From: Candidatus Magasanikbacteria bacterium GW2011_GWC2_37_14
GTDB lineage: Bacteria; Patescibacteriota; Patescibacteriia; Magasanikbacterales; UBA922
DNA: 43,515 bases
Reading direction: 5' to 3'
NCBI GenBank assembly: GCA_000990355.1
Contig: LBSX01000001.1
Coordinates: 67,392-110,906 of the forward strand
Shown: positions 1 to 43,515 of the stretch, piece by piece
Layout: each line of letters starts with the position of its first letter
How positions within the stretch are numbered: position 1 is the first letter of the stretch
Position numbers and translations under genes: made by a program
The notes under the pieces: model-generated
What the model was told of the DNA's origin: nothing
Database searches by the model: none
Seen by the model: only the letters and a program-made list of their open reading frames with translations

Positions 1-330
1 AAATATCCATGAAAGCCAAAGCCCATGTAAAGGCATTAGATTCCAAAGCAAATTAATCCGTGAAACTTCTTCACGTTGCATGGCCAAAATATAAAAAAAA
101 GTCGCTATGAAAAATAAAATCGAAGCCAAAACAATCAACCAAAAATTTAACCAACCATACCAAAAAAAATCAAAGAAAAACCAAATAGGAATTAAAACTC
201 CGTCGACCAAAAAACCCATAACCAAATATACCAAAGGATTTTTTACTTTATTGGTCAAAATATACTTATCGGCAATATTGGTCCAAGCCCACAAAAAACG
301 TGCTCCCAAGGCATAAAATATCCACGACAT
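1..330 (-). CDS. DMT/EamA-type permease, N-terminal part (cut by window edge)
   Basis: Reading the minus strand from the ATG at 330 gives 110 open codons to the window edge, so only the N-terminal part is present. The start MSWIFYALGARFLWAWTNIA is followed by at least three hydrophobic helices and a short amphipathic stretch containing MQREEVSRI. An N-terminal helix with a W-NI-DKYIL pattern followed by paired helices is typical of the first EamA half of drug/metabolite transporter (DMT) permeases, which move small metabolites across the inner membrane. The substrate cannot be told. The gene is divergent from the Nudix gene at 388. The remaining half is outside the window, so the family call is tentative. 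Confidence 0.6.
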   Translation of the reverse strand, partial: MSWIFYALGARFLWAWTNIADKYILTNKVKNPLVYLVMGFLVDGVLIPIWFFFDFFWYGWLNFWLIVLASILFFIATFFYILAMQREEVSRINLLWNLMPLHGLWLSWIF

Positions 331-387
331 AACAATTTGAATGATGAATAAGAATATGATACTATAAACAGGTTAAATTATCAAAAT

Positions 388-777
388 ATGGAGATAATTG
401 TGGCCTCTGGCCCAGTAATTATTGAAAACAACAAAGTTTTACTCGATAAAGAACAAAAAGAATATGGAATAACCCCCTGGTTTTTTCCTGGCGGCCGATT
501 AAATAGCCCAAATGAAAGTCCAGAAGATGCTTGTAAACGTGAAGTAAATGAAGAATTAGGAATTAATATTAAAATTATAAAACAGCTTAGAACTTTAGAA
601 AAAGTGATGCCTGATAACAAAAAAAGTGTTTTATATCATTTTCTTGCAGAAAGAACTGGTGAAATTAAAATTGGTGACGATGTTGTAGAATATGGCTGGT
701 TTGATATTAATAATTTACCAAATGATTGTGCTTGGAATGTTTACGAAATAATTGCTGAATATAAAAATATGGTGTAA
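388..777 (+). CDS. Nudix hydrolase
   Basis: A 129-aa single-domain Nudix protein. These enzymes hydrolyse nucleoside diphosphates linked to another group, often as house-cleaning or sanitising activity in the cytoplasm. The Nudix box lies around residues 31-56: a GG is followed by an upstream Glu, then REVNEELGI, which carries the metal-binding Glu residues. The first spacing (Gly to first Glu) is one residue longer than the canonical Gx5E. The length is normal for a stand-alone Nudix domain. The start at 388 gives a natural beta-strand start (MEIIVASGPVII). The gene precedes glyA by about 50 bp and may be co-transcribed with it. The substrate is not predictable. Confidence 0.85.
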   Translation: MEIIVASGPVIIENNKVLLDKEQKEYGITPWFFPGGRLNSPNESPEDACKREVNEELGINIKIIKQLRTLEKVMPDNKKSVLYHFLAERTGEIKIGDDVVEYGWFDINNLPNDCAWNVYEIIAEYKNMV

Positions 778-826
778 AAAATGTTAAAACGTTAGGATGT
801 TAAAAAATTATTTATAATTACTTATT

Positions 827-2074
827 ATGAACAAACAAACACTTGCTGATTTTGATCCACAAATCAAAGAAGCAATCAAACACGAACTCAATCGTCAAGA
901 ACAAGGTTTGGAAATGATCCCTAGTGAAAACTTTGTTTCATTGGCTGTTTTAGAAGCCCTTGGTTCTATTTTAACCAACAAATATTCCGAAGGCTATGTT
1001 GGAAAACGTTATTATGGCGGTTGCGAATATATTGATGTTGCCGAACAACTGGCAATTGATCGCGCTAAACAGCTTTTTGGAGCTGAACATGTAAATGTAC
1101 AACCCTTGTCTGGAGCTCCAGCGAATATTGCCGTTTATTTTGCCTTATTACAACCTGGCGACACAGTGCTTGGTATGGATTTATCACATGGCGGGCACTT
1201 AACTCATGGACATCCAGTTACTTACATGGCAAAGATTTTTAATTTTGTACGTTACAAAACCAATGAGATCGGAAAAATTGATTTGGATAATTTACGAGCC
1301 ATGGCACTTGAGCACAAACCAAAAATTATTTTGGTTGGCTATAGTGCTTATTCGCGCGAAATTGAATATGAAAAAATCAAAGCCATTGCCGACGAAGTTG
1401 GCGCGATTACCATGGCCGACATTGCCCACATTGCTGGCTTGATTGCCGCCGGTGAAATGAACAACCCAGTACCAATTTTTGATATAGTCACTACCACTAC
1501 GCACAAAACTTTGCGCGGGCCACGTGGTGGTATGATTATGTGTAAGGAAAAATTTGCCAAGGATATTGATAAAGCAGTATTTCCTGGTTTTCAAGGTGGA
1601 CCACACGAAAATAATATTGCTGCCAAAGCCATTGCTTTTAAAGAAGCACTCGAACCAAGCTTTAAAGAATATGCCAAGCAAATTAAGGCCAATGCCAAAA
1701 CTCTAGAAGCCAAATTTTTGGCCTCTGGCTACAAATTGATGTTTGGGGGCACAGATAACCACTTATTGCTTGTAGACGTTACTGGCAAGGGTTTAAGTGG
1801 CAAGCAGGCCCAAATAGCCCTAGACATTGCCGGGATAACTGTGAATAAAAACATGATTCCCGATGACCCCCGTAGCCCTATGGATCCTTCAGGGATTCGC
1901 TTTGGCACACCAGCTTTAACCACCCGCGGTATGAAAGAAACAGAAATGAATTTAATTGCTGATTGGATGGATGAAGCAATAATGAATTGGCAAAACGAAG
2001 AAAAATTAATTGAAATAAAAAACAGAGTAATTGAATTAACTAAAAAATTTCCTCTTTACCCAGAATTACAATAA
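827..2074 (+). CDS. glyA: Serine hydroxymethyltransferase
   Basis: This 415-aa PLP enzyme interconverts serine and glycine while passing a one-carbon unit to tetrahydrofolate. The length is standard for bacterial GlyA. Visible family features include the N-terminal [13 protein letters not shown] segment, the folate and substrate region with [32 protein letters not shown], and the PLP lysine at about residue 227 in [14 protein letters not shown]. The start at 827 gives [13 protein letters not shown], a normal N-terminus. The gene follows the Nudix gene; the next reading frame (31 aa) begins one base after its stop, so the two are probably on one transcript. No truncation or odd residue is seen. 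Confidence 0.97.
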
Positions 2075-2075
2075 T

Positions 2076-2171
2076 ATGCAACACAAAACTTTTAAAAAAC
2101 TTTGGACAATTATTGCCATTATTGGAATATTAGCAATGCTTTTCTTTACGATTATGCCCGCGTTTCAATAA
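2076..2171 (+). CDS. 31-aa single-pass membrane peptide
   Basis: A short frame starting one base after the glyA stop encodes 31 residues: a basic N-terminus (MQHKTFKKLW), one hydrophobic helix (about residues 11-29) and a TIMPAFQ ending. The basic-then-hydrophobic layout predicts a single transmembrane segment with its N-terminus inside. It is too short for most ORF callers. Tight spacing to glyA and a real stop codon support translation. I recognise no named family, though similar tiny basic-hydrophobic peptides occur in CPR genomes. A repeat element of the TGTCATTGCGAG type starts right after its stop. The role is unknown. Confidence 0.5.
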   Translation: MQHKTFKKLWTIIAIIGILAMLFFTIMPAFQ

Positions 2172-2174
2172 AAT

Positions 2175-2213
2175 TGTCATTGCGAGAAGCCCTCGAGGGC
2201 GACGAAGCAATCC
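2175..2213. repeat. TGTCATTGCGAG-type interspersed repeat
   Basis: The sequence begins TTGTCATTGCGAG and ends GAAGCAATCCC, with a CCCTCGAGGG palindrome in the middle. This is a short member of the dispersed intergenic repeat family also found inside leuS at 40771-40850. It lies between the 31-aa peptide and the next membrane protein, whose start codon is 10 bases downstream. Confidence 0.75.
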
Positions 2214-2223
2214 CAAGGTTTTT

Positions 2224-2628
2224 ATGTATCTCTCTCACAAGTCACTTAATCTTACTACACACCAACATTACCAATATACGACATTGTTTCTTTTTGTCTT
2301 TGGTTTTTTCTTGTTTTTTCCCTTTTACATATTTGTTACTGAATTTGCCGTAGATACAAATTTATGGCAATGGTTTTTCTTTTTTCCTTGGATGAGCTTT
2401 TATATTTTTTGGTGTTTAAAAGAAAGGAATAAAGTTGATTTGAATGAAAAAATTGATCCTTTACACCGACCAATAATTCACTGGCTTTTGTTTGCTCTTT
2501 GTATTTTAGTTCTTACTTTACAACCAAATGATTTAAGGGAAATGCAAAGTTTAGATTTGGCTTTCATAATCTTTTCTTTTTTTATTGCTGACGGTTTTTG
2601 GGATTTTAAAACTATGAAAGTAAAATAA
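2224..2628 (+). CDS. Small multi-pass membrane protein, unknown function
   Basis: A 134-aa protein with about four hydrophobic segments (roughly residues 20-42, 48-66, 83-100 and 110-126), rich in Phe and Trp, so it is an integral membrane protein. I do not recognise a family. The ATG at 2224 follows the repeat element directly; an AAGG seven bases upstream could act as the ribosome binding site and lies at the repeat boundary. The first 17 or so residues are polar and may be extra sequence created by the insertion, so the original start may have been lost. It sits upstream of recJ in the same orientation, 27 bp apart. Confidence 0.6.
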   Translation: MYLSHKSLNLTTHQHYQYTTLFLFVFGFFLFFPFYIFVTEFAVDTNLWQWFFFFPWMSFYIFWCLKERNKVDLNEKIDPLHRPIIHWLLFALCILVLTLQPNDLREMQSLDLAFIIFSFFIADGFWDFKTMKVK

Positions 2629-2655
2629 GTATTTATACTGAATTTTTATTGAAGT

Positions 2656-4452
2656 ATGCAAAAAATTTGGAAACTACTAGACCCTGCACCAGCAACATTT
2701 TTGGAAGAACACCCGGAACTTCCCAATATTGTGGCCAATTTGTTGTATCACCGCGGAATTATTACTCAATCTCAAATCGATGAATTTTTAGATCCAGATT
2801 ATTCCCAAAACGTACATGATCCTTATTTATTTAAAGACATGGAGAAAACTGTTACGGAAATATTTTTGGCTATTAAGAACAAAGATAAAATTGTCGTGCA
2901 TGGCGATTACGATGCCGACGGCGTTTCCGCATCAGTAATTTTGGTTTCTACTTTAAAAATTTTGGGCTGTGAAAATTGTGAAGTCTTTTTACCTCATCGC
3001 GAAACCGATGGTTATGGCTTAAATGTAAATACAATAAATAAATTATCCGAAAACGGTACAAAATTAATTATTACTTGTGATTGTGGTGTAAGTAATGCAA
3101 CGGAAATCGAACTAGCTAATAGTCTGGGCATGAAAGTAATTGTTACCGACCACCATGCTGTACCAGAAATCTTGCCACCAGCGTTTAGTATTATTCACCC
3201 CAAAGTTCCAGGCGAAACTTACCCCGACAAAGGTTTGGCAGGTGGAGGTGTGGCTTTTAAGGTAATGCAAGGATTATTAAAAAAATATCACGAAAATTAT
3301 GTAGTTGAAAGTGGGCCAACTTTAGGCTGGGAGAAATGGTTACTTGATATGGTAGCCATTGCTAGTGTGGCTGACATGGTACCGCTCTTAGGTGAATCGC
3401 GCACCCTTACCAAATATGGCTTAATTGTTTTAAATAAAACCAAACGTATTGGCTTACAAAAATTATTATTGGAAGCTAGACTTATTGAAGAAGACGGCAC
3501 AACCAAATACGATCTCTCAGCCGACACAATTGGCTTTCAAATTGCTCCACGGATCAATGCTGCTGGCAGAATGAACCACGCCAATGTAGCCTACAATTTA
3601 ATGATGACCGAAAACCCCGAAGAAGCAACCGAGTTAGCTCATGATTTAGATAAAAATAATCAAGACCGCCAAAAAGTTACCGAGGATTTGGTAAAAGAAG
3701 CTGTGCGACAAGCCGAAATACAAAAAGATCAACCAATTTTATTTATTTTAGGAGCTGGCTGGTCCACAGGAATTGTGGGTTTAATTGCCAGTAAAATAAA
3801 AGAACGCTACTACAAACCAACAATCGTTATGGCCGAAAATGCGAAGCCATGTACCGAGCAAAGCTCTGGTACTGTGGAAGAAATCACTGGTTCGGGGCGT
3901 AGTATCCCTGGCTTTGATTTAATTGGGGCTATTCAAAAAATACCGGAATTTTTTTATAAATTTGGTGGTCACCCTATGGCCTGTGGCTTTACTTTAAAAA
4001 ATAAAGAAGAATTGGAAAATTTTAAAACTGCTTTAATAAATATTTTTAATGACACAACTGCAAGACTAGATTTAAAACCTTCATTGGCAATTGACGCGGA
4101 AATTGATTTGGACCAGGTAACCTGGGAATTATATGATGTACTAGATAAATTTAAACCTTTTGGCCAAGCCAATGAAAAACCAAAATACATTGCAAAAGAA
4201 TTAACCGTTGCTGGCTTGGAACCTGTTGGTAAAACCGCCAAACATTTGCGAATTATGGTAAAACACAATTCACACAAAATTCGCAAAACTATTGGTTGGA
4301 ATTTGTGTACGGAAAATAATGATCAAGGAATTGACTGGGGTAAAGAATTGAAAGTTGGTGATAAAATTGATTTAGTCTTTGAAATTGAGGTGAATCAGTG
4401 GAATGGTAATCGAGAATTACAATTAACTATTGTTGATCTAAAAAAATTATGA
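2656..4452 (+). CDS. recJ: Single-stranded-DNA-specific exonuclease RecJ
   Basis: This 598-aa protein is a 5'-3' ssDNA exonuclease of the DHH superfamily, used in recombination and mismatch or base-excision repair. The DHH catalytic motifs are intact: GDYDADG at residues 83-89, CDCG near 141, and TDHH at 164-167. The DHHA1 motif GGHPMACGF falls near residue 436. The C-terminal OB-like part (about 470-598) ends with a beta-rich segment. Length is normal for RecJ. The stop is TGA and overlaps the ATG of the next gene by four bases (ATGA), showing translational coupling and showing that UGA is read as stop in this organism. Confidence 0.95.
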   Translation: MQKIWKLLDPAPATFLEEHPELPNIVANLLYHRGIITQSQIDEFLDPDYSQNVHDPYLFKDMEKTVTEIFLAIKNKDKIVVHGDYDADGVSASVILVSTLKILGCENCEVFLPHRETDGYGLNVNTINKLSENGTKLIITCDCGVSNATEIELANSLGMKVIVTDHHAVPEILPPAFSIIHPKVPGETYPDKGLAGGGVAFKVMQGLLKKYHENYVVESGPTLGWEKWLLDMVAIASVADMVPLLGESRTLTKYGLIVLNKTKRIGLQKLLLEARLIEEDGTTKYDLSADTIGFQIAPRINAAGRMNHANVAYNLMMTENPEEATELAHDLDKNNQDRQKVTEDLVKEAVRQAEIQKDQPILFILGAGWSTGIVGLIASKIKERYYKPTIVMAENAKPCTEQSSGTVEEITGSGRSIPGFDLIGAIQKIPEFFYKFGGHPMACGFTLKNKEELENFKTALINIFNDTTARLDLKPSLAIDAEIDLDQVTWELYDVLDKFKPFGQANEKPKYIAKELTVAGLEPVGKTAKHLRIMVKHNSHKIRKTIGWNLCTENNDQGIDWGKELKVGDKIDLVFEIEVNQWNGNRELQLTIVDLKKL

Positions 4453-4847
4453 AATTAATTACTTTTACCGACGGTGGTTCACGAGGCAATCCCGGGCCCG
4501 CGGCCACTGGCATTGTAATAAAAGATGAGAATGGAAAAACTGTTTGTGCTTATGGAGAATTTTTGGGCACACAAACCAACAACTATGCCGAATACAAAGC
4601 CATTATTTCGGCACTAAAAAAAGTTAAAAGTTTGGGTGCTACCGAAGTGTCTTGTTTTGCCGATAGCAAACTAGTTGTTGAGCAATTAAACCAAAATTGG
4701 AAAGTACGTGAGCCTAGTATACAAAAACTTTTTGTAGAAGCTTACAATATTTCGCAACAATTCAAAAAAATTACTTATAAGCATGTCCTGCGCGAAAAGA
4801 ATAAAGAAGCCGACGCCGAAGTAAATAATATTTTAGATAACAATTAA
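4449..4847 (+). CDS. rnhA: Ribonuclease HI family protein
   Basis: A 132-aa RNase H fold protein that should cut the RNA strand of RNA-DNA hybrids. The start FTDGGSRGNPGPAATG is the classical first strand with catalytic D8. E48 (YAEYKAI), D72 (ADSKLVV) and D122 (KEADAEVN) complete the DEDD metal-binding set. It lacks the basic protrusion of E. coli RNase HI, as in the shorter Bacillus YpdQ/archaeal type. It overlaps recJ by four bases, so the two repair nucleases are likely made together. The symbol rnhA is used in the broad sense. Confidence 0.9.
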   Translation: MKLITFTDGGSRGNPGPAATGIVIKDENGKTVCAYGEFLGTQTNNYAEYKAIISALKKVKSLGATEVSCFADSKLVVEQLNQNWKVREPSIQKLFVEAYNISQQFKKITYKHVLREKNKEADAEVNNILDNN

Positions 4848-4871
4848 TATTTATAATGAACTTGTTGAATT

Positions 4872-5372
4872 ATGAATTTTATAGAATTATTTAGCAGTAT
4901 TAATTCTTCTTGGGTAACTTTTTTTATTGCCATGTTACCCATTGCCGAATTAAGAGTAGCTATACCAGTAGCAATTGAAATTTACAAATTAAATCCTTGG
5001 TGGGTGTTTTTTGTTTCTATTATTGGCAACATGGTGCCAGTAACGATTATTTTGTTGTTAGTGCCAAAAATTCACAATTGGCTTTTAAAGCAAAAAGTTA
5101 TTGGCAAAATGTTTGATTATTTTTTAACCAGAGCAGAAAATAAATTTAAAAATGATTTTAATAAATGGGGCTTAGTTGGTTTGGCAATTTTTGTAGGCAT
5201 TCCCCTACCTATGACTGGTGTCTGGACTGGAGCTTTGGCAGCTTTTGTTTTTAATATTCCTTTTAAAAAATCTTGGCCAACAATTTTTGCTGGGGTAATT
5301 ATTGCCGGAATTGCTGTACTCTTAATCACTTTATTTGCTGGCGCCTCGCTAAGATGGTTGTTTGGAATTTAA
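4872..5372 (+). CDS. Sm_multidrug_ex family small membrane protein
   Basis: A 166-aa hydrophobic protein with four or five helices. The N-terminal half carries AMLPIAELRVAIPVAIE and the second half GIPLPMTGVWTGALAAFVF, the two motif blocks of the family called putative small multidrug export protein (Pfam Sm_multidrug_ex). The LP.AE.R and P.P.TG.W.G motifs resemble half-site repeats of DedA-like re-entrant loops. Transport of drugs is not demonstrated for the family; the name is historical. The gene lies 24 bp after the RNase H gene and only four bases before the next one, so it belongs to the same run. Confidence 0.8.
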   Translation: MNFIELFSSINSSWVTFFIAMLPIAELRVAIPVAIEIYKLNPWWVFFVSIIGNMVPVTIILLLVPKIHNWLLKQKVIGKMFDYFLTRAENKFKNDFNKWGLVGLAIFVGIPLPMTGVWTGALAAFVFNIPFKKSWPTIFAGVIIAGIAVLLITLFAGASLRWLFGI

Positions 5373-5376
5373 TAAT

Positions 5377-5796
5377 ATGAAAATTGCCCTTTGCCACAGC
5401 ATGCAATTTGCTGAAAAAGCTAGAGAAGTTGAAAAATGGTTTAAAGATAACGGTCACCAAGCTCAAGGTTCAATTTTTATTGATGGTTTTTTAGGTTTAA
5501 ATAATGAAGAAAAAGAAACACTAAAACTTAAACAAAAATATGAGCACGATGCTATTCGTGAACATTGGAGAGTTATTCAAGAGTCAGAGGTAGTCTTAAT
5601 TTTAAATTACGATAAAAACAATATTCCCAATTATATTGGGGGAAATTCTTTTTTGGAAATGGGTTTTGCTTACATACTCAACAAACCAATATATTTGCTC
5701 AATCCTATTCCAGCAATGCCTTTTTATGAAACAGAAATAATTGCTATGAAACCAGTAATATTAGATGGTGACTTAACAAAAATAATCCCGTTTTAA
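5377..5796 (+). CDS. Small Rossmann-like protein, nucleoside 2-deoxyribosyltransferase-like
   Basis: A 139-aa protein beginning MKIALCHSMQFAEKAREVEKW. I use the ATG at 5377, which follows the upstream stop by four bases; an in-frame TTG at 5362 would overlap that gene. The pattern is a beta-strand with a CHSM motif, a helix, then a strand with VVLILNYD and a helix beginning GGNSFLEMGFAYILNKPIYLLNPIP. That arrangement (a strand ending in a polar D/N, then an E-M-G-A helix and a K-P-I strand) is typical of nucleoside 2-deoxyribosyltransferase-like and DUF4406-type proteins. I cannot say whether it has deoxyribosyltransferase activity. It ends the plus-strand run and converges with the gene at 5821. 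Confidence 0.6.
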   Translation: MKIALCHSMQFAEKAREVEKWFKDNGHQAQGSIFIDGFLGLNNEEKETLKLKQKYEHDAIREHWRVIQESEVVLILNYDKNNIPNYIGGNSFLEMGFAYILNKPIYLLNPIPAMPFYETEIIAMKPVILDGDLTKIIPF

Positions 5797-5820
5797 ACGT
5801 GATTATTTTATTTTTATTTT

Positions 5821-6993
5821 TTATTCTTTAAAAAGTGATTCAATTTTTTGAGATGCTGAGCTTTCTATTCTTTCACCTGGTTTTGTCCATTTTACAACAC
5901 CAAAAGAACCAGTACTAAGATCTTTTTTGGGGTCATTAGGTCTATGTTGGGTATTCCAATCTACATACTCAAAAATAAAATGTGCATCAATTTTATGTTT
6001 TCTGTATAACCCAATCAATCTCTCCAGATAATCTGCTTGTGCTTCTTCATCTCTAACTACAGGCAAAAGCCCAAGCATATTACCTATTTCACCTTTCTCC
6101 CAATCAATCACTGAGTGGGCAGCACCCCCAAACCTATCTGCCCCCTTATATGGGGCAGTACCATATTCAGTAATAGCCACTGGTTTACCGTGTTGTTTAT
6201 AATCTTCCAATTTTTGTTCATATTCATCTTTATTAGAAATATCTTCATAAAGATTAACCCCAACAATATCAAAAGAATTCCAATCAACATTTTCATCCGG
6301 CAAAGATGCATAAGTAATTTTTCCTTTAAATTCTTTTTTTGCTGCCAAAGCTAAATTTCTCGTAAATTCTCTAACTCGCTCTTGAAATTTTTGTACGTCC
6401 GGTGAAGAAGTCTTCATTTTTAAAAAATTTAAATAACCTTTTGCCATTTCTAGCGCCTTAAATTTTTTAAAACGACTAATTCTATCAGCATAACCTTTTT
6501 CTTCAAAAATAGCTGTTGAATCAAGCATAAGTTCGTTTCCCACAACAAAAACAATTTTATCTCCATATTTTTGACGTAATTTTTCTGCTTCCTGGGCCAT
6601 ATTGACAACTAAATTTAGAGTTTCTTCTTTGTTACCATTTATTAAACGTGGAGAAAACCAAACTTTAAGATCTTTTTGTAAAGCAATTTCGGCTGCTTTA
6701 ATTAAATTAGCTGAGTTGTCACCATACACACGCACTGAAGTACAACCCATTTCTTTAATAGATTCTAAATCTTTTTCAGTTTCGCTGTTTATCGCCTCAT
6801 AATCAACCTTATGTTCGGGATGAAATTTCATGCCAGTGGAATAATTTATACCTTTTTCTTGTTCTTGTTCCTTTTCACAACTGTCGGAAACAACACCAGT
6901 AAAAGCTAAACTCGCAGTAGCACCGACTGCCAATTTTAAAAATTTTCTACGACTAATTTTTTCCCCTCCTCCGGATGATTCTGATGAATACAT
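5821..6993 (-). CDS. Tat-exported TIM-barrel glycoside hydrolase-like protein
   Basis: A 390-aa protein with a twin-arginine signal (SRRKFLK at residues 14-20 followed by a hydrophobic stretch to about residue 36), so it is probably exported folded. A Cys follows at 39 but not in a clear lipobox. The mature part looks like a (beta/alpha)8 barrel: SVRVYG near 86-91, VVGNEL with E154 and PVAITEYG with E276. An Asn-Glu at strand 4 and a Glu at strand 7 are the acid/base and nucleophile arrangement of clan GH-A glycosidases, so retaining glycosidase activity is inferred. The substrate is unknown. It lies 18 bp after the membrane protein at 7012-7521. Confidence 0.75.
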   Translation of the reverse strand: MYSSESSGGGEKISRRKFLKLAVGATASLAFTGVVSDSCEKEQEQEKGINYSTGMKFHPEHKVDYEAINSETEKDLESIKEMGCTSVRVYGDNSANLIKAAEIALQKDLKVWFSPRLINGNKEETLNLVVNMAQEAEKLRQKYGDKIVFVVGNELMLDSTAIFEEKGYADRISRFKKFKALEMAKGYLNFLKMKTSSPDVQKFQERVREFTRNLALAAKKEFKGKITYASLPDENVDWNSFDIVGVNLYEDISNKDEYEQKLEDYKQHGKPVAITEYGTAPYKGADRFGGAAHSVIDWEKGEIGNMLGLLPVVRDEEAQADYLERLIGLYRKHKIDAHFIFEYVDWNTQHRPNDPKKDLSTGSFGVVKWTKPGERIESSASQKIESLFKE

Positions 6994-7011
6994 AAATATA
7001 ATCTTACAAAA

Positions 7012-7521
7012 TTATTCAATCCATCCACGTCTAGTTTTAAACCGATAAGCAAAAGCCAAAATAATTGGTACAAAAAACCAACATATCAAAGCTGTAAAAG
7101 TTCCAAAAACTGCTCGGGTAAGTAATCCAAGTTGAGACAAATATGTGCCTGGTAAAAAATATAAAACAGTAGTAAAAATTAAACCAACAACGCCTATTCT
7201 ATACACCAAAGACAAAACAAAACTAGTTGGGGCAACACGACTAGAAAAATCATTTAAATTGCTAAAATGAAACACAAAACCAAGTAAAATATATAATCCC
7301 AAAAACGCCACTGCTCTTACCCAATAATAAGTAGCGAGCCAAGTAGCAACTTGAGGAATAAATAAAGGCAAAATAATTACTAAAGCAAAACTAATATAGA
7401 GTGCCACAAAATTGATAAACAATTTTGTTTTTTTTACAAACAATAAATGTAAAAATATCACCACCACAAATAAAAATAAAACAAATATACTAAAACTGGG
7501 AAAAAGAGAGATGAAGGACAT
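7012..7521 (-). CDS. Multi-pass membrane protein, unknown function
   Basis: A 169-aa protein with about five hydrophobic helices: residues 8-28, 36-56, 65-83, 98-120 and 132-158. It begins MSFISLFPSFSIF and ends with a short basic tail (YRFKTRRGWIE), so the C-terminus is likely cytoplasmic. The layout vaguely recalls CvpA-like proteins, but I see no diagnostic motif. It precedes the Tat-exported glycosidase-like gene by 18 bp on the same strand, so the two are probably one transcript. An AT-rich inverted repeat region (7523-7650) separates it from dnaJ. Confidence 0.6.
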   Translation of the reverse strand: MSFISLFPSFSIFVLFLFVVVIFLHLLFVKKTKLFINFVALYISFALVIILPLFIPQVATWLATYYWVRAVAFLGLYILLGFVFHFSNLNDFSSRVAPTSFVLSLVYRIGVVGLIFTTVLYFLPGTYLSQLGLLTRAVFGTFTALICWFFVPIILAFAYRFKTRRGWIE

Positions 7522-7522
7522 A

Positions 7523-7650
7523 TTTAAAATTTACAATTATCAATTTACAATTTTCATTAAATTTACAATCAAACAATTTTCAAACTTTATTGACAAATGA
7601 AAATTGATAATTCATTGTAAATTGAAAATTAGAAAATTGAAAATTAAATT
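7523..7650. repeat. AT-rich inverted repeat (ATTTACAATT/AATTGTAAAT family), copy 1
   Basis: This intergenic stretch is built from variants of TTTACAATTATCAATTT and their reverse complements (for example TTGATAATTCATTGTAAATT), so it can fold into a long imperfect hairpin. A close relative lies on the other side of dnaJ at 8772-8887. Confidence 0.65.
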
Positions 7651-7668
7651 AGATTTTATTATACCACT

Positions 7669-8769
7669 TTATAACTCTTTTTTTAATTCCTCAATCAATT
7701 TCTTCGCACCCCGACTCACTTTCTTTGGCACATCGACAACTACGGTTACAAAGTGATCACCCCGACCACGGCCGTGTAAAAGTGGCACACCAAGTTCTTT
7801 TAAACGAATTTGTTGACCCGATTGTGTACCTTCGGGAATAACTAATTTTTTTAAACCATCCAAAGTTTCGATTTCAATTTTATCACCCAATACAGCTTGG
7901 GGATAACTAATATTAATTTCTGTAAAAATATTTTCACCTTCACGTTTTAAATTTTTATCGTCTTTTACATGTACTCGTACATACAAATCTCCACTTTCGC
8001 CATGCACACCAGCACTTTCACCTTTTCCGGTTAAACGAATTGCTTCGCCGTTATCAATACCTGCAGGAATTTTTACATTATATTTTGATTCACTTTTTAC
8101 AGTGCCTCGCCCACTACAATGTTTACAATGTTTTTCTGCTTTTTGTCCACGACCATTACAAGTTGGACAAGTACTTACAGTTTGCATTGCTCCCAAAATT
8201 GTTTGTTGTACTCTACGTACTTGGCCTTGTCCCTTACAATCCGAGCAAGTGGTCATTTTACTGCCAGGTTCTACACCACTACCACTACAAACTTCACAAG
8301 CATTATTTTTATTAAGTCTAATTTCTTTTTCTACACCAAAAATAGCTTCTTTAAATTCTAATTGTAAATCTACTTGTATATCATTGCCACGCGACTGACG
8401 AGATCGTGAACGTGAACCACCACCGAAGATGTCTCCGAAAATGTCACCCATATCAAAACCACCAAAATCGAAATTACTATTTTGATAGCCACCGCCGCCA
8501 CCACGGGCCGCACGCATAAAATCTTCCCAGCCAGCTCCACCACCAAAACCACCTTGTTGCGCAAAATCAGAACCAAATTGATCATATTTGGCCCGTTTTT
8601 CGGCATTACCTACCACTTGAAAAGCTTCATTTACTTCTTTAAATTTAGCTTCATCACCACCTTCTTTATCAGGGTGGTATTGATGAGCCATTTTTCTAAA
8701 AGCCTTTTTAATTTCTTCTGCCGAAGCACTCTTGTCTACCCCCAATATTTTGTAATAATCTTTGGACAT
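7669..8769 (-). CDS. dnaJ: Chaperone DnaJ (Hsp40)
   Basis: A 366-aa type I DnaJ, co-chaperone that delivers substrates to DnaK and stimulates its ATPase. I choose the ATG at 8769 (MSKDYYKILGV); an in-frame ATG at 8793 adds eight non-conserved residues encoded by the upstream repeat. The J domain has HPD at 32-34. A Gly/Phe-rich linker spans about 70-125. Four zinc repeats follow: C158-C161, C175-C178, C201-C204 and C215-C218. The C-terminal substrate domains are complete (VPLLHGRGRGDHFV). It is the last gene of the hrcA-grpE-dnaK-dnaJ order, but separated from dnaK by a 118-bp AT-rich repeat, so relative expression may differ. Confidence 0.96.
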   Translation of the reverse strand: MSKDYYKILGVDKSASAEEIKKAFRKMAHQYHPDKEGGDEAKFKEVNEAFQVVGNAEKRAKYDQFGSDFAQQGGFGGGAGWEDFMRAARGGGGGYQNSNFDFGGFDMGDIFGDIFGGGSRSRSRQSRGNDIQVDLQLEFKEAIFGVEKEIRLNKNNACEVCSGSGVEPGSKMTTCSDCKGQGQVRRVQQTILGAMQTVSTCPTCNGRGQKAEKHCKHCSGRGTVKSESKYNVKIPAGIDNGEAIRLTGKGESAGVHGESGDLYVRVHVKDDKNLKREGENIFTEINISYPQAVLGDKIEIETLDGLKKLVIPEGTQSGQQIRLKELGVPLLHGRGRGDHFVTVVVDVPKKVSRGAKKLIEELKKEL

Positions 8770-8771
8770 AA

Positions 8772-8887
8772 CAAACAAATTTTCAATTATCAATTACCAA
8801 TTCCCAATCAATGACCAATTTCACAATGAAACAAACTTGAAAATTGAATCATTGAAAATTCATTGTAAATTGAAAATTGTAAATTGT
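8772..8887. repeat. AT-rich inverted repeat, copy 2 (dnaK-dnaJ spacer)
   Basis: The dnaK-dnaJ spacer consists of TTTCAATTATCAATTACCAATT-like units and a downstream complementary half (GAAAATTCATTGTAAATTG). It is related to the element at 7523-7650 and can form a long imperfect hairpin in the dnaK-dnaJ transcript. It supplies an in-frame upstream ATG for dnaJ that is probably not used. Confidence 0.65.
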
Positions 8888-10828
8888 TTATTTTACAACC
8901 TCTCCCTCAATAGGACCTTGTTCATCCTTCTTCTCATCAGCAGCCTTGTCCGCCGAAGCTCCATTTTGTGGAGCGGAGGCGGAGTACATCTTTTGTCCTA
9001 CTACTTGAGCAACTTTGGATAATTCCTCACTGGCTTTTTTAATTGCTTCTACATCATCTTTATCTTTTACTTCTTTTACGGCTTTTACCGCTTCCTCAAC
9101 ATTTTTCTTTTCTTCATCAGTAATTGAAATTTTATGCTGAGCATCAGCCGAAGCATTCTTTTCTTCCACATCCTTCATCATTTTTTCGCTAGTATAAACC
9201 ATGGTATCAGCCAAATTGCGCACTTCAATTAATTCACGTTTCTTTTTGTCTTCATCGGCATGAGCTTCGGCATCCTTTTTCATTTTTTCAATTTCTTCTT
9301 TGGAAAGTCCAGAAGAAGCTTCAATACGAATTGATTGTTCTTTGTTGGTAGCTTTATCTTTGGCTTTGACACTTACAATACCATTAGCATCAATATCAAA
9401 AGTTACTTCGATTTGTGGCACGCCACGAGGGGAGGGTGGAATTCCATCAAGCATAAAGCGACCAAGTGTTTTATTATCGACTGCCATAGGACGATCACCT
9501 TGCAACACATTTATTTCTACACTTGGTTGATTATCGGCTGCTGTAGAAAATACTTGCGATTTGCTTGTAGGAATTGTGGTATTTCGTTCAATTAAAGGAG
9601 TCATTACACTACCAAGAGTTTCCAAACCCAAAGAAAGTGGAGTTACATCCAAGAGTAAAATTTCTTTGCCTAAATCACCTTGTAATTGTCCACCTTGAAT
9701 ACCAGCGCCAATAGCTACTACTTCGTCTGGGTTTACCGATACATTTGGTTTTTTGCCAAAAAATTCTTCTACTTTCTTTAATACTAATGGCATACGAGTC
9801 ATACCACCTACCATAATTACTTCATCAATTTCACTTAGTTTAAAACCAGAATCCTCAACCGCTTTTTTAACTGGACCAAAAGTTTTTTCTACCAAATCCC
9901 CTACTAATTCTTCCAATTTAGCGCGGGACAATTTCATATTTAAATGTTTTGGACCATCGGCAGTAGAAGTAATAAAAGGTTCATTAATTTCAATTTCTGG
10001 TGTAGAAGACAATTCAATTTTGGCCTTTTCTGCCGCATCTTTTACCCGTTGAAGTGATAATGGATCTTTACTTAAATCTACTCCTTCAACTTTTTTAAAT
10101 TCTGCTAAAATCCATTCAATAATCTTTTGATCAAAATCATCACCACCCAAATGAGTGTCACCATTGGTTGATTTTACTTCTACCGTAGATTGACCTTCAA
10201 CTGCATCATGACCAATTTCCAAAATAGAAATATCAAAAGTACCGCCACCTAAATCGTAGACAGCAATCTTTTGATCTTTGGTTTTATCAAAACCATAAGC
10301 AAAAGCGGCAGCAGTAGGTTCGTTGATAATCCGACTTACTTTTAAGCCAGCAATTTCTCCGGCGTCTTTGGTAGCTTTGCGTTGAGCATCATCAAAATAG
10401 GCGGGTACGGTAATTACGGCTTCGGTAATTTTTTCACCAATTCTTTCTTCGGCATCAGCTTTTAATTTTTGCAGTACCATGGCCGAAATTTCTTGTGGAC
10501 TATATTCTTTACCTTGCATTTCAATTTTTACACCCTCACCAGCTTTTACAATGCCAAATGGCATTAGTTTTTGATCACGTTGTACTTCTTCGTCTTCGTA
10601 GCGACGACCAATTAAACGTTTAATAGAATACAAAGTATTCTTGGGGTTGGTAATTGATTGACGTTTCGCCAATTGACCAACTAATCTTTCACCAGTTTTT
10701 GACACGGCAATAATGGAAGGTGTGGTACGAAAACCTTCTTTGTTTTCCAACACTTTTGGTTGGCCACCTTCGATAATAGCCATACAACTATTTGTTGTTC
10801 CTAAATCGATTCCTAATATTTTACTCAT
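8888..10828 (-). CDS. dnaK: Chaperone DnaK (Hsp70)
   Basis: A 646-aa Hsp70 that binds unfolded segments in an ATP-controlled cycle with DnaJ and GrpE. I choose the ATG at 10828 ([18 protein letters not shown]), the universal DnaK N-terminus; an ATG at 10843 would add MTINN from the upstream repeat. The nucleotide-binding motifs are present (phosphate 1 near the start, [12 protein letters not shown] for phosphate 2, MVGGMTRMP). The substrate domain includes [11 protein letters not shown] and the C-terminus ends in a Glu/Asp/Lys-rich tail with EGEVVK. Length is normal. It follows the nudix::grpE gene by 65 bp containing a small palindromic repeat. Confidence 0.98.
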
Positions 10829-10837
10829 ATTATTTAT

Positions 10838-10867
10838 TGTCATGCTGAATTTATTTCAGCATCTTTC
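10838..10867. repeat. TGTCATGCTGAAT palindromic repeat in the grpE-dnaK spacer
   Basis: GATGCTGAAATAAATTCAGC on the minus strand forms a compact hairpin (GCTGAAT / ATTTCAGC). The same TGTC...GCTGAAT core recurs in the insert inside comEC (34878-35003), so it is a dispersed element. Confidence 0.6.
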
Positions 10868-10893
10868 TTAATTATTAAATTTTTTATTTAAAA

Positions 10894-11799
10894 TTATTTA
10901 GTTTTAGCTACAATCACCTTCGCAACCTTAATTACTTTCCCTTTCATTATATAGCCAGCTTCCACTTCTTTAACTATCACACCTTCCTGCCACTCCTTAC
11001 CCTGAACTGAACCCTCAGGTTCTGGTTCATGGGCTTCGGCAACGGCTTCGTGTAAATTTGGATCAAACAATTCACCAACAGTTTTTATTTCTTCTACATT
11101 ATGATCTTGCATTACTTTCCAAAACTGTTTCATTATATATTCAATGCCTTTTTTCCAATTGTCATTTTGTAGAGACGCAAGATTTTGCGTCTCTACGGCG
11201 AATGCCTTTTTAAAATTATCATACACGGGAATAAAATCTTCCAAAATTTGCTGTTCACTATAACGCACCCATTCACCTCGCATATCCTCTATTTCTTTTT
11301 TTAAATTTTGATAATCTGCCTGAGCTCTCTGCCACCCGGCTTTGTAATTTTCAAGAGCTTCTTTTTCGTTTTTATTGTTAAAATATATTCCTAAAGTCTC
11401 TTTTGTTAATTTTTCTATATTTTTACTTTCTTTAATCTGATTTTCTGTTAGCCAAGTATATTCAAAACCTTCACGATTATCCAACTTAACATTATCTTCA
11501 GCATCATCGGTTTTTACCACAAAATCAATAGCAATTATATGTCTTTCAGGATTATATGTTTTATCGAATATAAATTCTACTGGTCTAATAAATTCTGGAT
11601 TATATACATTTAAATTCGTTTCTTCTTTTACTTCACGAATTACACAATCTGTCATTTTTTCTCCCCATTCTTCATGTCCACCAGGAATATGCCATTTTTT
11701 TTCAAATCTTTCACCCTTCATTAAAAAAACTTTATCTTGATTATTAATAATGATTACCCCCGAACAAATTTTTGGATACTTTTTATTTTCATCTGGCAT
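10894..11799 (-). CDS. grpE: Nudix hydrolase::GrpE fusion (nucleotide exchange factor)
   Basis: A 301-aa two-domain protein. Residues 1-145 form a Nudix domain: Nudix box with G41, E47 and R55-E56-V-K-E59-E60 (Asn in place of the last Gly). Residues 146-301 are GrpE: a coiled-coil start (ENYKAGWQRAQADYQNLKKE), a four-helix part (WKKGIEYIMKQFWKVMQDH) and the beta-wing region (GELFDPNLHEAV to GYIMKGKVI). GrpE releases ADP from DnaK. No ATG, GTG or TTG occurs in frame between the parts until a Met inside the coiled coil, so GrpE seems to be made only as the fusion. A 28-bp palindrome (11169-11196) encodes the extra AVETQNLASLQN within GrpE. It starts one base after the hrcA stop and is followed by dnaK. 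Confidence 0.92.
   Translation of the reverse strand: MPDENKKYPKICSGVIIINNQDKVFLMKGERFEKKWHIPGGHEEWGEKMTDCVIREVKEETNLNVYNPEFIRPVEFIFDKTYNPERHIIAIDFVVKTDDAEDNVKLDNREGFEYTWLTENQIKESKNIEKLTKETLGIYFNNKNEKEALENYKAGWQRAQADYQNLKKEIEDMRGEWVRYSEQQILEDFIPVYDNFKKAFAVETQNLASLQNDNWKKGIEYIMKQFWKVMQDHNVEEIKTVGELFDPNLHEAVAEAHEPEPEGSVQGKEWQEGVIVKEVEAGYIMKGKVIKVAKVIVAKTK
11169..11196. repeat. GTAGAGACGCAA palindrome inside grpE
   Basis: Perfect 12-bp arms, GTAGAGACGCAA and TTGCGTCTCTAC, separated by GATT. It lies in frame within the GrpE domain and encodes about 10 residues that interrupt the long helix region. Related palindromes lie in the comEC-like hydrolase (33791-33818) and in comEC (35724-35749). Confidence 0.85.
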
Positions 11800-11800
11800 A

Positions 11801-12478
11801 TTATAACAATTCTTTAATAAATTTAACTAAATCTACGCTTTCGCCATAGTTCATTCTTGTTGGCCCAATAATAACTAGCAAACCTTGTTTACCAAATTTG
11901 GTAGCTACCAAGCCACAAGAATTTCCAAAAGGATTTTTTTGACCAATTAAAATGCCAATTTCTTGGCCAATAGCTTTGGACATTTCACCCATATTATCTT
12001 CACAATTATCAAAAATATTGGAAATGGATTTGTCGGTAGCCGAATCGCGAAATTCTGGCTGAGCAAACAAACCAGAAATACCGGTATAATAAATATTGTT
12101 TACATCAAAAGACACAATTACCGCTTCGCCAGTTTCTTCAGAAATTAATTTTGCAAAGCCTTTAATTTTTTTTACATTGTCTGGTTCTTCTTTTACCAAA
12201 TTTTCAAATTTGGATTTGGTTTTTGCTTTTATTTTATCGGCCTCCATTAAATTTTCTACATAATATTGGTAACCCAATTCTGTAGGAATTCGGCCAGCCG
12301 AAGTATGAGGATGAGTTAGAAACCCAAGTTCTTCTAATTCCCGCATTTCATTACGAATTGTAGGGGCAGAAATATCCAGACCAGATTTTAAAACCAAAAA
12401 ATTAGAACCCACTGGTTCGGCGGTCTTGATATAACTTTCAACAATTAGTTTTAATAATAATTCTTGACGTTTTTCCAT
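11801..12478 (-). CDS. hrcA: Heat-inducible transcription repressor HrcA (short form)
   Basis: A 225-aa repressor that binds CIRCE operators and controls the chaperone genes. I choose the ATG at 12478 (MEKRQELLLKLIVESYI); the longer frame from 12505 runs into the CIRCE box. The N-terminal winged helix is clear: SAPTIRNEMRELEELGFLTHPHTSAGRIPT. The rest is a GAF-like domain ending IIGPTRMNYGESVDLVKFIKELL, the normal HrcA C-terminus. Typical HrcA proteins are about 340 aa, so roughly 100 residues of the central inserted dimerisation region are missing while both ends are intact. It heads the operon with nudix::grpE, dnaK and dnaJ. Confidence 0.92.
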   Translation of the reverse strand: MEKRQELLLKLIVESYIKTAEPVGSNFLVLKSGLDISAPTIRNEMRELEELGFLTHPHTSAGRIPTELGYQYYVENLMEADKIKAKTKSKFENLVKEEPDNVKKIKGFAKLISEETGEAVIVSFDVNNIYYTGISGLFAQPEFRDSATDKSISNIFDNCEDNMGEMSKAIGQEIGILIGQKNPFGNSCGLVATKFGKQGLLVIIGPTRMNYGESVDLVKFIKELL

Positions 12479-12498
12479 ATTTGTAAGCCTTTGGCTTA

Positions 12499-12525
12499 TT
12501 AGCACTCAAGTCTAACGAGTGATAA
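12499..12525. promoter_or_regulatory. CIRCE operator
   Basis: On the plus strand TTAGCACTC, nine bases, then GAGTGATAA. This matches the CIRCE consensus TTAGCACTC-N9-GAGTGCTAA with one mismatch. It lies 21 bp upstream of the hrcA ATG and overlaps the expected transcription start of the promoter at 12524-12552, as expected for HrcA autorepression. Confidence 0.93.
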
Positions 12526-12552
12526 TATACCATTATCACTCAAACCCGTCAA
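12524..12552 (-). promoter_or_regulatory. Promoter of the hrcA-grpE-dnaK-dnaJ operon
   Basis: Minus strand TTGACG (12547-12552), 17-bp spacer, TATATT (12524-12529): a near-consensus vegetative sigma factor promoter. A second inverted repeat covers it: GAGTGATAAT and ATTATCACTC (12517-12541) around five bases, overlapping both the -10 box and the outer CIRCE arm. Confidence 0.85.
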
Positions 12553-12573
12553 TTGCTAAAACTGTGGATAAAT

Positions 12574-12600
12574 AAAAAACCGCCAAAAGGGCGGTTTTTT
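12574..12600. terminator. Bidirectional intrinsic terminator
   Basis: AAAAAACCGCC and GGCGGTTTTTT form an 11-bp stem around a five-base loop, with T runs on both strands. It ends the SPFH gene (minus strand) and isolates the heat-shock promoter downstream. Confidence 0.88.
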
Positions 12601-12611
12601 ATTTATTTATT

Positions 12612-13202
12612 TTACTTATCTGCTGTTTTACTATATTCCCCTACATCAGCAATTTCACTTAAAAGTACATTTTCTACGTAAATACCACGGGAGTAGAAAA
12701 TACGTTCTAATTCATTTTTTAATTCGGTTTCTACAGCATCACGTTTAATGCCAATAATATCTTGCTTATCAAAACGACTCATTACCATACGAATACGACT
12801 GCGTACAGTTGGACGCACAATCTTGGCCACAAAGTCTTCACCAATTGATTGCCAAATGGCAGGAATTTGGTGAATATCTAAACGAAGCAAAATTGCCCCT
12901 TCGGTGCCAATTCTCTTGCCATCTTGAGTAATAGCGGCAATTGGGATATCTCCCATGGCTTTTTCATTTTCTGGGTTAAAATCACGAGAAATTCTGTATT
13001 CCAAAGTTTGGGTATTAAACAATTTGGCTTTTTGCCAAAAAGGAATTTTTAAATGAAGCCCGGGAGTAAGTACTTTTTTTAAAACACCTCTGCCTAGATC
13101 GTATACACAAGCTACATACCCTGGTGGTACATAAATAAAAATGCCTTTTAACACATCCTCCATTACAAATGAATACATTAACTTGTCCAATGAATCTGCC
13201 AT
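12612..13202 (-). CDS. SPFH / band 7 (prohibitin-like) protein, short
   Basis: A 196-aa protein with an SPFH core: IFIYVPPGYVACVYDLGRGVLKKVLTPGLHLKIPFWQKAKLFNTQTLEYRI, then an RPTVRSRIRMVMSRFD-like helix and ELKNELERIFYSRGIYVENVLLSEI. SPFH proteins assemble into ring-shaped membrane scaffolds and often regulate proteases. Unusual points: no clear N-terminal transmembrane anchor, and it stops at the point where the long coiled coil normally begins (GEYSKTADK), so oligomer shape would differ. A hairpin terminator follows at 12574. A tandem repeat of TTTTAAG lies upstream. Confidence 0.85.
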   Translation of the reverse strand: MADSLDKLMYSFVMEDVLKGIFIYVPPGYVACVYDLGRGVLKKVLTPGLHLKIPFWQKAKLFNTQTLEYRISRDFNPENEKAMGDIPIAAITQDGKRIGTEGAILLRLDIHQIPAIWQSIGEDFVAKIVRPTVRSRIRMVMSRFDKQDIIGIKRDAVETELKNELERIFYSRGIYVENVLLSEIADVGEYSKTADK

Positions 13203-13204
13203 AT

Positions 13205-13272
13205 TGTAGTTTTAAGTTTTAAGTTTTAAGTCCTAAAATTACTTACGACTTATAACTTATGACTTATGGCTT
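13205..13272. repeat. Tandem TTTTAAG / ACTTATGACTTAT short repeats
   Basis: Three copies of TTTTAAG in a row on the plus strand, then near-repeats of GACTTATAACTTATGACTTATGG. The AAGACTTAAGACTT unit in leuS at 40622-40660 looks related. It fills the spacer between yidC and the SPFH gene. Confidence 0.6.
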
Positions 13273-13285
13273 TATTTAGCCAAAA

Positions 13286-13999
13286 TTAGTGATGTTTAGC
13301 TACAGTTTTCTTTTCTTTAAAGAGTACTTTACTAAACTGACTAATTATAACAGAAAAAGTCATAGTTGTCAAGATAAACAATGACTTTACCATTGGCAAG
13401 AACCAAAGGGCTAAAAAGGAAAAAGCAGGGAAAAGAATAAAATAAGCCAGGTCAGATTTGGTTAAATTAAACTTTTGTTTACGATAATCTAGATAAATTT
13501 CTAATAATAAATACAAAGCAGTAATTCCTGGCCAAATAATTGTACGAGTTTCACCCAAATTAAAACCATAAAACATCACATTAATTTGCCCAGGAAAATC
13601 CATAAAAGGATAAAGAATTCTTAAAATCTTTTCTCCGGTAATTCCCCGTAAAAATACCTGATACAACAATACTAACACCAAAATTTGTACCCCCAATACT
13701 ACTACGGTGCTCCAAGGACTAGTTTTTCTTTTTTTAAACAAACGACGCAATTCTTCTTTTTTCTTTACTGGGTCATCACGGTGATCTTTTTCTATTTGTT
13801 TTACTTGGGCATCAATTTCATCATTCTTAGTCTTAGTTTTTTCGGTAACCAAAGTAAAAGGCAATAAAACCATACGCAAAACAATGGTAAGGTACACCAC
13901 GGCCCAACCTAAATTTTGGTCTGTCCAATTATTGTATATCCAAATTAGAAAATTGAATACCGGCTGATACAAAAAGTCGTTCCAAAGATTTATAAACAT
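13286..13999 (-). CDS. yidC: Membrane protein insertase YidC/Oxa1 family
   Basis: A 237-aa polytopic protein that inserts and folds inner-membrane proteins, alone or with SecYEG. Features: FLIWIYNNWTDQNLGWAVVYLTIVLRMVLLPFT with the conserved Arg in the first core helix, a cytoplasmic charged hairpin (VKQIEKDHRDDPVKKKEELRRLFKKRKTSPW), and three later helices. It has no large periplasmic domain, as in Gram-positive types. I prefer the ATG at 13999; the longer frame begins with a TTG at 14038 that overlaps a plausible promoter (TTGTTG, 17 bp, TATACT). The start choice is uncertain. The macB-like permease ends 50 bp upstream. Confidence 0.9.
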   Translation of the reverse strand: MFINLWNDFLYQPVFNFLIWIYNNWTDQNLGWAVVYLTIVLRMVLLPFTLVTEKTKTKNDEIDAQVKQIEKDHRDDPVKKKEELRRLFKKRKTSPWSTVVVLGVQILVLVLLYQVFLRGITGEKILRILYPFMDFPGQINVMFYGFNLGETRTIIWPGITALYLLLEIYLDYRKQKFNLTKSDLAYFILFPAFSFLALWFLPMVKSLFILTTMTFSVIISQFSKVLFKEKKTVAKHH

Positions 14000-14051
14000 A
14001 CTAGCTACAAGTATAGCAAAAAACCCAAAAAACAACAAGAGAAGCTTAAGT

Positions 14052-15302
14052 TTAGTCTTTTCTTAACGCTACAATAGGATCTAAATTAGCAGCTTTTTTG
14101 GCTGGGTAAATTCCAAAAATCAAACCAATAACCACTGAAAAACCCACAGCAACAACAATTGACATGAGTGAAATTGAATATGTCCAAGCAAAACCATAGG
14201 CAACAGCCACTAACATTATTAAGTAAGCTAAAATCGCTCCTAAAACAATCCCAGTTACTCCCCCACTTAAAGTAACAATAACAGCTTCGGTCAAAAATTG
14301 CCACAAAATATCTTTACGTTTGGCACCGACTGCTTTGCGCAAACCAATTTCAAAAGTACGTTCAGCAACTGACACATACATAATATTCATAATGCCAATC
14401 CCGCCTACCACCAAAGAAATACAAACCAAAGTCACTAATAAAATAGTTACCGTACCAACGATATTACCAAGCATGCTTTGTGCTTCATCCATAGTATTTA
14501 CGGCAAAATCATCTTTATTTGGGTCAGTAATATTGTGCTCCTCGCGCATAATAAAAGTTAAATCCTCCTGAGTCTGTTTGGATAAACTAGAATCTTTCAT
14601 TTTGGCCACAGCAAAAGAAATATAATCAATGCCCAAAACTCTTTTTTGCATGGTTTTTAAAGGCAAATAAAGATTATCATCCAAATTCATAAAAAATGCC
14701 GATCCCCGCTCAGCCGCCACACCTACCACTTTGTATTTATTGCCTTTTATAGAAATACTCTTGCCAACTGGATCTTCATCGCCAAAAAATTTTTGCCAAA
14801 CACTGTACCCCAAAACTACTACTTGTTGCAAACTTTCTTCTTCATCTTTGGTAAAAAACCTACCTTGGTCTATTTGTGTGCTATCTACTTCTGGAGCTTC
14901 ATAACTAACTCCCTGCAAAAAAACTTTTTTTTCTACATCTTGATAAGTAACAACCTCTTGGCCCATAACTGCTCCATAAATATGAGTAATATTTTGATGT
15001 TTTTTAATTGCCTCTAAATCTTTATTTTTAAAAGTGGTAATCACAATACCCAAGGCTTGACCTTGACCATTTTCTGAGGAAGTTTTGCCAACATTTGGCA
15101 CTTTAGTTTCTAGTTCAATAATACCCGTGCCAAAAGTGTCTAATTGGCCTTTAATCAAACCGTCCAAACCTCGACCAGCTGCAAAAACTACAATTACTGC
15201 CGAAATACCAATAGAAATTGCGAGAATTGTAAGAATACTCCGACTTTTTTGTAAAAGTAGTGCTTTAAAGGCTAAAATTGTGGAAGAAAAAATTTTATTC
15301 AT
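14052..15302 (-). CDS. MacB-like ABC transporter permease (second copy)
   Basis: A 416-aa FtsX/MacB family permease. I use the ATG at 15302 (MNKIFSSTILAFKALLLQKSRS), which overlaps the upstream gene by eight bases. Layout: one N-terminal helix (TILAISIGISAVIVVFA), an extracytoplasmic MacB_PCD domain of about 220 aa, then three C-terminal helices with the FtsX motif GGIGIMNIMYVSVAERTFEIGLRKAVGAKRKDIL. MacB proteins act as mechanotransmission exporters rather than classical channels. It is paralogous to the adjacent gene at 15295-16536; together they may form a heterodimer powered by the ATPase at 16643. The substrate is unknown. Confidence 0.9.
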   Translation of the reverse strand: MNKIFSSTILAFKALLLQKSRSILTILAISIGISAVIVVFAAGRGLDGLIKGQLDTFGTGIIELETKVPNVGKTSSENGQGQALGIVITTFKNKDLEAIKKHQNITHIYGAVMGQEVVTYQDVEKKVFLQGVSYEAPEVDSTQIDQGRFFTKDEEESLQQVVVLGYSVWQKFFGDEDPVGKSISIKGNKYKVVGVAAERGSAFFMNLDDNLYLPLKTMQKRVLGIDYISFAVAKMKDSSLSKQTQEDLTFIMREEHNITDPNKDDFAVNTMDEAQSMLGNIVGTVTILLVTLVCISLVVGGIGIMNIMYVSVAERTFEIGLRKAVGAKRKDILWQFLTEAVIVTLSGGVTGIVLGAILAYLIMLVAVAYGFAWTYSISLMSIVVAVGFSVVIGLIFGIYPAKKAANLDPIVALRKD

Positions 15303-16536
15303 AGCGCAAAGCATCAATTGGATCTAATTTACTTGCTCGTCGAGCTGGAATTAAACCAAAAATTAAACCAATGACCGAAGAAACAAACACTCCTAAAAAT
15401 ATTGAAAAAAATGAAATAGAAAATTCCCATTTATAACCCAAAGCATTGGCCACTACCGCTACCAAAAACGAAACTAGTACGCCAAATAAAATTCCTACTA
15501 TACCAGCAATAGAAGTTAAGACAATGGTTTCAATTAAAAATTGAATCATAATCTGGCGATTTTTGGCACCCACAGCTTTCCGCAAACCAATTTCGCGAAT
15601 CCGTTCTTGAACCGACACTAGCATAATATTCATAATGCCAATCCCGCCTACCACCAAAGCCAAACCCGCAATGGCTGCCAAGAAAAATTTTAAAGCATTG
15701 GTAATTTGTAATAAAACATCTAAAGATTCTTTTTGGGTACGCACATCAAAGTCATCTGGTTGGCCTGGCAAAATATCATGACGATCGCGCAAAATTTGTT
15801 TTACTTCTTCACGCACTAAGTCCAATTTATTTTCATCACTAACTTTTAAACGGGCATAACTTAGATGATTAATACCAAGCATCAACTTTTGTCCGACAGT
15901 TATTGGAATATAAATTTGATTATCTTGATTGGAAAATCCCGAAGTTCCACGTTCGCGCATTACCCCAATTACCCGAAAACTTTGCTTACCAATTTTTACC
16001 AATTCCCCTACTGGATTTTGATCACCAAATAAATTTTTCCAAGTGTCGGAACCTAAAACTGCCACTTTTTGCATTGATTTTTCTTCCTCTTCGGTAAAAA
16101 AATTACCAATTTGTGTATCAGTATCTTCAACTGTCGGCAAATATGAAGAAACACCAATAAAAGTAGTATCAGTTTTATTACCTTGCCAGACTGCGGTTTC
16201 GCTCCCCCGTACATAGCCAGTATAAGCAGTAATTTCGGGAATTCTTGACTGGTCATAAAGAGCCTTAACATCATCATATTTTAAAGTAGTGATCACAATA
16301 CCCATTACCGAGGCCGGTGGCCCCTCTTTGTCTGTACTACCTGGGAATATGGCCATTAGGTTTGAACCTTGGCTTTTTATTTGATTAAAAATCAAACTCT
16401 GGGCACCATTACCAACCGAAATAATCATAATCACCGAAGCAATGCCAATAATAATTCCAAGCATAGTTAAAAACGAACGAATTTTATTTTGTTTGATGAG
16501 GTGGAATGAATTGTTAACGTTTTCAATGAAGTTCAT
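15295..16536 (-). CDS. MacB-like ABC transporter permease (first copy)
   Basis: A 413-aa permease with the same design as its neighbour: MNFIENVNNSFHLIKQNKIRSFLTMLGIIIGIASVIMI, a long extracytoplasmic domain with VMRERGTSGF and WKNLFGDQNPVGE motifs, then GGIGIMNIMLVSVQERIREIGLRKAVGAKNRQI and two more helices ending in RRASKLDPIDALRYE. The ending ARRAAxLDPxxALR is characteristic of MacB/LolC-type permeases. The C-terminus overlaps the start of the second permease. The ATPase gene ends up just upstream across a repeat-filled gap. Two permeases with one ATPase suggests a heterodimeric exporter. Confidence 0.92.
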   Translation of the reverse strand: MNFIENVNNSFHLIKQNKIRSFLTMLGIIIGIASVIMIISVGNGAQSLIFNQIKSQGSNLMAIFPGSTDKEGPPASVMGIVITTLKYDDVKALYDQSRIPEITAYTGYVRGSETAVWQGNKTDTTFIGVSSYLPTVEDTDTQIGNFFTEEEEKSMQKVAVLGSDTWKNLFGDQNPVGELVKIGKQSFRVIGVMRERGTSGFSNQDNQIYIPITVGQKLMLGINHLSYARLKVSDENKLDLVREEVKQILRDRHDILPGQPDDFDVRTQKESLDVLLQITNALKFFLAAIAGLALVVGGIGIMNIMLVSVQERIREIGLRKAVGAKNRQIMIQFLIETIVLTSIAGIVGILFGVLVSFLVAVVANALGYKWEFSISFFSIFLGVFVSSVIGLIFGLIPARRASKLDPIDALRYE

Positions 16537-16542
16537 AAAGCA

Positions 16543-16640
16543 TTGTCATTCCCGCCCCCATTTACACGAGGGTAAACTCCGGCGGGAATCTAGAAATTGT
16601 AAAACTTTGTCTGGATCCCCGCCTTCGCGAGGATGACAGT
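16543..16640. repeat. TGTCATTCCCGC-type dispersed repeat
   Basis: This element begins TTGTCATTCCCGCC, contains complementary halves (TTTACACGAGGGTAAA; CCGGCGGGAATC), continues with CTGGATCCCCGCC and ends CGAGGATGACAG. The TGTCAT...ATGACA ends are inverted. It fills almost the entire gap between the ABC ATPase and first permease genes, so it must be transcribed through. Confidence 0.8.
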
Positions 16641-16642
16641 TG

Positions 16643-17371
16643 TTACTTAAGTTCCCCTACGCGCTCGGCAATTAAACGATTTTTTACTGCTTCATCACTT
16701 TCAATTAAGCCATCTCTCATTTTAATAATTCTTTCAGCATGTTCGGCAGTATATTTTTCATGCGTTACCAAAATAATTGTATGCCCTTGTTTAAGATTTA
16801 ATTCTTGTAAAATTTTCATAATTTGTAAACCTGATTTAGAATCCAAGTTTCCTGTAGGTTCATCGGCAAAAATTACTGATGGATCATTGACCAAGGCTCG
16901 AGCAATGGCTACGCGTTGTTTTTCTCCGCCCGACAATTGATTGGATAAATTGTTAATCCTGTGCGTAAGCCCAACAGCTTCAATAGCTTTTTTAGCTTTT
17001 TCTACTCGTTCGGCTTGCGATAATTTGGTATATACCAAAGGCAACATTACATTTTCCAAAACACTGGTGCGTGGTAATAAATTAAATGATTGAAATACAA
17101 AACCAATTTTGTGCCCACGCATTTCGGCTAATTGTTCATCATCAAGACCACTTACATCCACATCTTCAAATAAATATTTGCCAGTGCTTAATTTATCCAA
17201 AAAACCCAAAATATGCATGAGAGTGGATTTACCAGATCCCGAAGGACCCATAATGGCCACAAACTCCCCTTTTTTAATGACAAAATCCAAACCAAAAAGC
17301 ACAGGGGTAACTACTTCTTCGTTTTCATATTGTTTTTTTAAATTTTCTATTTTGATAATGGCATTGGACAT
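16643..17371 (-). CDS. MacB/LolD-type ABC transporter ATPase
   Basis: A 242-aa nucleotide-binding protein. Walker A is GPSGSGKST (about 42-50), Q loop in VFQSFNLLPRTSV, signature LSGGEKQRVAIARAL, Walker B VIFADEPTGNLD and switch His in TLVTHE-like ILVTHEKYTAEHAERII. The GNLD motif is typical of the LolD/MacB/FtsE group. It powers the two permeases encoded just downstream; the three genes form one transport operon. A HlyD-like adaptor at 20317 could be the MacA-like partner but lies apart. The start codon ATG at 17371 faces the tRNA promoter in the divergent direction. Confidence 0.93.
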   Translation of the reverse strand: MSNAIIKIENLKKQYENEEVVTPVLFGLDFVIKKGEFVAIMGPSGSGKSTLMHILGFLDKLSTGKYLFEDVDVSGLDDEQLAEMRGHKIGFVFQSFNLLPRTSVLENVMLPLVYTKLSQAERVEKAKKAIEAVGLTHRINNLSNQLSGGEKQRVAIARALVNDPSVIFADEPTGNLDSKSGLQIMKILQELNLKQGHTIILVTHEKYTAEHAERIIKMRDGLIESDEAVKNRLIAERVGELK

Positions 17372-17378
17372 AAGAGTA

Positions 17379-17406
17379 TTGACATTTTTATTAGATTTGA
17401 TAATAT
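17379..17406 (+). promoter_or_regulatory. Promoter of the tRNA cluster
   Basis: TTGACA (17379-17384), 16-bp spacer, TAATAT (17401-17406), eight bases before the first tRNA. No other promoter is visible before the terminator at 17918, so tRNA-Pro, the Gly-like tRNAs and the structured RNA downstream are probably one transcript. Confidence 0.8.
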
Positions 17407-17414
17407 TATTATCG

Positions 17415-17489
17415 TGGGGCGTAGCGCAGCATGGTCAGCGCACTTGGTTCGGGACCAAGGAGTCGCCGGTTCAAATCCGGTCGCCCCCT
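17415..17489 (+). tRNA. tRNA-Pro (anticodon CGG)
   Basis: Cloverleaf by eye: acceptor GGGGCG with CGCCCC, D stem GCGC/GCGC, anticodon stem CTTGG/CCAAG with loop TTCGGGA giving anticodon CGG (bases 17450-17452), T arm GCCGG TTCAAAT CCGGT. The first acceptor pair would be T-C, a mismatch. CCA is not encoded. Confidence 0.92.
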
Positions 17490-17501
17490 CTTCAATTGTG
17501 G

Positions 17502-17576
17502 GCGGGTGTAACTCAGTCTGCGCAGAGTACCAGGCCACTGGTCTGGAAGTCGCTGGTTCGAATCCAGCCACCTGCT
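17502..17576 (+). tRNA. tRNA-Gly-like gene with abnormal anticodon arm
   Basis: The frame is a good tRNA: acceptor GCGGGTG/CACCTGC, T8-A9, D stem ACTC/GAGT, T arm GCTGG TTCGAAT CCAGC, discriminator T. It resembles the neighbouring tRNA-Gly (TAACTCAG, GGAAG, TTCGAATCCA). The anticodon stem CCAGG/TCTGG encloses CCACTGG, so position 33 is C rather than the invariant T, and formal anticodon would be ACT. The loop bases CC and GG can pair further, giving a seven-pair helix with an ACT triloop. It is therefore doubtful as a decoding tRNA; it may be a pseudogene or a non-decoding tRNA. Confidence 0.65.
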
Positions 17577-17586
17577 CCTTTAATGA

Positions 17587-17659
17587 GGGCGAGTAACTCA
17601 GCGGTCAGAGTGCCACCTTGCCAAGGTGGAAGCCGTTGGTTCGAATCCAACCTTGCCCT
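17587..17659 (+). tRNA. tRNA-Gly (anticodon GCC)
   Basis: Acceptor GGGCGAG/CTTGCCC, D stem ACTC/GAGT, anticodon stem CCACC/GGTGG with loop TTGCCAA giving anticodon GCC (17620-17622), T arm GTTGG TTCGAAT CCAAC, discriminator T as in bacterial tRNA-Gly. CCA is not encoded. Confidence 0.95.
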
Positions 17660-17662
17660 CCT

Positions 17663-17912
17663 GTTCTTTCCTCGGGAACATCGCCAAGTATTGGTGGGTC
17701 AAATCCACCTGTTCCCGAACGGGGAGACTTAGTAAAGTGCAGGACGTCATGTCGCCCAGCACGAGAAAGGTCTCCCAAATCGGAGAAGGAGTGGCGGTTG
17801 ATGTTGGTTGTTAGTAGTCGCGGTTTACCGCACGAAAACATCTATAGGTATTGGGCCCTGGAGCCCAGCTAACAACATCGACCGTTGCTCCCTCCGGTTC
17901 CCCTTCAATTTT
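17663..17912 (+). ncRNA. Structured RNA downstream of tRNAs, unidentified
   Basis: A GC-richer stretch of about 250 nt without a convincing reading frame, between tRNA-Gly and a terminator. It starts with a tRNA-like module: stem TCGGGAACA/TGTTCCCGA (nine pairs) enclosing a T-arm-like hairpin GGTGG GTCAAAT CCACC. Then GGGAGAC pairs with GTCTCCC; GGAGTGGCGG pairs with CCGTTGCTCC; GGTTGATGTT and TGTTAG pair with CTAACAACATCGACC; GCGGTTTACCGC and TGGGC-GCCCA are inner hairpins. The nested pairing argues for a real RNA domain. I do not find tmRNA, RNase P, SRP or 6S signatures. Co-transcription with tRNAs suggests RNase P/Z processing at the 5' end. Identity unknown. Confidence 0.6.
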
Positions 17913-17917
17913 TAAAG

Positions 17918-17947
17918 AATTCCTTAATAAGAGGGATTTTATTTTTT
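17918..17947 (+). terminator. Intrinsic terminator after the tRNA/ncRNA unit
   Basis: AATTCCT pairs with AGGGATT around a seven-base loop, followed by a TTTTATTTTTT tract on the plus strand. It overlaps the 3' end of the convergent methyltransferase gene. Confidence 0.6.
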
Positions 17948-18466
17948 ATAAAAATAAATCTTTACCTTAAACTTTCCTCCAGGATTAGATTCTATTACTT
18001 TGGTTGGTACCAAACCTGGCACTTGATCTGCCAAACAAATTATTTCTGCCCCTGGTTTTGCTTCCTTGATTATTTTTACTGCCAATTTATTAATTACTGC
18101 CTGAACAAGAAAAAGATAAATAATGTCTGCTTTGACAATGTCTACATTAAAAAAATTTTTTCTTTTAATTTCCACTTTTGAATTTTTAATCTTTGCTTTA
18201 AATTTCCCCCACCAAACTAACAAAGGTGATAATTCAAAACCAACTAACTTAGCCGGACCAAATTTTTCCAAAGAAAAAAGAAAATCACCTTTCCCACAAC
18301 CCAAATCATAAATTATTTTGTTTTTAACATCCAAATTTTCTAAAATAGTTTTTATTTTACTAATGGGAGTAATAACATGTGGCACACGAGTAAAGCAATA
18401 AATCACTAAACCATACAACAAAAAAATTAGTCCCAAAAACGCCGTAACAATTAAAATAATATTCAT
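17939..18466 (-). CDS. Membrane-anchored class I SAM methyltransferase-like protein
   Basis: A 175-aa protein with one N-terminal transmembrane helix (about residues 3-25) followed by a class I methyltransferase core. The SAM-binding glycine motif is IIYDLGCGKGDFLFSLE (about 51-67), followed by the acidic end of strand 2 in VGFELSPLLVWWG and motif-IV-like ADIIYLFL. The C-terminal beta strands are present, so the fold is short but complete. Similar membrane-linked methyltransferases are common in CPR genomes without assigned substrates. It lies three bases after the cca stop on the same strand and is probably co-transcribed with it. Confidence 0.75.
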   Translation of the reverse strand: MNIILIVTAFLGLIFLLYGLVIYCFTRVPHVITPISKIKTILENLDVKNKIIYDLGCGKGDFLFSLEKFGPAKLVGFELSPLLVWWGKFKAKIKNSKVEIKRKNFFNVDIVKADIIYLFLVQAVINKLAVKIIKEAKPGAEIICLADQVPGLVPTKVIESNPGGKFKVKIYFYKK

Positions 18467-18469
18467 ATT

Positions 18470-19999
18470 TTAAAGTTTCTCCCACTCTTCCACACCAACC
18501 ATCATTTCGTCTTTAAGCTTCAAAAAATATTTCTTCGTGGCTTCGTAATCATTCGGGATAATACCTTCCAAAATCGCTTCTTCCAAAGCCTTTTTTATTT
18601 TACCCACAGTTGGCCCGGGCTTAAGTCCACATTCTGTCATAATTTCATCTCCCCTAAACGGCGATTGAAAAGCGCGTAAATTATCTTTTTCAATTACTTC
18701 CTTAATTCTATTTTCCAAATAATCATAATTTTTTAAACGCTTAGTTTTTTTTAAAGGATTGCCAGTGGTGATATCACTGCGACAAAGATTTAACAAGTCA
18801 GTTAATTCGTCACCCAAATTTACAATCAATCTGCGCACCGCACTATCGGTTACGCCGTCGTCCATAAGAGCAATGGGATGTTGGTGCCAACGCACTAATT
18901 TGGCCAAGTATTTTGATTCATCAGTACTAAATTTTAAACGCTTGCCAATTACTTGAACCATTTTTTTACCCAAATGTTCATGCATATCAAAAGTCCAACC
19001 CCGACCACGTTCAAATTTTTTGGTTTGTGGCTTGGCAATATCGTGAAACAACGCTGATACCCGAAGTAAAACATTATCGGTACGTTCGGCTAAATTATCA
19101 ATTACTTTAAAAGTATGTTCCAAAACATCTTTGTGTTGTTGCCCAAAAATTTCATCTACGCCTTTTAAATTACCAACCTCGGGCATAAAAACATCCATTA
19201 AACCTGTATCGTACAAAATCCGCAAACCAATTGAAGGCTTGGTAGTGGTAAAAATTTTAAATAATTCTTCTTTTATTCTTTCGGCAGAAATAATTTTTAG
19301 TCTACTAGCATTCCGTTCCATGGCCGAATAAGTGTTGGCTTCAATAATAAAACCAAGTTGCGAAGCAAAACGTGCCGCCCGCATCATGCGAAGTGGATCA
19401 TCAGAAAAAGTACTATCTGGATCAAGCGGGGTGCGTAATAATTTTTTCTTCAAGTCCACTTGTCCACCAAGAGGGTCAATCACCACTTCACTTAATTTCG
19501 AATTTTCGAAATATTTCGCATTTCGTACATCTACTGCCATTGTATTTACTGTGAAGTCTCTTCTTTTTAAATCTTCTTCCAAAGTCGTAGCTTCAACTTT
19601 TGGTTTGCGAGATTTTTCGTCGTATTTTTCTGTTCTTGCACCGGCAAATTCAAGTTCAATTTGGCCAACATCCCCCCTGCCCCCCTTAATAAGGGGGGGT
19701 GTTATAATATAACGTGCAGTATCAAAATCCGGAAATTCAATCAAACTGCCGGTTTGTTTAACAGCCTCGTCAAACTTTTTAGCAAATTCCAGACCACTGC
19801 CAACCCGCCTGCCATGCAAGTCAGTAAGGCGTTGCGGGCAGGTAACTACGAAATCAAGATCTTTCTTGCCCTGAGCATTAGCCGAAGGGTTTTCCTTACC
19901 AAGTAATTCATCGCGCACAAAACCACCAACTACATACACGTCAACTTTTTCTTTTTTCGCAACTTGATAAATTGTTTTAAAGATTTTTTGCTGATCCAT
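18470..19999 (-). CDS. cca: CCA tRNA nucleotidyltransferase, with repeat-derived insertions
   Basis: A 509-aa class II CCA-adding enzyme. It adds or repairs the 3' CCA of tRNAs; this matters here because the three tRNAs in the window lack encoded CCA. The nucleotidyltransferase head shows VYVVGGFVRDELLG, DLDFVV (catalytic DxD) and RRDFTVNTMAVD; then DPLRMMRAARFASQLGF and a C-terminal HD-type region (VSALFHDIAKPQTK). Three in-frame stretches look repeat-derived: ENPSANAQG (35-44) next to the catalytic DLD, TCPQRLTDLHGRRVGSGL (53-70), and ITPPLIKGGRGDVGQ (98-113). All fall in loops of the head domain. Length exceeds common single-domain CCA enzymes. Confidence 0.94.
   Translation of the reverse strand: MDQQKIFKTIYQVAKKEKVDVYVVGGFVRDELLGKENPSANAQGKKDLDFVVTCPQRLTDLHGRRVGSGLEFAKKFDEAVKQTGSLIEFPDFDTARYIITPPLIKGGRGDVGQIELEFAGARTEKYDEKSRKPKVEATTLEEDLKRRDFTVNTMAVDVRNAKYFENSKLSEVVIDPLGGQVDLKKKLLRTPLDPDSTFSDDPLRMMRAARFASQLGFIIEANTYSAMERNASRLKIISAERIKEELFKIFTTTKPSIGLRILYDTGLMDVFMPEVGNLKGVDEIFGQQHKDVLEHTFKVIDNLAERTDNVLLRVSALFHDIAKPQTKKFERGRGWTFDMHEHLGKKMVQVIGKRLKFSTDESKYLAKLVRWHQHPIALMDDGVTDSAVRRLIVNLGDELTDLLNLCRSDITTGNPLKKTKRLKNYDYLENRIKEVIEKDNLRAFQSPFRGDEIMTECGLKPGPTVGKIKKALEEAILEGIIPNDYEATKKYFLKLKDEMMVGVEEWEKL
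19658..19710. repeat. CCCCCTTAATAAGGGGG palindrome inside cca
   Basis: CCCCCCTGCCCCCCTTAATAAGGGGGGG in reverse encodes TPPLIKGGRGDVG in cca. Same family as the elements inside lepA (23574-23660), queH (26186-26236) and rarA (29360-29465). Confidence 0.85.
19790..19897. repeat. Two further repeat-like inserts in cca
   Basis: 19790-19843 contains complementary GCCTGCC/GGCAGG parts (CCCGCCTGCCATGC ... GCGGGCAGG) and encodes CPQRLTDLHGRRVGSG. 19868-19897 contains CCCTGAG-CATTAGC-CGAAGGG and encodes ENPSANAQG. The latter core also occurs in the comEC insert (GACCTGAG ... CGAAGGG). Confidence 0.7.
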
Positions 20000-20035
20000 A
20001 TTTTAGCTTATTTTAGCACTTTTTTAACTAAACAC

Positions 20036-20064
20036 TTGACAAAAGTTATAAAATGTGCTAGTAT
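20036..20064 (+). promoter_or_regulatory. Promoter of the plus-strand ncRNA
   Basis: TTGACA (20036-20041), 17-bp spacer, TAGTAT (20059-20064). It is divergent from cca, which starts at 19999. Expected transcription start is around 20071. Confidence 0.82.
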
Positions 20065-20070
20065 TAAAGT

Positions 20071-20315
20071 ACGATCTTTCCAAGTTAGTTGGTGATAGTA
20101 ATTCTTTAGTGGAGCAATCCGCCATGACTTTCGTCCCCGACTTTCTGATATAGCTCCCTGGGGCATTAGGAGCACCGCCAGGGCTCCCAGTCTCGTTTTC
20201 GCCAGACAACAATTGCCTTCGGGCGCTATTCAATCTCGGTAGGGGGAGTGCTTCGTGCCTCCCCCTCCAGACCAAATTATAATGAAAATGATACCCACTA
20301 ATGGGTGTTTTTTAT
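20071..20315 (+). ncRNA. Free-standing structured RNA gene, unidentified
   Basis: About 245 nt between a strong promoter and an intrinsic terminator. Hairpins visible on the plus strand: CCAA-GTTAG-TTGG, GTGGA-GCAA-TCCGC (GNRA loop), CCCTGG/CCAGGG enclosing a smaller stem, GCC-TTCG-GGC (UUCG loop) and a ten-pair GGGGGAG...CTCCCCC hairpin also closed by TTCG. Stable GNRA and UUCG tetraloops on this strand agree with the promoter direction. The GC content is well above the surroundings. A minus frame of 83 codons overlaps it but looks spurious. I see no signature of SRP RNA, tmRNA or RNase P. A 6S-like or novel RNA is possible. Confidence 0.72.
20291..20315 (+). terminator. Terminator of the plus-strand ncRNA
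   Basis: ATACCCA and TGGGTGT form an about eight-pair stem with a CTAA loop, followed by TTTTTT and an AT-rich tract on the plus strand. It ends just before the convergent 3' end of the adaptor gene at 20317. Confidence 0.8.
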
Positions 20316-20316
20316 T

Positions 20317-21987
20317 TTACGCCGTTACTGCACTCACCACTACTTCTTGATCTTCGCTTAAACCTTCAGTAATTTCTACCAATCCCCCATCACCACGCAA
20401 ACCGGTTTTGATATTAAGCTCTTTTAAAACTTTGTTTTCCAAAATTCTTACATACTTAGAACCGTCTTCGTTGGTGCGCACGGCGCGTTGTGGTAAAAAC
20501 AAGATCCCATCTTTTTTCTCGGTTGAAAAAACTACATTGGCAGTCATGCCACTTAAAATTTGCTTATTTTGATTATCTTCCAGTGAGATAGTTACTCGAT
20601 AATACACCACATCTTGAATTACTGTTTGGCCTTTTTCTATTTGTGTCACCAAACCACTAAACTTAAGATCGTCACCATAAGCATCTAGTTTGATTTCCGC
20701 AACATCGCCATTTTTAATTTTAATAATATCTGTTTCAGGAATATCTACTTTTACTTCAAAATGTTGACTAACCAAATTAATCACCTCGCCTTGAGCACTT
20801 ACATATTCACCAACTTGAGGTACAATCTTACCAATCATTCCAACTACTGGCGCCACAATTCGGGCTTTATTACGATTGGCGACTGCCTGAGACAAACCAG
20901 CTTCGGCACTATTTACAGCCGCGCGATAGGCCGCTACATCAACTTCGCGAGGCGGATTTTGAGCGTCATTTAAAGAGGCTTGGGCCTTATCTACCGCGGC
21001 CAAATAGGCATTATAACTATTACGAGCAGTATCAATAGCTTGGTTGTAAGTTAAAATTTCACTATATTTATTTACCACACTAGTACGCGCCGTTTGAATC
21101 CCAGTTTTTAAGGTATCCAAAGAAGTTTGCGTAAGGGTACCAATCGGTGCAGTTTTGTCTAGCATATTAGCAATCGCAAACAAAAGACTTTTCATATCTT
21201 GCAAAGCATCTTTGCTCTTGATTACAGCATTATCAATTTTTAAATGATCAGAACTTTTGTTTAAACTATTAACCAACACATCAAAATTTGTTTTAGAAAT
21301 TTTTGCTAGTCGATAGTTACTCTCAGCCGAGGCTAAAGCGGTATCATCCAAATTAGACAATATTTTCTCAAAACTATCATTAGCTAAAACATTATCAATA
21401 CCCAAAATATTGTCGGTAGTCGTTAAACTACTAGCCAAAGTATTTTGTACTACCTGCAAAGAAACTAACATATCTTCATAGGCTTTTTCTACAAGTTTGC
21501 TAGTTTCTACACCCGGAGTTAAACCTTGAGCTTGAATCAAATCCGCCTCTGCCTTGGTTAATGATGCCTGCAAATTTGCTAAATAGTCCGGAGTATTACC
21601 GGCTAATTGCTTGTCCAAATCCGCTTCTGCCCGGCTTAAACTTGCACTAGCCTGAGCGACACTGGCGTTGTGTTCACTCAAATCCAATTCTGCCAACACT
21701 TCACCCTTTTTTACGGAATCATTTACTTTTTTATAAAGTCTTGCCAAACGACCAGAAGCTTCAAAACGCAAACTCAAATCATTGGCCGATTCTACACTGC
21801 CAGTAGCATCAACAGTTTGTACCAAAGTACCTTTGACTACTTTTACCGTTTCATATTGTGGAGTTTTGTTACTAGAACTAATTTTGCTATAAACAAAACC
21901 ACCTACCAACAAAACTGCTACTAGAATAATATAGAATGTTTTTTTCTTGTACCATTTTTTCTTTTTGCTAATTATTTCTTGTTCCAT
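20317..21987 (-). CDS. HlyD/MacA-like periplasmic adaptor (membrane fusion) protein
   Basis: A 556-aa protein with a basic N-terminus and one transmembrane helix (about residues 17-34), then a biotinyl-lipoyl-like segment (VDATGSVESANDLSLRFEASGRLARLYKKVNDSVKKGEVLAELD), a long helical hairpin rich in Ala and Gln (about 115-370, longer than usual), the second lipoyl half (ARIVAPVVGMIGKIVPQVGEYVSAQGEVINLV) and beta-barrel and membrane-proximal domains. Such adaptors work with MacB-type ABC exporters in diderms and also occur in monoderms. The MacB-like operon at 14052-17371 is the most likely partner. It is preceded by an AbrB-type regulator, 10 bp away. Confidence 0.88.
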   Translation of the reverse strand: MEQEIISKKKKWYKKKTFYIILVAVLLVGGFVYSKISSSNKTPQYETVKVVKGTLVQTVDATGSVESANDLSLRFEASGRLARLYKKVNDSVKKGEVLAELDLSEHNASVAQASASLSRAEADLDKQLAGNTPDYLANLQASLTKAEADLIQAQGLTPGVETSKLVEKAYEDMLVSLQVVQNTLASSLTTTDNILGIDNVLANDSFEKILSNLDDTALASAESNYRLAKISKTNFDVLVNSLNKSSDHLKIDNAVIKSKDALQDMKSLLFAIANMLDKTAPIGTLTQTSLDTLKTGIQTARTSVVNKYSEILTYNQAIDTARNSYNAYLAAVDKAQASLNDAQNPPREVDVAAYRAAVNSAEAGLSQAVANRNKARIVAPVVGMIGKIVPQVGEYVSAQGEVINLVSQHFEVKVDIPETDIIKIKNGDVAEIKLDAYGDDLKFSGLVTQIEKGQTVIQDVVYYRVTISLEDNQNKQILSGMTANVVFSTEKKDGILFLPQRAVRTNEDGSKYVRILENKVLKELNIKTGLRGDGGLVEITEGLSEDQEVVVSAVTA

Positions 21988-21997
21988 ATATATAAAA

Positions 21998-22237
21998 TTA
22001 TTTTTTAGCTTTTTTGTTTAAATTTAAAACTTTGGTAACTTGAGAAACCATTTTGCTCATGATTTTTTCAGGAATCAGAATTAAAAAACCGTCGTGCTCA
22101 AATACAATAAATTGATCTCCAGTCTTGGTTTTTAAAGCTTCACGAGCTTCTTTGGGAATTACTAACTGACCGCGTTCACCCAAACTAGTAGCCCCACACA
22201 TATTGCCAAAAGGATGACGATTGTGACTCTGTTTCAT
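21998..22237 (-). CDS. AbrB/SpoVT-type DNA-binding protein
   Basis: A 79-aa protein with a swapped-hairpin AbrB domain at residues 14-56: GATSLGERGQLVIPKEAREALKTKTGDQFIVFEHDGFLILIP. AbrB-family proteins are dimeric regulators or antitoxin-like repressors. No toxin partner is adjacent; the next gene is the HlyD-like adaptor, so it probably regulates that gene. A 10-bp perfect inverted repeat (22248-22271) lies between its promoter and its start codon and is a good candidate operator. The tail is Lys-rich. Confidence 0.85.
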   Translation of the reverse strand: MKQSHNRHPFGNMCGATSLGERGQLVIPKEAREALKTKTGDQFIVFEHDGFLILIPEKIMSKMVSQVTKVLNLNKKAKK

Positions 22238-22247
22238 ATAAAAAATA

Positions 22248-22298
22248 ATAAGTATGAATTATCATACTTATCATACCACGTTTGATTTTAAGCGTCAA
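22248..22298 (-). promoter_or_regulatory. abrB-hlyD promoter with palindromic operator
   Basis: Minus strand: TTGACG (22293-22298), 17-bp spacer, TATGAT (22270-22275). Just downstream, ATAAGTATGA and TCATACTTAT (22248-22271) form a perfect 10-bp inverted repeat with a four-base centre, covering the transcription start. The -35 box lies inside the last gpsA codons. The palindrome followed by a T-rich run might alternatively work as a gpsA terminator. Confidence 0.7.
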
Positions 22299-23301
22299 AC
22301 CGCGCTGTGGCTAAATAATTTTTTAGTAACTCCTTGGCCTGGCCATTACCAACCACAGCTTCGTAAACCATAAAAGCAAAAGGCATTTTTAATTTGTGAC
22401 GAGTAGCCAAGATTCTAAGGCAGTACACTGCTTCTACCCCCTCTACAGTTTGGCCCACTTTTTTAAGAGCCGCTTTTGTAGAAAGTCCTTTGCCTAAATA
22501 TTCGCCAAACAAACGATTACGACTTTCGTCACACAAAGCTGTGCCCACCAAATCGCCGAGTCCCGAGAGTTGATAGGCAGTATGCCGTTTACCACCCAAA
22601 GCTTGAATTAAATCAGCCATTTCTTTGATTGCCGAAACTACCAAAGCCGCCTTGGTATTTAAACCATAATTTAAGGCATCAGCAATACCCATGGCAATAG
22701 CATAAACATTTTTAAATGATCCCCCCAATTCTACACCAACCAAATCATTAGTCTCTACCAAACGTAAATTTTTGTTTTCTAAAACTTCTTTTACTCTTTT
22801 TATTGCCGAATGACTTTTACTGGCCGCGCTCATGGCGGTAAAGACATGCTCAGAAATTTGTTTGGCAATCGCTGGACCAGAAATACAAACAATATTCTTT
22901 TTTAATTCTTTGGTAACATGTTTAATCATCATTTCGGAAATTAAAGCACAAGAATGATGGTTAATACCCTTGGAAAGATTCACCAAAACTGCATTATGTT
23001 TTATATTTCTAGATGCAAAAGAAATAGTATGTTCCATTACCCCGCTTGGTACCACAAAAAAAATAACGCTCGCGTCTTGAACAGCCTCTGCAATTTTAAA
23101 ACAAGGTACAATATTATGCGACAATTTTACCCCAGGTAAATATTTTTTATTTACATGAAATTTTTTTATTTGTTCTAGTGGTTCAATATCCCCTTCCCAA
23201 TTCCACAATTGAACCACATGGCCGTTTTCTGCCAAAACTTGGGCAATTGCAGTACCCATATTTCCTGCTCCCAACACGGCCACAATTTTTTGTTTGATCA
23301 T
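22288..23301 (-). CDS. gpsA: Glycerol-3-phosphate dehydrogenase [NAD(P)+]
   Basis: A 337-aa enzyme that makes sn-glycerol-3-phosphate from dihydroxyacetone phosphate for phospholipid synthesis. The NAD(P)-binding motif is GAGNMGTAIA (11-20). Family motifs include VNLSKGI, ISGPAIAKQI, VGVELGGSFKNVYAIAMGIADAL and the SGLGDLVGTALCDESRN stretch near the substrate site. The length is standard. It starts about 90 bp from lepA in a divergent arrangement; an extended -10 box (TGCTATAAT on the minus strand) lies upstream. Its 3' end overlaps the promoter of the next operon. Confidence 0.95.
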   Translation of the reverse strand: MIKQKIVAVLGAGNMGTAIAQVLAENGHVVQLWNWEGDIEPLEQIKKFHVNKKYLPGVKLSHNIVPCFKIAEAVQDASVIFFVVPSGVMEHTISFASRNIKHNAVLVNLSKGINHHSCALISEMMIKHVTKELKKNIVCISGPAIAKQISEHVFTAMSAASKSHSAIKRVKEVLENKNLRLVETNDLVGVELGGSFKNVYAIAMGIADALNYGLNTKAALVVSAIKEMADLIQALGGKRHTAYQLSGLGDLVGTALCDESRNRLFGEYLGKGLSTKAALKKVGQTVEGVEAVYCLRILATRHKLKMPFAFMVYEAVVGNGQAKELLKNYLATARFDA

Positions 23302-23349
23302 AAAAAATTTAATTCACTTTTGTTATTTATATTATAGCACAAATTTGTC

Positions 23350-23378
23350 TTGCCAAAAAGGGTAAAATAGGATAAAAT
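23350..23378 (+). promoter_or_regulatory. lepA promoter
   Basis: TTGCCA (23350-23355), 17-bp spacer, TAAAAT (23373-23378), 12 bases before the lepA ATG at 23391, so the leader is very short. Confidence 0.65.
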
Positions 23379-23390
23379 AGGCAAAAATCT

Positions 23391-25256
23391 ATGAATATCC
23401 GTAATTTCTGCATTATTGCTCACATTGATCACGGTAAATCCACCCTAGCGGATCGTTTTTTGGAATTAACCAATACTGTAGATAAACGCCACATGCACAA
23501 CCAAATGCTCGATCAAATGGATTTGGAACAAGAACGCGGGATTACCATTAAACTCGCACCAGTGCGCATGCTGTGGTCTCCCCCTTATCAAAGGGGGAAT
23601 GAGGGGGATATTGGTCAAGATACAACAACCCCCCAACCCCCCTTTATTAAGGGGGGAAACGAATACACTTTAAATTTAATTGACACTCCTGGCCATGTGG
23701 ATTTTACTTACGAAGTTTCTCGTTCTTTAGCAGCTGTAGAGGGGGCTGTTTTGTTGGTAGATGCTACCCAAGGCGTACAAGCTCAAACCATTGCTAATTT
23801 GTATTTAGCCTTGGAACAAGATTTAAAAATTATTCCGGCAATCAACAAAATTGATATGCCTAGTGCGGATATTAAAAAAACTACTGAAGAAATTATTCAT
23901 TTATTGGGTTGCGGGCCCGAAGAAATTTTACATGTGTCGGGAAAAACTGGCCAAGGCGTACCAGAATTATTAAAAAATGTTATTGAACAAGTACCGGCAC
24001 CAAAAAATACCAGCACTGAGCCAGCTCGAGCTTTGATTTTTGATTCTTTTTATGATGATTATCGCGGAGTGGTAGCTTCGGTAAGAATTGTGGATGGAGA
24101 ATTGAAAAAAGGCAACAAAATCAAATTTATGCGCACCGAGGCTTTGGCCGAAATTTTGGAAGTCGGACATTTTGCCCCAAAAATGGTTTCCCGTGATTTA
24201 TTGGAAAATGGCCAAGTAGGTTATGTGGTAACAGGTATGAAGGATTTAAAAGATGTGCGTGTGGGCGACACAATTACTTATGCCAACAATCAAGCAACAG
24301 AAGCTTTGCCTGGCTACAAAGACATCAAACCCATGGTCTACGCAGGAATCTTTCCTCAAGAAGGCGATGATTATGGCGCCTTACGCGATGCCATGGACAA
24401 ATTAAAATTAAATGATTCTTCTTTGTTTTACGAACCAGAACATTCGCAAGCTCTGGGCTTTGGTTTTCGCTGTGGATTTTTAGGCATGTTACATTTAGAT
24501 ATTTTTCAAGAAAGACTTCGTCGCGAATTTGGCTTATCAATTGTTGCCACTGTACCAAGCGTTGCTTATAAAATAGAAAAAACTAATCACGAAAAAATTA
24601 GTATTAAGAGCCCACAAGAATTGCCTGAACAAAATTATATTGAACTTATTGAAGAACCTTGGATGATGCTGGATATTATTACACCCGACGAATTTTTGGG
24701 TAATGTAATGACTTTGATTGCCGAGCGCAAAGGCCGTTATTTAAATACCGAATATTTGAGTACTGGTGCCGGTCATCATGCACTGCTCCATTACGAAATT
24801 CCTCTTTCGGCTTTGATCACTGATTTTTATGATAAATTAAAAACTGTTACCAGTGGTTATGCTTCCATGAATTATGAATTAAAAGATTTTGAAAAAACCG
24901 ACGTGGTGCGACTAGATATTTTGGTTTCCGATGAAAAAATCGAAGCCTTGTCTACGTTGGTTTGGCGTGAAGATGCTCACAAAGTTGGTAAAAAAATTGT
25001 TGAATCTTTAAAAGACACTCTACCACGCCAACAATTTGTTTTAAAAATTCAAGCCGCGATTGGTGGCAAAATTGTCGCTGGTGAAAGAATCTCCGCACTT
25101 CGCAAAGATGTAACTGCCACCATGTCGGGTGGTGACGTAACCCGTAAAAACAAATTATTAGATAAACAGAAAAAAGGCAAGAAAAAAATGTTGGCCTTAG
25201 GTAAAGGTAAAGTGGATATTCCCAGTGAAGCTTATTTGGCAGTTTTAAAAAGATAA
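23391..25256 (+). CDS. lepA: Elongation factor 4 (LepA), with repeat-derived insertion
   Basis: A 621-aa translational GTPase that acts on stalled or back-translocating ribosomes. G1 is HIDHGKST (11-18), G3 DTPGHVDF, G4 NKID; later domains include the EF4-specific C-terminus (MSGGDVTRKNKLLDKQKKGKKKM). Residues 62-90 (WSPPYQRGNEGDIGQ... to KGGNE) are an in-frame insertion in the G domain between switch I and the strand leading to DTPG; the DNA there (23574-23660) is a palindrome of CCCCCTTATCAAAGGGGG type. Normal LepA is about 600 aa. tsaE follows two bases after its stop. Confidence 0.96.
   Translation: MNIRNFCIIAHIDHGKSTLADRFLELTNTVDKRHMHNQMLDQMDLEQERGITIKLAPVRMLWSPPYQRGNEGDIGQDTTTPQPPFIKGGNEYTLNLIDTPGHVDFTYEVSRSLAAVEGAVLLVDATQGVQAQTIANLYLALEQDLKIIPAINKIDMPSADIKKTTEEIIHLLGCGPEEILHVSGKTGQGVPELLKNVIEQVPAPKNTSTEPARALIFDSFYDDYRGVVASVRIVDGELKKGNKIKFMRTEALAEILEVGHFAPKMVSRDLLENGQVGYVVTGMKDLKDVRVGDTITYANNQATEALPGYKDIKPMVYAGIFPQEGDDYGALRDAMDKLKLNDSSLFYEPEHSQALGFGFRCGFLGMLHLDIFQERLRREFGLSIVATVPSVAYKIEKTNHEKISIKSPQELPEQNYIELIEEPWMMLDIITPDEFLGNVMTLIAERKGRYLNTEYLSTGAGHHALLHYEIPLSALITDFYDKLKTVTSGYASMNYELKDFEKTDVVRLDILVSDEKIEALSTLVWREDAHKVGKKIVESLKDTLPRQQFVLKIQAAIGGKIVAGERISALRKDVTATMSGGDVTRKNKLLDKQKKGKKKMLALGKGKVDIPSEAYLAVLKR
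23574..23660. repeat. CCCCCTTATCAAAGGGGG / CCCCCCTTTATTAAGGGGGG repeat pair inside lepA
   Basis: Two hairpin units (CCCCCTTATCAAAGGGGG and CCCCCCTTTATTAAGGGGGG) separated by about 40 bp lie in frame in lepA. The unit matches those in cca, queH and rarA. Confidence 0.88.
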
Positions 25257-25258
25257 TT

Positions 25259-25744
25259 ATGGAATATTTTACTCATTCGGAAAAAGACCTGATTACTTTG
25301 GGTAAAAAATTAGCAGCTAATTTTAAAGCTGGTGATGTTGTTTTATTATCCGGCAATTTGGGTGCTGGCAAAACAACATTTACTAAAGGTGTAGCACAAT
25401 ATTTTGGTATTAAAAAAAATATTACATCACCTACTTTTTCTCTCATGAACGTTTACCCTGTTAAATCGGCCGGAGGCCGTGCCCTTAAAGGGCAATTTAA
25501 CAGGGTGAACCAACTTGGAACTAACAACTTGGAAATAAGAACTCTAGTGCACATTGACACCTACCGTTTAGAAAATGAAGAAAAATTACTAGAAATCGGA
25601 GCTGAAGATTATCTAGGAAGTACGGATACAGTATGTTTGATTGAATGGCCGGAAAAGCTAAAAAAACTTTTAAAAAATAAAAAAATAGTTAAAATTAATA
25701 TTGAACACTTAGATGCTGGAAGGAAAGTAATAATAAATGACTAA
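25259..25744 (+). CDS. tsaE: tRNA threonylcarbamoyladenosine biosynthesis ATPase TsaE
   Basis: A 161-aa ATPase needed with TsaB, TsaC and TsaD to make t6A at position 37 of ANN-decoding tRNAs. P-loop SGNLGAGKTTFTKG (31-44), SPTFSLMNVY, HIDTYRL (98-104), CLIEWPEKL. Usual TsaE is about 130-150 aa. Between SLMNVY and HIDTYRL, normally separated by only a few residues, about 30 extra residues occur; the DNA is a 60-bp nested palindrome (25451-25510) plus a short tail. The catalytic motifs are intact, so the enzyme may still work. Confidence 0.93.
   Translation: MEYFTHSEKDLITLGKKLAANFKAGDVVLLSGNLGAGKTTFTKGVAQYFGIKKNITSPTFSLMNVYPVKSAGGRALKGQFNRVNQLGTNNLEIRTLVHIDTYRLENEEKLLEIGAEDYLGSTDTVCLIEWPEKLKKLLKNKKIVKINIEHLDAGRKVIIND
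25451..25510. repeat. Nested palindrome inside tsaE
   Basis: Outer arms ACCCTGTTAAAT (25455-25466) and ATTTAACAGGGT (25495-25506) are perfect; inside lie GGCCGGAGGCC and the self-complementary GCCCTTAAAGGGC. It encodes PVKSAGGRALKGQFNRV in frame. No stop codon arises. Confidence 0.9.
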
Positions 25745-25852
25745 TTTCTAATATCTAATTACTAATGAAATTTTTAATGTCCAAATTTTAAACATTTGTT
25801 ATTTCATTTGAAATTAGGTGAATTAGGAATTAGAAATTCTGGACTTATTTTG
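25745..25852. repeat. AT-rich inverted repeat between tsaE and queH
   Basis: Units such as CTAATTTCTAATATCTAATTACTAAT and their complement GAATTAGGAATTAGAAATT make an imperfect hairpin. It lies between convergent genes and could also serve as a terminator. Confidence 0.55.
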
Positions 25853-26425
25853 TAATGAATACGCACAACCACAATAACCTTGTCTGTATATATTTCTTTC
25901 ATCAATCATCTTCCTCCCCTTTTCTTGTCTTCCTTCTTTTTTCCAATCAGTTTCAAAAAACTTTACGCCATATTTTTCACCAAGCATTTTGCCGATTGTA
26001 TTTATTACTTCGGCTTTTTTATTACGCCCGCTTGTTAAGGTAGTACAAAATATTTCAAAATTATTTTCTTTTGCATATTGGGCAGTTTTTTCTAAACGTA
26101 ATTTAAAACACTTAGCACAACGCGCTCCACCTTCTGGTTCATTTTCCAAGCCACGTACCTCGGTTTGCCATTTGTCTTGGTCGTAATTTATCCCCCTCTT
26201 ACCAAGAGGGGGTACAGGGGGAGTTGCCGAGGCATCGTCCCTATCAACCATTTCCACACCCCACTCTTTACAAACTTTCACTACTTCATTTTTTCTTTTT
26301 AAATATTCGACTTCTGGGTAAATATTTGGATTATAAAAAAATACAGTGAGTTGATACTTACTTTTTAATTCATCAATCACTGCAATACTACACGGTGCGC
26401 AACAAGTGTGTAAGAGAAATTTCAT
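25823..26425 (-). CDS. queH: Epoxyqueuosine reductase QueH
   Basis: A 200-aa QueH (former DUF208) protein, the cobalamin-independent enzyme for the last step of queuosine synthesis in tRNA. Cys motifs that hold the Fe-S cluster and metal: CCAPC (8-12), GGARCAKCFKLRLEKTA and C-terminal QGYCGC. Residues about 64-80 (SATPPVPPLGKRGIN) are an in-frame insert encoded by a CCCCCTCTTACCAAGAGGGGG-type repeat (26186-26236). The remaining protein is of normal length. Presence of QueH implies use or salvage of queuosine precursors. The 3' end overlaps the AT-rich repeat region. Confidence 0.92.
   Translation of the reverse strand: MKFLLHTCCAPCSIAVIDELKSKYQLTVFFYNPNIYPEVEYLKRKNEVVKVCKEWGVEMVDRDDASATPPVPPLGKRGINYDQDKWQTEVRGLENEPEGGARCAKCFKLRLEKTAQYAKENNFEIFCTTLTSGRNKKAEVINTIGKMLGEKYGVKFFETDWKKEGRQEKGRKMIDERNIYRQGYCGCAYSLQNKSRISNS
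26186..26236. repeat. CCCCTCTTACCAAGAGGGG palindrome inside queH
   Basis: CCCCCTCTTACCAAGAGGGGG followed by TACAGGGGG. It belongs to the same C-run/G-run family as those in lepA, cca and rarA, and adds about 16 residues to QueH. Confidence 0.85.
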
Positions 26426-26426
26426 A

Positions 26427-26560
26427 TTAAAGGTTTCCTCCCCTTATAGGGGAGGTAAGGTGGGGTCTTTAGTAATAATTAGTTTTATTTTAAAGCAGAC
26501 CCCTTCATACCTGCCTGCCGGTAGGCAGGCTCCCCCTCGTAGGGGGAGACTTAAAACCAA
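26427..26560. repeat. Composite repeat: CTCCCCTTATAGGGGAG and CCTGCCTGCCGGTAGGCAGG units
   Basis: Contains CTCCCCTTATAGGGGAG, AGACCCCTTC, a perfect CCTGCCTGCCGGTAGGCAGG palindrome and CCCCCTCGTAGGGGG. It separates queH from the MFS gene and extends into the MFS 3' end, where it encodes the last residues SPPTRGSLPTGRQV. Confidence 0.8.
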
Positions 26561-27737
26561 AATTAGCAATCACAAAATAAATAGTCGCAATCAAAGCTAC
26601 TACTAATCCAAACACAAAACCATAAACAAAACTAAAATAGGTAATGATTAACCCAACAATAAATGGCCCACTGGAATGCCCAACATCCATTAAAGAACTT
26701 AAAGCTCCCATCGAAGGACCAAGTTCTTCTTTTTTTATTATTTCTGGTACGTATGAATTTGTGGCCACTGTAGAAATAGACATTCCCAAACCAAAAATAA
26801 TACTTAGAATTAAAATTAACCAATAATTATTTAAAAATGGGATAAAAACAAAGGACATTGCGAAAATAAACATCCCAAAAACAATTTGTGTACGTTTATT
26901 CACTCTGTCGGCCAATCGTCCAAACAATGGCTTGGTAAGAGCAATGGCCAAAATTTGTATAGAAAAAATTAAACCGATTTTACTCGCACCAAAACCCAAA
27001 TTATGTAAGTAAAGTGGTAAAAAAGTTTCTAAAACACCAAATATAAAGTATATAGACATTTCTACCAAAGCAGTAGAAACTAATTTTGCTTGTCTAAAAA
27101 TATTTTTCAAAGCTTGCCAAAAAATTTTAAAACTTAAATCATGACCTTGGGGTTTAACTTCTTCTTCTATGTCTTTATACAATAAAGACAAAAATAATAC
27201 AGGTAACGCAAGAACAAAAACCGCAAAATATACTGCTCGATAATTTGCTAAACCATTAAAAAAAGTAAAATAAGAAATAATCAAACCACCGAAAAGTGGC
27301 GCCAAAGTACGGCCAATTAATGTGGCGGATGAATAGGTACCAAGTTTTTCACCTTTATTACTTTCGTATGAATTAAAAATTATTGTGGCTGAAAGTGGAC
27401 CCAAAATTGCTGTTGCCAAACCATGAAAAAATCTAATTGGAATAAGCCACCAAGCATTGGTAACAAAAATATACATGAGTGGTGCTAAAACAAATACCAA
27501 AGAAGATAATATTAATAATTTCTTTTTTCCCCAATGATTAATCAAAAGTCCTACAGGAAAACTAAAAATAATTCCTGCCAATGGAGAAATTGCTGAAATT
27601 AAACCGAGCACTGCTTCGCCTTGCCCTAAAGCATTTACATATAAAGGCAACACCGGATTCTTGGCCATGGTAGTGGAAAAAATTCCAAAAAAACCAATTG
27701 CAGAAAGTAAATAAATTATCTGGTTATTTTTTTTCAT
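26505..27737 (-). CDS. Major facilitator superfamily transporter
   Basis: A 410-aa 12-helix MFS permease. I prefer the ATG at 27737 (MKKNNQIIYLLSAIGFFG) over a GTG at 27755. Loop 2-3 has LINHWGKKKLLI, a GxxxxRxGRRxx-like motif, and the corresponding loop 8-9 has LFGRLADRVNKRTQIV. Short cytoplasmic central loop (KDIEEEVKPQGHDLSFKIFW). It resembles drug-efflux or sugar-efflux members but the substrate is unknown. The C-terminal residues from SPPTRG onward are encoded by a repeat and replace the native tail. It follows the ArsP-like permease by 27 bp, so they are probably one unit. Confidence 0.88.
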   Translation of the reverse strand: MKKNNQIIYLLSAIGFFGIFSTTMAKNPVLPLYVNALGQGEAVLGLISAISPLAGIIFSFPVGLLINHWGKKKLLILSSLVFVLAPLMYIFVTNAWWLIPIRFFHGLATAILGPLSATIIFNSYESNKGEKLGTYSSATLIGRTLAPLFGGLIISYFTFFNGLANYRAVYFAVFVLALPVLFLSLLYKDIEEEVKPQGHDLSFKIFWQALKNIFRQAKLVSTALVEMSIYFIFGVLETFLPLYLHNLGFGASKIGLIFSIQILAIALTKPLFGRLADRVNKRTQIVFGMFIFAMSFVFIPFLNNYWLILILSIIFGLGMSISTVATNSYVPEIIKKEELGPSMGALSSLMDVGHSSGPFIVGLIITYFSFVYGFVFGLVVALIATIYFVIANFGFKSPPTRGSLPTGRQV

Positions 27738-27764
27738 AGTCCAATAAATACTCACTATAAATAA

Positions 27765-28712
27765 TTACTTAAGCAAAAAATTAAATAAATAACCCACTAC
27801 AACAATCCCCACAAACATCACACTTGCAAAAATTACCAGTAATTTATTTTTCATAATTCTTTTTAAAATCATAAACTCTGGTAATGACAAGGCAGTAACT
27901 GCCATCATTAAGGCCAAGGCCGTACCAACACCAACCCCTTTTTCCACCAAAACTGAAACTAACGGTACCACACCGGCAGCGTTAGAATATAATGGAATAC
28001 CAATTAAAGTAGCCAGAGGTACTGCATACCAAACATTTACTCCAGCGTATTGTGCCAAAAAATTAGTTGGCACATAGCCGTGAATCCAAGCACCTAAACC
28101 AACACCAATAATAATATATAACCAAACTTTTTTAACAATTTTTTTGGTATAACTTAGAGCATAAAAAAAACGTTCTTTCCAAGTTGGTTCTTGTTTATTA
28201 GTACAATCACATGATTTATTATCATTATTTAAACTTTCCAATAATGTTTCGGCTTTAAATTTACCAATTATCCAACCAGCCAAAATAGCCACAATTAAAC
28301 CACTAATTACATAGAGCAAAGCAATTTTTATACCAAACATACTCCAAAGCAAGGCAATAGCAATTTCGTTGATCATTGGTGAAGCGATAAGAAAGGTAAA
28401 AGTAGCACTAAGCGGAATACCCGCCTCTACAAAACCCAAAAATAACGGCACTGCACTACAAGAACAAAAAGGGGTGATTATACCAAACAAGCCAGCTAGC
28501 AAATGGCTCCAAAAAGGATGGCGTTTGGCTAAAATATTTTTAATTTTTTCTTTAGGTAAAAACGTTCGCAAAACAGAAACCACAAAAATCATTACTGCCA
28601 GTAGCAATAAAATTTTTATAACGTCGTAAATAAAATAACTCACGACTTCGTATAGACGAGTGTCTGTGGTGATAAATAGGCTGGTGATAAAATTAGAGAA
28701 TAATTTTAACAT
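27765..28712 (-). CDS. ArsP/UPF0718 family permease
   Basis: A 315-aa permease of the DUF318/ArsP group with about eight helices. The motif GIITPFCSCSAVPLFLGFVEAGIP (about 78-101) with two Cys is typical, as is the internal repeat LIGIPLYSNAAGVVPLV. A soluble loop with CDC (KSCDCTNKQ) separates the two halves. ArsP exports organoarsenicals in some bacteria; other members are uncharacterised. I infer metal(loid) or organometal transport only. It precedes the MFS transporter on the same strand. Confidence 0.85.
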   Translation of the reverse strand: MLKLFSNFITSLFITTDTRLYEVVSYFIYDVIKILLLLAVMIFVVSVLRTFLPKEKIKNILAKRHPFWSHLLAGLFGIITPFCSCSAVPLFLGFVEAGIPLSATFTFLIASPMINEIAIALLWSMFGIKIALLYVISGLIVAILAGWIIGKFKAETLLESLNNDNKSCDCTNKQEPTWKERFFYALSYTKKIVKKVWLYIIIGVGLGAWIHGYVPTNFLAQYAGVNVWYAVPLATLIGIPLYSNAAGVVPLVSVLVEKGVGVGTALALMMAVTALSLPEFMILKRIMKNKLLVIFASVMFVGIVVVGYLFNFLLK

Positions 28713-28726
28713 ACTTTTCTATTTCT

Positions 28727-28790
28727 GAGTTCCCGCTGGAGTTTACCCCGTACCGAGATACGGGGCAAAAACGACACTCCGTGTCACTTT
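28727..28790. repeat. CCCCGTACCGAGATACGGGG repeat at the rarA 3' end
   Basis: CCCCGTA (28746-28752) and TACGGGG (28759-28765) form a hairpin flanked by CTGGAGTTTA and ACACTCCGTGT. It lies at the end of rarA; the rarA TGA stop (28784-28786) is within its flank. Confidence 0.65.
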
Positions 28791-30124
28791 TTCAAATAAT
28801 TTCTATTTTTTAATTCTTCTGGCAAGTAGTCTTGTTTTACATCTTCACCTATAAAATCCGGTGTGTATTTATAATCTTTACCATAACCAATCTTTTTCAT
28901 AAACTTTGTCGGAGCATTTCGCAAATGAATTGGCACACCAAGATGCGAAGTATTTTTAGCGTCCTCAGCTGCTTGAAGATAGGCAGTGTATAATAAATTT
29001 GATTTTTTCGCCATTGCACAATAGACCACGGCTTCGGCCAAATGTACATTACATTCTGGATATCCCAATTTATGACAAGCGTCATAGGCTGCATTAGCTA
29101 CCAGCAAAGCCCGAGAATCAGCCACCCCAATATCTTCGGCGGCAAAACGCAAAACCCGGCGAGCAATATATAGTGGCTCACAGCCACCTTCAACCATTCG
29201 CGCCAACCAATACAGACTAGCATTAGCATCACTCCCACGCATTGATTTATGCAATGCCGAAATTAAATTATAAAATTCCTCGCCCTTTTTATCAAAAATT
29301 AAATGAGTTTTTTGTAAAGCTTCTTTTATATCGCTCACTTCAATTACAATTATGTCCTCCTCTTTCCAAGAGGAGGTGGCCCGACGCAGGGCCAGTGGAG
29401 TTTGCCGGTGTTTTAGCTCAACTTCGGCAACTCCCCCCTGCCCCCTCTTGGTAAGAGGGGGATAACGAACTTTAGCCTTAAAAGCCAACTCCAACCCATT
29501 CAATGCCACTCGCGCATCACCTGCACTCAAACCAGCCAACAATTCTATTGCTTCTTCTTTAATTTCAATTTTAAATTTGCCCAATCCCCGCTCTTCATCT
29601 TTTAAAGACTGATTAATAATTTTTATAATATCTTCATCGGCTAATTTTTTTAAAATAAATACTCGCGAACGCGACAAGAGCGGGCCAATTATTTCAAACG
29701 AAGGATTTTCTGTAGTCGCCCCAATTAAAACAATCTCCCCTTTTTCTACCAAGGGTAAGAGTGCATCTTGTTGAGCTTTATTCCAACGATGAATTTCGTC
29801 AATAAACAAAATTGTTCTTTGTGAATTATCACCCAACAAGCGTTCTTTGGCTTCTTTTACTACCCGGCGCAAATCATCTTTACCACTTTCTACTGCCGAC
29901 AAGACCACAAAAAATGATTTGGTTTGTTCGGCCACAATTTGTGCCAAAGTAGTTTTGCCAACTCCGGGTGGACCCCAAAAAACCAAAGATGACAATTCAT
30001 CATTTTCAATTAATTTGCGCAATAATTTTCCTTTACCAACAATTTCTTCTTGACCAAAAAATTCCTCAAAATTTTGAGGGCGCATTCTGTCTGCCAAGGG
30101 ATTTTGTAAATTATTTATTACCAT
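28784..30124 (-). CDS. rarA: Replication-associated recombination protein RarA (MgsA)
   Basis: A 446-aa AAA+ ATPase related to clamp loaders, acting at stalled replication forks. N-terminus NPLADRMRPQNFEEFFGQEEIVG, Walker A GPPGVGKTT (51-59), Walker B ILFIDEIHR (105-113), sensor ATTENPSFEI and the C-terminal MgsA domain (SMRGSDANASLYWLARMVEGGCEPLYIARR). The stretch around residues 210-250 (YPPLTKRGQGG..., ...SSWKEEDI) is an insertion encoded by two CCCCCTCTTGG-type repeat halves (29360-29465), lying just after the lid domain. The stop codon is TGA. It overlaps the phospholipase D-like gene by 14 bases. Confidence 0.95.
   Translation of the reverse strand: MVINNLQNPLADRMRPQNFEEFFGQEEIVGKGKLLRKLIENDELSSLVFWGPPGVGKTTLAQIVAEQTKSFFVVLSAVESGKDDLRRVVKEAKERLLGDNSQRTILFIDEIHRWNKAQQDALLPLVEKGEIVLIGATTENPSFEIIGPLLSRSRVFILKKLADEDIIKIINQSLKDEERGLGKFKIEIKEEAIELLAGLSAGDARVALNGLELAFKAKVRYPPLTKRGQGGVAEVELKHRQTPLALRRATSSWKEEDIIVIEVSDIKEALQKTHLIFDKKGEEFYNLISALHKSMRGSDANASLYWLARMVEGGCEPLYIARRVLRFAAEDIGVADSRALLVANAAYDACHKLGYPECNVHLAEAVVYCAMAKKSNLLYTAYLQAAEDAKNTSHLGVPIHLRNAPTKFMKKIGYGKDYKYTPDFIGEDVKQDYLPEELKNRNYLKK
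29360..29465. repeat. Repeat insert inside rarA
   Basis: CTCTTTCCAAGAGGAGG at one end and CCCCCTCTTGGTAAGAGGGGG at the other enclose CGACGCAGGGCCAGTGG-like sequence. It adds about 40 residues to RarA in frame. Confidence 0.82.
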
Positions 30125-31202
30125 GCCAAATTCTATATAACTTTAGCGCAATCCATTCTTTTAATTTTTGCATTGTTCCCCTCTTTTTCCACTCTTCATC
30201 TGTTATATTTTTGGACTCTTCTATCCATTTTTCTAAAGTATCTTTTAATTTTCTTACAATCTTTTTTTCATTTATTTTTATATTTGCTTCATACAAATCA
30301 TAAAAACCTGTGTATTCCAAATTAGTACTTCCGATCATAGCCCAATCATCGTCCACAATCACTCCTTTACCGTGCATCATTTTGGAAGACAGGTGTATAT
30401 TTACACCCAATTTTCTCATAATACTAAACCATGCATATGAAGCCAAGGTCATAATCCTTAAATCACTACGAAAAGGTATTAATAAATCAATTCTAATACC
30501 ACGTTTTTTTGCCAACCACAAGGCATGAAGAAAACGTTTATCTGGAAAATAATAAGGAGAAAATAAAATTACTCTTTCTCTAGCACGCATTAATGCTTCG
30601 GTATATTTGCTTCTGGCAAAAGACTTTCTACTGTTTGGTTCATCCAAAACCAATTCCGCTTCATCATGCAAAACACGAAAATCGTATTTTAATAAATGAT
30701 GCACATTTTTTTTGTTACCTCCAGCAATAATATAATTTTTAGCAAAGGCCCGCAAAAGTGAATGTACTACTTTGCCCTGAAAAGCCACTTGAATATCCAA
30801 CCAATCTTGCATTTCTTCACCAACATTCACCCCGCCCAAAAATCCAATTTCTTCATCAATAATTAAAATTTTACGGTGAGTGCGAGCCCAAAATCTTTTC
30901 CACCAACCACGATAACGTTTTTTCCTCTCATTAAAAAATATTAATTCTCCACCTGCTTTAAGTAAACTCTCTGCTCTAGTCTTAGAAAACCAAAAATTCC
31001 CCCAATTATCAATTACTAATCTAACTACAACTCCTTCTTTGGCTTTTTTTTCTAATAAATCAAAAAATGGCTTACCTATTTCGTCATCCAAGAAAATATA
31101 CAATTCCCAATAAATAGACTTTTTGGCAACCGAAATTGCCTGGTACATTGCCTCCCAAGCTTCTTTGGAAGAAGAATATATTTTAAAACTTGTTGTTTTC
31201 AT
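30111..31202 (-). CDS. Phospholipase D-like / cardiolipin synthase family protein
   Basis: A 363-aa protein with two PLD (HKD) motifs: H109-K111-D116 (THRKILIID) and H277-K279-D284 (MMHGKGVIVD), followed by GSTNLEY. I use the ATG at 31202 (MKTTSFKIYSSSKEAWEAM); the longer frame includes terminator sequence. Two HKD motifs and the IYWELYIFLDDEIG start match bacterial cardiolipin synthase (ClsA/B-like) and related phosphatidyltransferases. There is no N-terminal transmembrane pair, so it resembles the ClsB/YwiE type. It likely acts on membrane phospholipids. Its 3' end overlaps rarA by 14 bases. Confidence 0.85.
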   Translation of the reverse strand: MKTTSFKIYSSSKEAWEAMYQAISVAKKSIYWELYIFLDDEIGKPFFDLLEKKAKEGVVVRLVIDNWGNFWFSKTRAESLLKAGGELIFFNERKKRYRGWWKRFWARTHRKILIIDEEIGFLGGVNVGEEMQDWLDIQVAFQGKVVHSLLRAFAKNYIIAGGNKKNVHHLLKYDFRVLHDEAELVLDEPNSRKSFARSKYTEALMRARERVILFSPYYFPDKRFLHALWLAKKRGIRIDLLIPFRSDLRIMTLASYAWFSIMRKLGVNIHLSSKMMHGKGVIVDDDWAMIGSTNLEYTGFYDLYEANIKINEKKIVRKLKDTLEKWIEESKNITDEEWKKRGTMQKLKEWIALKLYRIWHGNK

Positions 31203-31221
31203 AACAACCTTTAATATAATC

Positions 31222-31247
31222 AAAAAACTGCCTTTTGGCAAGGCAGT
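31222..31247 (-). terminator. Terminator after the UMP kinase-like gene
   Basis: ACTGCCTT and AAGGCAGT (31227-31247) form a perfect eight-pair stem with a five-base loop; on the minus strand it is followed by TTTTTT. It sits between the kinase stop at 31253 and the phospholipase start. Confidence 0.82.
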
Positions 31248-31252
31248 ATTTA

Positions 31253-31939
31253 TTACTCAATAATTGTGCCTTTAAAGGGCTTACAATTTAAAGCCTTCTC
31301 TACTTCTTTTAAATTGTTACCATTTAAGACTGAAACTTTTAATCCCAACTCTTGCGCCAAATCACTGGCAATGGGATCAAATGGGGAATTTTTACCTGGT
31401 AGCCATTTATAGCCCACAATTTTTTTTCTAAATTCTTGCCAACCAATTTTTTCTATTTTCTTAGCATCTTTAAATTTTCGTGGGTCTTTATCATAAACAT
31501 AATCAATGTTCGACAAATTTAACAATTCTTTGGCACCAAATTGTTTGGCTAAAATTACCGAATCTGTATCCGTAGAGAAACCAGGCTCCCAACCACCAGC
31601 AATTACAATTGGCTTTTTTGTTTTAATTTTTTGTGTAGGGTCTTTAATAACTTTGTCATGAGCCCAATTACCAAACATTAATCTTACGAATTCGGCATTG
31701 TACCAAGTAGTATAAATACCAAGCCAATGCAAATCGGTATTGGGTAGTTTTACTACACTAGTTAAAGCTTCTTGATAAACCCGACAAGTAGCTCCCCCGC
31801 CAATCACCAAAACAAATTTCTCGCCTTTTTTAACTCGCCCTAAAATTAACTGGCGAAATTTCTTAAGAAACTTAATATCAAAACCAGTTTTGGGAATAAT
31901 AATTGAACCACCGACTGAGATAATTTTGTAATTATTCAT
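31253..31939 (-). CDS. pyrH: Uridylate kinase-like (amino acid kinase family) protein
   Basis: A 228-aa amino-acid-kinase fold protein. It starts KIISVGGSIIIPKTGFDIKFL, with FVLVIGGGATCRVYQEAL for the phosphate-binding Gly loop and GGWEPGFSTDTDSVILAKQFGAKELLNLSNIDYVYDKDPRKF, a motif of UMP kinases near the acceptor site. The sequence is closer to the archaeal-type UMP kinases than to E. coli PyrH. It phosphorylates UMP to UDP for pyrimidine nucleotide supply if the assignment holds. Another small-molecule kinase of the family remains possible. A terminator follows. Confidence 0.8.
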   Translation of the reverse strand: MNNYKIISVGGSIIIPKTGFDIKFLKKFRQLILGRVKKGEKFVLVIGGGATCRVYQEALTSVVKLPNTDLHWLGIYTTWYNAEFVRLMFGNWAHDKVIKDPTQKIKTKKPIVIAGGWEPGFSTDTDSVILAKQFGAKELLNLSNIDYVYDKDPRKFKDAKKIEKIGWQEFRKKIVGYKWLPGKNSPFDPIASDLAQELGLKVSVLNGNNLKEVEKALNCKPFKGTIIE

Positions 31940-31957
31940 ACTTTTTTTATAAAATAT

Positions 31958-32494
31958 TTAAGTATACAATATTTCAGTTTTACCTTTTTTAAGATTTACT
32001 AATTTATAATGTATACGTAACTGTAACCACAGAAGTGCTATAAAAACAAACGCATTAAAAAATATTGACAACGAACCTAAAACAGCCGGGTACTTTGCAA
32101 CATGGGAATCATATTTTTCTATATTTAAAAAACGAGCTACAAAGTATACATAAATTGTAATTATAATAAGCGAAATAAACGTTAAATGCACTGTTGTAAC
32201 TTTTGGTAAAATTAATTTAATAAACAGATATATAAAGCCATACGACAACATGGCAATAAAAATAGAAGTAAAGAAAAGTAATAAACTTTTAATATTACTA
32301 ATAGATGTTTTTCTTACCAGGTAAAACAATATAAAAATATTTCCACCTAAAAATAAAAGTACAAATAAATCATTCCACCTATCATTTATTTCATCTGGTT
32401 CTCCTAAAAAAGAAAAAACTACCGCAAGTACAATAAGCAAGAAAAAGCTCAATAAAATCCAATAAAATACACCTTTATAATGCTTAATTTTCAT
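31958..32494 (-). CDS. Multi-pass membrane protein, unknown
   Basis: A 178-aa protein with about five hydrophobic helices (about residues 11-30, 43-60, 69-92, 101-120 and 135-158), Phe-, Ile- and Leu-rich. No recognisable motif. The end (KLVNLKKGKTEILYT) is basic, so it is likely cytoplasmic. It stands between the holin-like gene (four bases upstream) and the kinase gene (18 bases downstream) on the same strand. Confidence 0.6.
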   Translation of the reverse strand: MKIKHYKGVFYWILLSFFLLIVLAVVFSFLGEPDEINDRWNDLFVLLFLGGNIFILFYLVRKTSISNIKSLLLFFTSIFIAMLSYGFIYLFIKLILPKVTTVHLTFISLIIITIYVYFVARFLNIEKYDSHVAKYPAVLGSLSIFFNAFVFIALLWLQLRIHYKLVNLKKGKTEILYT

Positions 32495-32497
32495 AAA

Positions 32498-32836
32498 TTA
32501 TTTTTTTAATAAACTACTCACCAACCAACTCACCACACTCATAATTAACGCACCCCAAAAGGCTGACCAAAAACCCACCACTAAAAATCCTTGAACCACT
32601 GTGCCCACAAACCAAAACAGCAAAGCATTAATTACTAAAGTAAAAAGTCCCAGAGTTAAAATATTAACCGGCAAAGTTAACAAAATAAACAATGGACGAA
32701 TAAGGGCGTTGACTAAACCTAATACCAAAGCCGCAATCAGAGCTGAATACCAACCAGAGACTTGAATACCGGGCAAATAATTAGCCAAAAGTAATAAAGT
32801 TCCTGCATTAATTAACCAACGCAAAATTAATTTCAT
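32498..32836 (-). CDS. Phage holin family 4 superfamily II (PF04020-type) membrane protein
   Basis: A 112-aa protein with four hydrophobic helices: MKLILRWLINAGTLLLLANYLPGIQVSGWYSALIAALVLGLVNALIRPLFILLTLPVNILTLGLFTLVINALLFWFVG... The NA.IRP.L.LLTLP.NILTLGLF.L.INA motif defines the family named phage_holin_4_2/YvlD. It is widespread in bacterial chromosomes and is not evidence of a prophage. I use the ATG at 32836; the longer frame starts in non-conserved sequence. The role is probably membrane-related and unknown. Confidence 0.88.
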   Translation of the reverse strand: MKLILRWLINAGTLLLLANYLPGIQVSGWYSALIAALVLGLVNALIRPLFILLTLPVNILTLGLFTLVINALLFWFVGTVVQGFLVVGFWSAFWGALIMSVVSWLVSSLLKK

Positions 32837-32858
32837 AAAATTTAAATTAATAATTTTT

Positions 32859-32974
32859 GTCATCCCGACCGAGTCTCGCGACGAGTGGAGCCTGCCTGCC
32901 GGCAGAGGCAGGGGATCTCTTAAACAATACGTAAGGGATTCCTCGATTCCGCTTCACTACACTCGGAATGACAG
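32859..32974. repeat. TGTCATCCCGACC dispersed repeat
   Basis: It begins TTGTCATCCCGACC and ends TCGGAATGACAG, so the ends are inverted. Inside lies the palindrome CCTGCCTGCCGGCAGAGGCAGG. Same type of composite element as at 16543-16640. It fills most of the spacer upstream of the holin-like gene. Confidence 0.8.
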
Positions 32975-33017
32975 TGAGTAAATCTATTCTAGCAAAAACA
33001 ATTCAAAAAGTCCATTA

Positions 33018-33920
33018 TTACTTATTGGCAGTACAATTAATTTCCCGTCCAATTTTACACTCAATATCACCATTCAAATCTGTGCGAAAAATTTTGGACT
33101 TTAATCTTTCTAGTTTTTTTAACACTCGAAGCGAAGGATGACCAAAAGTGTTATCTTTACCAACCGAAATAACAGCAAATTCCGGACTAACAGCTTCCAA
33201 AAATAATATTCCCGAGGATCCAGCACTACCATGATGACCCACTTTTAAAATATTGCTGGTTAATTTAGCTTGATAATTATTTAACAAATACTGTTCTAGT
33301 TCATTTTCTGCATCACCAACAAATAATACACTCTTACTCGCATAATTTAATTTAAATATTAAAGAAGTATTATTATCTTTTTTTCTTAAGACCGAATTTA
33401 TTTGATTAAGTTCTTTATCTGGGTATAGCCATTCTATAGTTGACGAACTTATTTCCCAAACTTCTGGTTTATTTATTTCTAAATATTTGGCTCCCGAGGT
33501 TTGAATTTTTTGCCAAAATTCTTGCCAAAAAGGGTCTGTTGATTTTTGCAAACCATTATAAACAATATTTTTTATGTTGTAACGATTTAATACATCTATA
33601 CACCCACCATAATGGTCACTATCGGGATGAGTAATTACAAGATAATCAATTGTCTTTTCTGAAAAACTCATTACCCTGCCCAAGGCCGACAAAATACGTG
33701 AATCAATTGAACAATCAACCAGCATTTTTTCATTGTTAGGAAATTTTATAAGTGTAGCATCGCCTTGCCCCACATCCAAAAAATTTACAATTAGAGACGC
33801 AGTGTTAGGCGTCTCTAAAACTTCTGTTTTTAAATTAATTTTAAACAATGTTTGTAAATGCCAATACCAACCAAAAACAGAAAATAATAAAAAAATTACC
33901 AACAAATATTTTAACCTCAT
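33018..33920 (-). CDS. ComEC-type metallo-beta-lactamase hydrolase (separate gene)
   Basis: A 300-aa protein with an N-terminal signal/anchor helix (residues 3-20) and a metallo-hydrolase domain like the C-terminal part of ComEC/Rec2: IVNFLDVGQGDATLIKF, the metal motif THPDSDHYGG (H98, D100, D102, H103), SVLFVGDAE, LKVGHHGSAGSSG. In many bacteria this domain is fused to the ComEC channel; here it is a separate gene with the channel at 34524. It probably degrades the non-transported DNA strand. Residues 35-42 (TPNTASL region) are coded by a TTAGAGACGC palindrome between the anchor and the domain. Confidence 0.88.
   Translation of the reverse strand: MRLKYLLVIFLLFSVFGWYWHLQTLFKINLKTEVLETPNTASLIVNFLDVGQGDATLIKFPNNEKMLVDCSIDSRILSALGRVMSFSEKTIDYLVITHPDSDHYGGCIDVLNRYNIKNIVYNGLQKSTDPFWQEFWQKIQTSGAKYLEINKPEVWEISSSTIEWLYPDKELNQINSVLRKKDNNTSLIFKLNYASKSVLFVGDAENELEQYLLNNYQAKLTSNILKVGHHGSAGSSGILFLEAVSPEFAVISVGKDNTFGHPSLRVLKKLERLKSKIFRTDLNGDIECKIGREINCTANK
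33791..33818. repeat. TTAGAGACGC palindrome inside the ComEC-like hydrolase
   Basis: TTAGAGACGC and GCGTCTCTAA are perfect 10-bp arms with an eight-base centre, in frame near the N-terminus. Same family as the element in grpE. Confidence 0.82.
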
Positions 33921-33933
33921 AATTAAAAAACAT

Positions 33934-34545
33934 TTATTTTTTGGCCAAAATTATTTGATTAATCCAAACGTCTTCTTCTTTCACAAATTTTTCTTGTTCA
34001 ACACTAAAAGCTAATTCTTCTAAATCTTCAATCACTTGTTCAGGTCGATGATAATAAGATTCTACTTCAATTAAATCTTTATTAACTTTAATTTCTGGAG
34101 CTTTTCGTTGATTAATATTGGTGACCAAAAATAAACCACCAGGTTTTAATACTCGATAAACTTCATTAAAAAACATCCTTAAATCTTTTAAATGAACAAT
34201 CAAAAATGTAGCAACTACTATATCAAATGAATCGTTATCAAAAAGTAAATTCTCTGCCTCACCAATCACTGTGGTAATTTTTAATTTTAATTTTTTAATT
34301 TTTAATTTATTTAACATTTCATTGGAAACATCAAGCGAGGTAACCTCTGCTCCCAGCTTAGCTAATTTTAGACTTAGACGTCCATTTCCAGCTCCCACAT
34401 CCAAAATCTGTTTATTTTTAACTTCACCAAGCAAAGGCAAAACTTGATCTTTTTCAAAACTATCCCAATATTTTTCTTTTTTTGCATAATAATCTGCCAA
34501 AATATTATATCCGTCTTTTGAATTTAAAACTTTAACTTTAACCAT
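33934..34545 (-). CDS. SAM-dependent methyltransferase
   Basis: A 203-aa class I methyltransferase (Methyltransf_11-like). I use the ATG at 34545 (MVKVKVLNSKDGYNILADYY), which overlaps the comEC stop by 22 bases. SAM motif ILDVGAGNGRLSLKLAKLGAEVTSLDVS, then FDIVVATFLIVHLKDLRMFFNEVYRVLKPGGLFLVTN. The C-terminal part may act on small molecules or quinone-type acceptors, but no substrate signal is visible. It sits between the two ComEC halves and is tightly spaced to both, so the three are one transcript. Confidence 0.88.
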   Translation of the reverse strand: MVKVKVLNSKDGYNILADYYAKKEKYWDSFEKDQVLPLLGEVKNKQILDVGAGNGRLSLKLAKLGAEVTSLDVSNEMLNKLKIKKLKLKITTVIGEAENLLFDNDSFDIVVATFLIVHLKDLRMFFNEVYRVLKPGGLFLVTNINQRKAPEIKVNKDLIEVESYYHRPEQVIEDLEELAFSVEQEKFVKEEDVWINQIILAKK

Positions 34546-36095
34546 ATAATTATTAGATACATTAAAATAACCACCCACCAACTAATACTCATCTCCACGG
34601 CAGCAAATTTGAAACTTGCAAACCAGGTTATCACAATTATAACATATTTTAAGCCAAGATAACTTATAAACGCCACAAACTGGGCTAAAGGCCAATAAAT
34701 AAAGCTTAAAAATACTGCCACAAAGCTAAAAAACATTAAAAATGGAACAAGCCACAATACCAAAATATTAACAATTGGTGCTACTATTGAAAAACGGCCA
34801 AAATAATACAGAATTAATGGCAAAGTGGCAATGATTGCTGACAAGGTTGACACAAATGAATCTTTTAAAAATGATATTATTTTGTCATCCTGAACTTGCA
34901 TTCGACCTGAGCTCACGCCGAAGGGTTTCAGGATCTTTTGTAAATATGAAAGATGCTGAAATGGTACTTGTCCTGAATTTATTTCAGGATTCAGCATGAC
35001 AATTTTGTTCATAAAACTTACAATGACCGGTGTTAAATACACCAATCCCAAAGTCGCGGCTAGTGACAATTGGAAACCTGCATCCCAAAACAAAATCAAA
35101 GGATTAAACAAACACAAAAGCACCACTGTAAAAACTACTACATTCGTTATTTTTGACAATCTGCCAATTTGCCCAGCAATCAACACTAGACCGCCCATTA
35201 CCACGGCCCGCAATACACTACCAGCAAAACCCACAAAAATTACAAAAATTAGCAAACCAATAATTATTAGCCAAAAAGCCTTTTTACGGGGGATTAATAA
35301 ATAAGTAAAAAATATTGATAAAATTGCCACAATAATACTAATGTTGTAACCAGAAATGGCAATAATATGCGTTAAACCGGTGCGATTAAAAGCCTCACTT
35401 AAATCTCCTACTCCCCCACGATAACCATACAATAAACCAGCTACCAAACTTGCACTTGGTTCGGGCCAAAGTTTATTTATTTTTTCGGCTACCAATTTTT
35501 TACCAACAAAAATTATTTGTAAAAATTTATTCCCCGCATTTTCACCAATTTTATGTACCTCAGGATTTTTACAAACAACTCGCACACCTTTTACTGCCAA
35601 ATACATATCATAGCGAAAACCACTGTCTAATTCTTCTGGTTTTTCCAAATCACAATGTAGTTTTAAAATATCACCATAATTATAACGTGGATAAAGATTT
35701 TGTTTTAAATATATTTTTCCATATAGAGACGCAAAATTTTGTGTTTCTAAAATATAACGCACCCCGTCTTGACGTATGTCTGGTTCAGCAATAACTATTC
35801 CCTGAAACGCCAAACTTTGACCAACAAAATTTATTAAATGATTTTTGTTTACAAATAATTTTAATTCATAACGAAAAACACCTAAAAAAATAACAAATAA
35901 GCAAAATACAATAAAAACAACTTTTTTATTAGTCCAAAAAATAATTAGGAAAAATAAAAAAATAAAGAGTATAATATAAAAATATATTAAATTTATTGAC
36001 TGATATATTATTGAAGCAATACTTATACCAATTAAAAAACAAAAGCAAAACATCAAAAATGTTTTGCTTTTGGAGTTTATTACTTCCGCCAACAT
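34524..36095 (-). CDS. comEC: ComEC/Rec2 family DNA-uptake channel, N-terminal domains
   Basis: A 523-aa multi-pass protein. It has an N-terminal pair of helices, a DUF4131/OB-like outside domain (GQSLAFQGIVIAEPDIRQ...), then the competence domain with GLTHIIAISGYNISIIVAILS and many helices. ComEC forms the inner-membrane channel for transforming ssDNA. The metallo-hydrolase domain is encoded separately at 33018. Two repeat elements are in frame: a degenerate TAGAGACGC palindrome (35724-35749; LETQNFASLYG) and a larger 120-bp insert (34878-35003) between two membrane helices, encoding LNPEINSGQ...SSGRMQVQDDK. The comEC start is 17 bp after the permease stop. Confidence 0.9.
   Translation of the reverse strand: MLAEVINSKSKTFLMFCFCFLIGISIASIIYQSINLIYFYIILFIFLFFLIIFWTNKKVVFIVFCLFVIFLGVFRYELKLFVNKNHLINFVGQSLAFQGIVIAEPDIRQDGVRYILETQNFASLYGKIYLKQNLYPRYNYGDILKLHCDLEKPEELDSGFRYDMYLAVKGVRVVCKNPEVHKIGENAGNKFLQIIFVGKKLVAEKINKLWPEPSASLVAGLLYGYRGGVGDLSEAFNRTGLTHIIAISGYNISIIVAILSIFFTYLLIPRKKAFWLIIIGLLIFVIFVGFAGSVLRAVVMGGLVLIAGQIGRLSKITNVVVFTVVLLCLFNPLILFWDAGFQLSLAATLGLVYLTPVIVSFMNKIVMLNPEINSGQVPFQHLSYLQKILKPFGVSSGRMQVQDDKIISFLKDSFVSTLSAIIATLPLILYYFGRFSIVAPIVNILVLWLVPFLMFFSFVAVFLSFIYWPLAQFVAFISYLGLKYVIIVITWFASFKFAAVEMSISWWVVILMYLIIIWLKLKF
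34878..35003. repeat. Large composite repeat inside comEC
   Basis: Contains GTCATCCTGAACTTGCATTC, CCTGAGCTCACGCCGAAGGG, CAGGATC, then GTCCTGAATTTATTTCAGGAT and GCATGAC. The GTCAT...ATGAC ends are inverted. It adds about 40 residues to a loop between helices of ComEC. Confidence 0.85.
35724..35749. repeat. TAGAGACGC palindrome (degenerate) inside comEC
   Basis: TAGAGACGCAAAA and TTTTGTGTTTCTA pair with two G-T wobbles. Third copy of the GAGACGC family in the window; encodes LETQNFASL, almost the same peptide as in grpE (VETQNLASL). Confidence 0.72.
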
Positions 36096-36111
36096 ATTTA
36101 ATACTCAGTAA

Positions 36112-36873
36112 TCACCAATTAAAATACTTACCCTTAATAAACCTTAATATTTTATCCAATGACAAAGCCACTAAAGTTAACAATAGCAAAGAAGCAAAAA
36201 CTTCATCACTCCTTTGCAAACGACCCGCAATACTTATCATATAACCCAAACCATTACGAGCGTTGATTATTTCCGCTAAGACCATATAAGTCCAACCAAT
36301 ACCATTCACTACAATTATACTATCCCAAATTTGAGGGAGGGATGCTGGCCAAATCACTTTTAAAATCATTTCTTTTGTACTTAAACAAAAATCTCTGGCC
36401 ACCAAAAGATATTCTTTTTTTATTTGCTGGACCGAATTAGAAACCATTGAAATTAAATAAAATACTATACCGACAACTAAAAAAATTATTTTCATTGGTT
36501 CACCTATGCCTAACCACAAAATTAATAAGGGGATAAGAGCGGTAATTGGTAAATAACGCATTGGTTCTGTAACCACTAACATTAGCTTTCTAAGATTAAA
36601 TGAATAACCAATTAAAATACCCAACGGTACACCTATTAAAACGGAAATTAGTGTAGCCAGAAAAATTCTTACAAAACTATATAAAAAATTAATAAAAAAT
36701 TTTCCACTCACAATCAAATTCCACAAAGATAGTGATACCTCCAGAGGAGTAGGCAAAAAAATACGATTAATTTTTATTATATAAGACAAAACAAACCAAA
36801 CAATTAACAACACCAAAAAACCAACCGCCACCATTATTTTCCCATACATTTTTTCCTTGTCATTTATTAGCAT
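36112..36873 (-). CDS. NitT/TauT-type ABC transporter permease
   Basis: A 253-aa permease with about six helices. I prefer the ATG at 36873 (MLINDKEKMYGKIMVAV), four bases after the ATPase stop, over longer upstream in-frame starts that would overlap it. The BPD_transp_1 EAA-like motif is DFCLSTKEMILKVIWPASLPQIWDSIIV, and GIGWTYMVLAEIINARNGLGYMI is typical of SsuC/TauC/NrtB-type permeases (aliphatic sulfonates, taurine, nitrate). With the ATPase-SBP fusion and the SBP upstream it forms an importer. Substrate unknown. Confidence 0.9.
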   Translation of the reverse strand: MLINDKEKMYGKIMVAVGFLVLLIVWFVLSYIIKINRIFLPTPLEVSLSLWNLIVSGKFFINFLYSFVRIFLATLISVLIGVPLGILIGYSFNLRKLMLVVTEPMRYLPITALIPLLILWLGIGEPMKIIFLVVGIVFYLISMVSNSVQQIKKEYLLVARDFCLSTKEMILKVIWPASLPQIWDSIIVVNGIGWTYMVLAEIINARNGLGYMISIAGRLQRSDEVFASLLLLTLVALSLDKILRFIKGKYFNW

Positions 36874-36877
36874 AAAT

Positions 36878-38611
36878 TTATAAAATAAATCTCTTATCAA
36901 AATATTCATCTGTAATAATTTTGTAATTATGCTCTTCATTGGTTTTAATTACTTCTTCCAATTCCTTTTTAATTTTTTCCAAAACAGAAATACTATTTTT
37001 TTTATTTTCTAAATAAGAAAAATTATCTTTTTTATCAAAAAATAATACTTTTTTAAGCTGTTCCGTGGCTTCTTGTTTTGTAATACCTAAATAAGTACTT
37101 ATAATATCGGCACTTTGTTTTACATTATTATTTATAATTTCCTTAACCTCAAAAAGTACTTCTGTTATTTTTTTAATTTCACTTTCTTTGTCTTCCAAAA
37201 ATTCTTTTGAGCCTACCAGTACGTCTACTATAACGGACTCTTTTTCTGTGGAAGCTAGGATGTGAGCTGGGGAAAGTTTTATTACTCGTGACAACCACGG
37301 TTCCCACATTACCGCGCCATCTATTTTGTTCTGTAACATCAACATTCCACCATCACTTTCATCTAAGTTAACTAATTCAACATCTTTTAAATCAATATTA
37401 TTTTTATTTAACAAATATTCTAAAAAAGTTTGATTAACCCAATTTTTTTCTACACCTATTCTTTTACCCACTAGATTTTTAATATTTTTAATATCGTTTC
37501 TCACAACAAGAGCATCGCCACCATTGGAACGATTCAATAGACTAATTATTTTTAATTGATCATTTTTTTGTCTGTCTAGAAGAAATCTATCAAATGTCGT
37601 ATCCAACAAATCAACATCACCATTATTAAGGGCTTTACTCCGGTCATCGTTTTTTTCTATCTGCACCAGAGTAATGTCTAATCCCTTTTTCTTAAAAAGA
37701 TTTAGTTCTTTGGCTATGTAAAAAGGCGCCACGCCTATCCAAGTAAAAACACCTATTTTTATTGACTTTGGATTTAAGTCGGCAATTCTAATCTGAGAAG
37801 CTTTAATAACCTCTCTCTCCGTAGCAAAATTTAAAAATTTTTCCAATCTTATAAATTCTTCAGTAAATTTAATTTCCGGCCGACGTGGACGAGGCAAATC
37901 CACCTTAACCATTGCTTTCACTTCGGCTGGCCGAGCACTTAAAACATAAATTTTATCGGCAATAAATAAAGCTTCTTGTATATCGTGAGTAATCAAAACT
38001 ATAGTTTTTTTATGTTCCTCCCAAATATCTAAAACCAACATATGCATCAATTCCTTGGTTTGTTCGTCTAGACCAACAAAAGGTTCATCCATAAGTATGA
38101 GAGGAGCTTCCGAAACCATTGTACGAGCCAAGGAAACTCTCTGTTGCATTCCTCCAGAAACCTGTGAAGGAAAATATTCACCATAATCTGCCAAACCAAC
38201 TCTTTTTAGTGCTTCGCTAGTTTTTTTTTCAATTTCTTTTTTATCCTTTATTTTCCAATTGCCATGTTCAAGTGGAAATTTAATATTATCTTTTAGATTC
38301 AACCAATTATAACAAGAGCTACGTTGAAAAACCGTGACTGAATATTTATTTTTGCCTTTTAATACCTGATTTCTAATTTTTATACAACCACTAGTGGGTA
38401 ACAAAAAACCACTTAAAATATTTAAAATAGTAGATTTACCACAACCAGAAGGGCCAAGAAGAGCAATAATCTCATTTTCATGTACATCAAAACTAACATC
38501 CTTAATTATTTCAACCTTTTGGTAACTTTTATTAAGATGTTTTACCTCCAAAAGCACTTTGTTTTCACAATCAACAGAACCTGCTATTTTATTATTCTTG
38601 GCTCTCGCCAT
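36878..38611 (-). CDS. ABC transporter ATPase fused to a substrate-binding domain (NrtC-like)
   Basis: A 577-aa fusion. Residues about 20-260 are a NitT/TauT-type ATPase: Walker A GPSGCGKST (53-61), signature SGGMQQRVSLART (152-164), Walker B LILMDEPFVGLD (171-182), switch LITHD. Residues about 283-577 are an NMT1/SsuA-like solute-binding domain (IKIGVFTWIGVAPFYIAKELNLFKKKG... MWEPWL). There is no signal or helix between, so the binding domain should be cytoplasmic. The cyanobacterial nitrate ATPase NrtC has the same order, where the extra domain is regulatory. The domain here shows similarity in layout to the separate SBP encoded upstream, suggesting duplication. Confidence 0.88.
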   Translation of the reverse strand: MARAKNNKIAGSVDCENKVLLEVKHLNKSYQKVEIIKDVSFDVHENEIIALLGPSGCGKSTILNILSGFLLPTSGCIKIRNQVLKGKNKYSVTVFQRSSCYNWLNLKDNIKFPLEHGNWKIKDKKEIEKKTSEALKRVGLADYGEYFPSQVSGGMQQRVSLARTMVSEAPLILMDEPFVGLDEQTKELMHMLVLDIWEEHKKTIVLITHDIQEALFIADKIYVLSARPAEVKAMVKVDLPRPRRPEIKFTEEFIRLEKFLNFATEREVIKASQIRIADLNPKSIKIGVFTWIGVAPFYIAKELNLFKKKGLDITLVQIEKNDDRSKALNNGDVDLLDTTFDRFLLDRQKNDQLKIISLLNRSNGGDALVVRNDIKNIKNLVGKRIGVEKNWVNQTFLEYLLNKNNIDLKDVELVNLDESDGGMLMLQNKIDGAVMWEPWLSRVIKLSPAHILASTEKESVIVDVLVGSKEFLEDKESEIKKITEVLFEVKEIINNNVKQSADIISTYLGITKQEATEQLKKVLFFDKKDNFSYLENKKNSISVLEKIKKELEEVIKTNEEHNYKIITDEYFDKRFIL

Positions 38612-39683
38612 ATATTTTCCTCAAAAAAGTGTCATCTTTAGAGTCTTCTGGATTTAGGACAACCTCAACAGCACCTTGTTCTAACCAAAATTTATTCGCT
38701 TCTGTAAAAATTTTATCATAAACTGATTGTTTGCCATCTAAACCAAAAATTCTTACATTGTCCTCTAATTTTGTCCATTTAACCCAATCTAAACTTTGTT
38801 TAGTAATGTCGGCACCCAATTCATTAAACAATGGTTCATTTTCCATTAATAATTTAACTGCCAAATCTTTATTATCTTTAGCTTTGTCTACACCATCAAA
38901 CCAGCCTCTAATAAAAGCCTCAATTGTTTGTGGATTTTTCTTTATAAAATCAGCTTTTGCAACCATTATATCAGCTATTAATTCTTTATTTTGATTACTG
39001 CTAGCTAAAATATGTGCACCTTTTTTAACCAAAGCAGCCGAAACATCTGGTTCCCAAACCACAGCAGCGTCTGCTTGGCCAGCAATAAAAGCTGCTCGTG
39101 CGGTTGGCACATCTTGAGAAAAAATTAAATTTTTTCTAATTTCTGCTTTATCGATACCAGACAAAGAAGAATTATTTAATAAATTTTCCAAAAGCCAGTG
39201 ACTTGGGGTATATTGAACCAAAGCAATTTTCTTTCCTTTCAGATCATTTATAGTTTTTATATCCTGATTTGCTACGATAGCATCACCACCTTGACTCCAA
39301 TCCACTTGCATCAAAGCTTTGGCTTCTCCACCAGCCAAAAAATTTGGCAGTTCACTAGCCCAAAAATCTATTGTAGACCACATCACATCTACTCCATCAG
39401 GTCCACCCTTCATAAAAGATTTACCTCGAGCATCCATATCCTCAATTAAAACAAAACGCACTTGTAAGCCATATTTTTTATAAAACAATGATTCAATATT
39501 TGGTTCAAAACCATTGTTAGCTACAATGCCACCAGCATAACCTGGCCAAGAGACAACACCTACTACTAAGGGCCTTTTTAACTCTAAAGAAGTTTCCACT
39601 ACCTCTATTTTATTAAACCAAACAAAATATACACTAATTACAACTACTACCAAAATTATTATACTCCAAATAAATTTTTTCAT
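38592..39683 (-). CDS. NitT/TauT-family solute-binding protein
   Basis: A 363-aa binding protein with an uncleaved or signal-anchor N-terminus (about residues 4-23) and no lipobox Cys, which suits a membrane-tethered form. The body has VVGVVSWPGYAGGIVANNGFEPN, DVMWSTIDFWASELP, INDLKGKKIALVQYTPSHWLLENLL and AAVVWEPDVSAALVKKGAHILASS, patterns of the NMT1/SsuA-type family. It presents the ligand to the permease. The start ATG at 39683 is downstream of a promoter at 39736. The gene overlaps the ATPase start by 20 bases. Confidence 0.88.
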   Translation of the reverse strand: MKKFIWSIIILVVVVISVYFVWFNKIEVVETSLELKRPLVVGVVSWPGYAGGIVANNGFEPNIESLFYKKYGLQVRFVLIEDMDARGKSFMKGGPDGVDVMWSTIDFWASELPNFLAGGEAKALMQVDWSQGGDAIVANQDIKTINDLKGKKIALVQYTPSHWLLENLLNNSSLSGIDKAEIRKNLIFSQDVPTARAAFIAGQADAAVVWEPDVSAALVKKGAHILASSNQNKELIADIMVAKADFIKKNPQTIEAFIRGWFDGVDKAKDNKDLAVKLLMENEPLFNELGADITKQSLDWVKWTKLEDNVRIFGLDGKQSVYDKIFTEANKFWLEQGAVEVVLNPEDSKDDTFLRKIYGESQE

Positions 39684-39735
39684 AAATAAAAATTAGATAA
39701 ATTATATTATTTGAATTAATTTAAACTACTTAAAT

Positions 39736-39764
39736 ATTATACAATACAATTAGAAATTAAACAA
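39736..39764 (-). promoter_or_regulatory. Promoter of the NitT/TauT-type transporter operon
   Basis: Minus strand TTGTTT (39759-39764), 17-bp spacer, TATAAT (39736-39741), 52 bases before the SBP start codon. The terminator of the upstream RNA gene ends right before it. Confidence 0.75.
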
Positions 39765-39774
39765 CATAATAAAT

Positions 39775-39806
39775 AAAAAACGCCTAATAATTAATTAGCG
39801 TTTTTT
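39775..39806. terminator. Bidirectional terminator after the minus-strand ncRNA
   Basis: AAAAAACGC and GCGTTTTTT arms around TAATTAATT-type sequence; T-runs on both strands. It ends the minus-strand RNA gene, about 30 bases after its last GC-rich hairpin. Confidence 0.8.
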
Positions 39807-40207
39807 ATTTACCTACATTATTTACTTTTAAATAACAAAGGGAATTGTGCCGGCGACTGCTTGGAAAAGCAGTGCCGGCTAAGGAGCGGGGCGGCCGAAG
39901 AGAAATGCGACGTAGTGGGATCGTCGTTGAGTACAAGCTGGTACGACCGATCGTCGCAACTGCTTGTTATGCCCTATCGTTATCTCGTAGAGAAACATCA
40001 GTAGGGCAAGCCCGACGCCACCGAACAGGGCGAATAGAATGTGCTGGACTGGGTCCACTAGTCGTCCTCCTCGGACTTTCGTCCGGTCAAGCGACCGATG
40101 GTCCTCAAGGCGAGGATCGCCAAGCCCAGGAACTGCCAGGCGGCCCGGCGACGCAACGTAGCCTCGAACGGATGTGCCAAGATTTCCCCCTTGGGAAAAA
40201 GTCATTG
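39807..40207 (-). ncRNA. Large GC-rich structured RNA gene, unidentified
   Basis: About 400 nt transcribed from the promoter at 40214-40242 to the terminator at 39775. Its GC content is far above the surrounding DNA. Stems on the minus strand: TTTCCC/GGGGGAAA near the 5' end, GGCGA/TCGCC, CGGTC/GACCG, CGGAC-GAAA-GTCCG (GNRA loop), GGGC/GCCC, GTAC/GTAC and a 13-pair GCCGGC...ACTGCTT/AAGCAGT...GCCGGC hairpin at the 3' end. The first and last segments (AAGGGGGAA and TTCCCTTT) can close the molecule. Size and closed ends would suit an RNase P or tmRNA, but I find neither the GAGGAAAGTCC/ACAGAA motifs nor a T arm or tag. A 117-codon frame crosses it but has unnatural codon use. Confidence 0.72.
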
Positions 40208-40213
40208 GGCTAT

Positions 40214-40242
40214 AGTTTATACTAAAAAACATAATTTGTCAA
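40214..40242 (-). promoter_or_regulatory. Promoter of the minus-strand ncRNA
   Basis: Minus strand TTGACA (40237-40242), 17-bp spacer, TAAACT (40214-40219). Consensus -35 box and perfect spacing, directly after the leuS terminator. Confidence 0.87.
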
Positions 40243-40261
40243 GACCTAACAAAAAATAAAT

Positions 40262-40300
40262 AAAAAACACCTTATTCTGCATTTGCAAAACAAGGTGTTT
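40262..40300 (-). terminator. leuS terminator
   Basis: AAACACCTT (40265-40273) pairs with AAGGTGTTT (40292-40300), with a small inner GCA/TGC stem; a T run follows on the minus strand. It lies 15 bases after the leuS stop. Confidence 0.85.
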
Positions 40301-40314
40301 AAATCTAAATTAAT

Positions 40315-43300
40315 TTAGATTACAATACTCAACAACTTTCCTTTTATATAAATTATTTTCTTTGGTTCTTTATCTTCTAACCATTTTTTAATTTTTTCCA
40401 ATTCTAATGCTTGTTTTATAACTTCCTCTTCTAAAATGTCTGCTGGTAATTCTAAAGTATCACGTAATTTCCCGTTAATTTGTATTGCCAAAGTAAAAGT
40501 ATCTGACTTAGCAAGTTCTGGATCATATTTTGGCCACTCGGATTTTGAGATTGATTCTTTATTCCCTAATTTGTTCCATATTTCTTCACAAAGATGCGGG
40601 GCAAACGGGGATAATAATTGCAGACATAAGCCATAAGACTTAAGACTTAAGACTTCCAACTTGGACATTTCATTTACCAAAATCATCAATTGCGAAATAG
40701 CTGTATTAAAACGCATTGCTTCAATATCCTCAGTAACTTTTTTGATTGTTTGATGTAAAAGTGTAGTTAATTTGTCATTGCGAGGAAGCCGATTCGCATC
40801 GGCTGACGTGGCAATCCCCTGGGATTGCTTCGCTCCGCTCGCAATGACACGTTCCTGCAACGTCCAAACCTTTTCCAAAAATCTTCGTACACCCACAACT
40901 CCATTTGTATCCCACGCCACAGCCTGGTCAAATGGCCCCATAAACATAATATAGGTACGAAAAGCATCTGTACCAAATTTTTCTACCATTTCATCTGGGT
41001 TAATTACATTGCCCCGACTCTTGCTCATTTTTTCACCATCAGCCGCCAAAATCATGCCATGAGAAGTGCGTTTTTTATATGGTTCGCTCGTTGGTACAAC
41101 TCCAATATCATATAAAAATTGATTCCAAAATCTGGAATATAATAAATGCAAAACTGTATGTTCCATTCCCCCATTGTACCAATTCACAGGATTCCAATAA
41201 TCCATTTTTTTTCTATCCCAAACATATTCACCATTTTTTTCTTTCATCATGGTGTAAGCTAAGAAATACCAAGAACTACCAGCCCAATTTGGCATAGTAT
41301 CGGTTTCCCGTCTTGCGGGCGAACCGCAAGCCGGGCAGGCTACGTTTATCCAATCGGTTATATGCGCCAAAGGAGATTCGCCGGTGTCGGTTGGTTCATA
41401 TTTTTCTACTTTTGGAAGTTCTAAAGGTAGTTCTGATTCGGGAAGTGAAATCCAGCCATTGTTTTCTAGTTGTTTCAAAACTTCAGGCTCTTCTTTGGCA
41501 CGGAAATGTGTTTCAATTGGGTTGGCAATAATCAGTTTACCATTAAACAAATCAGCCATTTCTCTATCTTGCCCTTTATTAATTACTCCGTAGCTTGAAT
41601 CAGCTAAAATAATAAATTCATCACTTAATTTTTTTAATTTTTTAAAATCAAATTTCCAATCACAACTTTTTTCCACATCAGGCCTTGGACGATCAACAAA
41701 CTCTGGACGTATAAAACAATCTACAAATACTACTTTGGCAACTTTTTTATTTATTTTTTCTAGTAATTTCATAACCACAGCCCCACCCATACTATGTCCA
41801 ACCAAAACAATATTCTCGTCAATTTTAACTTTGTCTAAAAGAAAATCAACTTGTTCATTAACATTTGGAGTTTTGTAATTTGGTAAATCCAAAGCATCAA
41901 CTGTATGGCCTTGTTTTTCTAATTCATTCTTGGCCCACATTAACCAAGCAAAATTAGTTGGATCATAATATCCATGTACAAGTACGTAATGATATTTTTT
42001 ATTTTTACAATTCTCACAATAAACCAATGGAATTGGTTCGCCCCAATAACGCTGGCGAGAAAACACCCAATCGCGAAGTTTATAATTGACTGCTCGCTTA
42101 CCTAAGTTATTATTTACAATATATTCTATAACATCTTGTCTCACTTCATTCCACTTTCGTCCTTTAAAATCAATTGGTTCTTCTAAAACTCCGTCTGGTT
42201 CACGATAAAATATTTCTGTACCACGCACTTTTTCTGCTAATTCTTTATTCTTTGGAAACAAAACCGGATGCAAAGGTAAATTATACATTTTAGCAAACTT
42301 ATAATCACGTTCATCATGAACTGAACAACCAACAATGCCAGTGCCGTAATCCATAAGGGCAAAACTTGCGACCCAAATTGGTAAATCGCGACCAATACCT
42401 AAATAATTTTCTGAATAACGGCCAGTAAAAATGCCTTCCATATCACTATCTATATCAAACTTATCACCAGCTTTTTTCTTTTTAATTTTTTCCACAAATT
42501 CCATTACCTTTTTTTCATGTTCAGTACCTCTCACCATTTCATAAACATAAGGATGTTCTGGAGCAATAATCACAAAAGTCTGAGCCAAAAAAGTTTGTGG
42601 AATTGAATCATAAACTTCAAACTCCAAATTCATGTCTTTAACTCTGTGTTTAAAATTAATACCTTCGGAACGTCCAATCCAATTCTGTTGTTGAATCTTG
42701 GCTTGGGGAATGTAATCTACATTTTCTAAACCTTGCAATAATTTATCCGCGTATTTTGTAATGGCAAGCATCCATTGTTCTTTATTTCTTTTTTCTGCGA
42801 CTGTACCACAACGTTCACACTTACCATCTACCACTTCTTCATTGGCCAAACCAATTTTACATGAGGGGCACCAATTTATGGGCATGGCTTTTTTGTAAGC
42901 AAGCCCGTGTTTAAATAATTGCAAAAATATCCACTGGGTCCATTTGTAATATTTTGGATCAGTCGTATCCACTACTCTATCCCAAGCAAAACTATAACCA
43001 AGCATTTTTAATTGACGAGTAAAATTAGAAATATTCTCGGCTGTAACTTCGGCTGGTTGACGCCCAGTTTTAATAGCAAAATTTTCTGTAGGTAGTCCAA
43101 AGGCATCAAAACCAATGGGAAACAAAACATTTTTTCCTTCCATTCTTTTTTTACGACAAATGACATCCATGGCAGTAAAAGGACGTGGATGGCCAACATG
43201 AAGGCCGGCCCCAGAGGGATAAGGAAATTCTATTAAACCATAAAACTTTTCCCTGCCCTGAGTTTTTACTGAAGGGTCTTCTGTAACTTCAAAAAGTTTA

Positions 43301-43359
43301 TTGTCTTCCCAATATTTTTGCCATTTTGGCTCAATTTCATTTGGAGCGTATTTATTCAT
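40315..43359 (-). CDS. leuS: Leucyl-tRNA synthetase with inserted alpha/beta-hydrolase domain
   Basis: A 1014-aa class I synthetase charging tRNA-Leu; usual length is about 800-870. HIGH-type HVGH at 54-57 (YPSGAGLHVGH), zinc CPSC and CERCG (164-184), editing domain about 228-430 with APEHP and HDERD, and KMSKS at 777-781; anticodon and C-terminal domains follow. Right after zinc cysteines C448 and C451 a complete serine hydrolase of the RBBP9/YdeN type is inserted (about 456-635): LVHGYYDPTNFAW, GHSMGG (nucleophile S523) and ETHF (H618). LeuRS resumes at LPESELPLELPKVEKYEPTDTGESPLAHI and C675-C678. Residues 838-863 (ASGAKQSQGIATSADANRLP) come from a dispersed repeat. In the editing site the TTRPDT motif reads DSIPQT. 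Confidence 0.95.
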   Translation of the reverse strand: MNKYAPNEIEPKWQKYWEDNKLFEVTEDPSVKTQGREKFYGLIEFPYPSGAGLHVGHPRPFTAMDVICRKKRMEGKNVLFPIGFDAFGLPTENFAIKTGRQPAEVTAENISNFTRQLKMLGYSFAWDRVVDTTDPKYYKWTQWIFLQLFKHGLAYKKAMPINWCPSCKIGLANEEVVDGKCERCGTVAEKRNKEQWMLAITKYADKLLQGLENVDYIPQAKIQQQNWIGRSEGINFKHRVKDMNLEFEVYDSIPQTFLAQTFVIIAPEHPYVYEMVRGTEHEKKVMEFVEKIKKKKAGDKFDIDSDMEGIFTGRYSENYLGIGRDLPIWVASFALMDYGTGIVGCSVHDERDYKFAKMYNLPLHPVLFPKNKELAEKVRGTEIFYREPDGVLEEPIDFKGRKWNEVRQDVIEYIVNNNLGKRAVNYKLRDWVFSRQRYWGEPIPLVYCENCKNKKYHYVLVHGYYDPTNFAWLMWAKNELEKQGHTVDALDLPNYKTPNVNEQVDFLLDKVKIDENIVLVGHSMGGAVVMKLLEKINKKVAKVVFVDCFIRPEFVDRPRPDVEKSCDWKFDFKKLKKLSDEFIILADSSYGVINKGQDREMADLFNGKLIIANPIETHFRAKEEPEVLKQLENNGWISLPESELPLELPKVEKYEPTDTGESPLAHITDWINVACPACGSPARRETDTMPNWAGSSWYFLAYTMMKEKNGEYVWDRKKMDYWNPVNWYNGGMEHTVLHLLYSRFWNQFLYDIGVVPTSEPYKKRTSHGMILAADGEKMSKSRGNVINPDEMVEKFGTDAFRTYIMFMGPFDQAVAWDTNGVVGVRRFLEKVWTLQERVIASGAKQSQGIATSADANRLPRNDKLTTLLHQTIKKVTEDIEAMRFNTAISQLMILVNEMSKLEVLSLKSYGLCLQLLSPFAPHLCEEIWNKLGNKESISKSEWPKYDPELAKSDTFTLAIQINGKLRDTLELPADILEEEVIKQALELEKIKKWLEDKEPKKIIYIKGKLLSIVI
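40622..40660. repeat. AAGACTTAAGACTT short tandem repeat inside leuS
   Basis: ATAAGCCATAAGACTTAAGACTTAAGACTT: units of about 10 bp, encoding LEVLSLKSYGLCL before SPFAPHLCEE. Related to the tandem repeat at 13205-13272. Confidence 0.6.
40771..40850. repeat. TGTCATTGCGAG-type repeat inside leuS
   Basis: TGTCATTGCGAGG at one end and GCTCGCAATGACA at the other are inverted; inside lie GCCGATTCGCATCGGC and GCAATCCCCTGGGATTGC palindromes. It encodes ASGAKQSQGIATSADANRLPRND in frame. Same family as 2175-2213. Confidence 0.9.
41455..41994 (-). other. Region of leuS encoding the inserted RBBP9/YdeN-like hydrolase
   Basis: Codons about 456-635 of leuS. HG near the first strand, nucleophile elbow GHSMGG, VVFVDCFIRPEF, a possible acid residue in ILADSSYG, and the His in ETHF followed by EEPEVLKQLENN, the standard order of RBBP9/YdeN serine hydrolases. 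Confidence 0.85.
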
Positions 43360-43383
43360 AAAATAATATTTAGTCTTTAAACT

Positions 43384-43412
43384 ATTCTAGCTAAAAATCA
43401 CTAAAAACACAA
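43384..43412 (-). promoter_or_regulatory. leuS promoter
   Basis: Minus strand TTGTGT (43407-43412), 17-bp spacer, TAGAAT (43384-43389), 24 bases before the leuS ATG at 43359. No T-box leader is visible. Confidence 0.65.
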
Positions 43413-43429
43413 GCCCTAGTCTTGTACAA

Positions 43430-43480
43430 TACAACATGAGCCCCAAATGGAAACCCATTCCAATACAAAATGAGCCCCTA
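43430..43480. repeat. Imperfect direct repeat CAATACAACATGAGCCCC
   Basis: CAATACAACATGAGCCCC and CAATACAAAATGAGCCCC occur 38 bp apart upstream of leuS, with one mismatch. The rest of the window to 43515 shows no gene. Confidence 0.6.
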
Positions 43481-43515
43481 AAGGCCCATTGAGTAGAGGT
43501 GTGGAATAGTTCATA

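Follow-up and report, generated by a model that had tools for sequence, protein, structure and literature searches.

The leucyl-tRNA synthetase (LeuRS) encoded in the window, a stretch of 43,515 nucleotides of contig LBSX01000001.1 from Candidatus Magasanikbacteria bacterium GW2011_GWC2_37_14, contains an α/β-hydrolase of the RBBP9/YdeN type inserted into its second zinc domain (Zn2). On balance, we consider it probable that a whole serine hydrolase was captured in the Zn2 loop, has long been resident in LeuRS, has moved as a cassette and is kept as a working, tethered hydrolase with Asp587 as its acid. The source bacterium is ultra-small, and LeuRS, which loads leucine onto tRNA, is essential.

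Host gene and position of the insert

The leuS gene is a single open frame of 1014 codons without interruption, as the initial annotation had read it. Its product scores 896.6 bits against the leuS_bact model (TIGR00396; curated cut-off 548.4), which identifies it as a bacterial LeuRS. The TIGR00396 alignment is split in two stretches, the best of which stops at aa 453. The features of the gene are as follows.

40315..43359, minus strand: leuS, leucyl-tRNA synthetase with inserted hydrolase, 1014 aa (frame, leuS_bact model, Pfam, motifs)
43189-43200, minus strand: HVGH (HIGH motif), aa 54 (motif read)
42592..42609, minus strand: degenerate CP1 editing motif DSIPQT (for TTRPDT), aa 251-256 (motif comparison)
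42304..42318, minus strand: conserved CP1 editing motif HDERD (motif comparison)
42007..42018, minus strand: first CxxC (CENC) of the second zinc ribbon, C448 and C451; the insert begins directly after it
41458..42006, minus strand: inserted RBBP9/YdeN-type α/β-hydrolase, aa 452-634 (Pfam, PDB sequence search, fold, HMM, 1h3n alignment)
41791..41793, minus strand: Ser523, nucleophile position (GHSMG; GHSMGG is aa 521-526) (alignment)
41599..41601, minus strand: Asp587, candidate relocated acid (RBBP9 position 135) (alignment)
41590..41592, minus strand: Tyr590, canonical acid position (RBBP9 Asp138) (alignment)
41506..41508, minus strand: His618, catalytic His position (ETHF is aa 616-619) (alignment)
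41326..41337, minus strand: second CxxC (CPAC) of the second zinc ribbon, C675/C678, invariant in five aligned LeuRS
41017-41031, minus strand: KMSKS, aa 777 (motif read)

Aligned to Thermus thermophilus LeuRS (1h3n), aa 451 of the window protein corresponds to residue 442 and aa 635 to residue 443, leaving the 183 residues of aa 452-634 wholly extra. An HMM built from 18 insert-less relatives gives the same boundaries, and in related LeuRS without the insert the CxxC is followed at this place by a loop of at most about 15 residues. Both alignments bear out the extra domain of roughly 180 residues that the initial annotation had recognized after C448/C451, and GHSMGG with S523, ETHF with H618 and the two cysteines are all found where it had placed them. 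Its coordinates for the insert, 41455-41994, had the place right but not the extent, which is 41458-42006 and slightly longer at the 5' side.

In the naming used for Neisseria gonorrhoeae LeuRS, Zn2 is the zinc domain after the editing domain, and the zinc knuckle that reaches the active site sits on the CP1 hairpin (PMC9424281). The insert lies in the former: C448/C451 are upstream and C675/C678 downstream of it in the chain, so that the ribbon is split by the insert. The first zinc ribbon, read from the translation, is C164/C167/C181/C184. We take the active-site knuckle on the CP1 hairpin, here C164-C184, to be ZN-1; the earlier assignment of the insertion site to ZN-1 is thus replaced by Zn2. 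With the bacterial enzymes (LeuRS-B; T. thermophilus 1h3n, E. coli 4aq7) the window LeuRS shares the full catalytic core, CP1, both zinc ribbons, and the anticodon and C-terminal domains. It differs from them in its degenerate CP1 threonine motif and in the 183-aa insert, which occurs in no solved LeuRS.

Several other features were observed in and around leuS. A dispersed repeat at 40765-40860, with 13 matches in the genome, is translated in frame inside the gene (VIASGAKQSQGIATSADANRLPRNDK), and similar translated repeats (VIPAKAGIQ...) border the inserts of some relatives. Between leuS and the ABC genes is a GC-rich block of about 380 bases (39845-40225), which has no Rfam match and was found in 0/38 relatives. 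At 36878-38611, an ABC ATPase and an NMT1/THI5-like binding domain are fused in one chain.

Fold family and catalytic residues

The RBBP9/YdeN identity first suggested from motif order was upheld by a domain search, in which the insert matches Abhydrolase_1 (1.5e-11), Abhydrolase_6 (8.2e-10) and Ser_hydrolase (1.5e-8). The last match (PF06821) scores 35.1 bits against a cut-off of 22, with an alignment limited to the N-terminal half. A PDB sequence search with the insert finds YdeN at 1.5e-8. The AlphaFold2 model of the insert alone (pLDDT 78.5, pTM 0.80) is closest in fold to RBBP9 (Z 20.4) and YdeN (Z 19.7), the next entry having a Z of 15.2, which agrees with the fold proposed at the outset. 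The model is of low confidence from about residue 165 of 193, a stretch that includes His618. A model of the full-length LeuRS, for which the input alignment had five rows, reached a pLDDT of only 50.5 and was set aside as poor.

The insert shares its fold, its GxSxG and HF motifs, and its length with RBBP9 and Bacillus subtilis YdeN (PF06821). It differs in that those proteins are free-standing whereas the window hydrolase is nested in LeuRS, in that their acid is at position 138 whereas that of the window hydrolase is apparently at 135, and in that the LeuRS inserts do not conserve Glu108, which belongs to the amine pocket of RBBP9.

Serine occupies the nucleophile column in all hydrolases aligned: 34/34 at the Zn2 site, 32/32 at the aa 240 site, 3/3 at the aa 373 site and 24/24 free-standing. 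The histidine is kept in every hydrolase whose extracted insert extends to the His618 column. The acid behaves differently. Asp at position 138 is present in 24/24 free hydrolases and 28/31 members of the aa-240-site clade but in 0/18 members of the window clade; at position 135 the corresponding counts are 0/24, 26/31 and 18/18. Fixation of a second Asp alongside loss of the original is not what decay of the domain would be expected to produce, and we therefore infer that the acid moved from 138 to 135 in the window clade, with Asp587 as the candidate acid.

Inserts across related LeuRS

LeuRS genes and their inserts were extracted from 59 near relatives and from class-wide and phylum-wide samples. 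The LeuRS of related candidate-phyla bacteria contain 128 distinct inserts (at least 50 residues) at five main sites: aa 240 (CP1 entry), aa 277, aa 373 (late CP1), aa 451 (Zn2) and about aa 723. A further two, including one from a split gene, were assigned to the C-terminal end. Of the 132 LeuRS detected in the class sample, 46 have open frames longer than 920 aa; among the long LeuRS fetched, those of G224 and G470 are without an insert, and G298 was outside the fetched set.

By profile and motif, about 70 of the inserts are hydrolases, comprising 34 at aa 451, 32 at aa 240, 3 at aa 373 and 1 in a split gene. The hydrolase alignment and trees exclude four Nudix inserts that were counted as hydrolase in the search profile. 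Identical architecture with the same junction recurs in dozens of separate genomes. The survey of candidate-phyla LeuRS that the initial annotation had proposed therefore did recover the same insertion site. Its statement that no standard LeuRS is known to have such an architecture holds for the solved structures, but the architecture is no one-off, being present in many related LeuRS, mostly at two sites. The absence of inserts outside candidate-phyla bacteria is judged from solved LeuRS and the NCBIfam model.

About 40 inserts, mostly at aa 373, are Nudix domains by profile and motif; of the 39 single Nudix inserts, 34 have an intact strict Nudix box. Pfam matches of representative inserts include NUDIX (1.6e-16 and 9.2e-20), Ham1p_like (4.7e-10), HAD_2 (1.5e-10) and a methyltransferase (2.3e-6); matches to a nucleotidyltransferase (9.1e-5) and ASCH (0.0011) are at or below the Pfam curated cut-offs. 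Four inserts (HAM1-like, Nudix, hydrolase, NTase-like) are combined in a single LeuRS of about 1558 aa, L146 (G456 C1:72500-77700).

Some records stand apart. A metagenome-assembled genome labelled as a Diapherotrites archaeon (L117, JABHJM010000072.1) encodes a LeuRS of bacterial type that contains both a hydrolase and a Nudix insert, through either transfer or a binning error. An open frame of 24995 aa surrounds the LeuRS of G377:C14 (L091), reflecting masking or a stop-free strand. The match in L119 (Clostridia) was rejected as due to chance.

Inserts in ValRS and IleRS

Long forms of ValRS and IleRS are also present in the same class. Their inserts lie in the zinc loop after a GHxIPVWYC-like motif, the loop equivalent to that in LeuRS, and the enzyme is another one: a histidine phosphatase profile matches 16/20 long ValRS fetched and 14/15 IleRS inserts but 0/128 LeuRS inserts (one such insert matches His_Phos_1 in Pfam at 2.6e-32). 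The hydrolase and Nudix profiles have no match in the ValRS or IleRS inserts sampled. Enzyme type and host synthetase are thus matched, in a small sample of related genes that are not independent. The histidine phosphatase carriers are L181-L183, L185-L196 and L198 (ValRS) and L208-L216, L218-L220 and L223 (IleRS). ASCH-like stretches were seen by eye in L183, L189 and L197. The ValRS matches of G235, G447, G450 and G477 contain in-frame stops, mostly TGA, which may reflect frameshift, decay or recoding.

Descent and selection

In the hydrolase tree, 49 rows including that of the window form a clade composed of LeuRS inserts only (bootstrap 100, SH-aLRT 99); outside it are another 20 LeuRS inserts, which make up a second set, and the free-standing genes. 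Within the 49-row clade, the starred branches cannot be reconciled with fewer than two switches between the aa 240 and Zn2 sites. The groups in this tree were named after a first tree was seen, and two long rows were excluded. When 380 genomes were searched with the hydrolase, the closest matches were all in LeuRS-length frames, with free-standing genes appearing from 8.8e-20. The AU test does not reject a single capture common to both hydrolase lineages (p-AU 0.54), and so we do not claim two separate ones. On the host LeuRS tree the presence of the hydrolase switches many times; therefore, the hydrolase is dispensable.

In the pair G018/G035, identity is 81.4% for the insert and 77.7/79.7% for the host. 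For G046/G048, the values are 73.2% and 76.7%, with a dN/dS of about 0.12; dN/dS is given only for pairs with unsaturated dS. These sequence comparisons show purifying selection on the insert in two close pairs, about as strong as on LeuRS itself. Between G000 and G029, the insert is 53.8% identical and the host 91.4/78.3%, with a dN/dS near 0.4. The G000 insert has a higher identity with the G007 insert (58.2%) than with that of the sister G029, whereas for the LeuRS portion preceding it the values are 64.3% with G007 and 91.4% with G029. We read this pattern as pointing to exchange of cassettes among LeuRS genes; alternatively, rapid evolution alone may account for the divergence of the G000 insert. 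Descent within LeuRS only could likewise be the plain result of recombination between LeuRS genes.

CP1 editing site

The CP1 threonine motif is degenerate in the window and in G029, G042 and G024 (DSIPQT, DSVPQS or DSVPQT for TTRPDT), and all four genomes carry a Zn2 hydrolase, that of G024 on another contig. The LeuRS of G028, which is without an insert, has a CP1 motif that is degenerate in another way, so the hydrolase is present in 4/5 degenerate-motif LeuRS. Most hydrolase-bearing LeuRS keep TTRPDT and HDERD intact, and no general link between the hydrolase and loss of the CP1 motif was found among the sampled LeuRS; a hydrolase that replaces CP1 would be expected wherever the motif is lost and nowhere that it is kept. 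Judged from its motif, editing by the window LeuRS is in doubt.

Discussion

In the mechanism that we propose, an RBBP9/YdeN-type serine hydrolase would have taken the place of the short Zn2 loop (at most about 15 residues), and a single chain would form LeuRS and, suspended from its Zn2 knuckle, a second enzyme. This hydrolase lineage would be a long-standing resident of LeuRS in candidate-phyla bacteria; the cassette may have spread among LeuRS genes and would have moved between two LeuRS loops. Catalysis would proceed via Ser523-His618 with Asp587 as the shifted acid, acting on probable substrates such as small aminoacyl esters, thioesters or amides (aminoacyl-tRNA, thiolactone, N-terminal residues), and tethering to LeuRS might be of benefit. 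In human RBBP9, the S75Dap variant, with Dap at the nucleophile, traps a single Leu/Ile, Met, Phe, Tyr or Trp in cells; the wild-type protein is an aromatic aminopeptidase, and according to the authors its substrates may be amides, esters or thioesters (PMC8866121). Because RBBP9 chemistry takes single aminoacyl residues, an aminoacyl-directed hydrolase beside LeuRS would be a reasonable expectation.

Sequence comparison establishes the architecture, the fold family, the LeuRS-only clade, the change of site and the fixed Ser, His and Asp135. The most likely reading of the insert is an active hydrolase in a tether to LeuRS, because the Ser and His are invariant, Asp587 is fixed throughout the window clade (18/18) and selection is seen in two pairs. 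We rank this reading first, a passenger second and proofreading third because most hydrolase-bearing LeuRS have an intact CP1, Glu108 is not kept and unrelated enzymes occupy the same loops. A generic passenger would serve unrelated housekeeping, the loops tolerating compact domains and an essential, steadily made host giving expression and stability. Such a passenger would account for the unrelated enzyme types in the same few loops (hydrolase, Nudix, HAM1, HAD, histidine phosphatase), for a LeuRS with as many as four inserts (L146, 1558 aa), for the frequent gain and loss of the hydrolase on the host tree and for another enzyme at the equivalent loop of IleRS and ValRS. However, it is hard to square with the sharp host preference in our sample (histidine phosphatase in 14/15 IleRS, 16/20 ValRS and 0/128 LeuRS), with the absence of hydrolase and Nudix from the IleRS and ValRS sampled, and with a hydrolase that switched loop while its host was unchanged, and we regard it as rather unlikely, if still worth serious attention.

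Proofreading in cis, put forward in the initial annotation, would have the hydrolase deacylate mischarged tRNA(Leu) or destroy the misactivated amino acid, adding to or replacing CP1. The suitability of RBBP9 chemistry for hydrophobic aminoacyl groups and the degenerate CP1 motif of the window and its nearest kin, all four with a Zn2 hydrolase, speak for this activity. Yet TTRPDT and HDERD are intact in most hydrolase-bearing LeuRS, the degenerate G028 LeuRS is without an insert, the site is Zn2 rather than the ZN-1 knuckle at the active site, and the inserts do not conserve Glu108, which binds the amine in RBBP9; with unrelated enzymes in the same loops as well, we judge the proposal improbable, if chemically plausible. 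We give equally little credence to a broader reading, in which the class I synthetases would have gained a fresh set of inserted catalytic modules, sharply matched to their hosts (serine hydrolase and Nudix in LeuRS, histidine phosphatase in IleRS and ValRS), that process products or by-products of the host reaction, the window-lineage hydrolase having taken over aminoacyl quality control as CP1 decayed. A non-catalytic, decaying structural insert or a chimeric metagenome assembly seems most improbable of all, even though the canonical acid is lost in the window hydrolase, the named records are metagenome assemblies and the G000 insert diverges fast from that of G029: the same architecture and junction are found in dozens of separate genomes. 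The purifying selection in two pairs and the fixed Ser, His and relocated Asp135 also disfavour the mere structural tolerance that had been offered as an alternative to an active enzyme.

Few enzymes are as highly conserved as the aminoacyl-tRNA synthetases, whose insertion modules are generally taken to be of ancient date. It is known that class I synthetases grew by insertion modules and that the CP1 editing domain occurs at two host positions, between CP2 and Z3 or in the zinc finger (PMC10810186). CP1 is likewise a hydrolytic domain in the catalytic core at two host positions (PMC10810186). It is ancient and near-universal in Leu/Ile/ValRS, whereas the sampled inserts are unrelated enzymes of patchy occurrence in some candidate-phyla lineages. 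The NCBIfam entry NF040702 (ileS_w_GNAT), compared by family entry only, is also a synthetase with an extra enzyme domain and a recognised exception family, but it joins IleRS to an acetyltransferase rather than LeuRS to a hydrolase. Neither the hydrolase nor Nudix is mentioned in the AARS Online paper, and a search of the open-licence literature on candidate-phyla synthetase inserts, their hosts and RBBP9 yielded no description. We could not find an account of the repeated plugging of small enzymes into a few spots of LeuRS, IleRS and ValRS.

Whole enzymes are apparently still being inserted, swapped and moved in synthetases, with their catalytic residues kept. Should the tethered enzymes act on products of the synthetases, translational quality control would have a further, new layer in a very large and mostly uncultured bacterial group; as passengers, they would represent an unusual way for tiny genomes to carry enzymes in essential genes. 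On either reading, one-name annotation would hide extra enzymes in many long LeuRS, IleRS and ValRS genes.
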